Positions 1-64,000 of a DNA stretch of 64,000 nt are shown here, in pieces (position 1 is the stretch's first letter; every line of letters begins with the position of its first letter). The stretch is taken from positions 23,584 to 87,583 of the IMG/VR virus record IMGVR_UViG_3300042503_001430; one strand, given 5' to 3'. Under the pieces are notes generated by a model. It searched no databases. It was given only the letters and a program-made list of their open reading frames with translations, and was not told the origin of the DNA. The stretch comes from a virus. The position numbers were made by a program, and so were the translations under genes.

Positions 1-417
1 ATCGATGGGTTCAAGTCTGAGTTTAAGAGTCTCAGTCCAGAGACGGTTGCGTTTCCTCGTGGGTGTAACGGAATATCTACCTACGCAGATAACAAAACCA
101 TTTTTGGTAAGGGTACTCCAATCCATGTGCGAGGTGCACTTGTCTACAACAAGTTAATCAAAGAAAAGAAGCTTGAGAAAAAATACCCTTGCATCCAAGA
201 AGGTGACAAGATAAAATTCTTGTACTTGAAGACACCGAATCACATTCAGCAAAATGTTATCACGATGTCAGAAAATGGTTTGCCACAAGAGTTGAACCTT
301 CACAAGTACGTAGACTACGAGCTTCAGTTCGAAAAAACTTTCTTGGACCCACTCAAGATTATTCTCGATGCGATAAATTGGTCTACCAAGAAAACGATGA
401 GCTTTGACGATTTATAG
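1..417 (+). CDS. 43: DNA polymerase gp43, C-terminal end (partial)
   Basis: The frame is open from the first base and ends at a TAG, so only the last 138 residues are present. The run PIHVRGALVYN, then GDKIKFLYLK and LDPLKIILDAINW, is the C-terminal signature of T4-type family B replicative polymerases. The final residues SFDDL form a short acidic-hydrophobic tail like the one that docks gp43 on the sliding clamp gp45. The palm and exonuclease domains lie before the window. The stop overlaps the ribosome-binding site of uvsX (TAGGAG), so the two genes are probably cotranscribed. Confidence 0.93.
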   Translation: MDGFKSEFKSLSPETVAFPRGCNGISTYADNKTIFGKGTPIHVRGALVYNKLIKEKKLEKKYPCIQEGDKIKFLYLKTPNHIQQNVITMSENGLPQELNLHKYVDYELQFEKTFLDPLKIILDAINWSTKKTMSFDDL

Positions 418-425
418 GAGACAGT

Positions 426-1496
426 ATGGCTAAAAACAACCCGTTCGCTGATGTATTGAAGGTTCTTGAAAATGAATATGCTGCGGTAGCAGACGAAGGC
501 ACATCAGCAGATGTTGTCGGTTTCATCGACACTGGTTCATATGCACTCAACGCTCTCTACTCTGGTAGTATCTACAAAGGTATGCCAGCAAATAAGATCA
601 GTGCTCTTGCAGGTGAAGAAGCAACTGGTAAGACGTTCTTTGCACTTGGTATCATCAAGAACTTTCTCGACACGAATGATAAAGCAGTCGCTATCGTGTT
701 TGAGTCTGAGGGTTCAGTAACAAAAGAAATTCTTCAGTCTCGTGGTGTAGACACGAAGCGTGTACTCATCGTACCTGTAGAGACTATTCAACAGTTCAAG
801 ACACAAGCTCTTCGTGTTGTAGAAAACCATCTCACCACACCAGAAAAAGAACGCAGACCTCTCATGATGTGTCTCGATTCTCTTGGTATGTTATCGACCA
901 CAAAAGAGATGGCAGACTCTGGTACTGGTAAAGAGGTAAAAGACATGACTCGTACCGCAGAAATTCGTGCTGCGTTTCGTGTACTCACACTCAAGCTCAG
1001 TAAAGCTAAGATACCTCTTCTTGTGACGAACCACGTTTATCAGACGATGGGTATGTTTCCGACAAAAGAAATGGGTGGCGGTGGTGGTTTGAAGTATGCG
1101 GCAAACAACATCATCGCACTCTCAAAGTCAAAGAACAAAGACTCTGAGGGTAATGTGACTGGTATCTTCATTCGATGTAAGAATCTCAAGTCACGTTTAA
1201 CCAAAGAGAACACTGAGACGAGCGTGATGCTCTCGTATGATAAGGGTCTCGACAGGTACTACGGACTTACCGACCTCGCAATCGAACATGGTATCTTCAA
1301 AAAGGTATCTACCAAGATTGATGTTGGAGGTGGCAAGCTAGTATTCGAAAAGCAGATCACCAACAACCCAGAGAAGTTCTTCACTGAAGATATTCTCAGA
1401 CAGATTGATGAAGCAGCTCAACGTGAGTTTAGCTATGGTACTGGTGGTATCGAGACTGAAGACGTTGTAGAGGAGATGTTGAATGACGCCCACTAG
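426..1496 (+). CDS. uvsX: UvsX, RecA-like recombinase
   Basis: 356 residues, slightly shorter than T4 UvsX (about 390). Walker A is GEEATGKT at residues 63-70 and Walker B is the hydrophobic run ending MCLD near residues 147-151. A glycine-rich loop (MGGGGGLKYA) near residue 217 resembles the DNA-binding loop L2. The product should polymerise on single-stranded DNA and drive strand exchange for recombination-dependent replication. TAGGAG lies 4 nt before the ATG. The 3' end overlaps the next gene, giving the order 43-uvsX-40-41 known from T4. Confidence 0.93.
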   Translation: MAKNNPFADVLKVLENEYAAVADEGTSADVVGFIDTGSYALNALYSGSIYKGMPANKISALAGEEATGKTFFALGIIKNFLDTNDKAVAIVFESEGSVTKEILQSRGVDTKRVLIVPVETIQQFKTQALRVVENHLTTPEKERRPLMMCLDSLGMLSTTKEMADSGTGKEVKDMTRTAEIRAAFRVLTLKLSKAKIPLLVTNHVYQTMGMFPTKEMGGGGGLKYAANNIIALSKSKNKDSEGNVTGIFIRCKNLKSRLTKENTETSVMLSYDKGLDRYYGLTDLAIEHGIFKKVSTKIDVGGGKLVFEKQITNNPEKFFTEDILRQIDEAAQREFSYGTGGIETEDVVEEMLNDAH

Positions 1497-1833
1497 AGAT
1501 AAGTACAAGATCGTTTTTGATCCAAAAGATCCTAAGAAATGGGTTGTGCAGTTGACTACTGCATGTGCCCCTTTCAATGGAATTCTGTACAGCTATGGTG
1601 AGTTCTTTGCTAAAGACACAGAGAACGGAATGGAAAATGCAAAGCTGAACTTTCAGACTGACATCATTTACGTACCTGAACATCTTCGTGGAGTTGAATT
1701 TCCTGATCATGTAAGTAAAGAGATGGATAAGTTGCTCGGCGAAATTCTTTTTGATATAATAGAAACTCACACAAACGCAGCTAAAACCGAAGACGGCAAA
1801 TTGTTTCTTGAGATAGTAAAAGATGATAAATGA
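1483..1833 (+). CDS. 40: gp40-like protein (head vertex assembly chaperone by position)
   Basis: 116 residues between uvsX and 41, the place and size of T4 gene 40, whose product helps start head assembly at the portal vertex. The first part (YKIVFDPKDPKKWVVQL) is compatible with that family, but no motif settles it. It overlaps uvsX by 14 nt and the helicase gene by 11 nt, indicating coupled translation. The name rests mainly on synteny; otherwise it is a conserved small protein of unknown function. Confidence 0.6.
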   Translation: MTPTRDKYKIVFDPKDPKKWVVQLTTACAPFNGILYSYGEFFAKDTENGMENAKLNFQTDIIYVPEHLRGVEFPDHVSKEMDKLLGEILFDIIETHTNAAKTEDGKLFLEIVKDDK

Positions 1834-3241
1834 TCGTATCGAACTCGTGATTCTGAAGAGTCTCATTTTTAACGAGTCTTATTCACGACGAGTATTACCG
1901 TTCATTAAGCCAGAGTATTTCTCTGACATGGCTGAGAAGCTAGTCTTTGAGAAAGTATCTGAATTCATTCTCAAGTACGATGCTCGACCTAGCAAAGAAG
2001 CTCTTCTCATCGCAGTATCAAAAGATGACAAGATTGGTAGTGAGCTAGAGAGTAATGTCAAAGACATGATTGTGTCGTTTGAGAATTCTCAAATTGAAGA
2101 CAAGTGGTTAATTGAGCAGACTGAAGAGTGGTGTAAAGATCGAGCGATCTACATCGCACTGTTGGGTAGTATCAAGATTGCAGACGACAAGAAGAGTAAG
2201 TTCAGTCGTGGTAACATACCCAAGATGTTGACCGATGCTCTTTCAGTTTCGTTTGATCCGAATGTGGGTCACAGCTACCTTGATGACACTGATGCTCGAT
2301 ATGAATCGTACCATCGTGTTGAAGAGAAGTTTCCGTTTGATTTAGAGTGTATGAATAAGATCACCAAGAATGGTGTTCCTAGAAAAACTCTGAATGTGAT
2401 TCTCGCAGGTACAGCAGTTGGTAAGTCTCTTGCACTCTGTCATATGGCTGCGAGCTACTTCATGTCAGGTAAGAATGTTCTGTACATCACCCTTGAAATG
2501 GCTGAAGAAAGAATTGCAGAGCGTATTGATGCTAATCTCTTGAACATCTCTCTCACTGACTTACAGAATATCTCTAAAGATATGTACGACAAGAAGATCG
2601 ATGCTATCAAGAGCAAGACGGTAGGTCGATTGATTGTGAAAGAGTATCCAACAGCGACAGCTACGACGACACATTTTCGTGCACTCTTGAATGAACTTTC
2701 TCTCAAGAAGAATTTTGTACCTGATGTGATCTTTGTTGATTATCTCAACATCGCAGCGTCAGCACGAATCAATAACTCAAACAACATCAACAGCTACACT
2801 TACGTCAAGAGTATCGCAGAAGAGTTTAGAGGTCTTGCGGTTGAGTGTAACGTGCCTATGTGGACTGCAACACAAACCAATCGTGCTGGTTACGTATCGA
2901 GCGACATCGGACTTGAAAACACATCAGAGTCTTTTGGTTTACCTGCTACCGCAGACTTCATGATTGCTCTCTCGACAACAGAAGAGCTTGAACAAATGGG
3001 TCAGATATTGGTGAAGCAGCTCAAGAATCGTTACAATGATGTCAATTCTCTCAAGCGGTTTGTTGTCGGTATCGACCGTTCCAAGATGAAGCTCTTTGAT
3101 CTTGATGACTCTGCACAACAAGAGTTGGTGAACACCGATTTGAAGACTGATGATTCTCCAGTTTTCGATAAGGGTAAGTTTGGAAACGGTATGAAGTCTG
3201 AGAAGCGAGACAAAAGTGGATTCGACGACTTTCAGTTCTAG
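1823..3241 (+). CDS. 41: Replicative DNA helicase gp41 (DnaB-like)
   Basis: 472 residues, the length of T4 gp41. Walker A is AGTAVGKS at residues 195-202 and Walker B is VIFVDYLNI near 302-310, followed by the TATQTNRAG region typical of DnaB-family hexameric helicases. It unwinds the fork 5' to 3' and works with the primase gp61 (15.1 kb) and loader gp59 (36.3 kb), both in this window. The charged C-terminal tail ends DKSGFDDFQF. The start overlaps the preceding gene by 11 nt. Confidence 0.95.
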   Translation: MINDRIELVILKSLIFNESYSRRVLPFIKPEYFSDMAEKLVFEKVSEFILKYDARPSKEALLIAVSKDDKIGSELESNVKDMIVSFENSQIEDKWLIEQTEEWCKDRAIYIALLGSIKIADDKKSKFSRGNIPKMLTDALSVSFDPNVGHSYLDDTDARYESYHRVEEKFPFDLECMNKITKNGVPRKTLNVILAGTAVGKSLALCHMAASYFMSGKNVLYITLEMAEERIAERIDANLLNISLTDLQNISKDMYDKKIDAIKSKTVGRLIVKEYPTATATTTHFRALLNELSLKKNFVPDVIFVDYLNIAASARINNSNNINSYTYVKSIAEEFRGLAVECNVPMWTATQTNRAGYVSSDIGLENTSESFGLPATADFMIALSTTEELEQMGQILVKQLKNRYNDVNSLKRFVVGIDRSKMKLFDLDDSAQQELVNTDLKTDDSPVFDKGKFGNGMKSEKRDKSGFDDFQF

Positions 3242-3250
3242 GTAGTGGTT

Positions 3251-3346
3251 ATGAGTGACAATAACATTGGCCGAGATGAAAAACTTGTTCTGGGTTTAGT
3301 AGCATTAGCGTTAGCTCTCTTAGCTCATTTAATGGCAACCAGTTAG
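3251..3346 (+). CDS. 31-residue single-span membrane peptide (candidate microprotein)
   Basis: An ATG ten nt after the helicase stop opens a 31-codon frame. The first half is polar (MSDNNIGRDEKL); the second is a continuous hydrophobic span rich in Leu, Ala and Val, long enough for one membrane crossing, ending MATS. AGG stands before the start but the ribosome-binding site is weak. A late promoter follows directly, so it would be the last gene of the early operon. No family recognised. Confidence 0.35.
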   Translation: MSDNNIGRDEKLVLGLVALALALLAHLMATS

Positions 3347-3347
3347 A

Positions 3348-3355
3348 CATAAATA
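3348..3355 (+). promoter_or_regulatory. Late promoter CATAAATA
   Basis: Exact match to the T4-type late motif (N)ATAAATA. With T4 spacing the start falls near 3361, 21 nt before the ATG of the first leader-tagged protein at 3382. Confidence 0.7.
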
Positions 3356-3381
3356 CTTGGTTGTCTGAGATAATACGACCA

Positions 3382-4596
3382 ATGAAAACATTTAGACAGT
3401 ACCTTACAGAAGCATCTGACAAGAACACACACCTCGAACATCTTGAAGATGAAATTTTCAATGGTGGTGTTGCGGGTACAAAACGTGCTCTCAACTTCTT
3501 GCGTGGTCTTCGAAATATGTTGTCTGGCTCATCGAAATCGTCAGTCAACGTAACTGTCAAATGGGACGGTGCACCAGCGATTGTTTGTGGAACAAATCCA
3601 GAAAACGGCAAATTCTTTGTTGCAACGAAGAGTGCGTTCAACAAAAACCCCAAACTCAACTACACCCATGCTGACATAGACAAGAACCATTCTGGTGGTC
3701 TTGCAGATACTTTGAAGATTGCTCTCGACAACCTCTCGCAGTTGGGCATACAGGGTATCATACAGGGTGACTTACTATTCACCAAAGGTGCACTAGACAA
3801 TATCAACTACGATGGTGAAAAACTCGTCACATTCAAACCTAATGCTATTACGTATGCGGTACCAGCAGACTCAGACTTAGCACGTCACATTCTTGGCGCC
3901 AACATGGGTATCGTATTTCACACAACCTACGTCGGCGCCACAATTCAAGGTCTGAAAGCAAAGTTTGGTGCTGATATTTCGGGTCTTCGTCACACATCTC
4001 GTGTATGGGTCACTGATGCAAATTTTAGAGACACCTCTGGTGCAGCAACTCTCACCAAAGATGAGTCGGATATGGTGACAGCAATTCTGAGTGAAATTAA
4101 AGTGCTGCTTAGTCAAATGGACTCTCAGAGTGTTTCTGCGATTGTTTCTGATCCACAGATTGTGGGTTATGTTAAAGCATACATCAACTCTAAGGTGAAG
4201 GTTGGTGAGGGCATTTCAGGTACCAAAAAATATGCTACTGGTCTCGTTACTTTCATAAAAGGTAAGTTTCAATCTGAGATTGATGCTTTGAAGACAGACC
4301 GTGGCAAAGAAGGTAAAACTCAAAAGTTGAAGAACACCATTCAATTCATCAACACACATAAAGAGCAGTTTATTATCATGTTCATGATTGCTGCACTCAT
4401 GACAAGTGTGAAGGGATTGTTGTTGTCTAAACTCAAGAAGGTCAGCTCGATTGGCACGTTCTTAGAAACATCAGATGGGTTCAAAGTGACTTCACCTGAA
4501 GGTTTCGTTGCAGTAGATCATATTGGTAACGCAGTAAAACTCGTAGATCGTCTCGAATTCAGTCGAGCGAACTTCACTATGGAAAAGGGTTGGTAG
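3382..4596 (+). CDS. Capsid-targeted protein with KxDG motif (DUF6267-like)
   Basis: 404 residues from the ATG that gives the leader MKTFRQYLTE-A; a TTG seven codons upstream is rejected because the shared leader starts at the ATG. The leader resembles the T4 capsid-targeting sequence and has a prohead-protease-type site (LTE before Ala). The body has KWDG at residues 60-63 and GDLLF near 128-132, which look like motifs I and III of covalent nucleotidyltransferases (DNA/RNA ligases), then VTFKPNAITYAV. Long relatives are annotated as DUF6267 in marine T4-like phages. Ligase-type chemistry is a guess; packaging into the capsid is inferred from the leader and the late promoter. Confidence 0.7.
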   Translation: MKTFRQYLTEASDKNTHLEHLEDEIFNGGVAGTKRALNFLRGLRNMLSGSSKSSVNVTVKWDGAPAIVCGTNPENGKFFVATKSAFNKNPKLNYTHADIDKNHSGGLADTLKIALDNLSQLGIQGIIQGDLLFTKGALDNINYDGEKLVTFKPNAITYAVPADSDLARHILGANMGIVFHTTYVGATIQGLKAKFGADISGLRHTSRVWVTDANFRDTSGAATLTKDESDMVTAILSEIKVLLSQMDSQSVSAIVSDPQIVGYVKAYINSKVKVGEGISGTKKYATGLVTFIKGKFQSEIDALKTDRGKEGKTQKLKNTIQFINTHKEQFIIMFMIAALMTSVKGLLLSKLKKVSSIGTFLETSDGFKVTSPEGFVAVDHIGNAVKLVDRLEFSRANFTMEKGW

Positions 4597-4598
4597 TC

Positions 4599-5489
4599 AT
4601 GAAATCGTTTAAGCAATTCTTAACAGAGTCATTCAGTCAAGATCACATCAACAAGCTCAAAGCTGAGTATGGTACATTACAAAAAATGGACCCAACCTCA
4701 CCAGCATACAAGAAGCTCATCGCTCTTCTTGACAACCTACCTCAAGATCACTTGAAGCAACTTGCAGCAGCAGACATCAAGTTCATTTCGCCACTTGCGA
4801 AGAATCGAGTTAAAAAGTCTGTGTCTGAAGAAGAGTCTATCGATGAGCGTTGTTGGGATGGTTACAAGCCAACACCAGGTAAGAAGCCTTACGAGAAAGG
4901 TTCTTGCATGAAAGAAGAAGATGACCTTCAAGAAGAAGCAGAACATGATGGTAAGAAAGTCACATTGAACAAACCATTCAGAACACCAGACGGACCAAAG
5001 AAGTTTGCGGTGTATGTAAAGAACGATAAAGGTAATGTTGTTAAGGTGACGTTTGGTGATCCTAACATGGAGATCAAACGAGACAGTGATGACAGAAGAG
5101 CTAACTTTAGAGCACGACACAACTGTGATGATCCAGGTCCGAAGTGGAAAGCACGATACTGGTCGTGCAAGATGTGGTCGAATAAGCCGGTATCAAAAAT
5201 TGCAGAAGAGACTGTTGATGCATCTCAAGCGGCGAAGCTCTTCTCTAAGTTTCTCAGAAGTACTGGTGCGCCAGACAAGGTTGCTAAGTTCACATCAACC
5301 AAGAAGAATGTCTTCAAAGGTCAATCAGCAAAGTTTGACTACTACGTAGACATGGAAAAGAGAACCGTAGCATCTCGACAGAGAAACAGTTTCAATGACA
5401 CCATCTATGTGTGGGATGACAAGACACAAAGTGTGAAGATCGCAGAAGCTAAGATATACTTGGGTGAACTTTTGTCATCTAAAAAATAG
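4599..5489 (+). CDS. Capsid-targeted internal protein with RARHNCD...ARYWSC domain
   Basis: 296 residues. The leader is MKSFKQFLTE-S, with a predicted cut after Glu10. Next come a cysteine segment (CWDGYKPTPGKKPYEKGSC) and an acidic stretch with more (L/I)-x-E sites. A conserved block follows, FRARHNCDDPGPKWKARYWSC, which I recall from virion and scaffold-associated proteins of other phages. The C-terminal part is a separate small domain ending LGELLSSKK. The start is 2 nt after the upstream stop. Probably an internal head protein that is trimmed during maturation; exact role unknown. Confidence 0.65.
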   Translation: MKSFKQFLTESFSQDHINKLKAEYGTLQKMDPTSPAYKKLIALLDNLPQDHLKQLAAADIKFISPLAKNRVKKSVSEEESIDERCWDGYKPTPGKKPYEKGSCMKEEDDLQEEAEHDGKKVTLNKPFRTPDGPKKFAVYVKNDKGNVVKVTFGDPNMEIKRDSDDRRANFRARHNCDDPGPKWKARYWSCKMWSNKPVSKIAEETVDASQAAKLFSKFLRSTGAPDKVAKFTSTKKNVFKGQSAKFDYYVDMEKRTVASRQRNSFNDTIYVWDDKTQSVKIAEAKIYLGELLSSKK

Positions 5490-5492
5490 TAT

Positions 5493-6476
5493 ATGAAGTC
5501 ATTTGAGCAGTACATTTCAGAAGCTAATCCTGTCGTCGATCAAAAAGCACGATCATTAGCTGCACGTGTGTACAACAGAATGATTTCTCGTCTGAGAGAG
5601 TGTTTAGCTAAAGGTACTATTGGCACATCGTTTGTTTTCTATACCGCAAACGACAATGTTGGGTTCAATCTTGGCAGACTATTGCGAGAGCCCGACTACT
5701 TCGATATTACAATTTGGTTTGGACCAATGACAAACAAGTTTGGTGGCTACTTCAGTCAGCGTGATGACATGGACATCATCCATTTAGCAAAGTTGTTTCC
5801 TACATCAGCCAAAAAGATCAAACCAAATCAAGATATGAAGAACTGCGAGATTATTCTCGATGCTGTAGATAAACTACAGCATGATGTCAGAGATGTTTTT
5901 GTACATGAGTTCATTCACCACCTTGATGATACAAGATACAAATCCAATTCGTATAGAGTTAAAGGTACTCTGGACCTCTCTGGTGGTACATACTACAATG
6001 AACCAAAAGAACTTAACGCTCACACACAAGAGATGATTGCAAACATGGACTTGTGGTTCAAAGATTACTACGTCTCTACAGTCAATGCTCTCAAGAGTCG
6101 CATGGTTGTTGAGTTCAATCAAGCGAAAGATGAAGAGGGGTATGAGAATGCTCTGTTTATTGCAGGTAAAATTGTTCGTCACTATGCGCTGATTGTTGAA
6201 TACCTCGACGACACTCGAAAGGGTATGGAGTCAATCATCGAAAAAATTCCTGGCTCAAAGAGAGACTTCATGAAGCATTTGACGAGTGAGAATAGAAAGA
6301 AAGTGCTCGCTCGATTGTATCAGTACTACACAGAAACCCTCAATAAACGATTTAAGGTGCTCAAAGAATCGCTACTCTCGGTTGTGAAGAGACTCAACAA
6401 CAAGAATGCAATAGCGTACATTCAGAAAGAGGTTCCAGATACGTATAAATCTCTTGTGCAAATGGGGTTGAAATGA
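5493..6476 (+). CDS. Capsid-targeted zinc metallopeptidase (HExxH)
   Basis: 327 residues with the leader MKSFEQYISE-A. The zincin motif HEFIH is at residues 138-142, followed by HLDD and, about 30 residues on, NEPKELNAHTQEM, where a Glu or His could be the third zinc ligand. The C-terminal half is helical and basic. The leader predicts packaging with gp21-type cleavage after ISE, so the peptidase would enter the cell with the DNA. The alternative is a head-assembly protease. A second leader-tagged HExxH protein lies at 54.1 kb. The gene overlaps the next by 4 nt (ATGA). Confidence 0.72.
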   Translation: MKSFEQYISEANPVVDQKARSLAARVYNRMISRLRECLAKGTIGTSFVFYTANDNVGFNLGRLLREPDYFDITIWFGPMTNKFGGYFSQRDDMDIIHLAKLFPTSAKKIKPNQDMKNCEIILDAVDKLQHDVRDVFVHEFIHHLDDTRYKSNSYRVKGTLDLSGGTYYNEPKELNAHTQEMIANMDLWFKDYYVSTVNALKSRMVVEFNQAKDEEGYENALFIAGKIVRHYALIVEYLDDTRKGMESIIEKIPGSKRDFMKHLTSENRKKVLARLYQYYTETLNKRFKVLKESLLSVVKRLNNKNAIAYIQKEVPDTYKSLVQMGLK

Positions 6477-7486
6477 AAACGCTATCTGAAGTGGTGAAGA
6501 AAAAGAGTGCTGTGTTTGCGTTTGGTAGAATGAATCCACCAACATCTGGTCATGAGAAATTGATCAAGAAAGTTCTCGAAGTTGCAAAGAAGAATAATGC
6601 AACCCCGTTCATTTTCGTATCACACACACAAGACCCAAAAAAGAATCCACTCACCAGTAAGCAAAAGATTAAGTATCTGTCTTTGGGCATGCCTGATGTT
6701 GAGAAGTATCTTGTGTATGACCCTTCGGTAAAAACGCCGTTTGATGCTCTTGGGTACATTCAGAACAAAGGGTTTACTGATGTGATACTTGTAGCTGGTT
6801 CTGATCGTGTCAAAGAGATGAAAGATTCTCTAGCTAAGTACATAAACCACCCCGATCCAGAAAAACGATTTACGTTGAATTCTTTTGATGCTGTCAGTGC
6901 TGGTGACAGAGATCCAGATGCAGATGGTGTTACTGGTATGAGCGCATCAAAAATGAGGGCCGCAGCAGCAAGTAACGATTTCAATCTTTTCAAGAGTGGC
7001 GTTCTTTCGCACCTGAGCGACAGGTTTGCGAAAGCTATGTTCAATGATCTTCGCACAGCCATGCAAATTCACGAGATGGTTGAAGAGGTGAAGACGCTGA
7101 AAAATACGTTGAACATTCCTAGACGTGAGATGCCACAAATCAAGCGAGACCACATTCCTGAGTTTATCAAAGATTTGAAGAAAAGAGGTATCGACATCAG
7201 CAACAGATCAATACCTGTTGACACACTCAAGCCAACACAGAATGAAGTGAACCTCGATAAAGTCAAAGAGAAGTATCAGAAGTTTGTCGATGGTAAAGAG
7301 CCAAAACCATTTATTGTGTCACATGATAATTACATACTAGATGGTCATCACCAACTGTTCGCACTCAAGACACTCGATGGTGATCGTAAGGTTCCATGTT
7401 ACGTGGTTGGTATTAAGATGAAAGACTTGTTGAAGATCGCACATAAGTTTCCTAAGACAACCTATAAAACAATACTCGATAAATAG
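6473..7486 (+). CDS. Nucleotidyltransferase (cytidylyltransferase-like) fused to ParB-like domain
   Basis: 337 residues. The N-terminal half has FGRMNPPTSGH (residues 17-27), the HxGH-type nucleotide-binding loop of the NMN/cytidylyl-transferase family, and later GMSASKMR, the matching C-terminal motif. The second half (from about 225) carries IPVDTLKPTQNEVN and ILDGHHQLFAL, as in ParB/sulfiredoxin-like domains. This fusion is known from T4-like marine phages; its substrate is unknown. The start MKTLSEVV only partly resembles the leader of its neighbours and lacks the usual cleavage position. Translation is coupled by ATGA overlap. Confidence 0.75.
   Translation: MKTLSEVVKKKSAVFAFGRMNPPTSGHEKLIKKVLEVAKKNNATPFIFVSHTQDPKKNPLTSKQKIKYLSLGMPDVEKYLVYDPSVKTPFDALGYIQNKGFTDVILVAGSDRVKEMKDSLAKYINHPDPEKRFTLNSFDAVSAGDRDPDADGVTGMSASKMRAAAASNDFNLFKSGVLSHLSDRFAKAMFNDLRTAMQIHEMVEEVKTLKNTLNIPRREMPQIKRDHIPEFIKDLKKRGIDISNRSIPVDTLKPTQNEVNLDKVKEKYQKFVDGKEPKPFIVSHDNYILDGHHQLFALKTLDGDRKVPCYVVGIKMKDLLKIAHKFPKTTYKTILDK
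7478..7485 (+). promoter_or_regulatory. Late promoter GATAAATA, predicted start at the ATG
   Basis: Overlaps the last codons of the upstream gene. Six nt after its last base is 7491, the A of the next ATG, so the predicted transcript is leaderless. Confidence 0.72.
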
Positions 7487-7490
7487 ACAT

Positions 7491-7832
7491 ATGAAGACGT
7501 TCAAGCACTACATCGCTGAAGCTGAGAAGAACAGCACTAAGCCAAAGACAAACACCGACAAAGCTCGTGAGCGACAGACACGAGAAAAAGATGAGTTGAA
7601 GGTGCGCCAAAATCGTGAGATGGAAAAAGCACGTGAGCAAGACTTTCGACAAAAAGAAGCTGAGAAGCGTCAAAAAGAACTTCAAAAGAGAGCAGAGCAA
7701 AATGCTAAGAAACAAGAGTCTACTGACCCTTCGGTAGAAGTTGAATCTGAAGTGGATTTTGTTCCTGAGTATCTTGAAGATGGCACATTGGTCTTGGTGA
7801 AGAGCTATAAATCCTCAACGCCAGGTCAATAA
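7491..7832 (+). CDS. Capsid-targeted, highly charged coiled-coil protein
   Basis: 113 residues. The leader MKTFKHYIAE-A is very close to the T4 internal-protein leader MKTYQEFIAE. Residues 20-78 are almost all Lys, Arg, Glu and Gln in a long helical run, and the C-terminus (about 82-113) is a small acidic then hydrophobic tail. Composition and leader fit an internal head protein packaged with DNA. It has its own late promoter and no ribosome-binding site. Confidence 0.7.
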   Translation: MKTFKHYIAEAEKNSTKPKTNTDKARERQTREKDELKVRQNREMEKAREQDFRQKEAEKRQKELQKRAEQNAKKQESTDPSVEVESEVDFVPEYLEDGTLVLVKSYKSSTPGQ

Positions 7833-7836
7833 TAAA

Positions 7837-7866
7837 TTGACAACATATATGAAATTGATGTAAAAT
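7837..7866 (+). promoter_or_regulatory. Sigma70-type promoter
   Basis: TTGACA at 7837-7842 and TAAAAT at 7861-7866, 18 nt apart, upstream of the gene at 7892. Confidence 0.5.
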
Positions 7867-7891
7867 TGTTTTATTTTTGTGGAGTATCACT

Positions 7892-8194
7892 ATGACAACC
7901 TCAGACCAAACAACTCAAGCTACCGAGACCGCAGAGACAACCGAGACGACAGAAACAACTCCTGAAGTTGCGGTATCTTCTCCAACTCTGACAGCAGAAC
8001 AAGAGATCAATGCTCTTCGAGCTGCACACCAGTTCTTTTCAAATTTTGATCGAGTTCCTGGATTTGCTGCTAACCAGTGGTCGCAAGCTCTCGACACTAT
8101 CGCAGTGGTAGCAAACTCTCTCATCAACAAGACCAACGGCAAGACACCAGACACGACCGACACTAATGCTGCCGACGAGACGGTGACACAATAA
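7892..8194 (+). CDS. Hypothetical protein, Thr-rich termini
   Basis: 100 residues from an ATG with GGAG seven nt upstream. The first 30 residues are almost only Thr, Glu and Ala (disordered). The middle (about 35-75) is a helical domain with LRAAHQFFSNFDRVPGFAANQW, and the end is again Thr/Asp-rich. I do not recognise the family. A sigma70-type promoter precedes it inside an otherwise late block. Confidence 0.6.
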   Translation: MTTSDQTTQATETAETTETTETTPEVAVSSPTLTAEQEINALRAAHQFFSNFDRVPGFAANQWSQALDTIAVVANSLINKTNGKTPDTTDTNAADETVTQ

Positions 8195-8216
8195 CTTATG
8201 CTAAATACATGCTTGT

Positions 8217-8402
8217 ATGCCATTTTACGAGTATTCGTGTAAAAATTGTGGAATCATTGAGGTTCGTCAGAGCATTTCTGACGAACCATTAAAGAAGTGT
8301 CCAACCTGCAAAGATAAGGTTGAGCGTCTTATATCTGTTACTGGTCAGCCACAATTCAAAGGAAAAGGCTTTTACCAAACAGACTATAAGAAGGCTAAGT
8401 AA
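8217..8402 (+). CDS. FmdB-family zinc ribbon protein
   Basis: 61 residues starting MPFYEYSCKNCG, with a second CPTC pair near residue 30: the two CxxC knuckles of the FmdB/Zn-ribbon_8 family. The rest is short and basic (KGKGFYQTDYKKAK). FmdB-like proteins are common in phages but their function is unknown; nucleic-acid binding is possible. An imperfect late motif GCTAAATA (8200-8207) ends 9 nt before the ATG. A second member is at 29981. Confidence 0.8.
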   Translation: MPFYEYSCKNCGIIEVRQSISDEPLKKCPTCKDKVERLISVTGQPQFKGKGFYQTDYKKAK

Positions 8403-9271
8403 TGTGCGTTGTTGCTTGCAAGTATATTGAGAACATCGGATGGGTGCTTGCAAAGAACCGAGACCGCAACTATAAGCCTATCGTTCGCATACGCAAATCA
8501 TTTCGAGAAAATACCGAACGTCTCTATATCTGGGATGAAAAAACCAAGTACACAGAAGGTGTTAATGAATTTGGTGTGGGTATCATCAGCGCAAGCGTTA
8601 CGGTGAAAGAAGATGAAGCTGAGGGTGAAAAAGCTTCTAAGAAGACGCCAGATCTTAACAGAAAACCAAGAACTTTCTACTCTCCAGATGGACTTCGCAT
8701 TCGCACAGCACTCTTCGAGAAAACTGCTGTTGATGCTGCTCGTGTTCTAATCGAACTCGAAATACCAGGTAACACGATTGTTGCAGACAAAGAGCGATGT
8801 TTTCTCATCGAGGGCGGTTTCATTCGAGAGAATGAGTATGTCTACAAGGTTGTGGAAGTACCAAAAGAGAAGATTGCAGTCAGAACGAATCATGGAATCT
8901 TTCTCACCTGGACTGGGTACAGTCGTGAGGTTCCAGATCAAGTAGAGAAGCGAGAGTCATCTGAGGTTCGATATAAGAAAGCTGTAGCTGGTCTGAAGAA
9001 AGCTAAGACCTTCGAAGAGGTTTTGGAAGCGATGTCACTCGTCGATGATGAGAATCCACAAATGAATCCACTTCGACTTGATGATACTCGAAATTCAATG
9101 AGAACAACGGGTCAGATCGTCATAGTTCCAAACGAGCACACTCTTCACTATCGAGCCATATGGTGTGAGACCATATTCGATTTGGATAAACTAAATACAG
9201 AGAATGAAAAGACGTTCTTTGAGATTGTTTCCACAAGAAAACTGATTAGCTTTAAGAACTTTGTAAAATAG
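8402..9271 (+). CDS. Ntn-hydrolase-like protein (N-terminal Cys)
   Basis: 289 residues starting MCVVACKY, then LAKNRDRNY. A Cys as second residue followed by a (A/K)NRD segment is the hallmark of N-terminal-nucleophile amidohydrolases such as TANGO2/NRDE and acyltransferase-like (C45) proteins; Met removal would expose Cys as nucleophile. AVRTNHGIFL in the middle fits the NxxxH region of these folds. Probably an amide or acyl-ester hydrolase of unknown substrate. The start overlaps the preceding stop (TAATG). Confidence 0.65.
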   Translation: MCVVACKYIENIGWVLAKNRDRNYKPIVRIRKSFRENTERLYIWDEKTKYTEGVNEFGVGIISASVTVKEDEAEGEKASKKTPDLNRKPRTFYSPDGLRIRTALFEKTAVDAARVLIELEIPGNTIVADKERCFLIEGGFIRENEYVYKVVEVPKEKIAVRTNHGIFLTWTGYSREVPDQVEKRESSEVRYKKAVAGLKKAKTFEEVLEAMSLVDDENPQMNPLRLDDTRNSMRTTGQIVIVPNEHTLHYRAIWCETIFDLDKLNTENEKTFFEIVSTRKLISFKNFVK

Positions 9272-9280
9272 GAACCCGTT

Positions 9281-10348
9281 ATGTCACTACGAGATTTGCC
9301 TAAGTCATTAATTGATGCCGTCACTGAGGTGGTTTCTGATAGCGCACAGAAGCGTACTAAGCTTGCTAGTGATTTGCTTGCAGAAGGTCTTCGCAAATTT
9401 GGTGTGAAGCGTGAAGCTCAACTTAATGAAGCAGATCGAAAAGCTCTTCATGCGTGGGTTCAAATTAAGCTTGAAGAAGCTTCGTGCGGTTGTGGCGATG
9501 ATGTTGCTCAAGAAGACCATATGCCTGGTGATGAAGTTCTCTACAACAAAGATGGCAAAATCAAAAAGCAAATGGACGAAGACGAGCTTGCAGACAAAGA
9601 TCACGATGGTGACGGTGAGATCGAGTCTGGTACCGATGAGTATCTTGGTTCACGAGACAAAGCAATCAAAGCTGCCAAAAAAATTGTAACTGAAGCAAAA
9701 ATACATTCCAAATCTGATGTAAAAAAGTTGCTCAATACGCATTTTGGTAGCAAAGTGAAAATTACTGATTATGGACTTGGTTATGACGGTGAAGTATACT
9801 TTTCTTTTGAAGCTGAGAAAATCAACGGCTATGTGAGCGAAACTTTTTTGGGTAAAGACAAATGGGAAGCCGAGGTATCAAAAAACAAAACTCCTAATAA
9901 GGAAGTTAATGTGAGTGCTAAAACTCTTGATGAACTTCTCAAGAAACTGAAAACACACAAACTTAATGAAAATGTTAAGATTGGCGAAGAGTCTGATGAA
10001 GTTTCAGAAGAAGATGAAGTAGATTTGAACGAAAACTTAGCTATCGACGTTGAAGACTTGTCAACAAACGGTGCAGTAGCAGTTGGTGATGCTTCGATTG
10101 CAACACCAAAACATGCTGACGTTATTCGAGACACCGACCCATACACAAACACAACGCAGTATCGCATGTTGCTTCAGTTTGCAACAAATGAAGGTACTCG
10201 CATTTACCCACCAGTGAGCTTACCTGGTGCTCGCAGTGTTGCTGATTTGAGAACTCTTGTTGAGGGGTTGCCTGAGTTTAACGAAGCGGTTGATGCTGCT
10301 CTTGTTCATGCTTCTATGACAGCAGCAAATCAAGTTGATGATGCTTAA
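9281..10348 (+). CDS. Probable prohead core or internal head protein with EF-hand-like loop
   Basis: 355 residues, very acidic. Several sites fit prohead-protease cleavage: LLAE-G, QLNE-A and KLEE-A within the first 70 residues. A calcium-loop-like segment DKDHDGDGEIE is near residue 107. The C-terminal domain (from about 260) with TPKHADVIRDTDPYTNTTQYRMLLQF is conserved in marine T4-like phages, as far as I recall. It sits between other late virion genes. Scaffold or core is the best guess; no enzymatic motif is seen. Confidence 0.55.
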   Translation: MSLRDLPKSLIDAVTEVVSDSAQKRTKLASDLLAEGLRKFGVKREAQLNEADRKALHAWVQIKLEEASCGCGDDVAQEDHMPGDEVLYNKDGKIKKQMDEDELADKDHDGDGEIESGTDEYLGSRDKAIKAAKKIVTEAKIHSKSDVKKLLNTHFGSKVKITDYGLGYDGEVYFSFEAEKINGYVSETFLGKDKWEAEVSKNKTPNKEVNVSAKTLDELLKKLKTHKLNENVKIGEESDEVSEEDEVDLNENLAIDVEDLSTNGAVAVGDASIATPKHADVIRDTDPYTNTTQYRMLLQFATNEGTRIYPPVSLPGARSVADLRTLVEGLPEFNEAVDAALVHASMTAANQVDDA

Positions 10349-10353
10349 TTCTG

Positions 10354-10932
10354 ATGAAGACGTTTTTAGAATTTATCACTGAAGCTCCAGTTGCAGCACC
10401 AACACAAACTGCTCTTCCTGAGATTTACCTCGACATGGACGAAACCATCGTCGATTGGATGAAAGGTGCTAACAAAGCTCTTGTCGCTGCTGGCTACCCA
10501 GAGTGGAACAACTCGTTCTGGAATAAGTACAGCGAAGAAGAAGCTGATGTGATTCGTTGGGGTGTGCTAAATGACACCCCAAATTTTTGGGAAAACCTGG
10601 ACTTCATGCCAGATGGTAAAGCAATCTGGAACTTCGTGAAGAAGTACAAACCAAAGATTCTTAGTGCGTGTGGTAGCAAAGCTGGTAGCATTTGTCGTGA
10701 AGGTAAAATGCGCTGGTTGACTAAACATCTCGGCATGAACAACCTCAGTGGGGTTCATCTCGTGACACGCTCTGAAAAGAAGAAGTATGCGGTTGTAAAT
10801 GGTAGACCAACCATTTTGATTGATGACTACGACAAGAACTGTGTTGAGTACAAAGCTGCTGGTGGTATACCAGTCAAAGCTACAACTGGTTCTGAAGTCA
10901 TCTCAAAGCTGAAAAAGATTGGATTTAGATAA
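10354..10932 (+). CDS. Capsid-targeted HAD-family phosphatase (deoxyribonucleotidase-like)
   Basis: 192 residues. After the leader MKTFLEFITE-A comes the HAD motif I YLDMDETIVDW (nucleophile Asp27, general acid Asp29), motif II around ILSACGS, a TRSEKKKYA segment and motif III/IV ILIDDYDKNC. This pattern and size match 5'(3')-deoxyribonucleotidases. If packaged, it could act on host or phage nucleotides right after entry, or on another phosphorylated target. No ribosome-binding site is visible; the start is 5 nt after the previous stop. Confidence 0.75.
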   Translation: MKTFLEFITEAPVAAPTQTALPEIYLDMDETIVDWMKGANKALVAAGYPEWNNSFWNKYSEEEADVIRWGVLNDTPNFWENLDFMPDGKAIWNFVKKYKPKILSACGSKAGSICREGKMRWLTKHLGMNNLSGVHLVTRSEKKKYAVVNGRPTILIDDYDKNCVEYKAAGGIPVKATTGSEVISKLKKIGFR

Positions 10933-10935
10933 ATA
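10928..10935 (+). promoter_or_regulatory. Late promoter GATAAATA
   Basis: At the stop of the HAD gene. Predicted start near 10941 gives a 23-nt leader carrying GGAG before the ATG at 10964. Confidence 0.65.
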
Positions 10936-10963
10936 ATCTCAGGTAACTAACACGGAGTCTCAC

Positions 10964-11857
10964 ATGCCACTTTGGGGTAAGAAAGATAAAACAGCAGATC
11001 GTCCAAAATTTGTACACGTAAATGCAGACGGCAGCATCAGGCAAGATGCTTCTGGTCGTAAGCTTGTGTTCTTAGATACTGCTGAATCTGCCGCAAATGC
11101 AGACAAAGGTGCTCAGGGTGCTGGTTGGTATCTTGTTCTCAAGACAGGCTCAGGCGAATCACAAAGAATTAGAATGGAGAAGATCGTGTCTATCTCAACC
11201 ACAAATGAGATTGGCATAAACACAGACGATCTTGCGATAGACTCTGTTCCTGTAGTTCAGAACTTTGTGTATCCTTCGAATGCTTCTGTATACACTGATG
11301 GTGCAGCAGGTGTTCCTGATCCTAACAATAGAGATGGCTGGTACTTCATTAATAATACCGCAGGTAAAAAGATCAACTGGTATTTCTTTGATGGTGCAGC
11401 TAATGATGTCAAGCTTGCAGACTTCTCTGCATATGCGGTTGTGACCATAGACTCAACATCGAATGACAATGCTCCATTCTTTGGGTTGTACACAACTCGA
11501 CAGAATGATGGTCAAGATGCTGCTGCGTGGTATCGTTCACGAATAGTTTACACAATACCTGGCAGTTTCACACCAGGCACAAAGTATTTGATTCATTTTG
11601 GTGCTGATCCTGAAGTTTATCCAGACTTGCCTAGACTTGTTCTCACGCCAGTTACGACCGCAGGTATAAATCGTGGTCCACGAGCTGGTACCGAGCGTGT
11701 GCTTACAGTAGCACTCAACACAAACTCATCATCTGCGGTAAATTCAGTCAAGCTTGTTGCTGAAGCTGTTGGTGTTTCGTCTAGTACATACAACGTAAAC
11801 ACCGAGCTTACTAACGATGATAGTCAAAGTATCGAAACTGATTCTGGACTTGAATAA
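10964..11857 (+). CDS. Putative virion protein, WGK domain, long form
   Basis: 297 residues starting MPLWGKKD, with GGAG before the ATG. The first 75 residues (FVHVNADGSIRQDASGRKLVFLD, then GAGWYLVLKTG) are paralogous to the next gene. The rest is beta-rich, with Asn, Thr and Gly repeats and aromatic strands, like a decoration or fibre-type domain. Proteins starting M(P/S)LWGK are common in late regions of T4-like marine phages. Late promoter and position support a virion role; no enzyme motif. Confidence 0.6.
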   Translation: MPLWGKKDKTADRPKFVHVNADGSIRQDASGRKLVFLDTAESAANADKGAQGAGWYLVLKTGSGESQRIRMEKIVSISTTNEIGINTDDLAIDSVPVVQNFVYPSNASVYTDGAAGVPDPNNRDGWYFINNTAGKKINWYFFDGAANDVKLADFSAYAVVTIDSTSNDNAPFFGLYTTRQNDGQDAAAWYRSRIVYTIPGSFTPGTKYLIHFGADPEVYPDLPRLVLTPVTTAGINRGPRAGTERVLTVALNTNSSSAVNSVKLVAEAVGVSSSTYNVNTELTNDDSQSIETDSGLE

Positions 11858-11874
11858 TTAATAGAGGTAGTACT

Positions 11875-12180
11875 ATGTCACTTTGGGGTAAAACATACGA
11901 TAAGAAGCCAAAACACCTTACTCTAGCTGAAGATGGTGTTACAGTAGCTCATGATGCTTCTGGTAAGAAGCTCGTGTTGATTGATAGCGAAGAAGCTCTT
12001 GCAGCAGCAAACAAAGAGTTGGGCATCACATCACCAGGTTGGTATCTTGTTCAAAAGACGAATACTCGAACCAAGGTTGAGCTTTTGATTGCACTCGCAA
12101 GTGTTGATCGTCAAGAAGAAACTGAAGAAGAGATAGAGACCGAAACTGATTTGGGTATCACAGACCCAGACTCAGAATAA
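11875..12180 (+). CDS. Putative virion protein, WGK domain, short form
   Basis: 101 residues starting MSLWGKTYDKK. Aligns over its whole folded part to the N-terminal domain of the upstream gene (HDASGKKLVLID, then SPGWYLVQKTN), so the pair is a tandem duplication in which one copy kept or gained a large C-terminal domain. The last 25 residues are an acidic Glu/Thr tail. Its stop codon lies inside the stem of a Rho-independent terminator. Confidence 0.6.
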   Translation: MSLWGKTYDKKPKHLTLAEDGVTVAHDASGKKLVLIDSEEALAAANKELGITSPGWYLVQKTNTRTKVELLIALASVDRQEETEEEIETETDLGITDPDSE

Positions 12181-12194
12181 TCTGAGTTTTTATT
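12171..12194 (+). terminator. Rho-independent terminator
   Basis: Stem CTCAGA / TCTGAG with loop ATAA, followed by TTTTTATT. The stem starts inside the last codons of the upstream gene and contains its TAA. Confidence 0.8.
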
Positions 12195-12605
12195 ATGCTT
12201 TCATCGCATCATGATACTATGAATCAGCGATTGACTGAACAGAATTACATCATGTTTGCGATGAAGCACTATCAGAACCCCCAGTGTCTCAACATCGATG
12301 AATTTCACAACGACCTCAAGAGAATCAAATACATCAAGCGTCTGTTGAGTCGATATGTGGCTTCTGGCGAGTTAAAAGAACGTCTCATACTCAATCACCT
12401 CATCATTCTCTACAACTCATTTGGTGCTGAAGCAACCAAGCTCTTGTTCTTCAAGATAGACAAACAGTACTGGTCACAGCTCAAAACATTCTTGGTGTTT
12501 CTTCATTACATGCCAGAAGTTCTGCACCTTGTTGCAGACAAGCCGGTTCGTAGTACTGACATAGCTCTCGATCTATCAATCGTCGAAGTGTTGAGGAAGA
12601 TATGA
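12195..12605 (+). CDS. Conserved phage protein of unknown function
   Basis: 136 residues, or 128 from the ATG at 12219 (MNQRLTEQN), which may be the true start; neither has a clear ribosome-binding site. The core AMKHYQNPQCLNIDEFHNDL, RYVASGELKERLILNHLI and LLFFKIDKQYW belongs to a small helical family that I recall from marine T4-like phages near structural genes. No motif suggests a reaction. It overlaps the next gene by 4 nt (ATGA). Confidence 0.65.
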   Translation: MLSSHHDTMNQRLTEQNYIMFAMKHYQNPQCLNIDEFHNDLKRIKYIKRLLSRYVASGELKERLILNHLIILYNSFGAEATKLLFFKIDKQYWSQLKTFLVFLHYMPEVLHLVADKPVRSTDIALDLSIVEVLRKI

Positions 12606-12958
12606 AGTCATTTCGAACATTCTTATCTGAAGAGAAGCGCACGTTCAGTAAAGACCAAGCAAAACACATTGGCGATAAGCTCTCGGTTGACTGGTCAAAA
12701 GTTGACATAAACCAGTTCATTCTTGGATTGTCTGTCGAGTCTGAGCATGACGATGGTGGAAAACTTGATGTTGTGGATTCTGATGCTGACTTAGCCAAAA
12801 TTGTGTTAGCACATTTAAGAGAACTTCCAGATTATTATTCCAAGCTCAAAAAGGTGGAAGAAGAAGTTCCAGCAAATTCTATTTCGGGGAATGGAATTGC
12901 CGGTTTGAAAGAACCTATCGTTTTCCGAAAAAAGCGTTCCACTATTTCCAGACGTTAA
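12602..12958 (+). CDS. Capsid-targeted DUF5661-like protein
   Basis: 118 residues. Leader MKSFRTFLSE-E; then a domain (DWSKVDINQFILGLSVESEH and LAKIVLAHLRELPDYYSKL) that matches my memory of DUF5661, and a Gly-rich tail NSISGNGIAGLKEP. TTGAGGAAG just before the ATG is a good ribosome-binding site, unlike most leader-tagged genes here. Likely a packaged internal protein; function unknown. Confidence 0.68.
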   Translation: MKSFRTFLSEEKRTFSKDQAKHIGDKLSVDWSKVDINQFILGLSVESEHDDGGKLDVVDSDADLAKIVLAHLRELPDYYSKLKKVEEEVPANSISGNGIAGLKEPIVFRKKRSTISRR

Positions 12959-13008
12959 AATTGTTGTTCTACGTTCATGTGTGTGCTACACTGTAATAAC
13001 AGTGGGGA

Positions 13009-13016
13009 AATAAATA
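13009..13016 (+). promoter_or_regulatory. Late promoter AATAAATA, predicted start at the ATG
   Basis: The predicted start is 13022, the A of the next ATG. This also argues against an in-frame ATG at 12977 that would lie upstream of the promoter. Confidence 0.7.
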
Positions 13017-13021
13017 CTGCT

Positions 13022-13381
13022 ATGAGTGACGACGACAATAAAAATCCAGAAAACGAAATCAATGAGCTGACAGAAGACAAAAACCTTTTCGATGACTTGG
13101 GGCTTTCAGTACAACTCGGTGAAGTTGAGGTTGGTCAAATATACCCAATCTATGGACTGATTACTGAGTTTGTCAGTGAAGCGCCTGGAAATGTTGTCGT
13201 TAAGGTGAACGAAAACATTCAAGTGACAATGAACATAGAAGACCAAGACAAGATTGATGTTCTCAAGAACAGAAGCTTCGACCCTGGCATTTTCGTATGT
13301 ACGATCACTGAAGTTGATACGATCATCAAAGCTGAGTGCTCTACAGTAATTTTTGGCAAGAACAATAACACAATACAATAA
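13022..13381 (+). CDS. Hypothetical late protein
   Basis: 119 residues beginning MSDDDNKNPE. The N-terminal 35 residues are acidic and probably disordered. Then comes a beta-rich domain with VGQIYPIYGLITEFV, NVVVKVNENIQVTM and PGIFVCTITEV, like an OB or SH3-type barrel. I recall similar proteins in marine T4-like phages but no function. The start is fixed by the late promoter ending 6 nt upstream. Confidence 0.6.
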   Translation: MSDDDNKNPENEINELTEDKNLFDDLGLSVQLGEVEVGQIYPIYGLITEFVSEAPGNVVVKVNENIQVTMNIEDQDKIDVLKNRSFDPGIFVCTITEVDTIIKAECSTVIFGKNNNTIQ

Positions 13382-13382
13382 C

Positions 13383-13724
13383 ATGGACATACAAGCAACA
13401 CGACTGGTAATAGATACACTTTCAACTACCGTAAACGAACTTGAGCTTTCGGTGATGCACGCCTATGAACAATTCGTTTCAAAATATGGTGTGGGTCACG
13501 AGCATGTGACACGTCTTGAGTCGTATTTTCCTGCTATTGATAAGCAGCGTGAGTACATCACTGAATTGGGTGTATGTATCGACACGAAAGACTTTGAGCG
13601 TTTTCATGACGTAGCTACTAAGGTGCGAGCTTTGTCTGAGCTTATCAAGAACGATGCGAAATCTCTGTTGTCGTATATGAGCACAGGTCAGCACGTCGAG
13701 TTTCAAGAAGAGCAGGTCCATTAA
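13383..13724 (+). CDS. Hypothetical helical protein
   Basis: 113 residues from the ATG right after the preceding TAA. All-helical composition (VIDTLSTTVNELELSVMHAYEQF, FERFHDVATKVRALSELIK). No recognised domain. It is in the late block, between a late-promoter gene and the cyclotransferase-like gene. Confidence 0.5.
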   Translation: MDIQATRLVIDTLSTTVNELELSVMHAYEQFVSKYGVGHEHVTRLESYFPAIDKQREYITELGVCIDTKDFERFHDVATKVRALSELIKNDAKSLLSYMSTGQHVEFQEEQVH

Positions 13725-13729
13725 AATTC

Positions 13730-14119
13730 ATGAGAGCGTTTTTTATTTTTAACAACCTAAAAGTAAATACGTTCACTCTTCAAGATGAGCCTTTTCCTGG
13801 TTTTGAACTGCTCACCTGGGAGCACGAGAGCTATGCTCACGGCACTTTGTGGGATATTGGATTTGATGCTGGCTATACACCAATAGGTATTACCAAAGTA
13901 CACGGTCAACTTTGGTTAGCTAATGATGTGCAACAAATATCAGAGCTTGAGTATTTCTTGGGTGTGCAATCTGGACTTACAGAACCCATGAATACGAAAA
14001 TATGTGTTCAAGACGATTTAGGAGTCGAACAGGTCACTGCAACGGTGTATAAATTACGTGAGATCAAAAGTGCGTATGACATCGTTTATGATGGAAAGTG
14101 GCTCATTAAGAGGTATTGA
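13730..14119 (+). CDS. Gamma-glutamylcyclotransferase-like protein
   Basis: 129 residues. The order of elements fits the GGCT/AIG2 fold: an N-terminal strand FIFNNLK, an AHGTLWDIGFDAGYTPIG middle, VHGQLWLANDVQQISELEYFLGV and a final VTATVYKL strand. The usual YGTL loop is replaced by FNNL, so the active site may be altered. Family membership is a judgement from pattern only. Confidence 0.45.
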   Translation: MRAFFIFNNLKVNTFTLQDEPFPGFELLTWEHESYAHGTLWDIGFDAGYTPIGITKVHGQLWLANDVQQISELEYFLGVQSGLTEPMNTKICVQDDLGVEQVTATVYKLREIKSAYDIVYDGKWLIKRY

Positions 14120-14121
14120 TT

Positions 14122-14547
14122 ATGGACATTATGGCTTTTTTGACTGTTCTCTACAAGAACAGAATTGTCATAGGTATTGTTTCACTAGCGTTTGTGCTTC
14201 TCTCGTGCTTTGCATACTACAAGTACACCGTGGTTAAGATTGAGCTTCTTGAGCAAGAGAACGCACGACTTGTCGAAGAAGTTGAAGAGCAGAAGCGAGC
14301 GATTCAAACCCTCAAACAGAACTATGAAAACCTCGTCAAGACGAAAGATGATCTCTCTCGTGAGATCGAAGACATTCGAAGAGCAGAACAAGAAGAGATT
14401 GATCGAATAGCTCGTGAGCAACATAACAAGAAGTCTCTCGAAGAGCTTGCTCTCAAGAAGTCAAAGCTTGTAGAAAACGCTGTCAATCGTGCCACACAGA
14501 ATGTGTTTCGGTGCTTTGAGATTATTTCCCTTGGGGGTGACTGCTAA
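14122..14547 (+). CDS. Probable inner-membrane spanin (Rz-like)
   Basis: 141 residues. One N-terminal membrane span (about residues 15-35, IGIVSLAFVLLSCFAYY), then a long coiled coil rich in Glu, Lys and Gln (about 40-110), and a short tail FRCFEIISLGGDC. This is the layout of i-spanins, which link the inner membrane to an outer-membrane lipoprotein during lysis. The next gene is a lipoprotein with overlapping start (TAATG), completing a spanin pair. AAGAGG precedes the start. Confidence 0.68.
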   Translation: MDIMAFLTVLYKNRIVIGIVSLAFVLLSCFAYYKYTVVKIELLEQENARLVEEVEEQKRAIQTLKQNYENLVKTKDDLSREIEDIRRAEQEEIDRIAREQHNKKSLEELALKKSKLVENAVNRATQNVFRCFEIISLGGDC

Positions 14548-14891
14548 TGAAAAAGCTTCTCATTACAACTGTACTTTTGCTTAGTGGGTGTGCTGCTTCG
14601 GTTGCACCAACACCAATAGACACCAAACCTCCACTCAACCTGCGTCCTGCTGAGCCGTTGAAGATGCGACCTGTCAAGCTACATGTCATTCACATGGGTA
14701 TTGCAGAGAAGAAGTTCGAAGAGATTAGAAAGAGTGGTGAAAAGCCCGTGGTATTTGCTCTGACAGGCACCGACTACAAGAACCTAGCGGTGAATGTGCA
14801 GAGGTTGAAAGCGTATATCAAAACACAGCAACGCATCATAAATGCATACAAGAAATATTACGAGGGTACTCAAAATGGCAACCAAAACTAA
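14547..14891 (+). CDS. Probable outer-membrane spanin lipoprotein (Rz1-like)
   Basis: 114 residues. Signal peptide MKKLLITTVLLLSGC with lipobox LSGC, so Cys15 should be lipidated. A Pro-rich segment (APTPIDTKPPLNLRPAEPLK) follows, as in Rz1-type o-spanins, then a helical end. The gene overlaps the i-spanin stop by one base. It is longer than classical Rz1 but similar to o-spanins of T4-like phages. Confidence 0.65.
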   Translation: MKKLLITTVLLLSGCAASVAPTPIDTKPPLNLRPAEPLKMRPVKLHVIHMGIAEKKFEEIRKSGEKPVVFALTGTDYKNLAVNVQRLKAYIKTQQRIINAYKKYYEGTQNGNQN

Positions 14892-15075
14892 GAAGACACG
14901 AAAATCGAAGAAGACTGAGAGTGTTGAGAGCGAGGTTGTTGCTGCTGTAGTTCAGCCAGTAAGACGGCGTTTGTTGCCACATAACATGGCACACGAAATC
15001 ATTCTTCTACAACAGCGTGTTGCTGAATTGGAGAAAAGGTTGAATTCTGCACTTGAGCAATTATCCACAAAATAG
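14875..15075 (+). CDS. Small basic coiled-coil protein
   Basis: 66 residues from an ATG with GAGGG upstream, overlapping the lipoprotein gene by 17 nt. The N-terminus is a Lys/Arg/Thr-rich run, the C-terminus a coiled coil (LLQQRVAELEKRLNSALEQL). Function unknown. Confidence 0.5.
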   Translation: MATKTKKTRKSKKTESVESEVVAAVVQPVRRRLLPHNMAHEIILLQQRVAELEKRLNSALEQLSTK

Positions 15076-15083
15076 CAATTTTG

Positions 15084-15112
15084 TTGTGTTTGCTCGCTAG
15101 TTCTACTATACT
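15084..15112 (+). promoter_or_regulatory. Sigma70-type promoter of primase gene
   Basis: TTGTGT (15084-15089), 17 nt, TATACT (15107-15112). Predicted start near 15119, the primase ATG itself. Confidence 0.6.
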
Positions 15113-15118
15113 AGCATC

Positions 15119-16132
15119 ATGTTACATATCGACATTAAGTACATCTGCCTTGTTGGTCCTAGTCTGAGAAACTTCAAGAAGAAGAAAGCTTCTCTGTATA
15201 ACTGCTCGTGTCCTGTTTGTGGTGACAGCGAAAAGAAGAAGTCAAAAGCACGTGGTTTCTTCTACCAGAAAGGTCAAGCGATGTTTTACAAATGCCATAA
15301 CTGCTCGACTGGTATGGGTGTGGGTACGTTCTTGAAGCAACTGTTTCCTTCTTTTCATAGTGAATATTTGCTTGAGAAGTACAAGTCTGGTGTTACTAAC
15401 AAAAAGACTGAAGAGAAAGTCAGTAAAGTTGTGAAGGTCAAGTTCTCAACTCTTACCAGCAAACATGCAACCAAAGTCAGTGAGCTTGAAGACGGCCATT
15501 TCGCAAAGCAGTATGTGATTAATCGCAAGATACCAGAGAAGTATCATGCAAAGATTTTCTTCACCGAAGATTTCGCAGCATTGGTTGATGATGTATTTCC
15601 TGGTAAGTATTCGAACCTATCTAAGAATGATGCACGTCTCGTCATACCATTCTTCGATGAGAATGATGGTGTGTTGGGTCTTCAGGGTAGAGCACTATTC
15701 GCAGAGGGTGGTCTTCGATACATCACCATACGAGCATCTTCAAACACCAATCTCGTATATGGACTAGAGCGTCTTGATGAGAAAGATACGGTGTATGTGG
15801 TTGAGGGTCCTATCGATAGCTTGTTCTTGCCAAACTGTCTTGCTGCTGCAAACTCTGACCTCAAGTCTGCTCTAGCAAAAATTGGAACATCAGTCGATGC
15901 AGTGTTGGTGTTCGATAATGAGCCAAGAAATAAAGAGATTGTTAGTTTGATGTCAGATGCAATTCAAGCTAACAAGAAAGTCTGTATCTGGCCGCAGAGT
16001 ATCACAGAGAAAGACATCAATGACATGGTGCTCGCAGGTCACACACCAGAGAGCATATTAGAGACGATTCGAGAAAGAACCTTTTCTGGATTGAGCGCAG
16101 AGCTTGAGCTTTCTCAGTGGAGAAAAGTATGA
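15119..16132 (+). CDS. 61: DNA primase gp61
   Basis: 337 residues, matching T4 gp61 (342). A zinc site CPVC (31-34) and CHNC (59-62) with FYKCHNCSTGMG is followed by the Toprim core: VVEGPIDSLF near residue 228 (catalytic Glu) and VLVFDNEP near 265 (acidic pair). It makes RNA primers for the lagging strand with helicase gp41. Its own promoter appears to start transcription at or next to the ATG. The 3' end overlaps the next gene by 4 nt. Confidence 0.92.
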   Translation: MLHIDIKYICLVGPSLRNFKKKKASLYNCSCPVCGDSEKKKSKARGFFYQKGQAMFYKCHNCSTGMGVGTFLKQLFPSFHSEYLLEKYKSGVTNKKTEEKVSKVVKVKFSTLTSKHATKVSELEDGHFAKQYVINRKIPEKYHAKIFFTEDFAALVDDVFPGKYSNLSKNDARLVIPFFDENDGVLGLQGRALFAEGGLRYITIRASSNTNLVYGLERLDEKDTVYVVEGPIDSLFLPNCLAAANSDLKSALAKIGTSVDAVLVFDNEPRNKEIVSLMSDAIQANKKVCIWPQSITEKDINDMVLAGHTPESILETIRERTFSGLSAELELSQWRKV

Positions 16133-16392
16133 ACGACAAGCAGCTTGAGTTTCTGAAAGTGATGCCCGTAGGATATATGACACCATTTGCCGGCGATGTC
16201 ATACCCGATGGGTTCATGGAAGTTAATGGTCAGCGACTGATCAAGGGTGACAACATGAGACTGTTCAACATTCTTAGGGGTGTTGTTGTTGATGATGATG
16301 TGTACTTCGTGTTGCCAACAAAGCAAAAGCTATCTTCAATGTTCAATGGATTTGATCCACAAAAAAGCCGAATTATTATGAAGGTTCTCTAA
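16129..16392 (+). CDS. Short tail-collar-domain protein
   Basis: 87 residues from the ATG overlapping the primase stop. VGYMTPFAGDVIPDGFMEVNGQRL is the phage tail-collar signature (a receptor-fibre tip or collar fold). The domain stands alone, without fibre repeats, so it may be a small accessory fibre protein or a remnant. Unusual beside the primase gene. Confidence 0.6.
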   Translation: MNDKQLEFLKVMPVGYMTPFAGDVIPDGFMEVNGQRLIKGDNMRLFNILRGVVVDDDVYFVLPTKQKLSSMFNGFDPQKSRIIMKVL

Positions 16393-16454
16393 TTCTGAGA
16401 CATCGAGCCGTTATATATACTTCTGTGGTATATGTAATAATCGCTTGATGTCTT

Positions 16455-17798
16455 ATGAAGAAAATTTGGTCTTCGCTAATACTCGCCCTATCAATTTTTG
16501 CATTTACCGTTCAATCACGAGATGTGCCTCTAAGTAAAGCCGATTATGCGGCAGTACAAGATGAAGAGCGTTTAACAAATGTTGCGTTTGCGACATTTAA
16601 CCTTACCGCACCAACATTCAACTGTGATGGTTTCATAGCAGCAACAGCACCACTCAGAGAAATTCACATCTCATTTTTGTACAACACATTCGGTAATGAT
16701 TTCTCTTGTCTTAACAGACTTCTTACAGACCCAAGAGTGAAGAGCTTGCAGGTACACTTAATCAATGAACCTGGTCACAGAAACAATCGACTCGGTAATT
16801 ATGAATTCTTGTATGGTGTTGGTTCGGTGAATGTCTGGAACAAGAAAATGGCAGCTCGTGACGCTGCATTGAAGTCTAAGTTGGCGCAGTATGTGATACC
16901 ACTTCAACAAAACTTAGCAGAAAACTTGCGTGATGATATTGAATTCTATGTGAGCCCTGGACTAGAGAGCAACCTTGGTGATCGTGCAGGTCGTGTTCTT
17001 GTTGCTTGGACTAGAGAGTTGTTCCCTGATGCTAGAATTGTATGGAACGCATATCGTGGTTCTCGAAACACGATCAAACCAACACGAGCAGATTTGATGG
17101 AAGGTCATGGTTTCTCGCCAGCACTTAAAGCGCCGTGTATCTACAACATGGACGGACTAGACGTTACTTACCCAAACCGACCAGCACTCGGTCAACTGAG
17201 CCACCAAGAGGGTGGAACAAAAAACTGGTTACAGAGTGGCACACCAATTTTTCAACAGATGGAAAAATATGCCAATCGTTGTGAGCTTTCGTTCTTGTGG
17301 ACTCAAGAGTCAAACGGTCTGAGCTATAAGAGTCGAGGGTTTGTTGATCCCAGAAAGAGAAATAACAACATACCAACCACAACATATCGCATGATCATGC
17401 GTGACATTATTCGAGTTCACAAGAGGGGTGTTGTATATTCAGAAAAAGTCGCATACACATCAGCACAGAGTGTAGTGGAGAATACCTGTGCGGTATTGAC
17501 CGACAAATTTGAAGATGGTGATAAGAATGGTAATTTACTCAAGCAGTCTGAATTCAGAGAAAGAGGTGGAGTTTTGATTTTGAAGAGAGAGTATTCTTCG
17601 GTGTCAAGTGTAAAGTTGGTGTATGAGAATTCAGTTATTGACACATATGAGAACACAGGTGCATACAAAGATGGCAGAGCACTATTCAGATCACGACGAT
17701 CACCAACCACATATCCATTACACACTTACCTTGTGTTCAATTTCCGAGGTAAGAGAAATTGTTACAAAATACCAAATCCTCGCATTAGACTTGACTAA
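16455..17798 (+). CDS. Exported glycoside-hydrolase-like protein
   Basis: 447 residues. The N-terminus MKKIWSSLILALSIFAFTVQS is a signal peptide (likely cut after AFTVQS or nearby). The mature part alternates strands and helices like a TIM barrel. It has HLINEPGH near residue 100 and FLWTQESNGL near 279, positions where clan A glycosidases keep their acid/base and nucleophile Glu. The last 110 residues look like a separate beta domain. No lysis or tail motif is seen. A secreted glycan hydrolase expressed by the phage is the best guess; a non-catalytic exported protein is possible. Confidence 0.5.
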   Translation: MKKIWSSLILALSIFAFTVQSRDVPLSKADYAAVQDEERLTNVAFATFNLTAPTFNCDGFIAATAPLREIHISFLYNTFGNDFSCLNRLLTDPRVKSLQVHLINEPGHRNNRLGNYEFLYGVGSVNVWNKKMAARDAALKSKLAQYVIPLQQNLAENLRDDIEFYVSPGLESNLGDRAGRVLVAWTRELFPDARIVWNAYRGSRNTIKPTRADLMEGHGFSPALKAPCIYNMDGLDVTYPNRPALGQLSHQEGGTKNWLQSGTPIFQQMEKYANRCELSFLWTQESNGLSYKSRGFVDPRKRNNNIPTTTYRMIMRDIIRVHKRGVVYSEKVAYTSAQSVVENTCAVLTDKFEDGDKNGNLLKQSEFRERGGVLILKREYSSVSSVKLVYENSVIDTYENTGAYKDGRALFRSRRSPTTYPLHTYLVFNFRGKRNCYKIPNPRIRLD

Positions 17799-17820
17799 AC
17801 AATTTCTTGTTCTGTATACT
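17791..17820 (+). promoter_or_regulatory. Sigma70-type promoter upstream of RNR
   Basis: TTGACT (17791-17796), 18 nt, TATACT (17815-17820). The -35 overlaps the stop region of the upstream gene. Confidence 0.6.
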
Positions 17821-17868
17821 TAATTCTGATATAGTCATTCACATCTTGATGACATTAAAGGAGTGTTC

Positions 17869-19797
17869 ATGAAAAATTTACCAACGCTGTACCAACAGTT
17901 CATTCACCTGTCTCGATATAGCCGGTGGTTGCCCGAAAAGGGTCGCAGAGAAACTTGGGAAGAAACAGTAAGTCGATATTTCACTTTCTTTGAGAATCAT
18001 CTCAAATCACGATGTGACTTTTCATTCAAAAAGTCTGCACAAGAAGAGTTGAAAGAAGCTATTTTGTCTCTTGATGTCATGCCGTCTATGCGGTGCTTGA
18101 TGACCGCAGGTGAAGCACTAGAGCGTGACGAAGCTGCTGGTTATAACTGCTCATTCATAGCAATCGATAACCCAAGAGCTTTCGATGAAATTCTGTACAT
18201 TCTTTCGTGTGGTACTGGTGTTGGTTTCTCGGTTGAGCGACAGTACGTTTCTCAGTTACCGTATATTGCAGAGTCTTTCTATGACTCAGATACAACTATT
18301 GTTGTTCAAGATTCACGTATTGGGTGGGCAAAAGCTCTCAAAGAATTGATTGGTCTTCTCTATCAGGGTCAAGTGCCAAAGTTTGATGTAAGTCGTGTTA
18401 GACCTTCTGGTGCGCCACTCAAGACGTTTGGTGGTAGAGCATCAGGTCCAGCACCCCTCGTCGCATTGTTTGAATTCTGCATCAAGACTTTCCGTTCTGC
18501 TGCGGGTAGAAAGCTACAGTCGATAGAGTGTCATGATATTGTCTGTAAGATTGCAGAAGTCATCGTGGTTGGTGGTGTTCGTCGTTCTGCACTCATTTCA
18601 TTAAGTAACTTGTCTGATGACAGAATGCGAGCAGCAAAATCTGGTCAGTGGTGGATTGAAAACGTACAACGTGCTCTCGCAAATAACAGTGCTTGCTACA
18701 CTGAGAAGCCAGACATTGGCATCTTCATGGATGAATGGAAATCACTCTATGAGTCACGTTCTGGTGAGCGAGGTCTGTTCAATCTCGTAGCAGCTAAGAA
18801 GGGTGCAGAAAACCTCGGTAAAAATTCTGATGGTGAGCAGCGCCGAGATGCATCTAAGATTGCAGGTACAAATCCATGTGCAGAGATTCTTTTGAGAAAT
18901 CGTGGGTTCTGTAACTTATCTGAAGTAGTTGTTCGTGCTGAAGATACCAAAGACACACTACTGAAGAAGGTTGAGCTTGCTACTATTCTCGGTACGATAC
19001 AATCAACCCTCACTAATTTCAGATACCTCACACGAGACTGGCAAAAGAATGCAGAAGAAGAGCGTCTTCTTGGTGTGTCTCTTACAGGTATTCTTGATAA
19101 TGAGTTCATGTCAACACCGTCTGATGAGCTTAAAGAGTTTCTGGTTGAGCTTCGTGACAGAGCAATTCAAGTTAATCGCAAGTGGGCAAAGATGCTCGGC
19201 ATACCTGAGTCTGCTGCAATCACATGCGTCAAACCTTCAGGTACGGTGTCTCAGTTAGTTGACAGTGCGTCTGGTATTCACCCTCGTCACTCAGAGTACT
19301 ACATTCGAACGGTTCGATCTGACAACAAAGATCCGTTATGTGTTTTGATGAAGAACATGGGGTTCCCAAATGAGCCAGATGTTACCAAACCAGAACATAC
19401 AACCGTGTTTTCGTTTCCTGTTCAGTCGCCTGGTGGTGCAAAGTATAGAGATAGTCTGACGGCGATTCAGCACCTTGAATTGTGGCTTTTCTATAAGAAG
19501 TTCTGGGCTGAACATACAGTGTCTATCACCATCTCGGTAAAAGAGCATGAGTGGCTCGATGTCGCAGCGTATGTCTACAAAAACTTTGACCACATTTCTG
19601 GAATATCATTCTTACCGTTCAGTGATCATGTATACAAACAAGCACCTTATCAAGATTGCACCCAAGAGCAGTTCCAAGAGTTGGATTCTAAGATGCCAGC
19701 AGATGTTGATTGGACTAAATTGTCCGTGTACGAAAAAGAAGACACGACAACATCGTCCAAAGAGTTGGCGTGTTCTGCTGGACATTGTGAGATGTAG
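17869..19797 (+). CDS. nrdJ: Class II (B12-dependent) ribonucleotide reductase
   Basis: 642 residues from the ATG with AAGGAG 5 nt upstream; an earlier GTG lies inside that site. Signatures: SCGTGVGFSVE, GGVRRSALISL, NPCAEI, and a C-terminal redox pair CSAGHC. Length and pattern match the monomeric adenosylcobalamin-dependent reductases of cyanophages and other marine phages. It makes deoxynucleotides without oxygen or an NrdB subunit, so the host must have or import B12. Followed directly by a zinc-ribbon gene. Confidence 0.92.
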   Translation: MKNLPTLYQQFIHLSRYSRWLPEKGRRETWEETVSRYFTFFENHLKSRCDFSFKKSAQEELKEAILSLDVMPSMRCLMTAGEALERDEAAGYNCSFIAIDNPRAFDEILYILSCGTGVGFSVERQYVSQLPYIAESFYDSDTTIVVQDSRIGWAKALKELIGLLYQGQVPKFDVSRVRPSGAPLKTFGGRASGPAPLVALFEFCIKTFRSAAGRKLQSIECHDIVCKIAEVIVVGGVRRSALISLSNLSDDRMRAAKSGQWWIENVQRALANNSACYTEKPDIGIFMDEWKSLYESRSGERGLFNLVAAKKGAENLGKNSDGEQRRDASKIAGTNPCAEILLRNRGFCNLSEVVVRAEDTKDTLLKKVELATILGTIQSTLTNFRYLTRDWQKNAEEERLLGVSLTGILDNEFMSTPSDELKEFLVELRDRAIQVNRKWAKMLGIPESAAITCVKPSGTVSQLVDSASGIHPRHSEYYIRTVRSDNKDPLCVLMKNMGFPNEPDVTKPEHTTVFSFPVQSPGGAKYRDSLTAIQHLELWLFYKKFWAEHTVSITISVKEHEWLDVAAYVYKNFDHISGISFLPFSDHVYKQAPYQDCTQEQFQELDSKMPADVDWTKLSVYEKEDTTTSSKELACSAGHCEM

Positions 19798-19799
19798 TA

Positions 19800-20018
19800 A
19801 TGAAGAAAATCAAAAAAGAGATCGAATGCTATGAATGTGATCTGAAGTTCACACTACAGTACAAAGGGAAGAAAACCCCTCAGTGTTGTCCGTTTTGTGG
19901 TGAGGGTGTTCATGTCGTTGAAGAGACTCCATTCTTGAAAGACTTCGATGAGTACGATAACTTTGATGATGCAGAATACTTCGATGAGTCTGAAGACTGG
20001 GACGATGAGGATGAATGA
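19800..20018 (+). CDS. Small zinc-ribbon protein with acidic tail
   Basis: 72 residues. CYEC near residue 10 and CCPFC near 30 form a zinc ribbon; the last 28 residues are nearly all Asp, Glu, Phe and Tyr. It lies 2 nt after the RNR stop and overlaps the RuvC-like gene by 4 nt, so it is cotranslated with DNA metabolism genes. Function unknown. Confidence 0.65.
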   Translation: MKKIKKEIECYECDLKFTLQYKGKKTPQCCPFCGEGVHVVEETPFLKDFDEYDNFDDAEYFDESEDWDDEDE

Positions 20019-20554
20019 ACATCGTAGTCGGTATAGACTATTCGATGTCGAGTCCTTCGGTGTGTGTTCACACAGGTAGCGAGTGGTCTTTTAGTAATTG
20101 CAAATTCTACTTTTTGACGAGCAAGAAGAAATGCCAGTTTAATGATGGTCGTTTCTTCGGCTCGCCACACTCCGATTTCTCGTCTCAAGAAGAGAGATTC
20201 AATTCAATCGCTTCTTGGTCTATGTCTCATATACCACCACATGCAAACGTCTACATTGAGGGGTATGCATTTGCAGCAAAGGGTGTTGTGTTTAATATTG
20301 CAGAGAACACAGGTGTGCTCAAGCACAAGCTCTTTCTTAGAAATAAAAACACCCTCAGTGTTGTGGCGCCATCAGCAGTGAAGAAGTATGCAACCGGCAA
20401 AGGTAATGCAGATAAGATGCTCATGCATGAAAGTTTTGTTACAGACACGCAATTTGATATTTCAGCAGCGATTAATTGTAACGAGGGTGAGTCGCCAATG
20501 TCTGACATTGTGGATTCATACTTCATAGCGAAATATGCGTTCCATCAATCCTAA
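20015..20554 (+). CDS. RuvC-like Holliday junction resolvase
   Basis: 179 residues. RNase H-fold signature GIDYSMSSP (Asp8), VYIEGYAF (Glu near 84) and the C-terminal acidic helix SDIVDSYFIAKY. This arrangement is found in RuvC-type crossover-junction nucleases of T4-like marine phages, where it may replace or add to T4 endonuclease VII in resolving branched replicative DNA before packaging. Confidence 0.75.
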   Translation: MNIVVGIDYSMSSPSVCVHTGSEWSFSNCKFYFLTSKKKCQFNDGRFFGSPHSDFSSQEERFNSIASWSMSHIPPHANVYIEGYAFAAKGVVFNIAENTGVLKHKLFLRNKNTLSVVAPSAVKKYATGKGNADKMLMHESFVTDTQFDISAAINCNEGESPMSDIVDSYFIAKYAFHQS

Positions 20555-20616
20555 TGAACAAACGCATACCTCTGGTAAGAACCCTTAATCCTATTAAAAA
20601 TGTGGTGTTTAAGTAA
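20554..20616 (+). CDS. Candidate 20-residue basic microprotein
   Basis: Starts on the last base of the RuvC-like stop (TAATG) and encodes MNKRIPLVRTLNPIKNVVFK. The TAATG junction is typical of coupled genes in this genome, and the peptide is strongly basic. Short frames arise by chance, so confidence is low. Confidence 0.25.
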   Translation: MNKRIPLVRTLNPIKNVVFK

Positions 20617-20662
20617 TTGATATTATTTGTGTAAAAAACGTCTTTTTTCTGGTTTCTGAATA

Positions 20663-20671
20663 TGCTATACT
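20663..20671 (+). promoter_or_regulatory. Extended -10 promoter
   Basis: TGC-TATACT with a T-rich stretch around -35, followed by TGGTT. It belongs to a group of promoters here that share TA(T/C)ACTGGTT. Drives the gene at 20702. Confidence 0.55.
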
Positions 20672-20701
20672 GGTTGTATATCTTTTTGGAGAACCGCAGA
20701 A

Positions 20702-21808
20702 ATGGCAAAACGTGTGAAGAGCATCAATCGTGCCCAAGTAGAGTTGAATGAGCCAACTTTCAAGAGCACCGAGCCGCAAGCTGAGTTGGTGTCGATACTA
20801 AATTGGTATAGTTACAATAAAGACTCTGACGATGCGAAGACCTACTTTCTCACATACCTCAAGAAGTATGACATGGACGTTTTCGACAAATTAAAGACGA
20901 AAGCTTCTGAGATTCGTGTACCTACGACTATCGGGTGGTTGTGTCGAATTTACACACTGAATGAGTCATTGTTTCCTTTGCAGTATCTCAAGAACATTAA
21001 AGACGAGACAAATCGAGTCTTGCAGGTTGTCTCTACACCCACCGAAAGTGAGACTGCCGAAACAAAACCTCGTGTGGGTGTTCAAGAGCATTTACATAAT
21101 CAGCTTAAAGAATTGCTCGGTGAGCTTGATTGTGAGATTGATGAGTTTGTGTTGAATAACTGCAAATCTTCTTTCTCACTCTATGAGTGGATGCAGCACC
21201 GAAAGGTAAAGCATGTTCACGCAAAAAGTATTGCTGAGTACTACGAGAAGAGCATCTTAGCAGAACTTAAACTTGCACATAGTGGTGAGTGTGAGCAGCT
21301 AAAAGAGGCATATTCGTTTCTTTCGAAGAATCAGTTGACCACATTCATCAAGTTCATCGAAGGGTTTATTGAAGATGCAAATCGATGGCAAGGTATTGCG
21401 AAACAAATATCAAGCACGAATCGTGTGCCACGAAAGAGAAAAGCAAAACCAGCAGCGAAGCAGGTCGAAAAGCTTCAGTACCTCAAAGAGCACGAAAATC
21501 TCAAGAGCATCTTACCTTCACAAATAGTTGGTGCTACGCAGTTATGGGTATACAACGTCAAGTATAAGACGTTGGGTGTATACATCTGCAACAACGCACA
21601 TGGATTCATGGTGAAGGGTTGTACGATATTGAATTATGACTTAGAAGAGTCCATTTCCAAAACTTTGAGAAAGCCTGAAGATGTGCTTCCAAGTGTTCTT
21701 GAATCTGGAAAAGTAGCTTTGCGGAAAATACTACCTTCCATCAGAACGAAGGAAAAAAAGTTGACCGGACGCATCAATAAAGATACACTACTACTCAGAG
21801 TACTGTAG
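20702..21808 (+). CDS. Conserved phage protein, unknown function
   Basis: 368 residues with GGAG before the ATG. Mostly helical; a basic linker PRKRKAKPAAKQ near residue 240, then a beta-rich C-terminal domain (LWVYNVKYKTLGVYIC, KGCTILNYDL). I recall similar proteins near dexA/exonuclease genes in T4-like marine phages but no assigned role. The adjacent exonuclease suggests DNA metabolism or regulation. Confidence 0.6.
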   Translation: MAKRVKSINRAQVELNEPTFKSTEPQAELVSILNWYSYNKDSDDAKTYFLTYLKKYDMDVFDKLKTKASEIRVPTTIGWLCRIYTLNESLFPLQYLKNIKDETNRVLQVVSTPTESETAETKPRVGVQEHLHNQLKELLGELDCEIDEFVLNNCKSSFSLYEWMQHRKVKHVHAKSIAEYYEKSILAELKLAHSGECEQLKEAYSFLSKNQLTTFIKFIEGFIEDANRWQGIAKQISSTNRVPRKRKAKPAAKQVEKLQYLKEHENLKSILPSQIVGATQLWVYNVKYKTLGVYICNNAHGFMVKGCTILNYDLEESISKTLRKPEDVLPSVLESGKVALRKILPSIRTKEKKLTGRINKDTLLLRVL

Positions 21809-21809
21809 T

Positions 21810-23165
21810 ATGAAAAGTATATTTTTTGATCTTGAGACCACCGACCTAAACACGGTAGGTCAAATTCTTAATTACGCATTTGTCGAGATTGACGAAAATT
21901 GGACAATGCGCTCTTGCTTGCGTGGTAAGATTAAACTGTCACGATTGCAGTTGCCGAGCCCTGGTGCAATCTGCGCCACGAATACTGATGTGTTTGAGCA
22001 CAACAGCACATCAGATTCTACCGAAGCTGTAGCGATGGCAAAAATTCAAAAATACCTCGCAGATATTGTCGAGTGGGATGATACTCGATTGATCGGGTAC
22101 AACTCAAACAAGTTCGACATACCATACCTTCGTACGAGCATGATTCGAAATGGGTTGAATCCATACTTTGGTGGTAGCATCAAGTATGGTGATCTCATTC
22201 AAGTAGTTCGTCGTCTTGCATGTGATAATCAAGCATTCGTCGATAAGCTTATCAAGAAAGAGAATGGTCAACCATCATTTACTCTTGAATCGATTGCACG
22301 TTCGTTTGGGTTGCTAGAAGAAGAGCAGAAGCACGAATCTCTATATGACGTGATGCTGACAATCAAGGTTGCTCAATACATTCATGAGAACTACGGCATT
22401 GATGTTCGAGAGTATCAGGGGTATGAAGTTACCAAGAAGAATTTCGATGTCATCAAGGTATTTCCATATACTGATCATGAAGGTAACAAGGTAGCTGATG
22501 ACTACTGTTACATGGCTCTTCTTCAACAGAACAAGACACAAGCTCTCTGGATTAACCTCAAGAAGTATGAAGAGGGTTTAGGTAAAGAAGCAGTGTCGTG
22601 GTACAACAAGAACACATCAGCACTCTATGTAAAAGAGTTTGTGTCTGGTGACGACTTTGCAAAACGAGCAGACAAAGCACGTAAAGACCTATCACACATT
22701 ACCATCGACAATTTCTTTGGTCCTAAGAACTGTGATGTTGAGCAGTTCATTTTCATGCTGCCAATATCTGAGATTGGTGCTCTCTACGAAGCAATATGGA
22801 TGAAAGACCCAACCACCCTCAAGACCATGAAGAGTCGATATGGTAGTCAACTGTACTTGAGACACCTATCGAACGAAGCACCAATCGAAAACATCGAATC
22901 TCAGATTAAAGATTATGCACTCTATCGCTATGGTGGTCGAATGAAGATCAGCAAAGAGAACTTCGATAGTAAGTATGAAGCTGGTGTGTATAGTGCAGAC
23001 TTTCATCCAACATACAATGAGCTATTGAATCAGATAGATGAGCTTTCTAAGAATGAGAAACACTCTCATGTTATGCAACAGCTCAAGAAGTACTACGAGA
23101 CGAGCACCATTAGCTCTATCGCAGGTGAAGACTTGAAGAAGATCGTTAGACAAAAGACTGAATAG
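21810..23165 (+). CDS. ExoI-like 3'-5' exodeoxyribonuclease (DEDD)
   Basis: 451 residues. DEDD exonuclease motifs: FFDLETT (Asp7, Glu9) at the N-terminus, LIGYNSNKFDIPYLR near residue 92 and the SLYDVMLTIKVAQYI region near 180. The length and C-terminal helical domain match E. coli exonuclease I (SbcB) more than T4 DexA (227 residues). It probably degrades single-stranded DNA in recombination or host DNA turnover. Confidence 0.8.
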   Translation: MKSIFFDLETTDLNTVGQILNYAFVEIDENWTMRSCLRGKIKLSRLQLPSPGAICATNTDVFEHNSTSDSTEAVAMAKIQKYLADIVEWDDTRLIGYNSNKFDIPYLRTSMIRNGLNPYFGGSIKYGDLIQVVRRLACDNQAFVDKLIKKENGQPSFTLESIARSFGLLEEEQKHESLYDVMLTIKVAQYIHENYGIDVREYQGYEVTKKNFDVIKVFPYTDHEGNKVADDYCYMALLQQNKTQALWINLKKYEEGLGKEAVSWYNKNTSALYVKEFVSGDDFAKRADKARKDLSHITIDNFFGPKNCDVEQFIFMLPISEIGALYEAIWMKDPTTLKTMKSRYGSQLYLRHLSNEAPIENIESQIKDYALYRYGGRMKISKENFDSKYEAGVYSADFHPTYNELLNQIDELSKNEKHSHVMQQLKKYYETSTISSIAGEDLKKIVRQKTE

Positions 23166-23167
23166 AT

Positions 23168-23446
23168 ATGAAACTCTTTCGTAGAAAAGTAAAACTGGGT
23201 CCCATAAGTCTGCTTGCTCGCCGTGATAATCTGTTGACCAAGATGGATTTTGTACTCGACACACTTGAGCACAGTAAGTTTGACATTCTCTATATGGAGA
23301 ACTTGAAAAATCCACTGACAACCGACGAGCGTGTGTACTTCATACAGCAGATAGATAGAATTGAGTCTGCAAAGAAAACCGTCATGTGGATGAAAGAGAA
23401 TGCGAAGAATAATACACCATTCTGGAGACGATTATTGAGATGGTAA
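23168..23446 (+). CDS. Hypothetical small helical protein
   Basis: 92 residues, basic at both ends (MKLFRRKVK, FWRRLLRW), helical. The stop overlaps the next start (ATGGTAA). No family recognised; part of a tightly packed run of small genes after the exonuclease. Confidence 0.5.
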   Translation: MKLFRRKVKLGPISLLARRDNLLTKMDFVLDTLEHSKFDILYMENLKNPLTTDERVYFIQQIDRIESAKKTVMWMKENAKNNTPFWRRLLRW

Positions 23447-23682
23447 GTTCAACCTTCATATACACAGTAATAGCAAGTCTGATCAGTTTTCTCTTTGGTC
23501 GATATTGTGGTCGTGTCGAAGCTGCAATCATCTTCGGACAACGCATAAATTCGATAATCGATGCTATGCGAAAAGTTGAGAAGATCGCTGCTCTCAAGGG
23601 TGAAGATATGTCGAAGCTGTCTACAAGTGAGATCGTACACAGAACTCAAAAGCAGATGGAGATTATCGACGATGATTCATAG
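23440..23682 (+). CDS. Small membrane protein
   Basis: 80 residues. One N-terminal span (FIYTVIASLISFLFG) followed by a cytoplasmic helical part. Overlaps the upstream gene by 7 nt. No family recognised. Confidence 0.5.
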   Translation: MVSSTFIYTVIASLISFLFGRYCGRVEAAIIFGQRINSIIDAMRKVEKIAALKGEDMSKLSTSEIVHRTQKQMEIIDDDS

Positions 23683-23797
23683 CTTTTTCTTCATCTTCAT
23701 GACGCTAGTGTTCACACTTTCTGTGTTTGCTATTGGATATTCTGTTGGGTACGACTCTGCTATCGATGATATGAAGAAGGTGCGTAATAGAAAATGA
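23672..23797 (+). CDS. 41-residue membrane microprotein
   Basis: An ATG overlapping the upstream 3' end by 11 nt opens a short gene with one long span (FFFIFMTLVFTLSVFAIGYSVGY) split here as FFFIFMTLVF then TLSVFAIGYSVGY, ending in a basic tail KKVRNRK. Its stop overlaps the ung start (ATGA). Overlap on both sides supports it as a real gene. Confidence 0.45.
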   Translation: MIHSFFFIFMTLVFTLSVFAIGYSVGYDSAIDDMKKVRNRK

Positions 23798-24432
23798 ACT
23801 GGGAGCAACTTCTCAAAGATGAGATTGTAAAAGATTACTTTGTTGAGTTGACCAAGACAGTCAAAGCAACATCGAATCTGTGTCCACCTGTCAATCAGAT
23901 GTTCAGAGCATTTGAACTGACGCCATTCGAAACAATTAAGGTTGTTATCTTGGGTCAAGATCCATACCACGGCGAGGGACAAGCTAACGGACTTGCATTT
24001 TCTGTCAACAATGAATGTCCGGTGCCACCATCTCTAATCAACATATTTTTTGAGCTTGATAAAGACCTCAACATCAAAAACCGAAATGGTGATTTAGCAC
24101 CCTGGGCTACGCAAGGTGTTCTTCTTTTGAATTCGATCATGACTGTTGAGAAAGACAAACCAGGTTCTCATGTAAACCTCGGGTGGGAGAAGTTCACCGA
24201 CAAGATCATCTCTGATGTTTCAACCCACTTGTCTAATGTGGTGTTCATTTTGTGGGGTAACTACGCACAGTCGAAAGAGTCTCTGATTGATGTGAGCAAG
24301 CATCTTATCATCAAGTCGTCACACCCATCACCACTCTCTGCATACATAAATTTTTTTGATTCTAAACCATTTTCTACTACGAATGAATACTTGAAGAGTC
24401 ATTCGAAAGTACCTATTGATTGGAGAACATAA
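23794..24432 (+). CDS. ung: Uracil-DNA glycosylase
   Basis: 212 residues. Family 1 UDG signatures are complete: GQDPYHGEGQANG (Asp56 activates water), LLLNSIMTVE, and the C-terminal SSHPSPLSA loop. It removes uracil from DNA. UDG is not part of the T4 core set; its presence suggests defence against dUTP incorporation or cytosine deamination, or use of host uracil-DNA. Confidence 0.93.
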   Translation: MNWEQLLKDEIVKDYFVELTKTVKATSNLCPPVNQMFRAFELTPFETIKVVILGQDPYHGEGQANGLAFSVNNECPVPPSLINIFFELDKDLNIKNRNGDLAPWATQGVLLLNSIMTVEKDKPGSHVNLGWEKFTDKIISDVSTHLSNVVFILWGNYAQSKESLIDVSKHLIIKSSHPSPLSAYINFFDSKPFSTTNEYLKSHSKVPIDWRT

Positions 24433-24433
24433 C

Positions 24434-24679
24434 GTGATTGCTGCTATTATTATCATGCTCGGTCTGTTCGTGTCTGGATTTGTTGTGGGTTACACCGCAC
24501 GATATTCAGATGAGCAGAATATCTGTCGTCGAATTGAAAAAGATGTCTACTGTCATGGTTATGAAGACGGTTTCTACCTTGGTTGGGGTGAGTATGAACC
24601 CGAAGCGTTTCGTAAAGAGATTGCAGAGAAAGCATACTACGAGTACAAGGGTCTAAAGCACGGACCAGAAAGACACTAA
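24434..24679 (+). CDS. Small membrane protein, GTG start
   Basis: 81 residues from a GTG 8 nt after GGAGA. A TTG six codons upstream lies before that site and is rejected. One N-terminal span (IAAIIIMLGLFVSGFVVGYT), then a polar domain with Tyr/Gly (CHGYEDGFYLGWGEYEP). Function unknown. Confidence 0.5.
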   Translation: MIAAIIIMLGLFVSGFVVGYTARYSDEQNICRRIEKDVYCHGYEDGFYLGWGEYEPEAFRKEIAEKAYYEYKGLKHGPERH

Positions 24680-24680
24680 A

Positions 24681-25496
24681 ATGAACTTCGAATTTCTCTC
24701 CGACACGTCTGATGAGTATCTTTCACTCATCTCTGGGTGGCAAGATCCATACCCAACACCCGCCTTGGAGCAACATAATGGCATCTACGTTGTTCGTGAT
24801 GATTTGCTTACTGCGGGTACAAAAATACGTGGTGCAGATTACTTAATAGGTCACTGCCCTAAGCACAAGAATATCAAAGAGTGGGTGTATGGTTCTTGTC
24901 CCGCAACGGGGTATGCACAGATCAGTCTTCCGTTTTTGTGTAACAGGTACGATAAGAAAGCTGTCATCTTCATGGCAGAAAGAAGCATGGACAAACTCCA
25001 TGAATATCAGAAGAGGGGTATTGCTCTTGGTGCTCAGTATCATTGGGTACCTGATGGCATGTTGAATGTCACCAAGAAGAGAGCGAAAGATTATGTTGCA
25101 GAAGATCCTGAGACTCGTGCTCTGTTGCCGATAGGTCTTGAACACCCTACAGTGTTCGCATGTTTCATTAAGGTTGCACGTTCGCTGCCTATTACACCTC
25201 GCCACGTTTGGTCTGTTGGTTCTAGTGGTACGTTGAGCAGAGCGTTACAGTTGGCATGGCCACATGCAGAAGTGCACGTTGTGTCTTCTGGTGGCCACAA
25301 CATGAATTCACGTGAGATTGGTCGAGCAATCTTTCACCCATCGAAGTATAAATGGAACCAGACGGTAAAGAAGAACGAGCTTCCTCCATTTCCTAGCGCA
25401 CCAGAATATGACGCAAAAGCTTGGAAGCCGATGCTTGATTACTACGAAACGCATGAGAGAGTTGAACCCATTTTGTTTTGGAATGTAGGTGCATAA
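24681..25496 (+). CDS. PLP-dependent enzyme-like protein (tryptophan synthase beta fold)
   Basis: 271 residues. DDLLTAGTKIRGADYL near residues 40-55 places a Lys where fold II PLP enzymes hold the cofactor (KxR). YGSCPATGYAQISLPFLC, KRGIALGAQYHWV and VGSSGTLSRALQLAWP fit the phosphate-binding and cofactor loops. It resembles cysteine/ACC-deaminase-type enzymes but is short. Substrate unknown. It overlaps the following glycosyltransferase by one base, so the two may act together. Confidence 0.6.
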   Translation: MNFEFLSDTSDEYLSLISGWQDPYPTPALEQHNGIYVVRDDLLTAGTKIRGADYLIGHCPKHKNIKEWVYGSCPATGYAQISLPFLCNRYDKKAVIFMAERSMDKLHEYQKRGIALGAQYHWVPDGMLNVTKKRAKDYVAEDPETRALLPIGLEHPTVFACFIKVARSLPITPRHVWSVGSSGTLSRALQLAWPHAEVHVVSSGGHNMNSREIGRAIFHPSKYKWNQTVKKNELPPFPSAPEYDAKAWKPMLDYYETHERVEPILFWNVGA

Positions 25497-26851
25497 TGAC
25501 CACGTTTACATCACTGTCGAATCTGCCGGTTGAGAAGACAAAGCGAATCTTGGTGTACCCAAACATCACGAGCAAGAACTACGAGACTGATAGCTACGTT
25601 GATGCACTGTCGATGATGATCTCATCTCTCAGAAAAGAGAGAAGCGATCTGTTTTGGCACATCATATCACCAGCGAAGCTTAAATCTCTTGAGTTTGAGA
25701 ACACACACCAGTTTGTGATTGGTGGGTTCAATACGTACTCACCACAGATGCGTATTCACTTCAACACCGATGAGTTCAAGCGAGAGATATTGAACTACAA
25801 AGACTACCAGTACGATATGGTGTTCAGTCATTTACCTGAACATACCCTTCAGTTGATGAACCTCTTGAAGTATCAGACACACTTCGATGTGCGCTGTCTT
25901 GGGTACTGTCACTGGTTTGACTTTCCTAAGATCGTAACGTGGAAAGACACCTTCATGAACAACATTACGGGTCTTCTCGAAATGGACAAATGCTTCGTGA
26001 ACACCAACGCACAGAAGAACCTTGCGATCAAAACTGCACGACAGTTTTTCTCTGATTCTGTTATCGCCAAGCTCGAAACGATACTTGAGCCGAACTACCT
26101 TGGTATCAAAGAGAGTGACTGTACATCAGCACCACGAAAGACTACTGAGAAAATTATTGCATTCAACCATCGCCCTTGGGTGTACAAAGACTACGACACG
26201 TTCATCGAAACCTGTGACAAGTTGTGGGAGAAGCGTAAAGATTTTCGTGTTTGGGTGCCGTTAGAGAAGACATCAATACGACCGTACATGTACACAGATA
26301 AGTTTGACAAGCGTGGGTACTATGATCACCTGTCGAAGTGTCGTGTGTGCTATGCACCAAAGCAGAAATATGCTGGGTGGAGTATTTCTGCTACTGATTC
26401 GATGATGAATGGGTGTCCGGTTGTGTTCTACAACGGTGACTACTACCACGAGATTTGTCCTGAAGGTGTATCAGATCACTTCACTGATATTGATTCGTCT
26501 GTTGCGCTACTAGAGAAATACCTCGATGACAATACGTATCGAAATAACAAAGCACAAGAACAACTCAACTGGGCAAGTGACGTGCTACCGTATGGTCGTA
26601 GGTCTTCGCATCAGCTTTCTAAAGCTATTGATGCTGTGCTTGATAATAGCGTTTGTGTACAGTCTCAGAACAAGCTTGGTGAATTGAAAGCGTTCATCAA
26701 AAGCCGTGGAGTTGTTTCCAAACGTGAGCTTCTGACGCACTTCAAATGGGGTCAGGGTATCAATTTTACCAGATACCGAACCGCATTGATGAAAGATCCA
26801 AATATCTTCGATTTCCAAAATACTGCCGATCCACATTTTGTGTGGAAGTGA
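25496..26851 (+). CDS. GT-B glycosyltransferase with C-terminal winged-helix-like domain
   Basis: 451 residues. N-terminal Rossmann-like part (KTKRILVYPNITSKNY), middle AFNHRPWVYKDYDTFIE, and a donor-binding region GWSISATDSMMNGCPVVFYNG typical of GT4/GT-B enzymes. The last 70 residues (LKAFIKSRGVVSKRELLTHF, FTRYRTALMKDPNIFDF) look like a winged helix, so it may bind DNA. A glycosyltransferase for modified DNA bases is a possible role, as in T4; other targets cannot be excluded. The ATG overlaps the preceding stop (TAATG). Confidence 0.68.
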   Translation: MTTFTSLSNLPVEKTKRILVYPNITSKNYETDSYVDALSMMISSLRKERSDLFWHIISPAKLKSLEFENTHQFVIGGFNTYSPQMRIHFNTDEFKREILNYKDYQYDMVFSHLPEHTLQLMNLLKYQTHFDVRCLGYCHWFDFPKIVTWKDTFMNNITGLLEMDKCFVNTNAQKNLAIKTARQFFSDSVIAKLETILEPNYLGIKESDCTSAPRKTTEKIIAFNHRPWVYKDYDTFIETCDKLWEKRKDFRVWVPLEKTSIRPYMYTDKFDKRGYYDHLSKCRVCYAPKQKYAGWSISATDSMMNGCPVVFYNGDYYHEICPEGVSDHFTDIDSSVALLEKYLDDNTYRNNKAQEQLNWASDVLPYGRRSSHQLSKAIDAVLDNSVCVQSQNKLGELKAFIKSRGVVSKRELLTHFKWGQGINFTRYRTALMKDPNIFDFQNTADPHFVWK

Positions 26852-26860
26852 GTATAATTC

Positions 26861-26889
26861 TTTACAACAACAATGCGCTCGTGTATAAT
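26861..26889 (+). promoter_or_regulatory. Strong sigma70-type promoter
   Basis: TTTACA (26861-26866), 17 nt, TATAAT (26884-26889). Drives the RNase H gene and its followers. Confidence 0.7.
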
Positions 26890-26921
26890 AAAAGGTAGAA
26901 CTACAAAGTAGCGGAGGCGTT

Positions 26922-27809
26922 ATTATACTCATTGATTTCAACCAAACCCTCATATCGAATTTGATGTCGCAGATAAGCTCGAACCCTACAGCTCAGTTAT
27001 CAGAAGACATGATTCGTCATATGGTGCTCACATCAATCTTGTCATACAAGCGCAAGTTCGGTGACAAGTATGGTCAGATGGTTTTCTGTACTGATGACAG
27101 AAAGTACTGGCGTAAAGAATTCTTCCCGTACTACAAAGCAAACCGCAAGAAAATGCGTGATGCATCAAAGTTCGACTGGAATCTCATCTTCACCACACTG
27201 AACAAGATTCGTGATGAGATCGCAGATAAGTTTCCGTATGTGGTGATTCGTGTTGAGGGTGCAGAAGCAGATGACATTGTTGCTACGATGTGTAAGTACA
27301 CTCAGTCACACCGACTCATTCAAGAGGGGTTAGACCAGGTACCTGAACCTGTAATGATCTTGTCTGGTGACAAAGACTTCTTACAGTTGCAGAAATACCC
27401 GAACGTACATCAGTACTCACCTATTCTCAAGAAGTTTCTTATTGAGAAAGAGCCACAGCGATACTTGCTTGAGCACATCTTGACTGGCGACTCTGGTGAC
27501 GGAATACCAAACTTCTTATCGAACGATGCTGTGTTCGTGACGCCAGATCAGAGACAGAAGCCTATCCGAAAAGACAAGCTTGCTGAGTGGGTTGCTTCTG
27601 ACAATTTGGAATCTATGTTCGACGAGACCATGCTCAGAAACTTCAAGAGAAACCAAACTCTCATTGATTTGAGCAACGTACCTCCAAAAATCGAGCAGAA
27701 AATCATAGAAGCCTTCGAAAAAGGTCCACAAGGTGAGCGACGGAATTTACTAAATTATTTCATAGAGAATCGTCTCAAATACTTAATGGAAAGTATTTCA
27801 GAGTTTTGA
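26922..27809 (+). CDS. rnh: RNase H (T4 Rnh-like 5' nuclease) with non-ATG start
   Basis: The conserved N-terminal metal-binding segment LIDFNQTLIS (the Asp matches Asp19 of T4 RNase H) is encoded from 26928 on, but the frame has no ATG, GTG or TTG between the stop at 26889 and a TTG at 26961, which would delete it. GGAGG at 26913-26917 sits 4 nt before ATT (26922) and 7 nt before ATA (26925), so one of these rare codons is the likely start (295 or 294 residues; T4: 305). Other motifs: EGAEADDIVATM, LSGDKDFLQL, TGDSGDGIPNF. It removes RNA primers on the lagging strand. Confidence 0.85.
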   Translation: MILIDFNQTLISNLMSQISSNPTAQLSEDMIRHMVLTSILSYKRKFGDKYGQMVFCTDDRKYWRKEFFPYYKANRKKMRDASKFDWNLIFTTLNKIRDEIADKFPYVVIRVEGAEADDIVATMCKYTQSHRLIQEGLDQVPEPVMILSGDKDFLQLQKYPNVHQYSPILKKFLIEKEPQRYLLEHILTGDSGDGIPNFLSNDAVFVTPDQRQKPIRKDKLAEWVASDNLESMFDETMLRNFKRNQTLIDLSNVPPKIEQKIIEAFEKGPQGERRNLLNYFIENRLKYLMESISEF

Positions 27810-27816
27810 TGGAGTT

Positions 27817-28350
27817 ATGATGTCTTCCCTGAGTGTTGCAGAGGTTGTTCAGTTATTGAAGTCTGCGAAGACCAAGAACGAGCGAACTCAAATATTGAAA
27901 ACTCATGATTCACCTGCACTGCGTGGAATCTTGAGAATGAATTATGACGCATCTTTGGTTTTGTCGCTACCCGAAGGTAAGCCACCATACACCCCGATGG
28001 CGGTACCACAGGGTTTTGGTAACACGACATTGAAGGTTTCTGCTAAGGGTTGGTACGTTTTCAATAGAGAGAACACACCGAACCTCAGACAGTCAAAACG
28101 AGAGGCGATGTTTATTAGTTTGCTAGAAGCTCTTGATCCGGTAGAAGCAGAAATTCTTCTCGCTGCGAAAGACAAGAAGCTTGAGTTGGGTCTAACCAAA
28201 AAGGCAATCGACGAAGTATTTCCAGGTTTGATAAAATCTGAAGGTAAGACTAATGGCAAAAAAGAACAGTCAGCAAAAGCAGCTAACAACGCAGCAAGCA
28301 CCGCCACTGAGAGCGATGGTGAAGCTGCACGAACTGATACTGACATTTGA
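27817..28350 (+). CDS. Conserved phage protein (DUF6433-like)
   Basis: 177 residues (or 176 from the second ATG), GGAG before the start. SAKTKNERTQILKTHDSPALRGILRMNYD and LPEGKPPYTP match my memory of DUF6433, conserved in marine T4-like phages next to rnh or PhoH genes. The first two thirds are folded, the last 40 residues Ala/Lys/Glu-rich. Function unknown. The 3' end overlaps the next gene in another frame by about 98 nt. Confidence 0.7.
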   Translation: MMSSLSVAEVVQLLKSAKTKNERTQILKTHDSPALRGILRMNYDASLVLSLPEGKPPYTPMAVPQGFGNTTLKVSAKGWYVFNRENTPNLRQSKREAMFISLLEALDPVEAEILLAAKDKKLELGLTKKAIDEVFPGLIKSEGKTNGKKEQSAKAANNAASTATESDGEAARTDTDI

Positions 28351-28522
28351 TACTAACAAGCCAAACGAGCAGATCGAAGCACAAGCAATTCACCTGTTAG
28401 ATGAAATTAACAAACTTCTCTGCAAGCATTTCAAAGAGTTGTTGCCACAGGTCTATAAAGATCCAAAGAAGAAGACTAAGATTTCAGTTGTTCCAATCAC
28501 TCCAGAAGACCTTGAAGAATAG
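28253..28522 (+). CDS. Hypothetical small protein overlapping DUF6433 gene
   Basis: 89 residues in the +1 frame relative to the upstream gene, starting in its low-complexity tail. The C-terminal 60 residues form a helix pair (MVKLHELILTFDTNKPNEQI, LLDEINKLLCKHFKELL) with normal composition, and the frame stays open 170 nt past the upstream stop, which supports a real gene. Function unknown. Confidence 0.5.
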   Translation: MAKKNSQQKQLTTQQAPPLRAMVKLHELILTFDTNKPNEQIEAQAIHLLDEINKLLCKHFKELLPQVYKDPKKKTKISVVPITPEDLEE

Positions 28523-28545
28523 TTTGGATACTTCGGTTTTGTAGC

Positions 28546-28553
28546 CATAAATA
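28546..28553 (+). promoter_or_regulatory. Late promoter CATAAATA
   Basis: Predicted start near 28559, 23 nt before the ATG of the membrane metallopeptidase. Confidence 0.6.
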
Positions 28554-28581
28554 AAATAGGCTATAAACACGTAGGTACCGA

Positions 28582-29211
28582 ATGAATTTACTACTTTCAG
28601 CACTCGTCTCTCTCGTCAGAGTATCTGTAAAAATCTTCTTTGCAGTGCTACCCTCCGTTTTGGTTCTTGCAGTATTGACTCAGCCAGAGATTTTGATGAA
28701 TCGTGGTGTCTCGGTAATTAGCAAGACTGACCATGTAGCTATTCACGAGTTGTTTCCAAACTCTTCATGGAATGACCTTGAGCCATGCGGTAAGTATTTC
28801 GATGAGCTAGAAGAGTTTCGCAAAGCTCGACAGTGCGTAAATGATAACGTGTGGTCGGATAGACCTCTCACCTCTAACGAGCTAGATTTTCCTATTCCTC
28901 GCTGCTACATCGTGAAAGCACACGGCCCTAATGTTCTCTCAAAAGATGGAATCAACTTCATACCAATATTTGATGGTATGGGTGTGGGTGCTATTGTTGG
29001 TGTTTATCAACCAGAGACGCATACCGTGTATGTTGTAGAGAACGTAGACGCACCTATGGTGTATCGTCACGAACTTCAGCACTACTTCTTACATGAGCAT
29101 GACCCAGAAACTTCGGGTGGTGGTCATCACCAGCCTATTTGGCAAAAGTGTGAACCTCCATATTACACACCTTCAAAGAAGGCTGAAGCTCTCGGCAAGA
29201 AAGAAGATTAG
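28582..29211 (+). CDS. Membrane-anchored HExxH metallopeptidase-like protein
   Basis: 209 residues. N-terminal membrane anchor (about 12-35, FFAVLPSVLVLAVL). The C-terminal part has YRHELQHYFLHEHDP: HELQH at 163-167 as zinc motif, and GGGHHQPIW (His 182-183) as possible third ligand. Four cysteines (near 69, 85, 108, 190) suggest a periplasmic, disulfide-bonded domain. Expressed from a late promoter, so lysis or exit functions are plausible; substrate unknown. Confidence 0.6.
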   Translation: MNLLLSALVSLVRVSVKIFFAVLPSVLVLAVLTQPEILMNRGVSVISKTDHVAIHELFPNSSWNDLEPCGKYFDELEEFRKARQCVNDNVWSDRPLTSNELDFPIPRCYIVKAHGPNVLSKDGINFIPIFDGMGVGAIVGVYQPETHTVYVVENVDAPMVYRHELQHYFLHEHDPETSGGGHHQPIWQKCEPPYYTPSKKAEALGKKED

Positions 29212-29222
29212 CTCTTCTTTTT
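29200..29222 (+). terminator. Bidirectional Rho-independent terminator
   Basis: 8-bp stem AAAGAAGA / TCTTCTTT with loop TTAGC; T run on the + strand and, read in reverse, also on the - strand. It sits between the metallopeptidase and a candidate gene on the opposite strand. Confidence 0.7.
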
Positions 29223-29357
29223 GGATCTAGGCTTTTTTGTGGATTTCTCTTCCTTTTTCGTGGATATTGGAAGTGGTCCAGCATTACAAGCCTTTATCAA
29301 TCCAAGCTTGAACAATACTTGACAGATCAGACACTTAATTCGCTTCTTAATATTCAT
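29208..29357 (-). CDS. Candidate 49-residue basic protein
   Basis: Frame on the - strand starting MNIKKRIKCLICQVLF, with a CLIC pair and a Cys further on (KACNAG), ending in a Lys/Ser-rich tail. The shared terminator at its 3' end supports transcription from that side, and GGTAAG stands before the ATG, but it would be a lone minus gene among plus genes. Confidence 0.35.
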   Translation of the reverse strand: MNIKKRIKCLICQVLFKLGLIKACNAGPLPISTKKEEKSTKKPRSKKKS

Positions 29358-29394
29358 ACTTACCCATAAAGTTGTTTGTGTGTCGCACACAGTG

Positions 29395-29403
29395 TGATAT
29401 ACT
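29395..29403 (+). promoter_or_regulatory. Extended -10 promoter, start at the ATG
   Basis: TGA-TATACT; a weak TTTGTG -35 lies 17 nt upstream. Predicted start is about 29410, the ATG of the next gene. Confidence 0.5.
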
Positions 29404-29409
29404 ATATGT

Positions 29410-29994
29410 ATGAATATTTTCTACCTTTCTTCTGACCCCGTACAAGCTGCACGTTACCACCTCGACAAGCACGTTGTAAAAATGATACTTGAGACCGCAC
29501 AACTTCTCAGTACCGCACATCGTATGCTCGACGGCGTGCAGACTCAAGTTTCCAAAACCACCAAGACTGGTAAGCAGAAGACAGTCAAGCGTTACATACT
29601 CGCAAACCCTCTACACAACGAGATTGTCTACAGTGCTACGCATATCAACCATCCGTGCGCCATCTGGTGTCGTGAGAACATAAATAACTATATGTGGTTA
29701 TATGAGCTTTTCGTGGCGCTGTGTGACGAATATACTTACCGCTACGGCAAAAAACATAGGTCTGACATCTTACTGCGTGACATTCTCAAGTCGCCGCCGA
29801 CCAGCATTTCTCACGCACCATTTACACCACCAGCACAAGCGATGCCTGACCGATACAAACATGCTGACCCTGTTGTTGCGTATCAGCAATATTACATCGG
29901 CGAAAAATACAGATTTGCCAGATACACAAAACGCCCACGTCCTGCTTGGTTCAAAGTCACCGATTATCATGGGGGTGAACATGCCAACGTATGA
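29410..29994 (+). CDS. Conserved phage protein (MNIFYLSSDP family)
   Basis: 194 residues. MNIFYLSSDPVQAARYHLDKHVVKM, ETAQLLSTAHRMLDG, HPCAIWCRENINNYMWLY and FTPPAQAMPDRYK are diagnostic for a family widespread in T4-like and other large phages, sometimes labelled pyrimidine-dimer glycosylase-like; I cannot confirm that function. Several invariant His and Trp suggest an enzyme. The 3' end overlaps the FmdB-like gene by 14 nt. Confidence 0.65.
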   Translation: MNIFYLSSDPVQAARYHLDKHVVKMILETAQLLSTAHRMLDGVQTQVSKTTKTGKQKTVKRYILANPLHNEIVYSATHINHPCAIWCRENINNYMWLYELFVALCDEYTYRYGKKHRSDILLRDILKSPPTSISHAPFTPPAQAMPDRYKHADPVVAYQQYYIGEKYRFARYTKRPRPAWFKVTDYHGGEHANV

Positions 29995-30241
29995 TTATAC
30001 TTGCTCTAAGTGTGGTCACACATTTGAACGAATCTGTCGAATCGCTAACAGGCTCGATGCAGAACAGGAACCGTGTCCTGGCTGTAACGATAAATGTTGT
30101 GTGAGTTTGACGATCAACACACCTTCTCTTGTAAGTCCGTTTCGAGTTGATGGTTTAGTTAAACCGAAGGGTGACTTCAAAGAACGTATGCAACAGATCA
30201 AATCAAAATCGGGTAGAAAAAACACTATTAAGGATTACTAA
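29981..30241 (+). CDS. FmdB-family zinc ribbon protein (second copy)
   Basis: 86 residues starting MPTYDYTCSKCG, second CPGC near residue 38: FmdB/Zn-ribbon_8 fold. GGGGG lies 3-9 nt before the ATG, so longer in-frame extensions upstream are rejected. The basic tail KSKSGRKNTIKDY may bind nucleic acid. Divergent paralogue of the gene at 8217. Confidence 0.78.
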   Translation: MPTYDYTCSKCGHTFERICRIANRLDAEQEPCPGCNDKCCVSLTINTPSLVSPFRVDGLVKPKGDFKERMQQIKSKSGRKNTIKDY

Positions 30242-30244
30242 TCC

Positions 30245-31015
30245 ATGGGCAAACGGTCCAGCAGAAAAAACGCACATCACGAGCCGCAAGAAGAGACAGT
30301 TTTTGAGGAGATAGTAGATCCTTATCGCCGACAGAAAAAGCTACTCAAGCACAATTTTCCGTTAGGTCAGATTACTCCATTAACTGACAATCAAGAAGCT
30401 GCGTTTCATGCAAATGGTTCTGCAAAGAATCTCGTTCTGTATGGTGTTGCTGGCACAGGTAAAACATTTCTTGCGTCTTATTTCGCACTCAGTGATCTTG
30501 TTGCGGGTCATGCAAAACGAATCATCATTGTTCGAAGTGCAGTGACAACACGTGATCAAGGTTTCTTACCAGGTACGCTTCAAGAAAAAATGGCTATGTA
30601 CGAAGCGCCATATCGTGAAGTGTTTGCTGAATTGTGTGGTGGTAGACGTGATGTCTATGATGTTCTCAAGAAGAAAGACTACCTTGAGTTCATGTCAACA
30701 TCATTCATTCGAGGTGTCACATTCGATGATGCAATTATCATCGTAGATGAAATTCAGAACCTCACCGATCATGAAGTCAATTCTGTGTTGACTCGTGTTG
30801 GTAAAAATACTCGTGTCATTCTTTGTGGTGACACACGACAGAACGATCTTAAAATGACGGGCAAGAAGAATCAAGAAACTGGTATGCCAGGTCTGCTGTC
30901 GGTTGCGAGAGCGATGAACAGTTTTGCGCTCGTCGAGTTCGGTGTGAAAGATATTGTGCGCTCTGGTTTCGTCAAAGAGTACATCATCACACGCATCAAT
31001 CTTGGACTCGATTGA
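30245..31015 (+). CDS. phoH: PhoH-like P-loop ATPase
   Basis: 256 residues. Walker A GVAGTGKT near residues 69-76, RSAVTTRDQGFLPGTLQEKM, Walker B IIIVDEIQNL and GDTRQNDL are the PhoH signatures. PhoH proteins are common in marine phages and are probably RNA-associated ATPases; the role in infection is not settled. The start is 3 nt after the upstream stop. Confidence 0.9.
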   Translation: MGKRSSRKNAHHEPQEETVFEEIVDPYRRQKKLLKHNFPLGQITPLTDNQEAAFHANGSAKNLVLYGVAGTGKTFLASYFALSDLVAGHAKRIIIVRSAVTTRDQGFLPGTLQEKMAMYEAPYREVFAELCGGRRDVYDVLKKKDYLEFMSTSFIRGVTFDDAIIIVDEIQNLTDHEVNSVLTRVGKNTRVILCGDTRQNDLKMTGKKNQETGMPGLLSVARAMNSFALVEFGVKDIVRSGFVKEYIITRINLGLD

Positions 31016-31036
31016 TTCTGAAAGAACGATAAAATC

Positions 31037-31065
31037 TTGCTTTTTCGTTTCATTTTGTGTACATT
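31037..31065 (+). promoter_or_regulatory. Sigma70-type promoter
   Basis: TTGCTT (31037-31042), 17 nt, TACATT (31060-31065), before the MazG-like gene. Confidence 0.5.
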
Positions 31066-31097
31066 ATGAAAGCAGTATTCATTAAAGGTGATTGAAC

Positions 31098-31547
31098 ATG
31101 GCAAAGAACACAAAGAAGACAGAGGGTGTAAAGCACGACCAGCAGAAAATCCGTTGGGACTTGATTCCATACGATGCAGTCAATGAGATTGCTAAAGTAC
31201 TCACTTTCGGTGCAGCGAAGTATGAAGCACGAAATTGGGAAAAGGGTATGGATTGGTCACGTGCGTTCGGTGCACTACAACGCCACCTCACTCGATGGTT
31301 TCATGGTCAAGATAAAGACAAAGAGACCAAACTCACTCACTTAGCAAATGCTGGTTGTTGCTTGTTCTTTCTACTCTCATGGGAGCTTCGTCAAGTTGGT
31401 AATGACGACCGACCGAAGTTAGATCCAAAACTTCTTGAGCACATGGATGATACAGAATTCATGCAAAATGTATTCGAACTTCTCAAGCAGGTAAACCAGC
31501 AACAATCCACAGAAGACGAAGAAGTTGCAGAGAACCTTCCAAACTAG
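31098..31547 (+). CDS. dATP/dGTP pyrophosphohydrolase-like (MazG-type, PF18909-like)
   Basis: 149 residues. GVKHDQQKIRWDLIPYDAVNEIAKVLTFGAAKY, NWEKGMDW, RHLTRWF and HLANAGCCLFFLL match the dATP/dGTP diphosphohydrolase N-terminal family often found in phages. It would trim selected dNTPs, balancing the RNR output. A TTG two codons upstream is rejected in favour of the ATG. Confidence 0.75.
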   Translation: MAKNTKKTEGVKHDQQKIRWDLIPYDAVNEIAKVLTFGAAKYEARNWEKGMDWSRAFGALQRHLTRWFHGQDKDKETKLTHLANAGCCLFFLLSWELRQVGNDDRPKLDPKLLEHMDDTEFMQNVFELLKQVNQQQSTEDEEVAENLPN

Positions 31548-31560
31548 GTTCATGTAAATA

Positions 31561-31589
31561 TTGACAATCACATAAATCTTGTGTATACT
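31561..31589 (+). promoter_or_regulatory. Consensus sigma70 promoter of the tmRNA gene
   Basis: TTGACA (31561-31566), 17 nt, TATACT (31584-31589), then GGTT. Predicted start lies at about 31596, 2 nt before the mature tmRNA 5' end. Confidence 0.8.
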
Positions 31590-31597
31590 GGTTTTAC

Positions 31598-31985
31598 GGG
31601 CCTGCGTAGTTTCGACAAGCTGTAGGAACTAGCCTCTCCCACAACACGATGATGGTTCTTGGCATCGTAATAAATGAACCACCGTTTAAGTGCAAACTTC
31701 AACGACTCTGCTTACGCCTTAGCTGCATAAGCCGTGGTGTGTAACTGTTCTGCTAGTTACGTTACACACTGCGAAACTCAAACTAGCGGTGCTCACGGAT
31801 AACCGTTCGTAACGTGAGGGTAAAACCTAATCTTGGAGCGGGAATAGTGGCTACCCACTACCGACATGACTTAGAGGTGTTTGATCTGTAAAGTCTGAGG
31901 TCTATTAATTGATCAACCTATTGTTGTAAACGGAACTAGAGAACACAGCTTGAACAACGGGTGCGACTCCCGTTCAGGTCCACCA
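31598..31985 (+). ncRNA. ssrA: Transfer-messenger RNA (tmRNA)
   Basis: The 5' end GGGCCTG pairs with CAGGTCC at 31975-31981 (7 bp, one G-U), followed by encoded ACCA. The T arm is ACGGG-TGCGACT-CCCGT. GTAGTTTCGAC near the 5' end matches the tmRNA D-loop region. An internal frame from 31692 (resume codon GCA) to TAA at 31728-31730 encodes ANFNDSAYALAA, whose ALAA end is the universal proteolysis tag. Downstream, several pseudoknot-like stems are possible. The RNA would rescue stalled ribosomes and tag nascent proteins during infection. It is one-piece, not permuted. Confidence 0.93.
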
Positions 31986-31991
31986 ATTTGT

Positions 31992-31999
31992 CATAAATA
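31992..31999 (+). promoter_or_regulatory. Late promoter CATAAATA
   Basis: Just after the tmRNA 3' end. Predicted start is 32005, the first base of a 12-bp stem in the leader of the next gene. Confidence 0.72.
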
Positions 32000-32004
32000 G
32001 TAAC

Positions 32005-32094
32005 GGGTTTGTCACTAGGAAGTGTTTTTACCGTTTCCTGCTGCGAATCTGACTCCGAAGCGGAACGGTGCCAGGAGTTAGAAGTGACAAGCCC
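32005..32094 (+). ncRNA. Structured late 5' leader or small RNA
   Basis: GGGTTTGTCACT (32005-32016) pairs with AGTGACAAGCCC (32083-32094) over 12 bp with one G-U, closing a 66-nt interior that can form further helices (CCGTTTCC with GGAACGG). The stem begins at the predicted late start and ends 11 nt before the ATG at 32106, so it may protect the mRNA or control translation. Confidence 0.55.
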
Positions 32095-32105
32095 ACTTGA
32101 ATATT

Positions 32106-32960
32106 ATGAAAAACTTTTCAGAATTTCTAACAGAATCAATACTCGACCCCGAACAAGCTACCTTGTCGCCACAGGTGTTTGATGCAGACGGTACGAAGCT
32201 CAAGCCTGAAGTTCGCACTCAAATCATCGCAGGTATCTCGAAGCTTGCTGATAAAGCTAACGTGGTAGACTACACACTCATTGGTAGCATACTCACGAAG
32301 CGATATGCACCAGACTCAGATATTGATGTGAACATTCTTATCAACACCAAGCAGAGTCAGATTGATGATATTCGCTCGTTAGCTGTCAGTCTCAGTGGCA
32401 AAACCATCACCGGCACAAAACACCCAATCAACTACCACGTCTTAGCAGACAAAACAGATTTTGATAATGCAAACGAATCTGCTGATGGTGTGTTTGACAT
32501 CAGCAACAATACGTTCATACGAAAACCAACCGAAAAGCCATTTCACATCGAGAAGTACTTCGGTGAATTCAAGAATGTTGTCTCTAAGATTGACGCACTC
32601 AAAGACGATTTGAAAGATGACTTGATTGACTACTCGGTGTTGAAAGCATTCTCAGAAGAAGACATGACGAACCTTCGCAAGATGATTGAGAAAGAGCTTG
32701 ATGAGATTGAGAGTGATGTGAAGGGTCTTTCTGCACTCTATGACAAAATCTGGAAAGACAGAAACGCAGGGTTTCAGAAGAAGCTTACGCCCAAAGAGAT
32801 TCGAGAATATGGCACCAAGAATCGACTACCAGGTAATGTCATCTACAAGTTGCTTGAGCGTCACCACTACCTTCAATTTTTACATCAGGTAGAAGAGATT
32901 GTAGCAGACGGCAAAGTTTCTGAAAAAGAAGCTGATAAATTGATTGACATTGTTTTCTAG
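32106..32960 (+). CDS. Capsid-targeted pol-beta-type nucleotidyltransferase
   Basis: 284 residues. Leader MKNFSEFLTE-S. The body has LIGSILTKRYAPDSDIDVNI: Gly60-Ser61 and the acidic pair Asp72/Asp74 of the pol-beta nucleotidyltransferase fold (GS-x10-DxD). The rest is helical with long charged segments. Such enzymes add nucleotides to RNA, proteins or antibiotics; as an injected protein it could modify a host target. The ATG, not the TTG three codons earlier, gives the conserved leader. Preceded by a structured late leader RNA. Confidence 0.75.
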   Translation: MKNFSEFLTESILDPEQATLSPQVFDADGTKLKPEVRTQIIAGISKLADKANVVDYTLIGSILTKRYAPDSDIDVNILINTKQSQIDDIRSLAVSLSGKTITGTKHPINYHVLADKTDFDNANESADGVFDISNNTFIRKPTEKPFHIEKYFGEFKNVVSKIDALKDDLKDDLIDYSVLKAFSEEDMTNLRKMIEKELDEIESDVKGLSALYDKIWKDRNAGFQKKLTPKEIREYGTKNRLPGNVIYKLLERHHYLQFLHQVEEIVADGKVSEKEADKLIDIVF

Positions 32961-33184
32961 TGTGGTATCGTATGTCGATGCGAATGGTATTTCCATTTTT
33001 AGTTGTGATTTCTATCTTTGTGGGTCTATTCTTGTTGGGTAGGTTCGCAACGAAAAAGCACATTAATACAATAAATTGCATTTCTATGTGTGGTGATGGT
33101 GTTTGTGGATACAACATAATGTGTGAGTATCCACCCTGCGGGTGTTCAGAAAATGCTGTCGTATGTCCACGGGATTGTCATTAA
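32960..33184 (+). CDS. Membrane-anchored Cys-rich small protein
   Basis: 74 residues from GTG, or 70 from the ATG at 32972 (MSMRMVFPF). One membrane span (VFPFLVVISIFVGLFLLG), then a 40-residue domain with eight Cys: CGDGVCGYNIMCEYPPCGC and a final CPRDC. CGDGxC with CPxDC occurs in secreted disulfide-rich or metal-binding modules. Probably faces the periplasm. It overlaps the upstream stop by one base. Function unknown. Confidence 0.5.
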   Translation: MWYRMSMRMVFPFLVVISIFVGLFLLGRFATKKHINTINCISMCGDGVCGYNIMCEYPPCGCSENAVVCPRDCH

Positions 33185-33212
33185 AAAATTTTTGTAGGAC
33201 CATATCCAAACT

Positions 33213-33220
33213 GCTAAATA
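33213..33220 (+). promoter_or_regulatory. Late-promoter-like GCTAAATA
   Basis: One or two mismatches to the late motif. Predicted start near 33226, at the left end of the structured ncRNA region; the same variant precedes 8217. Confidence 0.45.
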
Positions 33221-33225
33221 GTACG

Positions 33226-33446
33226 CATCAAAGTAGCAGCCCTACTTCGACCGACATGAAACTGGTAGCGCAATAAACGGTTTCTACCTTCGGAAGATTT
33301 AGGATTCTGGCTTTGTGTTATAAAGTCGCTCTGTCGAGCGCAAATGGAAAATTGAGCTATGGCGCATCTGCACCTGACGAGCCCAGAAGGGCGAAACAGA
33401 GCGTAGACACGGCAACTATCGTGTCACCTCTGTAGTGCAGTACCTC
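33226..33446 (+). ncRNA. Structured late ncRNA containing a hammerhead ribozyme
   Basis: This gap has no convincing protein gene. Hand folding gives AAGTAG-CAGCC-CTACTT (33231-33247); GAAACTG/CGGTTTC crossing GGTAG/CTACC (possible pseudoknot, about 33258-33288); a C-UUCG-G tetraloop; a hammerhead core (33327-33403); and GACACG/CGTGTC near 33405-33424. The RNA ends against a gene on the opposite strand. No terminator is seen; read-through would be antisense to that gene. Confidence 0.6.
33327..33403 (+). ncRNA. Type III hammerhead ribozyme
   Basis: All core elements are present in order: stem III 5' strand CGCUCUGU (33327-33334), cleavage base C at 33335, stem I hairpin region (33336-33373), CUGACGA (33374-33380), stem II GCCC-AGAA-GGGC (33381-33392), GAAA (33393-33396), and stem III 3' strand ACAGAGCG (33396-33403) with 8 perfect pairs. 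Predicted cut is between 33335 and 33336. Stem I is the weakest part: G33336-C33373 then a mismatch, with GCGC/GCGC further out and a large internal loop that could contact the stem II loop. Confidence 0.8.
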
Positions 33447-34235
33447 TTAAAACGCCAACAGTATCGAATCTGCTTTCAAAGCTTTCTTATCAATGTCAGA
33501 ACTAGACCCACTCTTGAGTGGTGCTATGTTGTAGGGTGACTTCTTTACCTTACCGAAATGCAACGTCATCACGAACTGATATGTACCAGAACCCTTCGCT
33601 TGACATCGAACTCGAATGATAGCACTCGCAGATTTTGCAAAGTCTGGTATTGGTGGTAGGTTATTGTCTTTCAGTGTTTTATTCAGGTCGAGATCATCTC
33701 TGCCGTTGAGGGTGAAAAGGCCATGTGTTCCTATGTTGATGTATGAGCACTTCTTCTTGCTGTAGTATTCGCATATAACACTTGCTGGTACATCAATATG
33801 AATTTCGTTATCTGCTCCAAATTTTTTGATGTCTTTTTCGTATGCGTCTTGTGGCGACTTTGCACCCACAATCTTTTTGCTTCCGTCTTTCTCGTTTTGT
33901 AGACACGGAGTCTTTTTTCTCCAATTCTTTCCTTCTTCACCTCTGCTGTTCATTTGTTGAAGCAGGTTGAACTTTTCTCCGATTGCTTGTAAGAACTCTT
34001 TCTCAACATGACCTTTGTACTCGCCATAATCCCATTTACCATCGACGTACTTCATAACAAGAGAACCAGCAGCAGTGGGTGATATTTTCAATTCACACCC
34101 TGTCGTCTTTTTCTTTTTGGATATTGTGAGGTCTGGCTTATCTCTCGCTGCACCAGCAATTCCACCCGTGGATATTTTGTGCTCTTGTAACGCCTTGTAT
34201 GCGTTCTCTTCGTATTCAAACCCTTTTTGAGCCAT
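33447..34235 (-). CDS. PD-(D/E)XK nuclease-like protein
   Basis: 262 residues on the - strand. An N-terminal GFEYEENAYKAL helix is followed by DKPDLTISKKKKTTGCELKIS: Asp35 in PDLTI, then Glu48-Leu-Lys50, spaced as in PD-(D/E)XK nucleases. The middle is Lys-rich; the C-terminus beta-rich. It may be a structure-specific or repair nuclease, or inactive. GAGGA lies 5 nt before the ATG and a late promoter further upstream. Confidence 0.6.
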   Translation of the reverse strand: MAQKGFEYEENAYKALQEHKISTGGIAGAARDKPDLTISKKKKTTGCELKISPTAAGSLVMKYVDGKWDYGEYKGHVEKEFLQAIGEKFNLLQQMNSRGEEGKNWRKKTPCLQNEKDGSKKIVGAKSPQDAYEKDIKKFGADNEIHIDVPASVICEYYSKKKCSYINIGTHGLFTLNGRDDLDLNKTLKDNNLPPIPDFAKSASAIIRVRCQAKGSGTYQFVMTLHFGKVKKSPYNIAPLKSGSSSDIDKKALKADSILLAF

Positions 34236-34284
34236 TAATTCCTCGTATGATGGTCTTGCACTTTTGGTAGAAATGTGATATTTC

Positions 34285-34292
34285 TATTTATT
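34285..34292 (-). promoter_or_regulatory. Late promoter AATAAATA (minus strand)
   Basis: Reads AATAAATA on the minus strand. Predicted start near 34279, 44 nt before the ATG of the nuclease-like gene. Confidence 0.55.
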
Positions 34293-34378
34293 TTGGGAAG
34301 CCAAAAAAACGAGTTTTTCCTTGAAATTGTGAATTTTCGTGTTTATTGATATTTTGGGGTAATTTAATAGGAGGTACT

Positions 34379-34732
34379 ATGACACTACTCGAAACCTTTT
34401 TTCCAGAAATCGCTGTGGACCGTCACGACGACTACAACCTAGTTAAGCTGAACGATTCTGAGATGTTGTTAGAATTCTCAGTTCCTGGAATCTCTGAGTC
34501 TGGTGTGGATGTTGAAGTTTGTGGAAACACCCTGACGGTATCTGCAACCAGCGCCGAAGAGAGAGAATACCTGTATAGGGGTCTCAGAAGCTCTACAATC
34601 GACCGTAAGCTCACTTTGCAAGATGACGTTGTGGTGAAGTCAGCAACCGTGAAAAACGGTATTCTTGGAATCACTTTGGAAGTTCAGATTCCAGATGAGA
34701 AGAAGCCACGAAAAATTGCAATTACACACTAA
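34379..34732 (+). CDS. Small heat shock protein (Hsp20/IbpA-like)
   Basis: 117 residues from an ATG after TAGGAGG. Alpha-crystallin signatures: LLEFSVPGISESGVDVEVCGNTLTVSA, RKLTLQDDVVVKSATVKNGILGITL and the C-terminal KIAI motif (IxI type). Hsp20 genes are carried by many marine T4-like phages and probably protect phage proteins from aggregation, for example during head assembly. Confidence 0.88.
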   Translation: MTLLETFFPEIAVDRHDDYNLVKLNDSEMLLEFSVPGISESGVDVEVCGNTLTVSATSAEEREYLYRGLRSSTIDRKLTLQDDVVVKSATVKNGILGITLEVQIPDEKKPRKIAITH

Positions 34733-34742
34733 TGTGTATTTT

Positions 34743-34769
34743 CCACGATGTCGTTTTTTGGCATCGTGG
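34743..34769 (+). other. Stem-loop in Hsp20-ligase gap
   Basis: CCACGATG and CATCGTGG form 8 perfect pairs around an 11-nt T-rich loop. No T run follows, so it is not a classical terminator; it may stabilise or separate transcripts. Confidence 0.5.
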
Positions 34770-34818
34770 AGATCAATTAATACTAGACATGAGCTGTCTG
34801 GGTGTATATCATGGTATA

Positions 34819-35694
34819 ATGATCACTAGACCATTATTGGCTGGCACTCTTGAAGATGTTAGCACCCTAAAATTCCCTGTTCTTGCAACACCGAAGCTCG
34901 ATGGTATTCGTGTACTGAAAGTTGATGGCAAAGCAGTCACACGAAAGTTCAAACCAATACCCAACCACCACATTCGCACCCTACTAGAGAAGCACCTGCC
35001 TGACGGTGTAGATGGTGAGGTCATGACACCAGGTACCTTTAATGACATTCAATCAAAAGTCATGTCACATGATGGTGAGCCTGAGTTTACTCTGTATGTG
35101 TTCGACTACGTGAAAGATGACTTGAATAAACCATACAAAGATCGAATTGCTGATATGGTCAAGTCGGTCAAGAACAAAGCACCATTTGTGATAGTTGTTT
35201 TGAAGCCGGTTATGATTACCTCACCAGAAGAGTTGCTTGCGTTTGAGAATGAGTGTTTAGAACAGGGATATGAGGGTGTGATGCTTCGTAACCCCGATAG
35301 TAAATACAAGTGTGGTCGATCAACACTTAAAGAACAGATACTACTGAAGCTCAAGCGATTCTTAGATGCAGAAGCTCGTGTTGTTGGTTTCGAAGAAAAG
35401 ATGCACAACGACAACAAACAAGAGAAAGATGAGTTTGGGTTGAGCAAGCGATCATCAAAGAAAGGTGGTCTACAACCAGCGAACACACTCGGTGCATTAG
35501 TTGTTGAAGACCTCACGACTGGTGTGAAATTTGGGATTGGCTCAGGGTTCGACGATGCGCTCAAGAAAGAGATTTGGACACACCGTGACAAATACCTAAA
35601 CAAACTGGTCAAGTATAAATATCAGTCGGTAGGTCAGAAAGATGCTCCAAGATTTCCGGTATTTCTTGGTTTCCGCAGTGAACTTGACACATAA
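34819..35694 (+). CDS. ATP-dependent DNA ligase
   Basis: 291 residues from the ATG at 34819; the frame is open further upstream but that part runs through the hairpin and lacks ligase similarity. Motif I TPKLDGIR (Lys26 takes AMP), VDGEV (motif III region), YEGVMLRNPDSKY (motif IV) and LLKLKR (motif V). Much shorter than T4 gp30 (487 residues) and closer to T7- or virus-type minimal ligases. Seals nicks in replication and recombination. Confidence 0.88.
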   Translation: MITRPLLAGTLEDVSTLKFPVLATPKLDGIRVLKVDGKAVTRKFKPIPNHHIRTLLEKHLPDGVDGEVMTPGTFNDIQSKVMSHDGEPEFTLYVFDYVKDDLNKPYKDRIADMVKSVKNKAPFVIVVLKPVMITSPEELLAFENECLEQGYEGVMLRNPDSKYKCGRSTLKEQILLKLKRFLDAEARVVGFEEKMHNDNKQEKDEFGLSKRSSKKGGLQPANTLGALVVEDLTTGVKFGIGSGFDDALKKEIWTHRDKYLNKLVKYKYQSVGQKDAPRFPVFLGFRSELDT

Positions 35695-35699
35695 TTTTC

Positions 35700-35728
35700 T
35701 TGATTCAACAACCATTTTCGAGTATATT
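35700..35728 (+). promoter_or_regulatory. Sigma70-type promoter
   Basis: TTGATT (35700-35705), 17 nt, TATATT (35723-35728), upstream of the gene at 35796 and the 33-59-32 group. Confidence 0.55.
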
Positions 35729-35795
35729 AATTAAGTCGTCTAACAATTAGCACAAGACTTTGTGAGGTCGTGTTCTAACTATAGTAGGAGAAGAG

Positions 35796-36026
35796 ATGAA
35801 GATTGATTTCACAAGTCTTGTCAGAACGCACCTTGGGTTCCCTTCAGAATGGAAAGGCAAGACGCAAGATGGTAAAGACATAACCATCTCGTACCGATGT
35901 GGTAGAACGAAACTCATCGTAGATGAAGTGATTGTCGGTACACTCTCACTCGACCAATTTGATATTGGTGGTTACATGGACGACCATGTATTAAAGAAAC
36001 TGCTTGAAGATAACGGGTATCTATAA
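35796..36026 (+). CDS. Hypothetical small protein upstream of gene 33
   Basis: 76 residues after AGGAG. Beta-rich first half (KDITISYRCGRTKLIVDEVIVGTL), acidic end. Overlaps the gp33 start by one base (TAATG). No family recognised; position suggests a transcription or replication accessory role. Confidence 0.55.
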   Translation: MKIDFTSLVRTHLGFPSEWKGKTQDGKDITISYRCGRTKLIVDEVIVGTLSLDQFDIGGYMDDHVLKKLLEDNGYL

Positions 36027-36259
36027 TGGGATTGAAACTTCACACTCAATCGACTTTCTCGAAAGAGATTGAGAAAATTGTCAGAGATCAAAAAGTCACC
36101 TACTTCGAAGCGGTGTGTGACTACATCACAACCAATAATATTGAGCCTGAGACTGTACCTAAGCTTCTTACAGCTCGCATCAAAGAGATCATTGAAGCAG
36201 AAGCTACAGACTTGAACCTCATCAATCGTGGTAAGAAGAGAGCGAAGTTTGTTCTATAG
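36026..36259 (+). CDS. 33: Late transcription coactivator gp33
   Basis: 77 residues. TYFEAVCDYITTNNIEPETVPKLLTARIKEIIEAEA followed by DLNLI aligns, in spaced blocks, with the core of T4 gp33 (YLEATTAFLEENSIPE...), and the gene order 33-59-32 is that of T4. gp33 links RNA polymerase to the sliding clamp at late promoters, matching the many NATAAATA promoters here. Shorter than T4 gp33 (112), with a truncated N-terminus. Confidence 0.75.
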   Translation: MGLKLHTQSTFSKEIEKIVRDQKVTYFEAVCDYITTNNIEPETVPKLLTARIKEIIEAEATDLNLINRGKKRAKFVL

Positions 36260-36265
36260 TAACCT

Positions 36266-36901
36266 ATGAACGCTTTCGATGCATATAAGAAGTATGTCGC
36301 TATCAAGCTACATTTTCAAACAGACTACGACTACTTCAAGTTCTCTGGCAAGGTCAAAGCATCAAAAGAGAGTTTCGACAACAGACGAGATAGACGCATT
36401 TTTGAACGTCTCGCAAAGCTCTACGACAGCGACCAGTACGAACTACTACTTGTTGCAAACCTCATAGAAAACGCTGATGTCTGGATTGGCGACATCGCAA
36501 CTGAAGCTGGTAGACAGAAATACCTCAACATGAAAAAGAAGCTTCAGTCATTACAGTACACATTCAAACAAGACATGAGCAGAATTAAAGACGACATCGA
36601 TGGTGGAGTTGTGCCAGATTTCGATTCGATATTCAAGTTGGTGCTCGAAGATGCTTGCTGGCCACATGTTGTATCACTGATGGTACAGCACGACATTTCG
36701 CTAGAGAGCTTTATTGTTATGAACAAGATTTTGAATTTCATGCCAAGAACATCCAAGCACATTACTGATGACTTGGTGTGGCCAGAGATAGCAAAACTCA
36801 TATCCAACTATTCTCCATTTGTGAGAGTGGATCTGAAGCCATTTCGAGCCATCATGAAAAGTACATTTCTTGACAGCGAGCAAAAAAATCTTGATGTGTG
36901 A
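36266..36901 (+). CDS. 59: Helicase loader gp59
   Basis: 211 residues (T4: 217). MNAFDAYKKYVAIKLHFQTDYDYFKF, SFDNRRDRRIFERLAKLYD and VANLIENADVWIGDI are the gp59 signatures. It loads helicase gp41 on gp32-coated forks and recombination intermediates. Sits between 33 and 32 as in T4. Confidence 0.9.
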   Translation: MNAFDAYKKYVAIKLHFQTDYDYFKFSGKVKASKESFDNRRDRRIFERLAKLYDSDQYELLLVANLIENADVWIGDIATEAGRQKYLNMKKKLQSLQYTFKQDMSRIKDDIDGGVVPDFDSIFKLVLEDACWPHVVSLMVQHDISLESFIVMNKILNFMPRTSKHITDDLVWPEIAKLISNYSPFVRVDLKPFRAIMKSTFLDSEQKNLDV

Positions 36902-36926
36902 GAATAAATCTGTTATGTTAAACGTA

Positions 36927-36940
36927 CACTACTCGTAGTG
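36927..36940 (+). promoter_or_regulatory. Hairpin in gene 32 leader
   Basis: CACTA-CTCG-TAGTG, 22 nt before the ATG, within an AT-rich leader. T4 gp32 represses its own mRNA at a structured leader; this could be the matching operator. Confidence 0.35.
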
Positions 36941-36962
36941 AACTTATTTGTATGGAGAAACT

Positions 36963-37910
36963 ATGTCATTTGCAAATCTGAAAAAGAATGCTGGTACAGC
37001 AGGTCTGAAAAACCTTCAAGACGAGCTTGAGAAGCTTAACAAGAAGAGTGAAGGTGGTGCGTCTGATGAAGACAAGTACTGGAAACTTGCTACAGACAAG
37101 TCTGGTGTTGGTGCTGCGGTAATTCGATTCTTGCCTGCTGCTGAAGGTGATGAGCTTCCGTGGGTACTTGTCTATGAACACGCATTCAAGGGTCCTGGTG
37201 GGTGGTACATCGAGAGATCGAGAACTACACTCGGTAAGAATGTGCCAGATCCTGTGTTTGAGTACAACAACCAGCTCTGGAATTCTGGTGTCGATGCAAA
37301 CAAAGAGCTTGCACGTAAGCAAAAGCGCACACCACGATATGTGTCGAACATTCTTGTTGTAAAAGACCCTGCTAATCCTCAGAACGAGGGTAAGGTGTTC
37401 TTGTTCAAGTATGGTAAGAAGATCTTCCAGAAGATTCAAGAGATGATGATACCTGAGCCAGATCCTGTTGATCAGAAAGATCCAGTAAACCCATTCTGTC
37501 CATGGAAGGGTGCTAACTTCAAGCTCAAGTGTCGTAAAGTTGACGGCTACCCGAACTATGATCAGTCTGACTTCTCGTCGTCTGAAGCATTGTTTGGTGG
37601 TGATGACTCACGCATTGAAGACCTCTGGAAGACACAATTCAAGCTTTCTGAGTTGGTGAACCCAGACAACTTCAAGTCGTATGAAGAGTTGAAGAAGCGT
37701 CTTGATCGTGTTCTTGGGTTGTCTGCAAATGCAACACCAAAGAGCGAGAAGGTGACTGTACCTTCTGCTGCGAGCAAGAGTTCTGTTGCTGAATCTGCAT
37801 CAGATCTCGATATTGATGCTACGTTCTCATCGAGCGATTCTAGCTCGTCTGATGATGCTGACGTATCTGATGATCTTTCGTACTTACAGCAGTTAGCAAA
37901 CGAAGATTAA
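36963..37910 (+). CDS. 32: Single-stranded DNA-binding protein gp32, zinc ligands missing
   Basis: 315 residues, GGAG before the ATG. N-terminal basic B domain (MSFANLKKNAGTAGLKNLQ), OB-fold core (AAVIRFLPAAEGDELPWVLVYEHAF, GGWYIERSRTTLG, FKYGKKIFQKI) and an acidic, Ser/Asp-rich C-terminal tail ending DDLSYLQQLANED. T4 gp32 binds zinc with His64, Cys77, Cys87 and Cys90; here the His is present (73) but the CPVC pair reads DPVF (96-99) and no Cys replaces Cys77. The fold must be stabilised without zinc. Confidence 0.93.
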   Translation: MSFANLKKNAGTAGLKNLQDELEKLNKKSEGGASDEDKYWKLATDKSGVGAAVIRFLPAAEGDELPWVLVYEHAFKGPGGWYIERSRTTLGKNVPDPVFEYNNQLWNSGVDANKELARKQKRTPRYVSNILVVKDPANPQNEGKVFLFKYGKKIFQKIQEMMIPEPDPVDQKDPVNPFCPWKGANFKLKCRKVDGYPNYDQSDFSSSEALFGGDDSRIEDLWKTQFKLSELVNPDNFKSYEELKKRLDRVLGLSANATPKSEKVTVPSAASKSSVAESASDLDIDATFSSSDSSSSDDADVSDDLSYLQQLANED

Positions 37911-40403
37911 TTACTGACAAGCTACCATAGAAGAGAGACCCCTTGTGTCTGGTTGAGCACATCCGCCAGATGCTTGGGGTTTTTCGGTTGAGCCAGTGCT
38001 TTGAACAGAAGATGCGTCAATATTTTGATTTACTATCACTGGTGATATTCTTTGTTCTGCGACTTGTTGCTTGCTCAAGTCGGCAACGGTTTTCCCTGCA
38101 CTTGAATATATCGACTGAATTGGTGGACTTATCTGATTTGCCGTCAGACTCGCTGGCATAATAGGTGGACTAGGCAGTTGTGTGCGTGACCCACTTATCT
38201 GTGGTCGTGTAGACATACCTTTGTTGGTGATTTGTGTGAGCTTTGCTCCATATTTTGGATCGGTTGCATACCCTGTCGCTGCTTGAGCTGTGATAGCTTC
38301 TTGTATGTTGTTTGCGTTCAAAACGCCAGCATATCGTTTGTTCGTCTGCAAGAATTTTATGTAATCTGCTGCCGAGTCTTGCATGTTGTCATATGAACGG
38401 AAGCTATCTTTGATGGTAACGTATTTACCGTTGATGAATTCTTTTGTTGCTATACCCTTATTCTTCTTTGAGAAGTCTTTGATGCCGAAGTAGTTGTTAC
38501 CTGCTGCGGTGCTCTTTCCATAGCCTGTTTCGAGACTTGATTGTGCTGCACCAAGACGAGCAACAACTTCTGGATTTTTAACACCAGCTTTCTTAGCTTC
38601 TGCAAGTAGCGTTGCATACATGTTATCATAAAATTCTTGTTGTGACTGCTTCATCGGCGAAGCACTTCTATTCACATCGATTGCATCAGCACTGGTTTTT
38701 GACACCACAGCAACTTTATTCTGTGTTGCATTCTCTTGCAGCTCTTCTCTCTTCTTCATTCTATCTTCTGCTTCGAGCTGCTGTTTGTCGATAGTGTTTT
38801 GAAATTCGATTTGTCTTGCTTCTTTCTCTCTTGCGATTTCTTCACGAGCAACTTTTCTATCACCCATTTTCTTGATGAGACCATATTCTTGCTCTTGCAT
38901 CTCTTGGGTGAGAGGATTGAGAGTTTTTACTGCTAAGCCTGTTGGGTCAGCTTCCATGAGTTTGATTGCTTGTTTGATAAGCCAGTCGAGTACTGATATT
39001 TTTATGGAGTCTATGGTGTCGCCAATATCGAGAAATATCTCTTTCACCGTACCCCACATGTCGAGAAAGAAGTTCTTGATGACTAACAGACCATTAGAGA
39101 AGGTGTCTGTTACCCAAACGCCAAAGTCATCAAAAAACTGTGATATTTTTTGTCCGCCAATATAACCCATGAGGCCGCCGAGCATCGCACCGACCATACC
39201 ACCGATAGCTGCGCCGAACGGTCCAGCAGTCACCAAACCAATTCCTGCTCCGGTTATTGCATATCTGCCTGCGGTTGAGAATGCATTCACGACGCCATTA
39301 CCGGAACCGCCGAGAACTGCACCTATTGTGCTTGCTATTTTACTGACACCCCATTCGTCGGATTTTAACCAACCCTTGATTCCCTCAACGACATTCCAAA
39401 TGATGCTGCCCACGATGAGTGTTACTGGATTTGTCGCCGCGCCAACTATTGCACCACCAGCACCGGCGAGCATCGTTGACATCATTCCCATCAAACCTCT
39501 ACCCGACATAGCACCGAGTAGTGACGAAAATATACCACCTTGCGATTCGGTTTTTACTGTGGTTGTCTCTCTTGTGTCTCGCCCTCGTCTTCGTTCTCTT
39601 TCATTTTCTATGTTCTGAAAGTTCAAGTCTTCAATGATGTCTTGCATCATTGATTGAGAATCTTGTATTGTAGCGAGTATTCGTTTAACGTCTACCGAGA
39701 TTGTGTTTAGTACAGCTTCTACACCGTCGCCGCTGCCGCCAAATGGCGATGTACCAACCGGCTGAGATGGACCTAAGAAATCATCTTCTGGTATGGGTCC
39801 AGGTCCACGTGGCGCCCTCTTTATTCGAACACCCTTACCAAGCAGTGATGCAGCATCTTGTTTTATAGCTGCATTTTGAATGTTTTTCTTGTTCGCTCTA
39901 TTCGACAGAGCTTTACCAACAACACCCTTTAAGAATCCACCAGTGCGTGTGACTGCTTTTGTTGCTAAGTTGATGAGTGGGTCGTTAGCAAATGCGGTGC
40001 CCATCACACCTTCTACCATACTGCCAGCATTTTCTGTCCACCCTTTGACAATATTTGTAGCTGCGTCTAATACGCTTGTTTTGTCTGAGATTTTTTTTCT
40101 TAGGTACTTGTTGACAAGTCCGGTTGCATTTGTCAGTGCTGCGGTTTCTTTTTTGCTTAAATTTGCTTGCTGAATATACGAATCGAGTTCAACAATTCGT
40201 GCTACGTTTGCTTGAAGTATGTCGAGATCGGCATCATCGCTCTCTGATAGAACAGACCTGATGATGTCGATAGCTTGTGTTGCAAAATCTGTCTTTACCT
40301 TTGTTGCTTGTGTGTCAATGTTGGTGTCAAGAATCTCTCTTTCGGTTGAGAGCCTAGCAATTTTCTCTTTTAGAGTCTCGTTTATCTTGGACACCTTTGC
40401 CAT
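37911..40403 (-). CDS. 29: Tail tape measure protein with C-terminal glucosaminidase domain
   Basis: 830 residues. N-terminal 110 residues helical; a central hydrophobic, Gly/Ala-rich region (about 315-450) typical of tape measure proteins; coiled coil about 515-575; and a FlgJ/LytD-like hydrolase domain (about 600-725) with LGAAQSSLETGYGKSTAAGNNYFGIK and YDNMQDSAADYIKFL. The first Glu of SSLETGYG is the likely catalytic residue. It would set tail length and cut peptidoglycan on entry. AGGT before the ATG. T4 keeps lysozyme on gp5 instead. The 3' end abuts the gp32 stop with no terminator. Confidence 0.78.
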   Translation of the reverse strand: MAKVSKINETLKEKIARLSTEREILDTNIDTQATKVKTDFATQAIDIIRSVLSESDDADLDILQANVARIVELDSYIQQANLSKKETAALTNATGLVNKYLRKKISDKTSVLDAATNIVKGWTENAGSMVEGVMGTAFANDPLINLATKAVTRTGGFLKGVVGKALSNRANKKNIQNAAIKQDAASLLGKGVRIKRAPRGPGPIPEDDFLGPSQPVGTSPFGGSGDGVEAVLNTISVDVKRILATIQDSQSMMQDIIEDLNFQNIENERERRRGRDTRETTTVKTESQGGIFSSLLGAMSGRGLMGMMSTMLAGAGGAIVGAATNPVTLIVGSIIWNVVEGIKGWLKSDEWGVSKIASTIGAVLGGSGNGVVNAFSTAGRYAITGAGIGLVTAGPFGAAIGGMVGAMLGGLMGYIGGQKISQFFDDFGVWVTDTFSNGLLVIKNFFLDMWGTVKEIFLDIGDTIDSIKISVLDWLIKQAIKLMEADPTGLAVKTLNPLTQEMQEQEYGLIKKMGDRKVAREEIAREKEARQIEFQNTIDKQQLEAEDRMKKREELQENATQNKVAVVSKTSADAIDVNRSASPMKQSQQEFYDNMYATLLAEAKKAGVKNPEVVARLGAAQSSLETGYGKSTAAGNNYFGIKDFSKKNKGIATKEFINGKYVTIKDSFRSYDNMQDSAADYIKFLQTNKRYAGVLNANNIQEAITAQAATGYATDPKYGAKLTQITNKGMSTRPQISGSRTQLPSPPIMPASLTANQISPPIQSIYSSAGKTVADLSKQQVAEQRISPVIVNQNIDASSVQSTGSTEKPQASGGCAQPDTRGLSSMVACQ

Positions 40404-40432
40404 TGTCTACCTGCTATGAAGAGTCAGCACGA

Positions 40433-40609
40433 CTATTTCTTTGAGTTTTGAATCTTTTCCAACATCTTCATGTGTTCCACCAACATAGTCAGGTATATCT
40501 CAAGTTCGTAGGGAACCATGTTTTCCAATTCTGTCAGTGAGTATTTATGGTGCTGAACCATCGCAAATTGGGTCTGGTAGTAGTTCTCCAGACTATTATG
40601 GCCCAGCAT
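40433..40609 (-). CDS. 51: Baseplate hub assembly protein gp51-like
   Basis: 58 residues starting MLGHNSLENYYQTQF, with QHHKYSLTELENMVPYEL and IYLTMLVEHMK, the pattern of short gp51 proteins in T4-like marine phages. The ATG overlaps the gp26 stop (TAATG), and the order 26-51 agrees with T4-like genomes. T4 gp51 acts catalytically in hub assembly and is not in the virion. Confidence 0.7.
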   Translation of the reverse strand: MLGHNSLENYYQTQFAMVQHHKYSLTELENMVPYELEIYLTMLVEHMKMLEKIQNSKK

Positions 40610-41340
40610 TACCCGAAAAAAGTTTCTAACCTTTCGAGAACTTGCTCATCTTCAAAGTCGCACTTTCCACATTTGATCTTGATTGGTAGTGACAATTTTG
40701 GAAGTGTCTTGAAAAATGCATCAATCTTACCAAATTGTTGAGCATTGAGTGATTCCAAAAATTCGATTCCCTCTTTCTCACTCACGTCTTTTGCTGAAGT
40801 TACGGTACTCTCGTCGTACACAGATTCGATACACATCCAGATGAGCTTGAACAAGCTTTCTGCACTGTTTGTCTGCGATACCTTGTCGAACGAGTCCATA
40901 AGCTTGGCGCTAGGGTCTTTAAGTATGACACCAACCGTATTGGTAAGTTCGATCTTGTGTTGGTGATTTGGGTTGAATATCACCTCTGCTGTTGAGAGAT
41001 CGACCTCAATATCTCGACCAGCTTTACACTCTTCACAAGTCGAATCTTCTATTGGTGAAACTTTCAGTGAGAGTGTGTTACCAATACTCATGATTCTGAG
41101 TTGAAGAATCAAATACTCTAGGTCATACATAGGTAGCTTATCGACATCAACACCCTGTGTGATGATGCAATTTTGTATTACCTGCTTTGTTGCGTGTACG
41201 ATGTCTTTAGATTCGCCGCTCTGAATAGCGGTTAAGAGAATCTTCTCTTCTTTGACCAAGAATGGTCGAACGACAAGCTCTCTCTTGTCTGAAGGTAACA
41301 CTACTGTCTGTGTTGGTATGTCAATTTTTGGTAATCCCAT
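40609..41340 (-). CDS. 26: Baseplate hub subunit gp26-like
   Basis: 243 residues. Starts MGLPKIDIPTQTVVLPSDKRELVVRPFLVKEEKIL, continuing with LPMYDLEYLILQLRIMSIG, CEECKAG, and a C-terminal zinc-like pair CGKC. These features match gp26-type hub proteins of marine T4-like phages. ACGGAG lies 7 nt before the ATG. Followed by 51 and the tape measure gene. Confidence 0.72.
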   Translation of the reverse strand: MGLPKIDIPTQTVVLPSDKRELVVRPFLVKEEKILLTAIQSGESKDIVHATKQVIQNCIITQGVDVDKLPMYDLEYLILQLRIMSIGNTLSLKVSPIEDSTCEECKAGRDIEVDLSTAEVIFNPNHQHKIELTNTVGVILKDPSAKLMDSFDKVSQTNSAESLFKLIWMCIESVYDESTVTSAKDVSEKEGIEFLESLNAQQFGKIDAFFKTLPKLSLPIKIKCGKCDFEDEQVLERLETFFG

Positions 41341-41393
41341 AGCAAACTCCGTTGATAAACTGTACCATTATATAGTCGAAATATTTGGTGGTG

Positions 41394-42059
41394 TTAGAAG
41401 CCACCTGGTGACAAAGTTCTTCCAGGAAACACCAAGTCAATCACTGAACGCCATCGTCGATAGTAGAACTCAACATCAAGCTTGAGAACTACATCATTGT
41501 TTTCCGACGAGAGTTCTTGTGCACCAATTCTGTATGGATATGCTTCTTCAATCACATATGTACTCAACAGACCACCAAGCTCTGCTAGGGGAGGATCTAC
41601 CGTTGGTGGCTCAAATTGCAACACCGAATCAAGACCAGAACCTTTAAGCTTTTTCACAACAATATCTGTCTTATAGTTATCATAGTATTCCATGTACTGA
41701 GATGAAGGGCTGATGATGAATTGGTGCCATGCATCAAAGAAGGTTCTCTCAAACATTGAGTTTGTACACAAGAAACTGATGGTGATAGAGTCGTATAGAA
41801 CTGAAGTTGGCATCTTTCGAGTTGTGCCGAACATAGTTGCATCTTGTGTTTGAAATGCTCGCCCTGGAATACTGACTGAGGTTGCCATGACGGTGAGGTT
41901 TGCAGACCCCGCAATACTGAGCAATCCACCTAAAATACCAGCAGCGCCCTGAAGAAGCATTCCGGTTGGCGGTGTGATGATGCACAAATACTGTGTCGGT
42001 AGAGCTGGTCCGCCGAGAAGGTTGAGAGTCTTGTTCATCACTTTTGGTGAGAATACCAT
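41394..42059 (-). CDS. Tail-tube-fold baseplate protein (gp54/gp19-like)
   Basis: 221 residues. FSPKVMNKTLNLLGG, YLCIITPP, VSIPGRAFQTQDATMFGTTRKMP and a C-terminal Asp/Tyr strand DVVLKLDVEFYYRRW fit the tail-tube/gp54 superfamily (beta barrel). In this block it could be the gp54 tube initiator or a tube-like cap. The hydrophobic loop LQGAAGILGGLLSIAGSAN is unusual for a tube protein. Exact identity uncertain. Confidence 0.55.
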   Translation of the reverse strand: MVFSPKVMNKTLNLLGGPALPTQYLCIITPPTGMLLQGAAGILGGLLSIAGSANLTVMATSVSIPGRAFQTQDATMFGTTRKMPTSVLYDSITISFLCTNSMFERTFFDAWHQFIISPSSQYMEYYDNYKTDIVVKKLKGSGLDSVLQFEPPTVDPPLAELGGLLSTYVIEEAYPYRIGAQELSSENNDVVLKLDVEFYYRRWRSVIDLVFPGRTLSPGGF

Positions 42060-42060
42060 A

Positions 42061-42681
42061 TTACCTCTTTCTTATGAGATCGAATGATCTCTCCCAAATT
42101 TTTTGTTTGTTGGTGCTTTGACCAACATTCGAAATGAATTTTTCTGTCGGCAAGAACAGAGCAAGCTCCCATTCTTCTTGTGGTATGACAGAAATTTGTG
42201 GAGAGATATTCTTGAAAAGATACCTCTTTATGCAAGGTCTGTAATACCTCAAAGCCTGCTTTTCGAGTAGCATTTCGTAGTCTATTCTAACAACAGGGTC
42301 GCCGAGTTTGGTTCCAACATATTTATACAGCTCACTCATAAACATGATTCGGTGCAGTGGCTTTAGGTAGTGAAAGTTGAGAGCGAGCATACTCGATGTG
42401 TCCATAGATAGCGTGAGTACCAAAGGAAACGTGTCGTAGTATGATAGGGTAGCTTTTTCTTTGGGTGTGTACTTGAATGTTATGATCTGACCTGCAAAAG
42501 AAAGTATCTTTTTGGGTTGGGTTTCATAGACATTCGGGGGGTCTTGCGTCTTGCTTCCAAATGTCGTTTCTATTTTGTTCTGATACCATTCGAGAGCTTG
42601 TGTGCTTCGTTCTTTGAGCTTGGGTTTATCAGCTTTGACCTTTTCAATCAGACGTTGAAAGTTGGTTTTGGTTGGTTTCAT
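42061..42681 (-). CDS. Conserved T4-like virion protein
   Basis: 206 residues. YYDTFPLVLTLSMDTSSMLALNFHYLKPLHRIMFMSELY and YYRPCIKRYLFKNISP belong to a family I recall from structural regions of marine T4-like phages. No enzyme motif. Its late promoter ends 6 nt before the ATG, predicting a leaderless mRNA. Confidence 0.6.
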   Translation of the reverse strand: MKPTKTNFQRLIEKVKADKPKLKERSTQALEWYQNKIETTFGSKTQDPPNVYETQPKKILSFAGQIITFKYTPKEKATLSYYDTFPLVLTLSMDTSSMLALNFHYLKPLHRIMFMSELYKYVGTKLGDPVVRIDYEMLLEKQALRYYRPCIKRYLFKNISPQISVIPQEEWELALFLPTEKFISNVGQSTNKQKIWERSFDLIRKR

Positions 42682-42686
42682 TCATG

Positions 42687-42694
42687 TATTTATG
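42687..42694 (-). promoter_or_regulatory. Late promoter CATAAATA (minus strand)
   Basis: Predicted start is 42681, exactly the A of the ATG of the downstream minus-strand gene. Confidence 0.7.
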
Positions 42695-42695
42695 G

Positions 42696-43148
42696 TCACT
42701 TTCCAAGAGTTTTGATACCTAGCTGACTGAGGGTATCTTCAGTCCATACCTGAAAGGTTGCGTTTTGCTTTCTTGCATAGTCGTTTGCAGCTTTCCATTT
42801 TGCTTGGTTCTTTACGAAGTTTAGTACCTCGGTGATGTATTGTTTTCGTGCTCTCTTTTTTGTGGATTTCTGTTCGGGTGGTACTGTATACTTCTTTGGC
42901 TTCAGCTCTATCAAGTATGTGGTTTTGTTATTGAAGGTTATGCGAAAATCTACAAAATACCTATGTATGCGATTGTCTGTGGGGCATAAATATGGAATGA
43001 CCAACTCTTCTGATGACCATTGGGTGATGTTCGGGTTTGAGTCGCACCACAGCATGACAGACAGTTCCCAAGACGAGCGATAGTATATCTCGTCAGGGTT
43101 GCCTAAATACTTGTTGGTGTTTTTTGTCTTAAATTTACCTTGGTACAT
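42696..43148 (-). CDS. 4: Head completion protein gp4 (PD-(D/E)XK type)
   Basis: 150 residues (T4 gp4: 150). YQGKFKTKNTNKYLGNPDEIYYRSSWEL, EELVIPYLCPTDNRIHRYFVDF and YLIELKPKKY are the gp4 signatures; Asp in YFVDF and Glu-x-Lys in IELKP form a nuclease-like site. gp4 acts after packaging on the head before tail joining. The start codon abuts that of gp48 on the other strand. Confidence 0.85.
   Translation of the reverse strand: MYQGKFKTKNTNKYLGNPDEIYYRSSWELSVMLWCDSNPNITQWSSEELVIPYLCPTDNRIHRYFVDFRITFNNKTTYLIELKPKKYTVPPEQKSTKKRARKQYITEVLNFVKNQAKWKAANDYARKQNATFQVWTEDTLSQLGIKTLGK
42985..42992 (+). promoter_or_regulatory. Late promoter CATAAATA inside gene 4
   Basis: Exact motif on the + strand within the gp4 coding region, 157 nt before the gp48 ATG, which has no intergenic space for a promoter. 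A weaker CCTAAATA at 43102-43109 is closer. Confidence 0.45.
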
Positions 43149-44054
43149 ATGGGATACAAAGAGTTTGCAAAAGCAGTAATGTCAGACCCAACCAGCAACC
43201 CCGCAAACAGTACTGGTGTTGACTATCCAGCGTTAGATACCAAACCATCATCAAACCCCACAGCATCACACAAATTCCCTGAAGACTTGTGGGCGCCAGG
43301 TCAAGAGCCATTTATATACTTCAACATTCGCTCGACAGTAGATCCAACACTTGCGTCAAGAGGTAACATATCGTTGTATATGCCACCGACAATAAAAGTA
43401 AGTTATGGTGCCGGGTGGGAAGAGCTTTCAATGGAGAGCAGAAAAATGAAAGCTCTTACCGGCTTCGATGTTGCAAGCACGATGGGTAAACTGAGCGAAG
43501 GTCAACTCAAAGATGCGCTTACATCAGCAAAAGATAGCATAGCAAATACATCAAGCATTTCTACCTATGCGAAGTATGCTGCAAGTAACGCCGCCGAATC
43601 TGCACTTGGCTCATCATATGCATCTGATGTTCGTCGAGGTATTGCAGGTAAAGATCAGGTGGTAAATCCTTTCACGTCAATGTTGTACCAAGGTCCCAGA
43701 TTGCGTCAATTTCAGCTCGATTTTTCTCTTTATGCAAGAAATCAAAAAGAGAGTGAGAGTATTCAGAAGATCATCAAAGCATTTAAGCTTGCTATGCACC
43801 CAGATGCAGAAAAGGGTGGTGAAAGTGTGTTCTTCGATTTTCCATATATTTTTGATGTGTTCTTCATAACACCAGCTACCGACAAGATGTTCAATATCAA
43901 GAAAGCAGCTCTGACGGATTTGAGTGTTGATTATGCAGGTTCTGGTGCTCCATCATTCTTCAATGTCTCATGGGCGCCGGTCGATATTCGATTGAGCCTT
44001 ACGTTTAAGGAGCTCGAACTTCTTACCAGATCAGAAATCGATCAAAACTTCTAA
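43149..44054 (+). CDS. 48: Baseplate tail tube cap gp48
   Basis: 301 residues. The mid region NPFTSMLYQGPRLRQFQLDFSLYARNQKESESIQKIIKAFK, split as NPFTSMLYQGPRLRQF and QLDFSLYARNQKESES, then FFDFPYIFDVFF, matches the tail-tube-like core of gp48, which caps the hub so the tube can polymerise. The ATG is the second half of CATATG whose first half is the gp4 start. Followed by 53 and the hub gene. Confidence 0.8.
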   Translation: MGYKEFAKAVMSDPTSNPANSTGVDYPALDTKPSSNPTASHKFPEDLWAPGQEPFIYFNIRSTVDPTLASRGNISLYMPPTIKVSYGAGWEELSMESRKMKALTGFDVASTMGKLSEGQLKDALTSAKDSIANTSSISTYAKYAASNAAESALGSSYASDVRRGIAGKDQVVNPFTSMLYQGPRLRQFQLDFSLYARNQKESESIQKIIKAFKLAMHPDAEKGGESVFFDFPYIFDVFFITPATDKMFNIKKAALTDLSVDYAGSGAPSFFNVSWAPVDIRLSLTFKELELLTRSEIDQNF

Positions 44055-44056
44055 TT

Positions 44057-44719
44057 ATGAAACACTTTTACGTCTACCCAAAAATCGAGTACTCAAACAA
44101 CATAGCCACTAACGTCATGGTTAGAGGTAAGATTCGTGATGCGGTATTGCAGAACTCAGCACTGTACTACAAATACAGAATCGATGAGTTCATGAAGCCA
44201 GAGACGCTATCGTATAAGTACTATGGTTCACCCAACTATGTGTGGGCAATTTTTTATGCAAACAACATCGTAGATCCGTTGACTGACTGGCCAATGAACC
44301 AGAGAGAGTTCGATAAGTACATCTTGCAGAAGTATGGCAGCATGGACAGAGCACAACTCAAGTACTCTTCTAATGGTGCGCTCAATCACGACTCAATTCA
44401 CCACTACGTATTGAATGAAAAGCACGTGATTGATGAAACAACATTCTCGCAGCTAAATGCGATCTTGTCTAAGTACAAAACCTACTATCAAGCAAACGAT
44501 GACATGTTGAAGAAGGGTATGTCATCTCTCACCATTGGAAACTTCGTCATCGACAGACAGTCTTTCTTATCACTCGGTGTGTTAAATCCAGAAACTGTCT
44601 CTGCGGTCACATACTATGAGCATGAGTATAATGAGAACGAAAAGAAGCGAGATATTTTTGTGATAGATAAAGAGTACGTGTTTCAGATCGTCAGTGAGTT
44701 TGAAAATCTTTTTGATTAG
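44057..44719 (+). CDS. 53: Baseplate wedge gp53
   Basis: 220 residues. KYRIDEFMKPETLSYKYYGSPNYVWAIFYANN and DPLTDWPMNQREFDKYI are the gp53 (PF11246) core. It joins wedges into the baseplate ring. The C-terminal 100 residues extend beyond the family core. The start is 2 nt after the gp48 stop. Confidence 0.9.
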   Translation: MKHFYVYPKIEYSNNIATNVMVRGKIRDAVLQNSALYYKYRIDEFMKPETLSYKYYGSPNYVWAIFYANNIVDPLTDWPMNQREFDKYILQKYGSMDRAQLKYSSNGALNHDSIHHYVLNEKHVIDETTFSQLNAILSKYKTYYQANDDMLKKGMSSLTIGNFVIDRQSFLSLGVLNPETVSAVTYYEHEYNENEKKRDIFVIDKEYVFQIVSEFENLFD

Positions 44720-44721
44720 CT

Positions 44722-46146
44722 ATGTCTAAAGAAAACCAAATAGCTCGACAAGAGTTTGATCGAGTATTAGACTACATAAAGCTCAAAGACTGGAAGGGTA
44801 ATGAGCACACTCTTATTTCTCAGATGGTAGAGTTCTCTTTTGAAGAAGAGATATTTCACCAATCTTTGCACGGCTCAATCAAGATTTTTGACAGCGTAGA
44901 TTTTCCCACTTTGTTGCCGATGATTGGTGAAGAGAGAATCTTAGCAAGTTTCACTCGTCAAGAACCAGCAAACAAACAAAACGCATTTCTTGGCGGTAGA
45001 CTACCGCCTATCAAATTTGACATGCGTGTGTATCGCATGGACAACAAATACCAATCTGCTGAGTCACGAAAAGCACAATCATACACGCTTCGCTATACAT
45101 CACATTTGCCATTCTTGAACATAAACAAGCGTGTTTTTGCCAGCTATCAGAACATGAAGTACTCTGATATGGTAAAAGACATCTATGAAAATTACCTCAA
45201 AGAAGAAGGTGCACACTACAAACCACTCGTGATTGAAGAGACAGAAGGTGCGTTTGATTACTATGCACAAAACCTCTCTCCACTGTCTGCAATACGAAAG
45301 ATTTCTCAACGATCAACATCAGCAGAAGGTAATGGAAACTTCTACGTGTTCTATGAAGATCGAGATTCATACTACTTCATCACCGTGGGCAAGCTACTCA
45401 GACAAGACCCATCAATCAAGCTTCGGTGTGAACTAAAGAATGTCAGCAAGATTGACGCTGGTGGTTCAAAAACCACCGACCTTGAACGACAGCTATACAA
45501 CGTAACAAACTACACTCGTAATGAGAATTTTGATGTGTTTCAGTCTGCACTATCAGGTGAAGCATCTTCGAGCTTATTGTCGGTTGATCCAGTTACGAGA
45601 CAGTACTACCTGAATGAATTCGACTTGCGAGGTAAAGACAGAGCAGGAAATGACAACTGGTCAAAGTTACCTAAGCTCGGTGACAAGAAACCGTGGACTG
45701 ATGCTAACCCGATGTTCATAGATCCCAAAGCAAACATGGCGATGCTCATCACAGACCTCGACCAAGACACACATGAGTACATAGCAGAAAGAGATTCTGT
45801 ACGTCCGTATATGCCAGAAGACTTTTTCTTAGATCGAATTTCACAAAAGAGACAGCTATTGAAGAACACCATTCAAGCCAGTGTGAGTGGTGATCCAAGA
45901 GTTAAAGTTGGACAAGTTGTGGAGTTCAATCCACCAGAAATCTTGGGTATTACTGGAACCAAGAATCCAGAAATGCCAGACAAATGGCTCAAAGGTAAGT
46001 ATTTGGTAGTTGGGGTACTTCATGCGATCAATCAAGCACAGTACTCTATGCATCTCCAATTAGTGAAAGATGGATTCGCAACCGAAATTTCTGATGTTAC
46101 GTATCGACATCCATCCAAAGTTTACAAAGGCTACCATAATTCATAA
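44722..46146 (+). CDS. 27: Baseplate hub gp27-like
   Basis: 474 residues. MVEFSFEEEIFHQSLHGSIKIFDSVDFPTLLPMIGEE and the spread of paired beta domains (LSPLSAIRKISQRS, VGVLHAINQAQYSMHLQL) match the hub protein of T4-like marine phages, equivalent to gp27/gpD. It would form the trimeric hub under the spike. The start is 2 nt after gp53. Confidence 0.75.
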   Translation: MSKENQIARQEFDRVLDYIKLKDWKGNEHTLISQMVEFSFEEEIFHQSLHGSIKIFDSVDFPTLLPMIGEERILASFTRQEPANKQNAFLGGRLPPIKFDMRVYRMDNKYQSAESRKAQSYTLRYTSHLPFLNINKRVFASYQNMKYSDMVKDIYENYLKEEGAHYKPLVIEETEGAFDYYAQNLSPLSAIRKISQRSTSAEGNGNFYVFYEDRDSYYFITVGKLLRQDPSIKLRCELKNVSKIDAGGSKTTDLERQLYNVTNYTRNENFDVFQSALSGEASSSLLSVDPVTRQYYLNEFDLRGKDRAGNDNWSKLPKLGDKKPWTDANPMFIDPKANMAMLITDLDQDTHEYIAERDSVRPYMPEDFFLDRISQKRQLLKNTIQASVSGDPRVKVGQVVEFNPPEILGITGTKNPEMPDKWLKGKYLVVGVLHAINQAQYSMHLQLVKDGFATEISDVTYRHPSKVYKGYHNS

Positions 46147-46151
46147 AAACG

Positions 46152-46179
46152 TAGACAATCGCAAAAAATGTGATACACT
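46152..46179 (+). promoter_or_regulatory. Sigma70-type promoter with extended -10
   Basis: TAGACA (46152-46157), 16 nt, TGA-TACACT (-10 at 46174-46179), downstream of the tail block; opens the accessory region. Confidence 0.5.
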
Positions 46180-46233
46180 GTATGTACAGTAAAAACCCAT
46201 ATTGGGTAATTTTGTAGGAGAAACCTAGGTCCA

Positions 46234-46413
46234 ATGAAAGACAAGAAACACTCGTCGAATGAAAAAAACGAGGTGTCTGAAGATGTGAAGCGCAAGAAGA
46301 AGCAAAAGCGGTTGCGCCAACAGCACGAAGAGCAGAGTGCTTTTGAAGAAGCACTTGAAGAGGTACTTGAAGATGATGAGGTTTACCACCTCTTGAAGAA
46401 GCTCAAAGACTGA
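46234..46413 (+). CDS. Small charged coiled-coil protein
   Basis: 59 residues from an ATG after TAGGAG and AGGT. Basic first half (VKRKKKQKRLRQQ), acidic second half (FEEALEEVLEDDEVY), ending LLKKLKD; a helical, probably dimeric protein. No family recognised. First gene after the sigma70 promoter. Confidence 0.5.
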   Translation: MKDKKHSSNEKNEVSEDVKRKKKQKRLRQQHEEQSAFEEALEEVLEDDEVYHLLKKLKD

Positions 46414-46438
46414 GCAAGTACCCTTGGACCCTATCATT

Positions 46439-46864
46439 ATGAAAACGACAAAGCCAATATACTACCTAGCATCGCCGTATACACACGCAGAAGCTAGTGT
46501 TAGAAAAGCTAGAGCAGAAGCAGCAACCGAAGCAGCAGTAAAATTGCTTCACCAAGGCATATTTGTTTTTGCACCAATACCGTACAACGAACCGTGGGAG
46601 AAACATAACCTACCTGGTGACTGGGCGTTCTGGTGTGAGTTTGACAAATCATTCGTAGAACGATGCGATGGTGGTCTCATTGTACTCATGCTCGACGGGT
46701 GGGATAGAAGCACCGGCGTAACAGCAGAGATCGAATTTGCTAATAGTTTGGGTATGCCAATCTTTTATGCAACACCAGAACAGATTGAGACTGGTGATAT
46801 GAGCTTTATGACAGTCTGTCGCTTACCTAAGCTGGGACTGTTCTGTGCACATCAGAAATTCTAG
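46439..46864 (+). CDS. DUF1937-like (nucleoside deoxyribosyltransferase fold)
   Basis: 141 residues. PIYYLASPYTH at the N-terminus, FAPIPYNEPWEKHNLPGDWAFW, and GWDRSTGVTAEIEFANSLGMP are the pattern of DUF1937 (PF09152), related to nucleoside 2-deoxyribosyltransferases. Could act in nucleotide salvage. A TTG five codons upstream is less likely than the ATG that directly precedes the first strand. Confidence 0.7.
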   Translation: MKTTKPIYYLASPYTHAEASVRKARAEAATEAAVKLLHQGIFVFAPIPYNEPWEKHNLPGDWAFWCEFDKSFVERCDGGLIVLMLDGWDRSTGVTAEIEFANSLGMPIFYATPEQIETGDMSFMTVCRLPKLGLFCAHQKF

Positions 46865-46871
46865 GTGATAT

Positions 46872-47159
46872 ATGCCATACATTAAACAAGACCACAGAAA
46901 GCAGCTTGAATCTGCATTGAGTGACCTTTCACATGCGATCACAGAGACGGCAGGTAATGACATCTCAGTACTGCCTGGATTGTTGAACTACACTATCACA
47001 TGTTTGGTGAAGCGGTGTTACGCAGCGTTCAAATCCAAGATGTCATATGCAGATCACAATGCAGTTGTTGGTATGCTCGATTGTGCAAAGATGGAGTTTT
47101 ACCGAAGAGCTACAGCACCATATGAAGATGAGAAGGTGATAGAAAATGGTGATGTATGA
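46872..47159 (+). CDS. Conserved phage protein (DUF6899-like)
   Basis: 95 residues. MPYIKQDHRKQLESAL, GLLNYTITCLV and GMLDCAKMEFYRRATAPYEDEK match my memory of DUF6899, common in large phages, function unknown. The end (VIENGDV) overlaps the next start by 4 nt (ATGA). Confidence 0.7.
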   Translation: MPYIKQDHRKQLESALSDLSHAITETAGNDISVLPGLLNYTITCLVKRCYAAFKSKMSYADHNAVVGMLDCAKMEFYRRATAPYEDEKVIENGDV

Positions 47160-47422
47160 TACCGTATCTAAAAGCGATCCTTTTGTTGGGGTCGCTTGCT
47201 GTCGCCGGACAGACATTTCTGTTTCGTCAAAACGAAGAGTTGGGAATTCTATACCTACTTCTGTTCACCTCATTCAGAGAACTGTGGGAGATTACTAATG
47301 GAAACGAGCGAAACCTCACGCCTTGCTGGTCTAATAGCACAAAAGCTCACCCGCATAAAAGAACTCTCAAAAAAGAGAGTCGTTGTAAGAAACAAGTTAG
47401 ACGAAGTAAATCTCGAATCTAA
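47156..47422 (+). CDS. Small membrane protein overlapping next gene
   Basis: 88 residues. N-terminal hydrophobic segments (YLKAILLLGSLAVAG, LGILYLLLFTSF) and a basic tail. The last 125 nt overlap the coiled-coil gene at 47298 in another frame, so the C-terminus may be constrained or the gene spurious; the ATGA start overlap supports it. Confidence 0.4.
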   Translation: MIPYLKAILLLGSLAVAGQTFLFRQNEELGILYLLLFTSFRELWEITNGNERNLTPCWSNSTKAHPHKRTLKKESRCKKQVRRSKSRI

Positions 47423-47534
47423 CACTCTCGCAACACAGCTAAATAAGATTGAAGAAGAAGTGAAGTCGCTCAAATACGAAATCTCTGAGTGTTTGACTGA
47501 CCACAACCTTAAACTTGTTACTGATGGAGAATAA
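47298..47534 (+). CDS. Small coiled-coil protein
   Basis: 78 residues from an ATG after GGGAG. Nearly all coiled coil (LIAQKLTRIKELSKKRVV, NTLATQLNKIEEEVKSL). Lies before a lipoprotein gene. No family recognised. Confidence 0.55.
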   Translation: METSETSRLAGLIAQKLTRIKELSKKRVVVRNKLDEVNLESNTLATQLNKIEEEVKSLKYEISECLTDHNLKLVTDGE

Positions 47535-47535
47535 T

Positions 47536-47745
47536 ATGCGAAGTGTTCTTGCGTTGATTATGATGATGACTCTCGTTTCTGGCTGTTCTGCGGTTAAGAG
47601 AAGTGTAGGTCAGGTATCGCACCAAGTTATTACGTGCACATCTGAGCTTGATTGTAAGACGAAGCTTTCAGAAGATTGCCCGAAGGGCGGCACATTGTAT
47701 GGTGTTCGTCAAGCTGTAGAAATCGAATATTCATGCAACCCCTAA
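47536..47745 (+). CDS. Small lipoprotein
   Basis: 69 residues, GGAGA five nt before the ATG. Signal peptide MRSVLALIMMMTLVSGC with lipobox VSGC (Cys17). The mature part has four more Cys (TCTSELDCKTKLSEDC and a final YSC). Could act in superinfection exclusion or as a second envelope protein; no family recognised. Confidence 0.65.
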   Translation: MRSVLALIMMMTLVSGCSAVKRSVGQVSHQVITCTSELDCKTKLSEDCPKGGTLYGVRQAVEIEYSCNP

Positions 47746-47746
47746 T

Positions 47747-48319
47747 ATGCCAATACTTCGTTATCTCTACGAGAGATTTTTCAGAACGAAGTCGAAAGAA
47801 CCTTTAGACCTTAACAAATCTCAGGGTATTCTCATTCGACCTGATGGTAGTTGGATTGTGGCGCCACATAACACGCCGCAAGTCCAACACCATCCATATG
47901 CTCCGCAGAATCCTTATGGTGTGGGGTTGCCGCCTGTCCTGGGCAAAGACCTTAACTGGCTATCACAAGATAACAATCGACTTGATGTTTTGAATTTCCC
48001 ACCAACGTACTTTCCTCATGCACAAGAGCTGTACTCAAAGCTTGAGCAGTGTCTTGATCGTGACATCATCACCAGTTGTGTACACAAGCAGACACAGAAC
48101 AATATCTACATTCTTGCGATAGAGCTGCCATGTGGTCCTGATCACTGCGAAAACATGCGACGATTTAAGCAGTTCATCAAGGCGATGGAAGAGATGTACG
48201 ACTTCAAAGTGATTCAGCAAGAGCGAATAAATAGTTCTGTATGTAACGAACAATCATACTCGGTGGTGTTTGAGTATGACCCCAAAAATGACCTATTGAA
48301 GAACCTCAAAGGAGATTAG
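47747..48319 (+). CDS. Long member of the small paralogue family
   Basis: 190 residues. The first 90 are Pro- and Asn-rich and unlike the others. The last 100 (LYSKLEQCLDRDIITSC, IYILAIELP, FKQFIKAMEEMYDFKV, YSVVFEYD) show the layout of the ~80-residue family expanded in this region: helix, strands ending hydrophobic, helix with aromatic at its end, final strand. It is the first copy and is followed 1 nt later by the second. Confidence 0.55.
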   Translation: MPILRYLYERFFRTKSKEPLDLNKSQGILIRPDGSWIVAPHNTPQVQHHPYAPQNPYGVGLPPVLGKDLNWLSQDNNRLDVLNFPPTYFPHAQELYSKLEQCLDRDIITSCVHKQTQNNIYILAIELPCGPDHCENMRRFKQFIKAMEEMYDFKVIQQERINSSVCNEQSYSVVFEYDPKNDLLKNLKGD

Positions 48320-48320
48320 T

Positions 48321-48554
48321 ATGACAAGCAATATTGATATAGAACTCGACAACCTCAGACGTACAGAACAAATTAAGGATTGGAGCTCCTCTCTTGGATA
48401 TGGAGAAGCTGAATATACAATCGAATTCAAGCCAGAGAGCGTTCCAAACCTGAAGCTCTTAGCTAAGAAGCTTAACGAAAAGTACGGCGCTCGCCATTTT
48501 ACCAAACATAACGATAATGGCACAATCGCAGTAAGATTTGTGGTTACTCTTTAG
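48321..48554 (+). CDS. Small paralogue family member
   Basis: 77 residues after GGAG. ELDNLRRTEQIKDW (helix 1), YTIEFKPES (strand), LKLLAKKLNEKYGA (helix 2), GTIAVRFVVTL (last strand). The clearest short copy: helix 2 ends in KY as in most members. Function unknown. Confidence 0.6.
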   Translation: MTSNIDIELDNLRRTEQIKDWSSSLGYGEAEYTIEFKPESVPNLKLLAKKLNEKYGARHFTKHNDNGTIAVRFVVTL

Positions 48555-48582
48555 TTGACATAACAGAAAAAGCTGGTATTCT
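48555..48582 (+). promoter_or_regulatory. Sigma70-type promoter
   Basis: TTGACA (48555-48560), 16 nt, TATTCT (48577-48582). Predicted start near 48589, 6 nt before the next ATG. Confidence 0.55.
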
Positions 48583-48594
48583 ACCAGAAGAATC

Positions 48595-48879
48595 ATGCTC
48601 AAAAGCTCAAAAGAGAAATCTGTTGAGAAGCTAGAAAAGGAACTGTACGTAGCACACAAACGTGGTTACATTTTCAGATGCACACACATTTCTGAAATGA
48701 CCAGTTTCGGTGATTCGAGTGAGATTGTAGGGGTCGAGGTTCTGTTCTCTGATGACGTATCGATTGAATCAATACGAAAGATCAAGACGTACATAGAAAA
48801 GACCTACGATTTTGATGTTGATAATACAACATACATGGATCTCTCTAACGCAGTGAAGATCATTATTGTGAGGTACTGA
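48595..48879 (+). CDS. Small paralogue family member
   Basis: 94 residues. LEKELYVAHKRGYIFRC, VEVLFSDDVS, IRKIKTYIEKTYDFDV, VKIIIVRY. Nearly no mRNA leader is predicted from its promoter. Closest to the next copy, which it precedes by 1 nt. Confidence 0.6.
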   Translation: MLKSSKEKSVEKLEKELYVAHKRGYIFRCTHISEMTSFGDSSEIVGVEVLFSDDVSIESIRKIKTYIEKTYDFDVDNTTYMDLSNAVKIIIVRY

Positions 48880-48880
48880 T

Positions 48881-49165
48881 ATGCAAACCGAAATATCAAC
48901 AGATGCGCTGTATTCAAGAGTGCGAGATTTTGAGCACGAATTGAAGCGTGTTCATGCAACTGGTCACATCATCAAAACCCTCAACATAAAAAAGTATGAC
49001 GACGATGGCTCTTCTATCAAGGGTGTTGAGCTTCTGGTTGACGCTCGTGTGTCCAAGAATCAGATCAAGCAGATTGTAGACTACATTAAGAAGGTTTACA
49101 GCTTCGATACGCTCTTTCACGCAAAAACACATTCTATCAAGATTTGGTACAAGAGCATCAAGTAA
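48881..49165 (+). CDS. Small paralogue family member
   Basis: 94 residues. FEHELKRVHATGHIIKT, VELLVDARVSKNQIKQIVDYIKKVYSFDT, SIKIWYKSI. Tandem with the previous copy. The ends of helix 1 (GHII) and helix 2 (YIKKVY) are the family landmarks. Confidence 0.6.
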   Translation: MQTEISTDALYSRVRDFEHELKRVHATGHIIKTLNIKKYDDDGSSIKGVELLVDARVSKNQIKQIVDYIKKVYSFDTLFHAKTHSIKIWYKSIK

Positions 49166-49365
49166 TGGCAAAGATTTACTCCTTCGAGGAGTACAAGATC
49201 CGGCGATTAATCAGAGATAATCAAGAAGACCTCCTGTCAAAAATCGAGTTTTGTGATAAGAATGGGTATCTCTGGACTGATCATTACTCAATAAAGATGA
49301 TCGGTGACAGAATTGAAGAGTTGAAGAAAATGCTAGAGGACTTGAAAAATGAAAAACCTTCATGA
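49165..49365 (+). CDS. Hypothetical small protein
   Basis: 66 residues, starting one base into the previous stop (TAATG). IYSFEEYKIRRLIRDNQEDLLSKIEFCDKNGYLW and a long C-terminal helix. Not a clear family member (no second strand-helix-strand). Overlaps the transaminase gene by 17 nt. Confidence 0.5.
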   Translation: MAKIYSFEEYKIRRLIRDNQEDLLSKIEFCDKNGYLWTDHYSIKMIGDRIEELKKMLEDLKNEKPS

Positions 49366-50626
49366 TGTAGCTTCGAAATACATTCTTGTTGACCACTTTG
49401 ACATGATCTATTCGATAGATTCGAGTAAAGGTAACTTCTTATACGACAAGAAGAATGATCGCATGTTACTCGATGCGTTCAGCTTCATAGCGAGCAACCC
49501 GATTGGTCATAACCACCCAAAGATGTCTGACCCCGACTTTGAGAGAAAGCTTCTCAGAGCAGCGAAGGTGAATCCATCTAACTCAGATATTCTCACCGAA
49601 GAGTATGTAGAGTTTCTTGAGACGTTCTTCGATATTGCAGTGCCTTCATACTTCAGAGACTCGTTCTTTATTGCCGGTGGGTGTCTTGCGGTAGAAAATG
49701 CTCTCAAGACTGCATTTGACTGGAAATACCGAAAGCTCAAAGAGCGTGGTATAATGGTAAATCCAAACCACATGAAGGTCATACACTTCAAGAACTCGTT
49801 TCATGGTCGTTCTGGGTATACCATGACGCTCACTAATACCGCAGACCCACGTAAGTATCAGTTCTTTCCTAAGTTTGAAAATTGGCCACGATTGTGTGCA
49901 CCTGCTGTTCATGAAAAATACACAGCACAAGAGCAAGCAGAGCGAGATCACCGATTCTATCTTAATGCTCTTGATGTTGCAGAGTGTCAGGGTCATGAGT
50001 GTGCTGCGATAATCATTGAGCCAATTCAGGGTGAAGGTGGTGATAACCATTTCACGAAACAGTTTCATCAGAACTTGAGAAAAATTGCTGATGAGAAAGA
50101 GATGTTGCTTATTTACGATGAGGTACAATCTGGCGTTGGTTTGACTGGTACAATGTGGGCACACCAACTCTACGATGTTCAACCCGACATCATCTCGTTC
50201 GGCAAGAAGATGCAAGTCTGTGGCATTCTGAGTGGTAACAGGGTGCGTGAAGTCAAAGACAACGTATTTGAAGAGAAGTCGAGAATCAACTCAACATGGG
50301 GCGGCAACCTGGTTGATTTTGTTCGCTCACAACGATACCTCGAAATCATACGAGAAGAAAACCTAGTCGAGAATTCTCGTGTTGTGGGTGACTATCTTCT
50401 CACCAAGATGAAAGGCCTGGGTGTACAAAACGCTCGTGGTGCTGGTTTGATGTGTGCATTTGATATGCCAGACGCACAGCAGCGTGATGACTTGGTGAAG
50501 CGATGCATACAAAATGGTCTGTTTGTTCTTGGATGTGGCACAAGAAGTGTTCGTGTGCGACCATCACTCACTTTTAGCACACAAGAATGTGACTTGATGA
50601 TAGATATTCTGAAGAAAAGCATGTAG
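49349..50626 (+). CDS. L-lysine 6-transaminase-like class III aminotransferase
   Basis: 425 residues. The N-terminus KYILVDHFDMIYSIDSSKGNFLYD and FSFIASNPIGHNHPKM is characteristic of lysine epsilon-aminotransferase (Lat). Further: FHGRSGYTMTLTNT, IIIEPIQGEGGDNHF, DEVQSGVGLTGTMW (cofactor Asp) and SFGKKMQVCGI, whose Lys should bind PLP. Lat turns lysine and 2-oxoglutarate into allysine and glutamate. Such an enzyme is very unusual in a phage. Starts inside the previous gene. Confidence 0.8.
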   Translation: MKNLHDVASKYILVDHFDMIYSIDSSKGNFLYDKKNDRMLLDAFSFIASNPIGHNHPKMSDPDFERKLLRAAKVNPSNSDILTEEYVEFLETFFDIAVPSYFRDSFFIAGGCLAVENALKTAFDWKYRKLKERGIMVNPNHMKVIHFKNSFHGRSGYTMTLTNTADPRKYQFFPKFENWPRLCAPAVHEKYTAQEQAERDHRFYLNALDVAECQGHECAAIIIEPIQGEGGDNHFTKQFHQNLRKIADEKEMLLIYDEVQSGVGLTGTMWAHQLYDVQPDIISFGKKMQVCGILSGNRVREVKDNVFEEKSRINSTWGGNLVDFVRSQRYLEIIREENLVENSRVVGDYLLTKMKGLGVQNARGAGLMCAFDMPDAQQRDDLVKRCIQNGLFVLGCGTRSVRVRPSLTFSTQECDLMIDILKKSM

Positions 50627-50629
50627 TGA

Positions 50630-50944
50630 ATGCAACAAAAGGTACTTGAGCTGTTTACAGAATTGCAGAGAGCACGAAAGCTGAAGTTCATTCAAGGTAT
50701 CGATTGCCTTGTGATGAACGATCATCCTATGCTCACTCGTGATACGAGTCTTTTTGCGATGTCTGACGTTTCAGTACCTCACCCCAATACAGTGAAAATG
50801 TATGTGAGGTTCGACCCTAGCGTTTCATATGGTCAAATACTTGACATCAAACGATATGTGGAGATCAAGTATGGATTCAAGTGCTCTCTTTGTGAATGGT
50901 CTATTCCCTCAAGATTGGACATAACAGTGAATATAAATATCTGA
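50630..50944 (+). CDS. Small paralogue family member
   Basis: 104 residues. LFTELQRARKLKFIQGI (helix 1), VKMYVRFDPSVSYGQILDIKRYVEIKYGFKC, LDITVNI. The ATG is 3 nt after the transaminase stop. A loop of about 30 residues is inserted before the second strand. A late promoter for the next gene lies in its last codons. Confidence 0.58.
   Translation: MQQKVLELFTELQRARKLKFIQGIDCLVMNDHPMLTRDTSLFAMSDVSVPHPNTVKMYVRFDPSVSYGQILDIKRYVEIKYGFKCSLCEWSIPSRLDITVNINI
50932..50939 (+). promoter_or_regulatory. Late promoter TATAAATA
   Basis: Exact T4 consensus. Predicted start 50945, 2 nt before the ATG. Confidence 0.72.
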
Positions 50945-50946
50945 CT

Positions 50947-51804
50947 ATGAAGAGCTTTTTAGAGTATTCACGTCAAATTGACGAGAAGCAAATTCAGTAC
51001 GGCAAGAACGCTAACTACGGACAGGTGGTGTTCTTTGCTGGCGGTGCTGCATCAGGTAAAGGCTTCGCAGTATCTAACTTCATCGACACAACCAAATTCA
51101 AAGTGTGGGACGTTGACGATCTGAAAATCAAGCTCACCAAGATGCCGAGCATGGTTGCTAAGTACCCTGGTATCGACAAGCTGAAGCTCAATAATCCAGA
51201 AGATGTTAGACAGCTACACCTCATAGCAAAAAACGAAGGCATACCAGAAAAGCAACTCAAAGCATGGATTGGTAACTTTCATTCACCCGATACTTTGCCG
51301 AACCTTCTGTTCGACATGACGTTCAAGAGCATAGAAAACGCATCGTTCATCATACCAGACCTCATCAAAGCTGGCTACAAACCACAAAACATTCACATCA
51401 CCTGGATTCTTGCAAACTACAACGTAGCTGTACAGAGAAACAGAATGAGAGAACGTGTGGTGCCAGATGACATTATGTTACTCACACACTCTGGCGCTGC
51501 GATGACGATGAAAGACATCTTGAGTGGTTCATTACCAAAAGAGATCAACGGCAGTTTTACGGTTGTTCTCAACAATCCAGAAGAAGTGTCGTTCTACACT
51601 CGAAGTGATGATGAAAAATCAAAAATAACGAAACCATCGAAATCCTCTGTCGTAAAAGACTTTACCTACATCACAGTAAAGAAAGCCGGTGCGCCTATGC
51701 AAACATGGCGAGAGATGCAATCACAAATTCGTGAAAAGATATTTTCATGGGTCATGAAGAATGCACCTCAATCTGATGAGGTTAAGGGTGCATATTCGTC
51801 TTGA
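50947..51804 (+). CDS. Capsid-targeted P-loop kinase-like protein
   Basis: 285 residues from the ATG behind the late promoter. Leader variant MKSFLEYSRQIDE-K with the cleavage-type site IDE. Walker A is AGGAASGKG (residues 31-39), then VWDVDDLKIKL (acidic motif after strand 2), ITWILANYNVAVQRNRMRER (lid-type Arg). This fits Zeta-toxin/kinase-like P-loop proteins of phages. An injected kinase could act on nucleotides or a host protein. Confidence 0.65.
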   Translation: MKSFLEYSRQIDEKQIQYGKNANYGQVVFFAGGAASGKGFAVSNFIDTTKFKVWDVDDLKIKLTKMPSMVAKYPGIDKLKLNNPEDVRQLHLIAKNEGIPEKQLKAWIGNFHSPDTLPNLLFDMTFKSIENASFIIPDLIKAGYKPQNIHITWILANYNVAVQRNRMRERVVPDDIMLLTHSGAAMTMKDILSGSLPKEINGSFTVVLNNPEEVSFYTRSDDEKSKITKPSKSSVVKDFTYITVKKAGAPMQTWREMQSQIREKIFSWVMKNAPQSDEVKGAYSS

Positions 51805-52039
51805 ACAGCTTCAAAATCAACTAAGACAAGCGCAAGAGCTTGAGTACATCATACATCTCGAATTTCAGAGAAACTATGTCGTCGTGCACTTTGCACAGCA
51901 CGTGTTGTACAAGACCATTCATGAGTTAGTACGACACATAAACCTCTCATATAAAGATGTTGCGTGGGTGCCTAGTTCTCTATACCTAGTGAATCCAACA
52001 AAACGAATAACCATTCACTACAAACGAGATCACTCATGA
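51776..52039 (+). CDS. Small paralogue family member
   Basis: 87 residues, start uncertain (ATG 51776, or GTG 51788 after AAGG). LEQLQNQLRQAQELEYIIHL, YVVVHFAQH, HELVRHINLSYKDV, ITIHY. Overlaps the end of the leader-tagged kinase gene by 29 nt. Confidence 0.55.
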   Translation: MRLRVHIRLEQLQNQLRQAQELEYIIHLEFQRNYVVVHFAQHVLYKTIHELVRHINLSYKDVAWVPSSLYLVNPTKRITIHYKRDHS

Positions 52040-52299
52040 GTAAAGAGCATGATCTCTGGCGAGAGATAGACGAAGCTGTGGTGAACGGATATGTCTACCA
52101 TCTCGAAGAGGTTTGTGAAACTCATGGCACCTCCCGCATCTGTAATTATGGAACAAAGATTTGGTTCAACGGCCGAGTGAATGCTGAACAGTGTCAAAAA
52201 ATTGCTCTGTACATTCGGCAGAAGTACGATCTGAAAGTGGATTATCACACAGAATTTTGTCTCGTTATTTGGCATTCCATGTCAAATCAGCCATCATAA
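52036..52299 (+). CDS. Small paralogue family member
   Basis: 87 residues, ATGA overlap with the preceding copy. LWREIDEAVVNGYVYHL, TKIWFNGRVNAEQCQKIALYIRQKYDLKV, FCLVIWHS. Strong match in helix 2 (YIRQKY). Confidence 0.6.
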   Translation: MSKEHDLWREIDEAVVNGYVYHLEEVCETHGTSRICNYGTKIWFNGRVNAEQCQKIALYIRQKYDLKVDYHTEFCLVIWHSMSNQPS

Positions 52300-52351
52300 A
52301 AATCGAATAAAAAATTGCATCCACATTATTTTCTGATACCATTTTCGAAGT

Positions 52352-52771
52352 ATGTCAAGCTTCGATAAACTCTTAGGTATAGAACCACAACTCGACGCAG
52401 AGAAGCGTGAACGTGCACCGTCACCGAATGCTTCTCTCTATCGAAGAAAGTACCTACGAGCGAAAAAGAGAAACCCGATTAGTCTGCTGTTCAAAAATGC
52501 AAAACGCAGAGCACGAGAAAAGGGTCTTGAATTTTCAATAACGAAAGATGATGTGCCTATGCCGAAGGTGTGTCCGATTCTTGGTATTCCTCTGTTTTCT
52601 GCTGAGGGGTATGCGAAAGACAACTCACCTTCTATCGACAGAATAGACAGCACGAAGGGGTACGTGCCTGGTAATGTGATGATCATTTCGTTCAGAGCAA
52701 ACACACTCAAGAACGATGCAACACGAGATGAGCTACAGCGAGTTTTAGACTTCTTATGCAAAACAACATAG
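52352..52771 (+). CDS. HNH-like endonuclease
   Basis: 139 residues. CPILGIPLF (zinc or fold Cys), SPSIDRIDSTKGYVPGNVMIISFRANTLKNDAT. This SxDRIDxxKGYxxGNV...RAN..KN pattern defines a phage HNH-related nuclease family. The first His of HNH is not obvious, so activity is uncertain. It may be a free-standing mobile nuclease inside the small-gene cluster; TTGCAT and TACCAT upstream give a weak promoter. Confidence 0.6.
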   Translation: MSSFDKLLGIEPQLDAEKRERAPSPNASLYRRKYLRAKKRNPISLLFKNAKRRAREKGLEFSITKDDVPMPKVCPILGIPLFSAEGYAKDNSPSIDRIDSTKGYVPGNVMIISFRANTLKNDATRDELQRVLDFLCKTT

Positions 52772-53019
52772 AACACGAAACCAACCACTTTCATTCACTA
52801 ATACTTGAGCTTCAAGAAGCGAAGCGTCTTGGTCACATCTTTCAGATTCAATTTCTCTCTCATGACTTATTGGTGCTGATGAATAGCGACACCACGACTG
52901 CAAAAATAACCGAGGTTGCCGATTACATTAGCAAGAAGTATCGCATCTACACCGAAGCATCTATCAGCGCAAAGACCATCACGATATTTGATGTTTACAT
53001 GCTCGATCCAAAAGTATGA
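52756..53019 (+). CDS. Small paralogue family member
   Basis: 87 residues, overlapping the HNH gene by 16 nt. LILELQEAKRLGHIFQI, LLVLMNSDTTTAKITEVADYISKKYRIYT, KTITIFDVY. All family landmarks are present. Confidence 0.6.
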   Translation: MQNNIEHETNHFHSLILELQEAKRLGHIFQIQFLSHDLLVLMNSDTTTAKITEVADYISKKYRIYTEASISAKTITIFDVYMLDPKV

Positions 53020-53273
53020 GAGATTTAACAGACCTAAAGTTTGCCCTACAAAAAGCAGCAGAGATGACTCTGATCGACAATTTTTCGGTTCAGATGCACT
53101 ACCTCGACATTGACTTTCATTTAGGACACGAAAATCGCACACCCAGTTCTGTAGATAGAATTCTGATTCTTCGTGATTTCATCAGAATGAACTATCGAGA
53201 AGTTGTCGCTGCGGATTACATGCCTTTACTCAACCGATTGAGATTGTATGGAAATTTCCAACGAATTAAGTGA
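53016..53273 (+). CDS. Small paralogue family member
   Basis: 85 residues, ATGA overlap. LKFALQKAAEMTLIDNF, LDIDFHLG, ILILRDFIRMNYREVV, then LRLYG. Helix 1 uses Ala where others have Glu. It overlaps the next copy by 26 nt in a different frame. Confidence 0.55.
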   Translation: MRDLTDLKFALQKAAEMTLIDNFSVQMHYLDIDFHLGHENRTPSSVDRILILRDFIRMNYREVVAADYMPLLNRLRLYGNFQRIK

Positions 53274-53490
53274 ACTCACAACAGAGCTTGAGAAAGCATA
53301 CTCACGAGGATTGATAGTTTACTACAGTCTAAATAGGTGTGTAATCGACGCCAACATTGAGTATGTCGATTTGCACATAACACTATGCAGTCGTGATTTT
53401 AATCGAGAAGAGCCGTTGAGAAAGTACCTGCGAGATAGGTACGGAACCTTGGTTCGCTCAATATTGATAGAACCCCACACAAGAAACTGA
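53248..53490 (+). CDS. Small paralogue family member
   Basis: 80 residues. LTTELEKAYSRGLIVYY, VDLHITLCSRD, LRKYLRDRYGTLV, ILIEP. ELEKAYSRGLI is nearly the family consensus for helix 1. Confidence 0.58.
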   Translation: MEISNELSELTTELEKAYSRGLIVYYSLNRCVIDANIEYVDLHITLCSRDFNREEPLRKYLRDRYGTLVRSILIEPHTRN

Positions 53491-53502
53491 CAGGGCACAC
53501 AC

Positions 53503-53883
53503 ATGACAACAAAAGAGAAGGTACAGAAGCTGGTTTACGTACATGACCTTTCTAAGATGAAGATTGAAGCTCGATTGCCAGAGATGGTGCGAGATGTTGA
53601 GCTTGATGACGTTACGTTGAAGGTGAATATGCCATCGCACGAAGAACGTGCAGCGTCTATTGCTTGGGATGCTTGCTACATTCAGTATCTCAATAGCAAT
53701 CCAAGCGGAACCCTCGAAGATTTTGATGCGAACCTCAACATGGTTGCATACGAGCAGATTACCAGAGATGTGCAGAGCAAGATTCCACAAGAAGTAGACT
53801 TGAATGAATTGCGTGAAATTCACCGTGTTCAATTCTTGAACTTGACCAGAGTTGATTTGAAGCGACAGATTGACAATGAGTAG
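53503..53883 (+). CDS. Hypothetical protein, paralogue of the gene at 61965
   Basis: 126 residues. KVQKLVYVHDLSKMKI, then SIAWDACYIQYLNSNPSGTLEDFDANL and IPQEVDLNELREI. The YL..NP.GTLEDF block and the flanks are shared with 61965-62342, showing an old duplication. All-helical second half. Function unknown. Confidence 0.6.
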   Translation: MTTKEKVQKLVYVHDLSKMKIEARLPEMVRDVELDDVTLKVNMPSHEERAASIAWDACYIQYLNSNPSGTLEDFDANLNMVAYEQITRDVQSKIPQEVDLNELREIHRVQFLNLTRVDLKRQIDNE

Positions 53884-53888
53884 CACCC

Positions 53889-54122
53889 ATGCGGTCGTTT
53901 ACGCATCTTGAACTTCAGCTTGTTCTGGCAAAAAAGTGTAAACTCATCAAAGACTTTGAGTACATAAAGAATCGTGACTTCATTCTTGTGAGGTTCTTGT
54001 CTGCTACGACACAAGAACAGAAGTATGAGTTGCGAGAGCATATTCGACAAGCATATCGAGACGTTATAAGTGTTACTCTGACACCACACGACAACGCACT
54101 GTACATACGTTACTCTTCATAA
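53889..54122 (+). CDS. Small paralogue family member
   Basis: 77 residues. LQLVLAKKCKLIKDFEYI, FILVRFLSATTQEQKYELREHIRQAYRDVI, ALYIRYSS. Its last codons carry the late promoter of the following leader-tagged peptidase gene. Confidence 0.6.
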   Translation: MRSFTHLELQLVLAKKCKLIKDFEYIKNRDFILVRFLSATTQEQKYELREHIRQAYRDVISVTLTPHDNALYIRYSS

Positions 54123-54125
54123 ATA
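54118..54125 (+). promoter_or_regulatory. Late promoter CATAAATA, predicted start at the ATG
   Basis: Predicted start 54131, the A of the next ATG; leaderless late mRNA expected. Confidence 0.72.
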
Positions 54126-54130
54126 TCTGT

Positions 54131-54997
54131 ATGAAATCGTTCAAAGAGTTTCTTACAGAAGCACTTATTGATGTTGATGCGTCAGATATTAATCTGATCT
54201 ACGCACCTATGGCAAAGCCTATGCGAGAACTTGCAGAGGTTTGGAAACGTCATTTCAAAGACCTCACAAGCAGCGACCTAGACCTTCGGAATCTTGCACA
54301 AACCCGATTACAACGTGAACTGAATGAGGTGCGAAAGAAGTATCAGCCCGTGTTTGGTCCACTGAAAGTGATTGACTCATCGAAACTCAAGTCAGAGAAC
54401 GCAAAGAAAGCACATGCAATAAACCCAGTGAAGATCAATGTGTACTTAATTGGTACACCGAGCATGTCAAATTCATACAACGTACAGCACAAGGAGATTA
54501 ACATCTGTTTGCCGTATGGTGTTGCAGAAGCGATGATGGATCGTATCAACACTGTACCTCAGTATCAGTTACCGATGCTACAGAACGAAGTATCGATGTT
54601 GAAGCACAAGACAACCATTCGTCATGAACTCACCCACTGGATAGACGATTCACTTCACAACCTGTACCTGACAAAAGCACTGTTTCGTGCTCACGAACTG
54701 GTAAAAGTAGACAAAGAAGGTGCGGTAAAATACTACAATGATGCTGTGAAGCATGGGTTCGATGACATTTACCTATCGCCCGTAGAAGTCACGCCGATGG
54801 TGAATCAGATAGCAGAACTGAAGCGACGACTTGGCAACAAAAAATACGACAACCTCACCTGGGCACAGGTCATGATACTTTTACCTTCGCTCGATTCATT
54901 GAATAGAAAACACGGCGCAGCATGGCGCAAAATCATGTTCACTCGACTTGCTAGAGAAAACCTCATAGGTAAAAAGTTCAGAGATCAGTTGTCGTGA
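54131..54997 (+). CDS. Capsid-targeted zinc metallopeptidase (second)
   Basis: 288 residues. Leader MKSFKEFLTE-A. Zinc motif HELTH at 165-169 (IRHELTHWIDD), then SPVEVTPMVNQIAELK about 50 residues on, with Glu as candidate third ligand. KINVYLIGTPSMSNSYN may line the site. It differs in sequence from the peptidase at 5493 except for leader and zincin motif. Predicted to be packaged and injected. Overlaps the next gene by GTGA. Confidence 0.72.
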   Translation: MKSFKEFLTEALIDVDASDINLIYAPMAKPMRELAEVWKRHFKDLTSSDLDLRNLAQTRLQRELNEVRKKYQPVFGPLKVIDSSKLKSENAKKAHAINPVKINVYLIGTPSMSNSYNVQHKEINICLPYGVAEAMMDRINTVPQYQLPMLQNEVSMLKHKTTIRHELTHWIDDSLHNLYLTKALFRAHELVKVDKEGAVKYYNDAVKHGFDDIYLSPVEVTPMVNQIAELKRRLGNKKYDNLTWAQVMILLPSLDSLNRKHGAAWRKIMFTRLARENLIGKKFRDQLS

Positions 54998-55308
54998 GCA
55001 TCGAGCCACCACCACAATCAAAACCAAAAAAGCAATTAAGTGACCTCGAAACTGAGTGTCGAAATGCATATCGCCACGGGCTGATAGAAGAGTATGCTTG
55101 TAACCCATACCTTGCGAAGCCGTATATATTCATACGGTTTCATAAGCTCACCGAACAATCAACAAAGGTTGATTTGGTTGAGTACATCAAAGCAACTTAT
55201 CATGTGAAAGAGATTGAATTCGTCGCTGACGGCAGTGCGCTCTACATCGTATATGATTACTGGTCACGATACGAAGACCACAACGACAACGACGGCGAGA
55301 TTGATTGA
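54994..55308 (+). CDS. Small paralogue family member, GTG start
   Basis: 104 residues from GTG (GTGA overlap). LETECRNAYRHGLIEEY, YIFIRFHKL, LVEYIKATYHVKEI, ALYIVYDYW. N-terminal Pro/Lys linker and acidic C-terminal tail extend the fold. Translationally coupled to the injected peptidase gene. Confidence 0.6.
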   Translation: MSIEPPPQSKPKKQLSDLETECRNAYRHGLIEEYACNPYLAKPYIFIRFHKLTEQSTKVDLVEYIKATYHVKEIEFVADGSALYIVYDYWSRYEDHNDNDGEID

Positions 55309-55328
55309 CACAAGCTCATCAGTGAGCT

Positions 55329-55583
55329 ATGGTCTCTCACATGAGCAACTACGTTGAAAAAGCAATCGCTATCGAAGTCGCACTTTTACTCAATGCTTCA
55401 GGTCAAGATCGAACATTCATAGTCGAGTTAATCAATGAAGCCTATGGTAGTAAACACATACTGCGGCTTGACCTACTAGGACACCAACTCAAGTTTCTCA
55501 CACTCGCAAAAGCAAAAGAGAGACAAGAAGACATCTCACACTTCATGACGTGCTTACGTTTGGAGTGTATAAGTTTGCGATAA
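55329..55583 (+). CDS. Hypothetical small protein
   Basis: 84 residues (or 80 from the ATG at 55341). VEKAIAIEVALLLNAS, TFIVELINEAYGSKHILRLDLL. It does not show the family landmarks clearly. It ends shortly before a strong terminator. Confidence 0.45.
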   Translation: MVSHMSNYVEKAIAIEVALLLNASGQDRTFIVELINEAYGSKHILRLDLLGHQLKFLTLAKAKERQEDISHFMTCLRLECISLR

Positions 55584-55606
55584 GTCGTTGGTTCCATATC
55601 CAAGAA

Positions 55607-55635
55607 AAAACACCTTCGACCAGAGGGTGTTTTGT
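55607..55635 (+). terminator. Rho-independent terminator
   Basis: AAAACACCTTC / GAGGGTGTTTT: 11 pairs (one G-T) around loop GACCA, T run at the end. It also overlaps the -35 area of the following promoter. Confidence 0.78.
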
Positions 55636-55643
55636 GCTATACT
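55635..55643 (+). promoter_or_regulatory. Extended -10 promoter
   Basis: TGC-TATACT. Predicted start near 55650, 2 nt before the ATG at 55652. Confidence 0.6.
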
Positions 55644-55651
55644 GAAGGTGT

Positions 55652-56005
55652 ATGGAATCAACGTATTTGGAAATAGCTGGCATAGCACTCTTTTTGCTGT
55701 TGTTCTCACGGCGAATATTTGACTTGTCTTTGAGCATCTTCATCACATCATCAACCCTGATGGTGTCGCTGCTTGCTATCTCTATCAGTGCGCTCATTCT
55801 CGCAATTACCGCAGTGCCTGTGTTCTTGATGGGGTGTAAGATTGCAGAGAACGTCTATACACAATCAACCATACCACACGGCGTCATAGCTGTCTGTGGC
55901 ATGAAAGTTCGAGCACCGAAGATAGTTCACTCTCGTAGTGTTGAGTTTCGTCAATCACGAGAGTGGCCACATGTAGCACCAACATCAGCACCAGGTAAAT
56001 ACTAA
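55652..56005 (+). CDS. Membrane protein with two or three spans
   Basis: 117 residues. Hydrophobic segments: EIAGIALFLLLFSRRIF and a long run FITSSTLMVSLLAISIS then ALILAITAVPVFLMG. The polar end has AVCGMKVRAP. No signal for export by itself. Possible superinfection or membrane-modifying protein. Confidence 0.55.
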   Translation: MESTYLEIAGIALFLLLFSRRIFDLSLSIFITSSTLMVSLLAISISALILAITAVPVFLMGCKIAENVYTQSTIPHGVIAVCGMKVRAPKIVHSRSVEFRQSREWPHVAPTSAPGKY

Positions 56006-56006
56006 G

Positions 56007-56564
56007 ATGGTACGAGGACTTTTTCGAAACATCGTCGCATACGTAGCATACCGAACTACCAAGAGGTATAACACACTGAAGCTACCTTCGCTTCCGCCTA
56101 GCTACTGGGACAAAGACGAAATAATGCTTCATGCTGTCATGACACTGGTTGTCGATTTCGTCGAGATTGAGTGTTCATTCATGGAGCTTGACTCACCCTT
56201 CTCGTTCAAAGAGAAATTATGGTTGCGTCTGCCGTGGTTCTTGAGAAGTGATAACTTGATTCGTTCAAGAGAGCGTGGTCTCAAGCATCTCAAATCTCTG
56301 ATCTCGATGTATGAAGACGGCATGAAAGATTCATCTGGACACCCACGAATAATTCGAGATGCATACTTGTGGTGGAAAGACATCAGACCACAAACAGTGA
56401 AATCTGTAGAAATGCTCAATCAGAAACTACAACTAGATGATTGTGACGCAGAAGAAGTCAAAGCTGCATTTGACATAATACAAAAGAAAGAAAAAGAGAT
56501 TGAGCATCAAGACACAAAAATGCTGAAGAAAGTTATAGAAGCTCGCACCTTTATGTGGACATAA
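56007..56564 (+). CDS. Hypothetical protein, phage-type
   Basis: 185 residues. MLHAVMTLVVDFVEIE, KEKLWLRLPWFL, SRERGLKHLKSLISMYEDG and AYLWWKDIRP suggest a helical protein; I recall similar sequences in large phages without function. Begins 1 nt after the membrane protein gene. Confidence 0.5.
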   Translation: MVRGLFRNIVAYVAYRTTKRYNTLKLPSLPPSYWDKDEIMLHAVMTLVVDFVEIECSFMELDSPFSFKEKLWLRLPWFLRSDNLIRSRERGLKHLKSLISMYEDGMKDSSGHPRIIRDAYLWWKDIRPQTVKSVEMLNQKLQLDDCDAEEVKAAFDIIQKKEKEIEHQDTKMLKKVIEARTFMWT

Positions 56565-56566
56565 CT

Positions 56567-56821
56567 ATGAGAACCAAGTCGCAAGAAATCTTAGAACAAC
56601 TCAGAGAAGCTGAATCGCAAGGGTTGGTGAAGAAGGTGTTTGTACACCCCAAGAAATCATCGACCGATTTTCTCGTCACGTTTTTAGAATCTACCGACAT
56701 TGTGACGAGAGAACGCCTGGTACACTTGTTTCGAACCAAGTACCTCTCTCATGCTCAGTTGGCAACACCATACAAAGATCGTCTTCTTGTGTGCGTCAAA
56801 GATGCAATCGTTAGTGCATGA
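56567..56821 (+). CDS. Small paralogue family member
   Basis: 84 residues. ILEQLREAESQGLVKKV, DFLVTFLES, LVHLFRTKYLSHA, LLVCVKDA. A GTG four codons upstream is less likely than the ATG. Helix 2 is LFRTKY rather than YIxxKY. Confidence 0.55.
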   Translation: MRTKSQEILEQLREAESQGLVKKVFVHPKKSSTDFLVTFLESTDIVTRERLVHLFRTKYLSHAQLATPYKDRLLVCVKDAIVSA

Positions 56822-57084
56822 AGAAGCGCATACCTGATCTCATAGAAGAACTCATACGAGCACGAGAGACGTATAATGACTATGTGTTTGCAGTAAAGCA
56901 CACAAAGTACAGTCAACCTCTTTTGTGTATAACTGATGAGGTTCAGTTTCGCATTACAGCTAATGTCACCGAGCAGCAAATACGACAGATCATCAAGTAC
57001 ATTCGCAATTCTTATGAAAATATCTATTCGGTTCAATGTAATAGAGACTACTCAATGATTGTAGCTCTGTTTGCTGAAAAGTAG
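56818..57084 (+). CDS. Small paralogue family member
   Basis: 88 residues, ATGA overlap. LIEELIRARETYNDYVF, VQFRITANVTEQQIRQIIKYIRNSYENI, MIVALF. Helix 2 (YIRNSY) is a close match. Confidence 0.6.
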   Translation: MKKRIPDLIEELIRARETYNDYVFAVKHTKYSQPLLCITDEVQFRITANVTEQQIRQIIKYIRNSYENIYSVQCNRDYSMIVALFAEK

Positions 57085-57087
57085 CTT

Positions 57088-57095
57088 CATAAATA
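57088..57095 (+). promoter_or_regulatory. Late promoter CATAAATA
   Basis: Predicted start 57101, one nt before the ATG at 57102. Confidence 0.7.
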
Positions 57096-57101
57096 GCACG
57101 T

Positions 57102-58286
57102 ATGAAGTTATCAAAACGTGCTCAAAAATTGGGGTGCTCACCTATTCGAAGTCCACTCAAGCCGAGTGATACTTCGGTGCATGTACATCGATTGAATATT
57201 GGTCAGCCTGATATTCACTCACCCAAAGAGTTTATCGATGCGTTACATGCGTTTTCTAACCCCGTTGTTGCATACGATTCTGCACAAGGTAACGCAGACC
57301 TCATTTCTGCGTGGGTACGAACCATCAACACCCAATACAAAACAGCTCTTGCACCAGAGAACATGGTAATCACATCAGGGTCTAGTGAAGCACTCACATT
57401 CGCATTCAATATCTGCTGTGATGCTGGCGACAATATTCTCGTATTTGCGCCGACGTATGCAAACTACACTGGGTTTGCAACCATGACTGGTATCAACTTG
57501 AACGTCATTCAGTGCTCATTTGATTCTGGGTTTCATGCGCCTGTGAATAAGCACGAGATTGAGAAGTGCATCACCAAGAAAACGAGAGCAATTCTCATAT
57601 GCAATCCAAACAATCCAACAGGTACGGTATTCACAGAAGCTGAGATTCGCACGTTGCTTGACATATGCGAACAACATGATCTGTTTTTGATTGTTGATGA
57701 AGTGTATCGTGAGTTTGTCTACGATACGAAACCGACAAGTGCGTTAGAAATTGCACCACACAGTGATAGAGTGGTTGTTGTCGATAGCATCTCAAAACGA
57801 TACAGTCTCTGTGGTGCTCGTATTGGTTGCATCATCTCACATAACGAAAACTTTATTGCAGCAGCTACCAATTTTGCCGGCACTCGTGTGTCTGCACCTA
57901 TTGTTGAACAGATTGCAGCAGCGCACATGCTCAATACCATACCCGACAATTACTTGACAGAAACAGTGCGTGAGTATGCAGAACGTAGAGCAACCCTCAT
58001 ATCGAACCTTAGCACTATACCTGATGTAGAGGTGTGTGTGCCTGAAGGTGGGTTTTACGTGTTTGCAAAACTGCCGGTAAAAGACAGTGCAGACTTCTGC
58101 AAGTTCATGCTCGGTGAATTCTCACACAACGGTAACACGGTAGCTCTCGCACCTGCACATGGATTTTTCATCTCAAAGCCACAATCGAAGAGCTACGTAA
58201 GAATTGCATTTGTGGTATCGGTGCAAGATTTGATTAGTGCGACTGATGTATTACGACACGCTCTTGAAGCATATCAGAATCGATAA
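57102..58286 (+). CDS. Class I/II aminotransferase (aspartate-aminotransferase-like)
   Basis: 394 residues. LNIGQPDIHSP, SGSSEALTFAFN, CNPNNPTGTVF (cofactor Asn), VDEVYREFVYD (Asp/Tyr), SISKRYSLCGARIGC with PLP Lys in SKRY, and C-terminal VRIAFV (substrate Arg). Complete active site. Its late promoter is odd for a metabolic gene and suggests use late in infection. It has no capsid leader (MKLSKRAQKLG). Confidence 0.88.
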   Translation: MKLSKRAQKLGCSPIRSPLKPSDTSVHVHRLNIGQPDIHSPKEFIDALHAFSNPVVAYDSAQGNADLISAWVRTINTQYKTALAPENMVITSGSSEALTFAFNICCDAGDNILVFAPTYANYTGFATMTGINLNVIQCSFDSGFHAPVNKHEIEKCITKKTRAILICNPNNPTGTVFTEAEIRTLLDICEQHDLFLIVDEVYREFVYDTKPTSALEIAPHSDRVVVVDSISKRYSLCGARIGCIISHNENFIAAATNFAGTRVSAPIVEQIAAAHMLNTIPDNYLTETVREYAERRATLISNLSTIPDVEVCVPEGGFYVFAKLPVKDSADFCKFMLGEFSHNGNTVALAPAHGFFISKPQSKSYVRIAFVVSVQDLISATDVLRHALEAYQNR

Positions 58287-58985
58287 TTACTGAATATTTT
58301 TGTCGATCTTAGTCATTGTCTGCTTGTACAGTTTCAGGGCAGCTTTCAACTCTTGTGCATTGAATGTGGTGCTGGTTGCAGAAACCACTTTCTTGAGTTG
58401 TGCTATTGCCCAGAGAACGCTGTCACGACTTTCCCAGAAAACCATATCGTCATTGTCATTAGAGAAGCTGAGTATCATTTTTCTGCCAGAACCTCTAACT
58501 TGCATAATACCCTTGACAAGATACTCGTTGCCGAGGTTGTTCTGTTGTCTTCGAATAACAAGAAAGAATTCATTCTCACCTTTGTTTAGTTTGGTGAATG
58601 GCAACCTAGCTTCAGACACATTCGATGTGATGCGAATAACATCTGCGTCAAAATTTTTCCTGAAAAGTTCAAACACTTCAGGATACGTGATCGTTTTTCG
58701 CTGTGGAAATGGCGCTGTATTATCTTGGTAATCATCGTCATCTTGGTAGGGCGACGAGTGTTGTGTGGCGTTGGTTGTCGCTAAGTGTGAAAGCACATCT
58801 CGTGCTACGTTGATCTTTTGCATCATGACAACACTGCCACCTTTGTCGGGGTGGTTTGCAATCGCAGCTTTCTTGTATGCGTCTTTGAGTTGATCTGGTG
58901 TGAAGTGTGGTGAGAGACCGAGAACCTTGAGTGCATCGCTCGGTGTCATGGTCGCTTCAATGAGGTAATGAATGAATCGTTTCAT
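58287..58985 (-). CDS. Capsid-targeted J-domain protein
   Basis: 232 residues on the minus strand. Leader MKRFIHYLIE-A. Residues 14-60 form a J domain (DALKVLGLSPHFTPDQLKDAY, HPDKGG with HPD at 45-47) that should stimulate DnaK-type Hsp70. The C-terminal 140 residues are unique (VIRITSNVSEARLPF, GIMQVRGSGRKMILSF). An injected J protein could recruit the host chaperone early. Late promoter 5 nt from the ATG by prediction. Confidence 0.78.
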   Translation of the reverse strand: MKRFIHYLIEATMTPSDALKVLGLSPHFTPDQLKDAYKKAAIANHPDKGGSVVMMQKINVARDVLSHLATTNATQHSSPYQDDDDYQDNTAPFPQRKTITYPEVFELFRKNFDADVIRITSNVSEARLPFTKLNKGENEFFLVIRRQQNNLGNEYLVKGIMQVRGSGRKMILSFSNDNDDMVFWESRDSVLWAIAQLKKVVSATSTTFNAQELKAALKLYKQTMTKIDKNIQ

Positions 58986-58995
58986 AGTAGTCTAC

Positions 58996-59003
58996 TATTT
59001 ATG
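58996..59003 (-). promoter_or_regulatory. Late promoter CATAAATA (minus strand)
   Basis: Predicted start 58990, 5 nt before the ATG of the J-domain gene. Confidence 0.68.
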
Positions 59004-59067
59004 TGGGGTGAATTTTGTACGAAAATCCACAATGGCAGAAAATTGTGCTTCCACAAAAATATAGGTA

Positions 59068-59096
59068 TTGACAGAAACGATCTCGTTTGATACACT
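59068..59096 (+). promoter_or_regulatory. Promoter of the tRNA cluster
   Basis: TTGACA (59068-59073), 17 nt, TACACT (59091-59096). Confidence 0.7.
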
Positions 59097-59135
59097 AAGT
59101 AGTACAGTGTGCCACTTAGTGGCTCCACTCAGTAT

Positions 59136-59207
59136 GTTTCCATCGTCTAGTGGTTAGGACACCCGCCTTTCACGCAGGTAACACGGGTTCGACTCCCGTT
59201 GGAAACA
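59136..59207 (+). tRNA. tRNA-Glu (TTC)
   Basis: Acceptor GTTTCCA/TGGAAAC, T arm CGGGTTCGACTCCCG, anticodon TTC at 59169-59171. The anticodon stem has one C-A mismatch. CCA is not encoded. Confidence 0.9.
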
Positions 59208-59228
59208 CACACATACATAATGATATAC

Positions 59229-59304
59229 GGAATCGTAGTTCAGTGGTTAGAACGCTCCCCTGTCACGGGAGAGGTCGTGGGTTCAAGTCCCATCGGTTCC
59301 GCCA
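59229..59304 (+). tRNA. tRNA-Asp (GTC)
   Basis: Acceptor GGAATCG/CGGTTCC, anticodon GTC at 59262-59264, loop CTGTCAC; GCCA end encoded. Confidence 0.93.
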
Positions 59305-59314
59305 TTTTTTATAT

Positions 59315-59389
59315 CGGGGTGTAGCTCAGCCCGGCTAGAGCGCCTGTTTTGGGAACAGGAGGTCGTAAGTTCGAATCTTGCTACCCCGA
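59315..59389 (+). tRNA. tRNA-Pro (TGG)
   Basis: Acceptor CGGGGTG/TACCCCG, anticodon TGG at 59350-59352 in loop TTTGGGA. CCA is not encoded. Confidence 0.92.
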
Positions 59390-59394
59390 CACAC

Positions 59395-59469
59395 TGGCGA
59401 GTAATTCAGTGGAAGAATGTCTGACTGTTAATCAGATCGTCGTAGGTTCGATCCCTACCTCGCCAGCCA
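59395..59469 (+). tRNA. tRNA-Asn (GTT)
   Basis: Acceptor TGGCGAG/CTCGCCA, anticodon GTT at 59427-59429, loop CTGTTAA; GCCA end encoded. Confidence 0.93.
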
Positions 59470-59470
59470 C

Positions 59471-59478
59471 AATAAATA
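59471..59478 (+). promoter_or_regulatory. Late promoter AATAAATA
   Basis: Directly after the last tRNA. Predicted start 59484, 5 nt before the ATG at 59489. Confidence 0.65.
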
Positions 59479-59488
59479 CCCTCTACGT

Positions 59489-60028
59489 ATGAAACGCTTC
59501 AAGCACTACATCGCAGACCTCACCGAATCAAAAGCATCTGACGCTTACGCTGCTGCACTGCAACAATTTCACGGCAACTCATCAAACTACATCAGTCGCA
59601 AAACCAAGAAAGATCCAACAGACCTTACACGAGATGAGATTAGAGCATTTAAGAAGGTGCTTGATGCGAACAGAGCCAAGTTCAAATCTACACAAGAACT
59701 CTACAACGCTGTTGCAGACCACTACGATATACCCGTTGCAACACTTCAGCACGTTGAAAAGACATTGAAAGAATCAACAGAGCAAGAACGCAAAGACTAC
59801 ATCAAGAGTCTTCAACTCACCCTTACCGCAGACGACCTCACTGATGCACAACTGAAAGACTTCGCAAGACGCAGTAATGGTGGTCCAAGTTCGCCGAATC
59901 AAATTTCAGCTAAAGCAGACGTTGACGCTATGTCACCAAATCACCTCAAGCAAGTAATCGCACACAAACGAGTACACGTGTTCTTTAAGAACCATGCACG
60001 ACAACGACTTTCTGGAAACTGGAAATAA
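59489..60028 (+). CDS. Capsid-targeted protein, unknown domain
   Basis: 179 residues. Leader variant MKRFKHYIADLTE-S with cleavage site LTE at 11-13. The body is helical: KASDAYAAALQQFHGN, LTRDEIRAFKKVLDAN, ELYNAVADHYDIPVATLQHVE and HVFFKNHARQRLSG. Charged throughout. No family recognised; predicted internal protein because of leader and late promoter. Confidence 0.62.
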   Translation: MKRFKHYIADLTESKASDAYAAALQQFHGNSSNYISRKTKKDPTDLTRDEIRAFKKVLDANRAKFKSTQELYNAVADHYDIPVATLQHVEKTLKESTEQERKDYIKSLQLTLTADDLTDAQLKDFARRSNGGPSSPNQISAKADVDAMSPNHLKQVIAHKRVHVFFKNHARQRLSGNWK

Positions 60029-60046
60029 CCCCCATCACACATCATC

Positions 60047-60301
60047 ATGATAGCACCCACCCTCATTCACGAACTCTCAGAAGCACGACAACGTGACCTG
60101 TTGCAGTTTAAGATATTCAATGAGTATGAGCTTCAGATCACGTTCTATGGGGTGTCACAAACGACCGTAGAAAGAATTCAACATTATATTCAAACTCACT
60201 ATGACTACCGAACCACACTCTTTATCGACTATAGCATCAGCACCGTGATGGTGTACACGTACAGTACGATAAAGCTCAACCCGCCGGAAATATGGATATG
60301 A
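60047..60301 (+). CDS. Small paralogue family member
   Basis: 84 residues. LIHELSEARQRDLLQFKIF, LQITFYGVSQTTVERIQHYIQTHYDYRT, TVMVYTYS. Lies between two leader-tagged genes and overlaps the second by 4 nt. Confidence 0.6.
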   Translation: MIAPTLIHELSEARQRDLLQFKIFNEYELQITFYGVSQTTVERIQHYIQTHYDYRTTLFIDYSISTVMVYTYSTIKLNPPEIWI

Positions 60302-60702
60302 AACGCTTTACGCAATACCTTACTGAAGCTCTTGACCCCGTTGAAGTACTAGGTCGCAACCTTGCTGCAAAAGCTAGGTACAAGCAGTTGCACCAGTCGA
60401 ATCCACAAGCAGCACACGAGTTTCTACAGAGATATAAAGCTCGCACTGAAGCACACCAGAAGCTCTACACGCTACTGAAAGACCTTATCTCACAACACCT
60501 CTCTCGCACCTCAAAGCTCAACATCACGTCAGGGTCAAACTATGCTATCGCTGTGAAGAATGTATCTGATGCGGTACGTGATCAGTTTCCAGAATTGAAG
60601 CACCAACAGATTGCACGAGCACTGAACGACCTAAATGCAGACACCGAGACCATGACGAGCATGTTGATTGATGTGTTGTTTTCAGACTTGAAGAAGTTGT
60701 AG
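60298..60702 (+). CDS. Capsid-targeted protein, unknown domain
   Basis: 134 residues from the ATG giving MKRFTQYLTE-A (an ATG two codons upstream is rejected). The body is helical: VEVLGRNLAAKARYKQL, AAHEFLQRYKARTEAH, LYTLLKDLISQHLSR and a final helical domain QIARALNDLNAD. Part of a late operon. Function unknown. Confidence 0.62.
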   Translation: MKRFTQYLTEALDPVEVLGRNLAAKARYKQLHQSNPQAAHEFLQRYKARTEAHQKLYTLLKDLISQHLSRTSKLNITSGSNYAIAVKNVSDAVRDQFPELKHQQIARALNDLNADTETMTSMLIDVLFSDLKKL

Positions 60703-60711
60703 AGAGATCGT

Positions 60712-60915
60712 ATGAGACCGACACACTACACGATAACTGAAACTTCAGATGGCATCAGGGTTGTTCACCACGATGCAATCTTGGTAGCGATTATCACCGC
60801 TAGTAACGTGGTGTTGTACTATGACAATGACCAGCTCAAAATGCTTGGTCAGTTTCATGATGATGATGCACTACTGCAAGCACTCACAGTAAAGCACGAC
60901 ACGATGAAGTTGTAG
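60712..60915 (+). CDS. Hypothetical small protein
   Basis: 67 residues. Beta-rich (DGIRVVHHDAILVAIIT, NVVLYY), then an acidic helix. No family landmarks. It stands between a leader-tagged gene and another small paralogue. Confidence 0.45.
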   Translation: MRPTHYTITETSDGIRVVHHDAILVAIITASNVVLYYDNDQLKMLGQFHDDDALLQALTVKHDTMKL

Positions 60916-60918
60916 ACG

Positions 60919-61158
60919 ATGCGAACCTCGTTTCCACAATTAGTGCAAGACCTACAGAGAGCGTATGAGCAGAACTTAATCGCTAATGTAGTCATTCCAC
61001 ACTTGTCGCTCTATCCACAAAACATTACGTTCAACACCACCCACCCCATGTCACAAGAGACTCAAGACAAGCTCATCGAGTACCTAGAGACAGAGTGTGA
61101 TAACGTCATCGTCGCATATGCAGGTGAGCACAAGGTTCTGATACGAGTGAGACCATGA
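60919..61158 (+). CDS. Small paralogue family member
   Basis: 79 residues. LVQDLQRAYEQNLIANV, QNITFNTTHPM, LIEYLETECDNVIV, KVLIRVRP. Helix 2 ends in EC instead of KY. ATGA overlap with the next gene. Confidence 0.57.
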   Translation: MRTSFPQLVQDLQRAYEQNLIANVVIPHLSLYPQNITFNTTHPMSQETQDKLIEYLETECDNVIVAYAGEHKVLIRVRP

Positions 61159-61334
61159 CACACCTTGAAGCAACACTGATCAAAGCACTGAGAGACATCG
61201 GCTGCACATGGCGACGAATAGCAGAAATTCACGCAGAATCCACAAACAGTACAGACACCTCACAAGAACGTGGAAGAGAGCTATGTGAACAAGCTGCACA
61301 AGTTCTTAACCTAGACTCACTCGACGATGAGTAA
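61155..61334 (+). CDS. Small helical protein
   Basis: 59 residues starting on the overlapping ATGA. LIKALRDIGCTWRRIAEIHAE has helix-turn-helix-like spacing; the rest is acidic. Might be a small regulator; low evidence. Confidence 0.45.
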   Translation: MTHLEATLIKALRDIGCTWRRIAEIHAESTNSTDTSQERGRELCEQAAQVLNLDSLDDE

Positions 61335-61352
61335 CCACAAAAAATCCACAAA

Positions 61353-61381
61353 TTGACAAAACCAGTCGAGTTTGGTATACT
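61353..61381 (+). promoter_or_regulatory. Consensus sigma70 promoter
   Basis: TTGACA (61353-61358), 17 nt, TATACT (61376-61381). Predicted start near 61388, 2 nt before the ATG. Confidence 0.75.
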
Positions 61382-61389
61382 AACACCAT

Positions 61390-61602
61390 ATGCTGCCGAC
61401 AGACTTAGACAGAGCACTCAAACTAGCACTCAGAGAACGAGTCATTACCCACATGCGTAAGTACCAGTCTACGACGATTGTTCATTTCCATGAATCGGTG
61501 AGTGATAAGAACAAACGAACGCTACAAACCTACCTCTCAGTGCGATACAACTATACCACCTCTCTCAGTGCTCTAGGTGACAAGATGTACATTTACCACT
61601 AA
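61390..61602 (+). CDS. Small paralogue family member
   Basis: 70 residues, the shortest copy. LDRALKLALRERVITHM, TIVHFHESVSDKNKRTLQTYLSVRYNYTT, KMYIYH. Landmarks intact without linkers, so it is a good model of the minimal fold. Confidence 0.6.
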   Translation: MLPTDLDRALKLALRERVITHMRKYQSTTIVHFHESVSDKNKRTLQTYLSVRYNYTTSLSALGDKMYIYH

Positions 61603-61618
61603 ACACAGGTAGACAGCT

Positions 61619-61867
61619 ATGAACGAGACAAGTCCACTAAACGGTATACTTATCACAGAACTCAATAGAGCAAAGAGTCACAACCTTATTGCATACACCA
61701 TAACCGGCACCGACCAAACCATCTACATCGACTTCGTAGACCGTAGCATACAGAAAGAAAACATACTGAAGTTTCAGCAGTATATCATAGACAACTACAA
61801 CTATAAGACCCTTGCATACCCTGACAGCCGAGGCATGATCGTCTTCAATGAGCACCTTCAGAAGTAA
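61619..61867 (+). CDS. Small paralogue family member
   Basis: 82 residues. LITELNRAKSHNLIAYTI, IYIDFVDRSIQKENILKFQQYIIDNYNYKT, GMIVFNEH. The last copy in the window. The next 97 nt hold no gene. Confidence 0.6.
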   Translation: MNETSPLNGILITELNRAKSHNLIAYTITGTDQTIYIDFVDRSIQKENILKFQQYIIDNYNYKTLAYPDSRGMIVFNEHLQK

Positions 61868-61964
61868 CCTATATAGAGGGTACAGAGGGTGTGAGAACGG
61901 AAACCTTTCCAAAACCGCCCACTTTAGAAAGTCGTAAAATGTCGTTTTCCGAGGTCCACTAATC

Positions 61965-62342
61965 ATGCAGGCGATCCAAAAAGTTGAGGCTTTGGTTTAT
62001 ATTTTTGATCATCGGAGTGTGGATTTTTTTCTTGACGTGCCCGAATTTCTGAAGTTCGACAAACTCCTCCCTTCTGTATTAGAGAAGTACGTGCCGCCTT
62101 TCACTGCAAGGATTTCCAACGTAGCTTTCACTGTGTGTCACCATGCGTACTTGAAGGATAATCCTGAAGGAACTCTGGAAGATTTTCAAACAAAATTCTT
62201 AACAACTCCTGCCGGCATCACTGCATATCAAGAAGCTCTTGCGCTTGTGTCAAGTAAGGTGAAGAAAGTCCTTACGGTAGAAGATATTCAAGGCATGTGC
62301 GTGAAGAGGAACGCTGAGCCTCCTGCTGATACTAATAGCTAG
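61965..62342 (+). CDS. Hypothetical protein, paralogue of the gene at 53503
   Basis: 125 residues. KVEALVYIFDHRSVDFFLDVPE, CHHAYLKDNPEGTLEDFQTKF and VKKVLTVEDIQGMC line up with the gene at 53503. Codon use looks less biased to CTC/GTG than its neighbours. Function unknown. Confidence 0.55.
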   Translation: MQAIQKVEALVYIFDHRSVDFFLDVPEFLKFDKLLPSVLEKYVPPFTARISNVAFTVCHHAYLKDNPEGTLEDFQTKFLTTPAGITAYQEALALVSSKVKKVLTVEDIQGMCVKRNAEPPADTNS

Positions 62343-62583
62343 ACAATTTCTGTTCCGCTAATCCTATTGATGGTAGGCTGGGTCTGTGGGTGTATTCGCT
62401 CATTACATTAAATTCGCTGGTTGTAAGTTGCTGAAGTGGTTGGACGTTCCGATACGAGATTTTCGTAGTCCAGGTTCATTTTGACATGGAAATAGTTCTT
62501 GACTTCCATGTGGATATTTGAGATACTATAATAGAAGTTGCAACCCTCGGTTGATTCGAAGATTGATCCCTTTGAGTCATGCG
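62343..62583 (+). other. Non-coding stretch with stem-loops
   Basis: No protein gene is seen in 62343-62693. The left part can form CCTA-TTGATGG-TAGG (about 62364-62378) and a two-part hairpin TGGAC..TACGA / TCGTA-GTCCA (62441-62472). Around 62503-62526 lie TTGACT and an AT-rich -10 area (GATACTATAAT) that may start transcription of the tRNA-like element. Confidence 0.4.
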
Positions 62584-62673
62584 TAAGCAGACCGAGCGAG
62601 GTTAGGTTGGACTCTTCAGTAAACTGATCATTTACTGAGTAAAAGAGTTGAAGGTTCGAGCCCTTCCTGCTTC
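62584..62673 (+). ncRNA. tRNA-like element (degenerate tRNA, Ile-GAT-like loop)
   Basis: T arm GAAGG-TTCGAGC-CCTTC (62650-62666) is perfect. TAAGCAG (62584-62590) pairs 6 of 7 with CTGCTTC (62667-62673). An anticodon-like hairpin CAGTAAA-CTGATCA-TTTACTG (62617-62637) has GAT in anticodon position. The D arm is not normal, and GACTCTT/AAGAGTT forms an extra helix. Either a decayed tRNA or a tRNA-like RNA with another role. Confidence 0.45.
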
Positions 62674-62693
62674 CCTAAATTTTTCAAGAGCTT

Positions 62694-62876
62694 ATGACTG
62701 TAACTGAGATACGAGAGAGAATAGAGTTTCATACTGCTGAGAGAGATCGGCACTATGCTCGTTTCATCGAGTTGACCAATGAGGGTATTAGGGACAAGGC
62801 GGTATTGGGTCCGGTTGCGGAACACGCTGCGGCTATTATCGAGTTGATTGTTGAGATGGCAAGGGCGACTAAGTAG
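62694..62876 (+). CDS. Small helical protein
   Basis: 60 residues. MTVTEIRERIEFHTAERDRHYARF and EHAAAIIELIVEMARATK: two helices, probably a coiled-coil pair. Follows the tRNA-like element. Function unknown. Confidence 0.5.
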   Translation: MTVTEIRERIEFHTAERDRHYARFIELTNEGIRDKAVLGPVAEHAAAIIELIVEMARATK

Positions 62877-62894
62877 CTTAAATGCTTGAATGGT

Positions 62895-62954
62895 TCTCTA
62901 CGAGAATTGCGTAGCGAATATTTCTTGCATTCTGTGTGGATTGTGTGGTACACT
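62895..62954 (+). repeat. Promoter cassette, copy 1
   Basis: Hairpin CTACG/CGTAG, then GAATATTTCTTGCA, TTGCAT (62925-62930), 18 nt, TACACT (62949-62954), GGTT and, downstream, AAAGAGAAAA before the ATG. A second copy is at 63257-63314. Confidence 0.65.
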
Positions 62955-62981
62955 GGTTCTATAAGATAAAGAGAAAAAGAT

Positions 62982-63251
62982 ATGACAACAGCATTAAACA
63001 GAAGCCTCCTCGGAAAGAAAGTCACTGGTAAGTACTACGGGTTAGCATACAGTGGTACGGTGATCGAGAGTACGCCAATCGGTGCTCACTTTCGTCACGT
63101 GATCAAGCTTGATCATAAGCTGACCATAACCCATAAGACGATGGGTCATGACAATTACAAGGGCTTCAAGCCAATGATTTTCCAAGGTTTATCGTACAAT
63201 ACACATACGAACGATCCTAAGACGCACGAAATCATTAGTGTTTCTGAGTAG
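62982..63251 (+). CDS. Hypothetical protein
   Basis: 89 residues. KKVTGKYYGLAYSGTVIEST and FRHVIKLDHKLTITHKT indicate a small beta-barrel-like fold (SH3-type). Driven by promoter cassette copy 1. No family recognised. Confidence 0.5.
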   Translation: MTTALNRSLLGKKVTGKYYGLAYSGTVIESTPIGAHFRHVIKLDHKLTITHKTMGHDNYKGFKPMIFQGLSYNTHTNDPKTHEIISVSE

Positions 63252-63256
63252 TTGGT

Positions 63257-63314
63257 TCTACGGGTTTCTCGTAAGGAATATTTCTTGCAATCCATGTGGA
63301 ACCTGTGTTATACT
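63257..63314 (+). repeat. Promoter cassette, copy 2
   Basis: Hairpin TACG/CGTA, GAATATTTCTTGCA, TTGCAA (63285-63290), 18 nt, TATACT (63309-63314), GGTT, then GTAAAGAGAAAA. Nearly the same as copy 1. Confidence 0.65.
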
Positions 63315-63345
63315 GGTTTTGTAAGGTAAAGAGAAAAGGTTTTCT

Positions 63346-63624
63346 ATGACAAAATATTTCCTCGTCAAGTACATGAATAAAGCTGGTCATTCATTAGTCC
63401 TCCAGAAGTGTGGTCGAACTTTCCTCTATAACGACTACGGACGCAATAAGCAGTATAAGACCCTCACTGCTGCACGAAAGAAAGCCAAGTCTATTCGAGA
63501 CACCCACCAATTCAGAAACGATCCGGGCGATCTGATCGTCGTCGAAGTTGCATTTGAACCCTGCAATCCACTTTTGTCTGATGGGTTCTATAAGCCTGTT
63601 CACACTGTAGTTAGCTCACTGTAA
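63346..63624 (+). CDS. Hypothetical protein
   Basis: 92 residues. KYFLVKYMNKAGHSLVLQKCGRTF, YKTLTAARKKAKSIRDTHQF, DLIVVEVAFEPC. Small alpha-beta protein with a basic helix, possibly nucleic-acid binding. Driven by promoter cassette copy 2. Confidence 0.5.
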   Translation: MTKYFLVKYMNKAGHSLVLQKCGRTFLYNDYGRNKQYKTLTAARKKAKSIRDTHQFRNDPGDLIVVEVAFEPCNPLLSDGFYKPVHTVVSSL

Positions 63625-63637
63625 TAGGAGATCGGTT

Positions 63638-63814
63638 ATGTCACAGAACGAAATGAAGTCGATTTTGGAAAGATTACAAGCACGAAAAGAGAAGCTTTGG
63701 AAGTTGCTGGTTGATGTCAACCTGTCAGAGAAGATGGCGAACGCTATTACCGAAGAGCTTCGAAAAGTCGAGACCCGCATGTTTTCAATTCAGTGTAAGT
63801 TGATGAGGGCTTAG
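63638..63814 (+). CDS. Small coiled-coil protein
   Basis: 58 residues, TAGGAG 8 nt before the ATG. SILERLQARKEKLWKLLVDV and ITEELRKVETRMFS are helices; likely dimeric. Function unknown. Confidence 0.5.
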   Translation: MSQNEMKSILERLQARKEKLWKLLVDVNLSEKMANAITEELRKVETRMFSIQCKLMRA

Positions 63815-63816
63815 TC

Positions 63817-64000
63817 ATGAAGTTTCCAAAACGATTCGAAATTGAAGGTATCGATCCACTCACCGTAAAGTGTAAGGTAGTTCACTGCGTCGAAGGACAC
63901 TTGTTTGAGAACCTGTACGACAGTGTGGAAATGGCATCGTACCTTGTCTGTCTTGATACCCTTGTCGGACCAATGGCTGATAAGGACAAAGATGGAAATT
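63817..64000 (+). CDS. Hypothetical protein (partial, runs off the end)
   Basis: At least 61 residues from an ATG 2 nt after the previous stop. KFPKRFEIEGIDPLTVKCKVVHC, then MASYLVCLDTLVG. Open to the window edge. No family recognised. Confidence 0.45.
   Translation, partial: MKFPKRFEIEGIDPLTVKCKVVHCVEGHLFENLYDSVEMASYLVCLDTLVGPMADKDKDGN

Follow-up and report, generated by a model that had tools for sequence, protein, structure and literature searches.

Why would a phage carry an enzyme for the removal of the epsilon-amino group of lysine? The question is raised by an open reading frame in the window analysed here, a stretch of 64,000 nucleotides that covers positions 23584-87583 of a linear, 87,583-base IMG/VR virus record. 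An initial annotation proposed that this frame encodes a lysine 6-transaminase (LAT). We asked whether the assignment holds, which genes accompany LAT in phages, and what the reaction might supply during infection. The coordinates of the main features are collected in Table 1.

Table 1. Positions of the predicted LAT gene, selected codons and neighbouring frames in the window
Feature	Position	Strand	Basis
66-aa ORF, overlapping the LAT start by 17 bases	49165..49365	+	ORF call
Predicted LAT gene, 425 aa, ATG start	49349..50626	+	ORF call
Codon of Arg154 (M. tuberculosis LAT Arg170)	49808..49810	+	alignment
Codon of Lys286 (M. tuberculosis LAT Lys300)	50204..50206	+	alignment
Codon of Arg402 (M. 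tuberculosis LAT Arg422)	50552..50554	+	alignment
Class I/II aminotransferase	57102..58286	+	NF005744, 460 bits, cut-off 389

Family assignment of the transaminase

The sole Pfam match of the protein is to the class-III aminotransferases (PF00202, 269 bits). The NCBIfam model for LAT, TIGR03251, matched residues 3-424 of 425 with 520.3 bits, and the next family, which is also the best ornithine, acetylornithine or GABA transaminase model, reached 221.7 bits. The curated cut-off of TIGR03251 is 520.8, 0.5 bit above the window protein; among its phage relatives one passes (L006, 528.1) and three do not (L009, 515.0; L016, 502.6; L037, 471.6), and we read this cut-off as an annotation threshold, not as a defining feature of LAT. 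When the PDB was searched by sequence, the M. tuberculosis LAT entries were the best matches (366-370 bits, top 369.8), followed by GABA transaminase at 157. The same entries led the fold comparison: an AlphaFold2 model of the protein (mean pLDDT 81.5, weak at 151-174) aligned with LAT entries at Z 45.5-45.8, with an rmsd of 2.5-2.6 across 407-412 residues, and the entry ranked after them reached a Z of 38.7.

We constructed two phylogenetic trees. The first held 110 rows, seven near-duplicate phage rows having been dropped, with the GABA, succinylornithine, DABA, putrescine and BioA transaminases (gabT, astC, dat, patA and bioA) as outgroups. In this tree the LAT family formed one clade against all five (SH-aLRT 100), and the phage LATs fell into two phage-only clades. 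The second held 71 rows, made up of the 42 phage sequences left after thinning at 95% identity, one in three of the cellular rows and two outgroups; here LAT was split from gabT and astC at 100/100, and the clade of the window protein (six rows, 100/100) was sister to the sampled cellular LATs (pair 100/100), apart from the other phage LATs. The phylogenetic check proposed with the annotation therefore groups the protein with LAT, not inside another transaminase clade.

The active site of M. tuberculosis LAT, in the passages available from PMC9780415, comprises Glu243, Arg422, Gln274, Lys300, Arg170, Phe167, Thr330 and Asn328; by alignment all eight are kept in the window, as E229, R402, Q260, K286, R154, F151, T316 and N314. 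The same passages describe Arg170 as binding the substrate carboxylate, Lys300 as the residue of the PLP Schiff base and Arg422 as the partner of the Glu243 switch, Glu243 being Glu229 in the window (PMC9780415). The LAT-typical N328, K301, Q303 and S329 (M. tuberculosis numbering) are likewise kept, and are replaced in all five outgroup transaminases tested. At least 95% of the other LATs agree at each of 82 columns; the window protein departs from them at one. Family model, PDB sequence and fold matches, active site and tree all agree with the initial annotation, and on the strength of sequence and model we assign the ORF product to LAT by family. The N-terminal signature that was said to separate LAT from other class III enzymes is not enough by itself; the distinction comes from the full chain and the active site.

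Does the fold persist in phages for a non-catalytic role? The case for this comes from one relative, L036:9989-11203, which changes 18 of the same 82 columns and carries K300D, E243Y, N328C and R422S as well as internal deletions, yet retains an open 404-aa frame on a branch no longer than its sister branches. Its residues make it a possible pseudo-enzyme, and because it lacks the Schiff-base lysine though its frame is open, catalysis may not be indispensable everywhere. However, L036 is one metagenomic contig and may represent a decaying gene or an assembly error, and all eight active-site residues are kept not only in the window but in 53 of 60 phage rows. We therefore consider a non-catalytic role highly improbable. 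The other changed phage LATs are L028 (E243D and N328R), L020 (F167V) and L211, L212 and L220 (all N328S).

The phage record and its LAT relatives

The record is a T4-like phage fragment of 87.6 kb. It encodes a DNA polymerase (best match Synechococcus phage DSL-LC03, 46.8%), UvsX, a DnaB-like helicase, primase, RNR, ligase, PhoH, a ssDNA-binding protein, a baseplate hub and an endolysin. With these T4-like genes on the same record, LAT lies among phage genes and not in host DNA, and it occupies the same place in three related contigs (L003, L004 and L005), in which the order of the tail and small-protein genes around it is kept; its placement in a phage was thus borne out. The expanded cluster of small proteins that had been described around LAT is also real. 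A single HMM family takes in twelve of the window's ORFs, each about 70-104 aa long, and has 53 matches in the fetched loci (L001 and L003-L005), five of them window ORFs repeated through L001. These paralogous proteins lie at window positions 48321-55308 and 60047-61602, and LAT sits among them. The model of one (53889-54122, pLDDT 95.6) has a helix-strand-strand-helix-strand-strand order and gave no PDB match at E <= 0.001. The 66-aa ORF that overlaps the LAT start has a homologue immediately upstream of LAT in L003; in L004 and L005 the homologues lie upstream of LAT by a few genes. The window's 66-aa ORF is probably co-transcribed with LAT.

Other genes around LAT were noted in passing. 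Directly 3' of LAT in two of the contigs (L004:11312-12580 and L005:11349-12644) is a gene whose product, judged by eye, resembles a secreted zinc metalloprotease, with an HExxHxxGxxHD motif that we take to be of that type; none was seen in the window's cluster. The window also holds four tRNA genes at 59136-59469 (Glu, Asp, Pro and Asn) and a PALP-like ORF at 24681-25496 (PF00291, 26.8 bits, below its cut-off; PHROG threonine dehydratase, 122 bits), followed by a glycosyltransferase-like ORF. The class I/II aminotransferase has an orthologue downstream of LAT in L003, the only one among 24 other LAT records tested, and it was rejected as a fixed partner of LAT; when viral sequences were scanned with it, no relative could be confirmed.

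LAT orthologues with 69-79% identity are found in six IMG/VR contigs (L003-L008). Scanning IMG/VR with the query gave 10 loci (L003-L012, 43-79% identity), and scanning with an alignment gave 34 loci in all, L038 being a weak part match only. Among 50,697 GenBank phage records, one alone matched at LAT level, that of the 595 kb phage LR756511.1 (uncultured; 43%, the runner-up being below 30%), and no cultured phage in that collection did so. In L012:9434-11179, LAT shares one open frame of 581 aa with an upstream stretch that by eye resembles an HNH endonuclease. Between the window and L003 copies pN is 0.14 and pS 0.78, and omega was 0.057-0.122 in the five of 12 phage pairs where it was computable, dS being saturated in the other seven. 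These ratios indicate that the gene is under purifying selection; with orthologues, kept gene order and pN far below pS, its presence is not due to chance.

Partner genes and competing roles

The LAT assignment and established chemistry together define the first step that we propose for the window phage: the epsilon-amino group of host L-lysine would be transferred to 2-oxoglutarate, giving glutamate and allysine. Free allysine cyclises, and the product would close to 1-piperideine-6-carboxylate (P6C). The LAT reaction is described as Lys + 2-oxoglutarate -> P6C + Glu in passages of PMC4726150 and PMC9780415. The complete window record gave no match to glutamate dehydrogenase (GDH), aldehyde dehydrogenase (ALDH), pyrroline-5-carboxylate (P5C) reductase, thymidylate synthase or a saccharopine-dehydrogenase C-domain, and the other T4-like LAT records tested, all of them fragments, likewise lacked GDH, ALDH, P5C reductase, thymidylate synthase and saccharopine-dehydrogenase genes. 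The window phage thus shows LAT alone in its known 87.6 kb, and what follows for the use of the product would be by analogy with other phages.

Clustering the flanks of LAT loci revealed a family present in five of 10 LAT groups, which is glutamate dehydrogenase (two Pfam domains, 215.6 and 182.2 bits). GDH occurs in 7 of 23 LAT records, the window's own included, and adjoins LAT in jumbo-type phages. We reversed the test by fetching 24 phage loci with this GDH without reference to LAT, and found LAT upstream on the same strand in 16 of them, although one (L209) has a 145-aa part only; L200, with a LAT tail at the contig edge, brings LAT or a remnant of it to 17 of 24. Two further loci (L205 and L221) have less than 2 kb of upstream sequence, and in five (L203, L215, L216, L217 and L218) LAT is missing from the entire record, though the locus is uncut near GDH; the L203 record has a saccharopine-dehydrogenase-family gene elsewhere. 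Around L209:6770, the GDH phage keeps the C-terminal part of LAT alone, as a 182-aa open frame, which is perhaps a LAT being lost. Alternating strands had raised the idea that the GDH group are eukaryotic viruses; this was rejected, terminase (PF03237) being present in 9 of 23 records, a total that includes the window's own record, which is not among the nine.

Other phages carry an operon of VOC, ALDH, arginine-dihydrolase-like and LAT genes. LAT follows ALDH and the arginine-dihydrolase/dimethylargininase-like gene in L022, L026, L029, L030, L031 and L037; near the last of these, a GlmS-like gene (L037:4505-6289, by eye) lies upstream of the operon and a UDP-glucose-dehydrogenase-like gene after LAT. 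The arginine-dihydrolase-like gene scores 233.7 bits to NF052232, below the cut-off of 450. The ALDH reaches no NCBIfam cut-off: glutamate-semialdehyde dehydrogenase scores 306.5 and P6C dehydrogenase 275.5, several other ALDH families score above the latter, and these scores do not discriminate between the families.

When this ALDH was used as the query, 74 loci were recovered. LAT is present in 17 of them, and the arginine-dihydrolase-like gene in exactly the same 17. ALDH was accordingly rejected as a LAT-specific partner, and it was because 57 loci are without LAT that a second gene came to light. This gene, of 360-374 aa, recurs in 46 ALDH loci lacking LAT (for example L161:11879-12970) and belongs to the saccharopine-dehydrogenase family (PF16653; the six members tested scored 64.6-96.4 bits). 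Its NCBIfam scores all stay below cut-off; in a profile search of the PDB its best entry is 3ABI, at 132.6 bits, ahead of alpha-aminoadipic semialdehyde synthase (76.7) and carboxyspermidine dehydrogenase (23.3). 3ABI is an L-lysine 6-dehydrogenase, according to a passage of PMC10413350. The L161 copy has no match in the 50,697 GenBank phage records. Overall, 46 of the 74 loci hold the saccharopine-dehydrogenase-family gene alone, 12 LAT alone, five both and 11 neither, so that 63 hold one or both predicted makers of the allysine/P6C aldehyde; ten of the 11 with neither have less than 3.5 kb after ALDH or are cut within it. No GDH was found in the flanks of these 74 loci. ALDH and GDH are both encoded on the 430 kb record from which L192 (ALDH) and L218 (GDH) come; LR756511 carries LAT and, a long way from it, an ALDH of 56% identity.

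These partners bear on three other uses of the transaminase. It could act on ornithine, completing with the arginine-dihydrolase-like enzyme and ALDH a route from arginine through ornithine and P5C to glutamate. The company of the arginine-dihydrolase-like gene in 17 of 17 ALDH loci with LAT fits this route, as does the higher score of the ALDH as a glutamate-semialdehyde dehydrogenase. However, neither the window nor the GDH loci yielded an arginine-dihydrolase-like gene close to LAT, the window protein keeps the LAT-typical residues given above, and the 46 ALDH loci pair instead with the gene closest to lysine 6-dehydrogenase. We regard the ornithine route as unlikely.

A second use keeps lysine as the substrate but changes the fate of P6C, which host P5C reductase (ProC) would convert to L-pipecolate, the gain being an osmolyte or signal and not nitrogen. 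ProC of E. coli does make pipecolate from P6C, according to a passage of PMC12899673, and the window phage has no ALDH or GDH of its own in view. Against this, the partners in other phages are oxidative, not reductive, and P5C reductase was found in none of 31 LAT records, when 12 of 14 control genomes were positive; a phage-encoded pipecolate module was dropped on that count, and we judge the ProC route improbable.

Finally, the initial annotation had suggested a reactive aldehyde for modification; the target could be DNA, glycan or protein, whether of the phage or of its host. Other PLP-type genes in the phage (the class I/II aminotransferase and the PALP-like ORF), the glycosyltransferase-like gene and, in several operons, the UDP-glucose-dehydrogenase-like gene after LAT would suit such a role. 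Thymine hypermodification would be expected to involve a thymidylate-synthase-type enzyme, but one occurs in only one of 31 LAT records, and DNA hypermodification was rejected for want of a consistent enzyme of this type. Moreover, the partners common to LAT groups are GDH and ALDH, and allysine, when free, cyclises. We found no positive evidence for aldehyde modification and think it very unlikely.

A proposed model of lysine catabolism and its known counterparts

We think it reasonably likely that the window gene encodes an active PLP-dependent lysine 6-transaminase that acts as the entry step of lysine catabolism, feeding nitrogen and reducing power; its activity, its direction and the benefit to phage synthesis, in nitrogen and reducing power, are predictions from sequence. 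In phages with GDH, this enzyme could return 2-oxoglutarate and free ammonia with formation of NADH, if it runs in that direction, and LAT and GDH would together amount to the lysine 6-dehydrogenase reaction, Lys + NAD+ + H2O -> P6C + NH4+ + NADH. In phages with ALDH, P6C would be oxidised to 2-aminoadipate, again with NADH, and the saccharopine-dehydrogenase-family enzyme would make the same aldehyde from lysine. The best argument that ALDH acts on allysine/P6C, and LAT on lysine, is that two unrelated enzymes with one product adjoin one ALDH. The window phage shows only the first step, and a P6C-oxidising ALDH would presumably come from the host. The phage would gain nitrogen, a balance of 2-oxoglutarate, and NADH. 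Draining lysine and producing glutamate, which had been listed among the possible roles, is supported by the GDH, ALDH and lysine-dehydrogenase-like partners in other phages; draining lysine may also serve to change host physiology. In a mycobacterial lat mutant, glutamate and total amino acids are reduced and persistence is impaired, according to a passage of PMC4726150.

More broadly, we infer that lysine epsilon-deamination is a recurrent phage-encoded function, which supplies glutamate or ammonia as well as NADH. A wider reading, for which we see the chances as evenly balanced, is that uncultured tailed phages recurrently carry interchangeable modules for the oxidative epsilon-deamination of host lysine, all leading to P6C or 2-aminoadipate. 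The modules would be LAT by itself or with as yet unseen partners in T4-like phages, LAT with GDH in jumbo-type phages, and ALDH with either LAT (and the arginine-dihydrolase-like enzyme) or the lysine-6-dehydrogenase-like enzyme. If true, this would be virus-driven catabolism of a basic amino acid, in which nitrogen passes to glutamate or ammonia and NADH is gained. The data suggest that host lysine serves some phages as a source of nitrogen and energy while they infect, and a recurrent lysine-degrading set with two unrelated first-step enzymes would mark the supply of amino-acid nitrogen and redox as a target of selection in infection. Our searches of the open-licence PMC literature listed no paper on LAT or saccharopine-type dehydrogenases in phages. 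The enzyme itself is a new addition to a known family; what seems new beyond this is that it recurs in phages alongside catabolic partners.

The closest characterised counterpart, M. tuberculosis LAT (Rv3290c, PDB 2CIN), resembles the window protein in fold, in the eight active-site residues and in full-length alignment. It differs in sequence (38-41% identity in structural alignments) and in two pocket positions, where Ala129 and Val63 are Cys112 and Ile47 in the window protein, whose gene is on a phage genome. A scan of cellular genomes, from which we took the best 80 of at least 529 matches, a sample biased toward the query, gave a LAT ORF in 76; identity to LATs of Balneolota, Ignavibacteriota, Acidobacteriota and others reached 53% among those 80, and an ALDH-like gene lay within about 5 kb in 8 of the 76 loci. 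The window's clade is a phage-only sister of these sampled cellular LATs, which had been selected for their similarity to phage LATs. L-lysine 6-dehydrogenase (P. horikoshii, 3ABI) makes the same product from lysine, and its relative replaces LAT beside the phage ALDH; unlike LAT, it is NAD-dependent, has an unrelated fold and needs no amino acceptor, and it is absent from the window. T4-like cyanophages carry auxiliary metabolic genes, and to our knowledge phage metabolic genes mostly concern photosynthesis, nucleotides, carbon, phosphate or sulfur. The window LAT is likewise a host-type metabolic enzyme on a T4-like genome, but it differs from the cyanophage genes in belonging to amino-acid catabolism.
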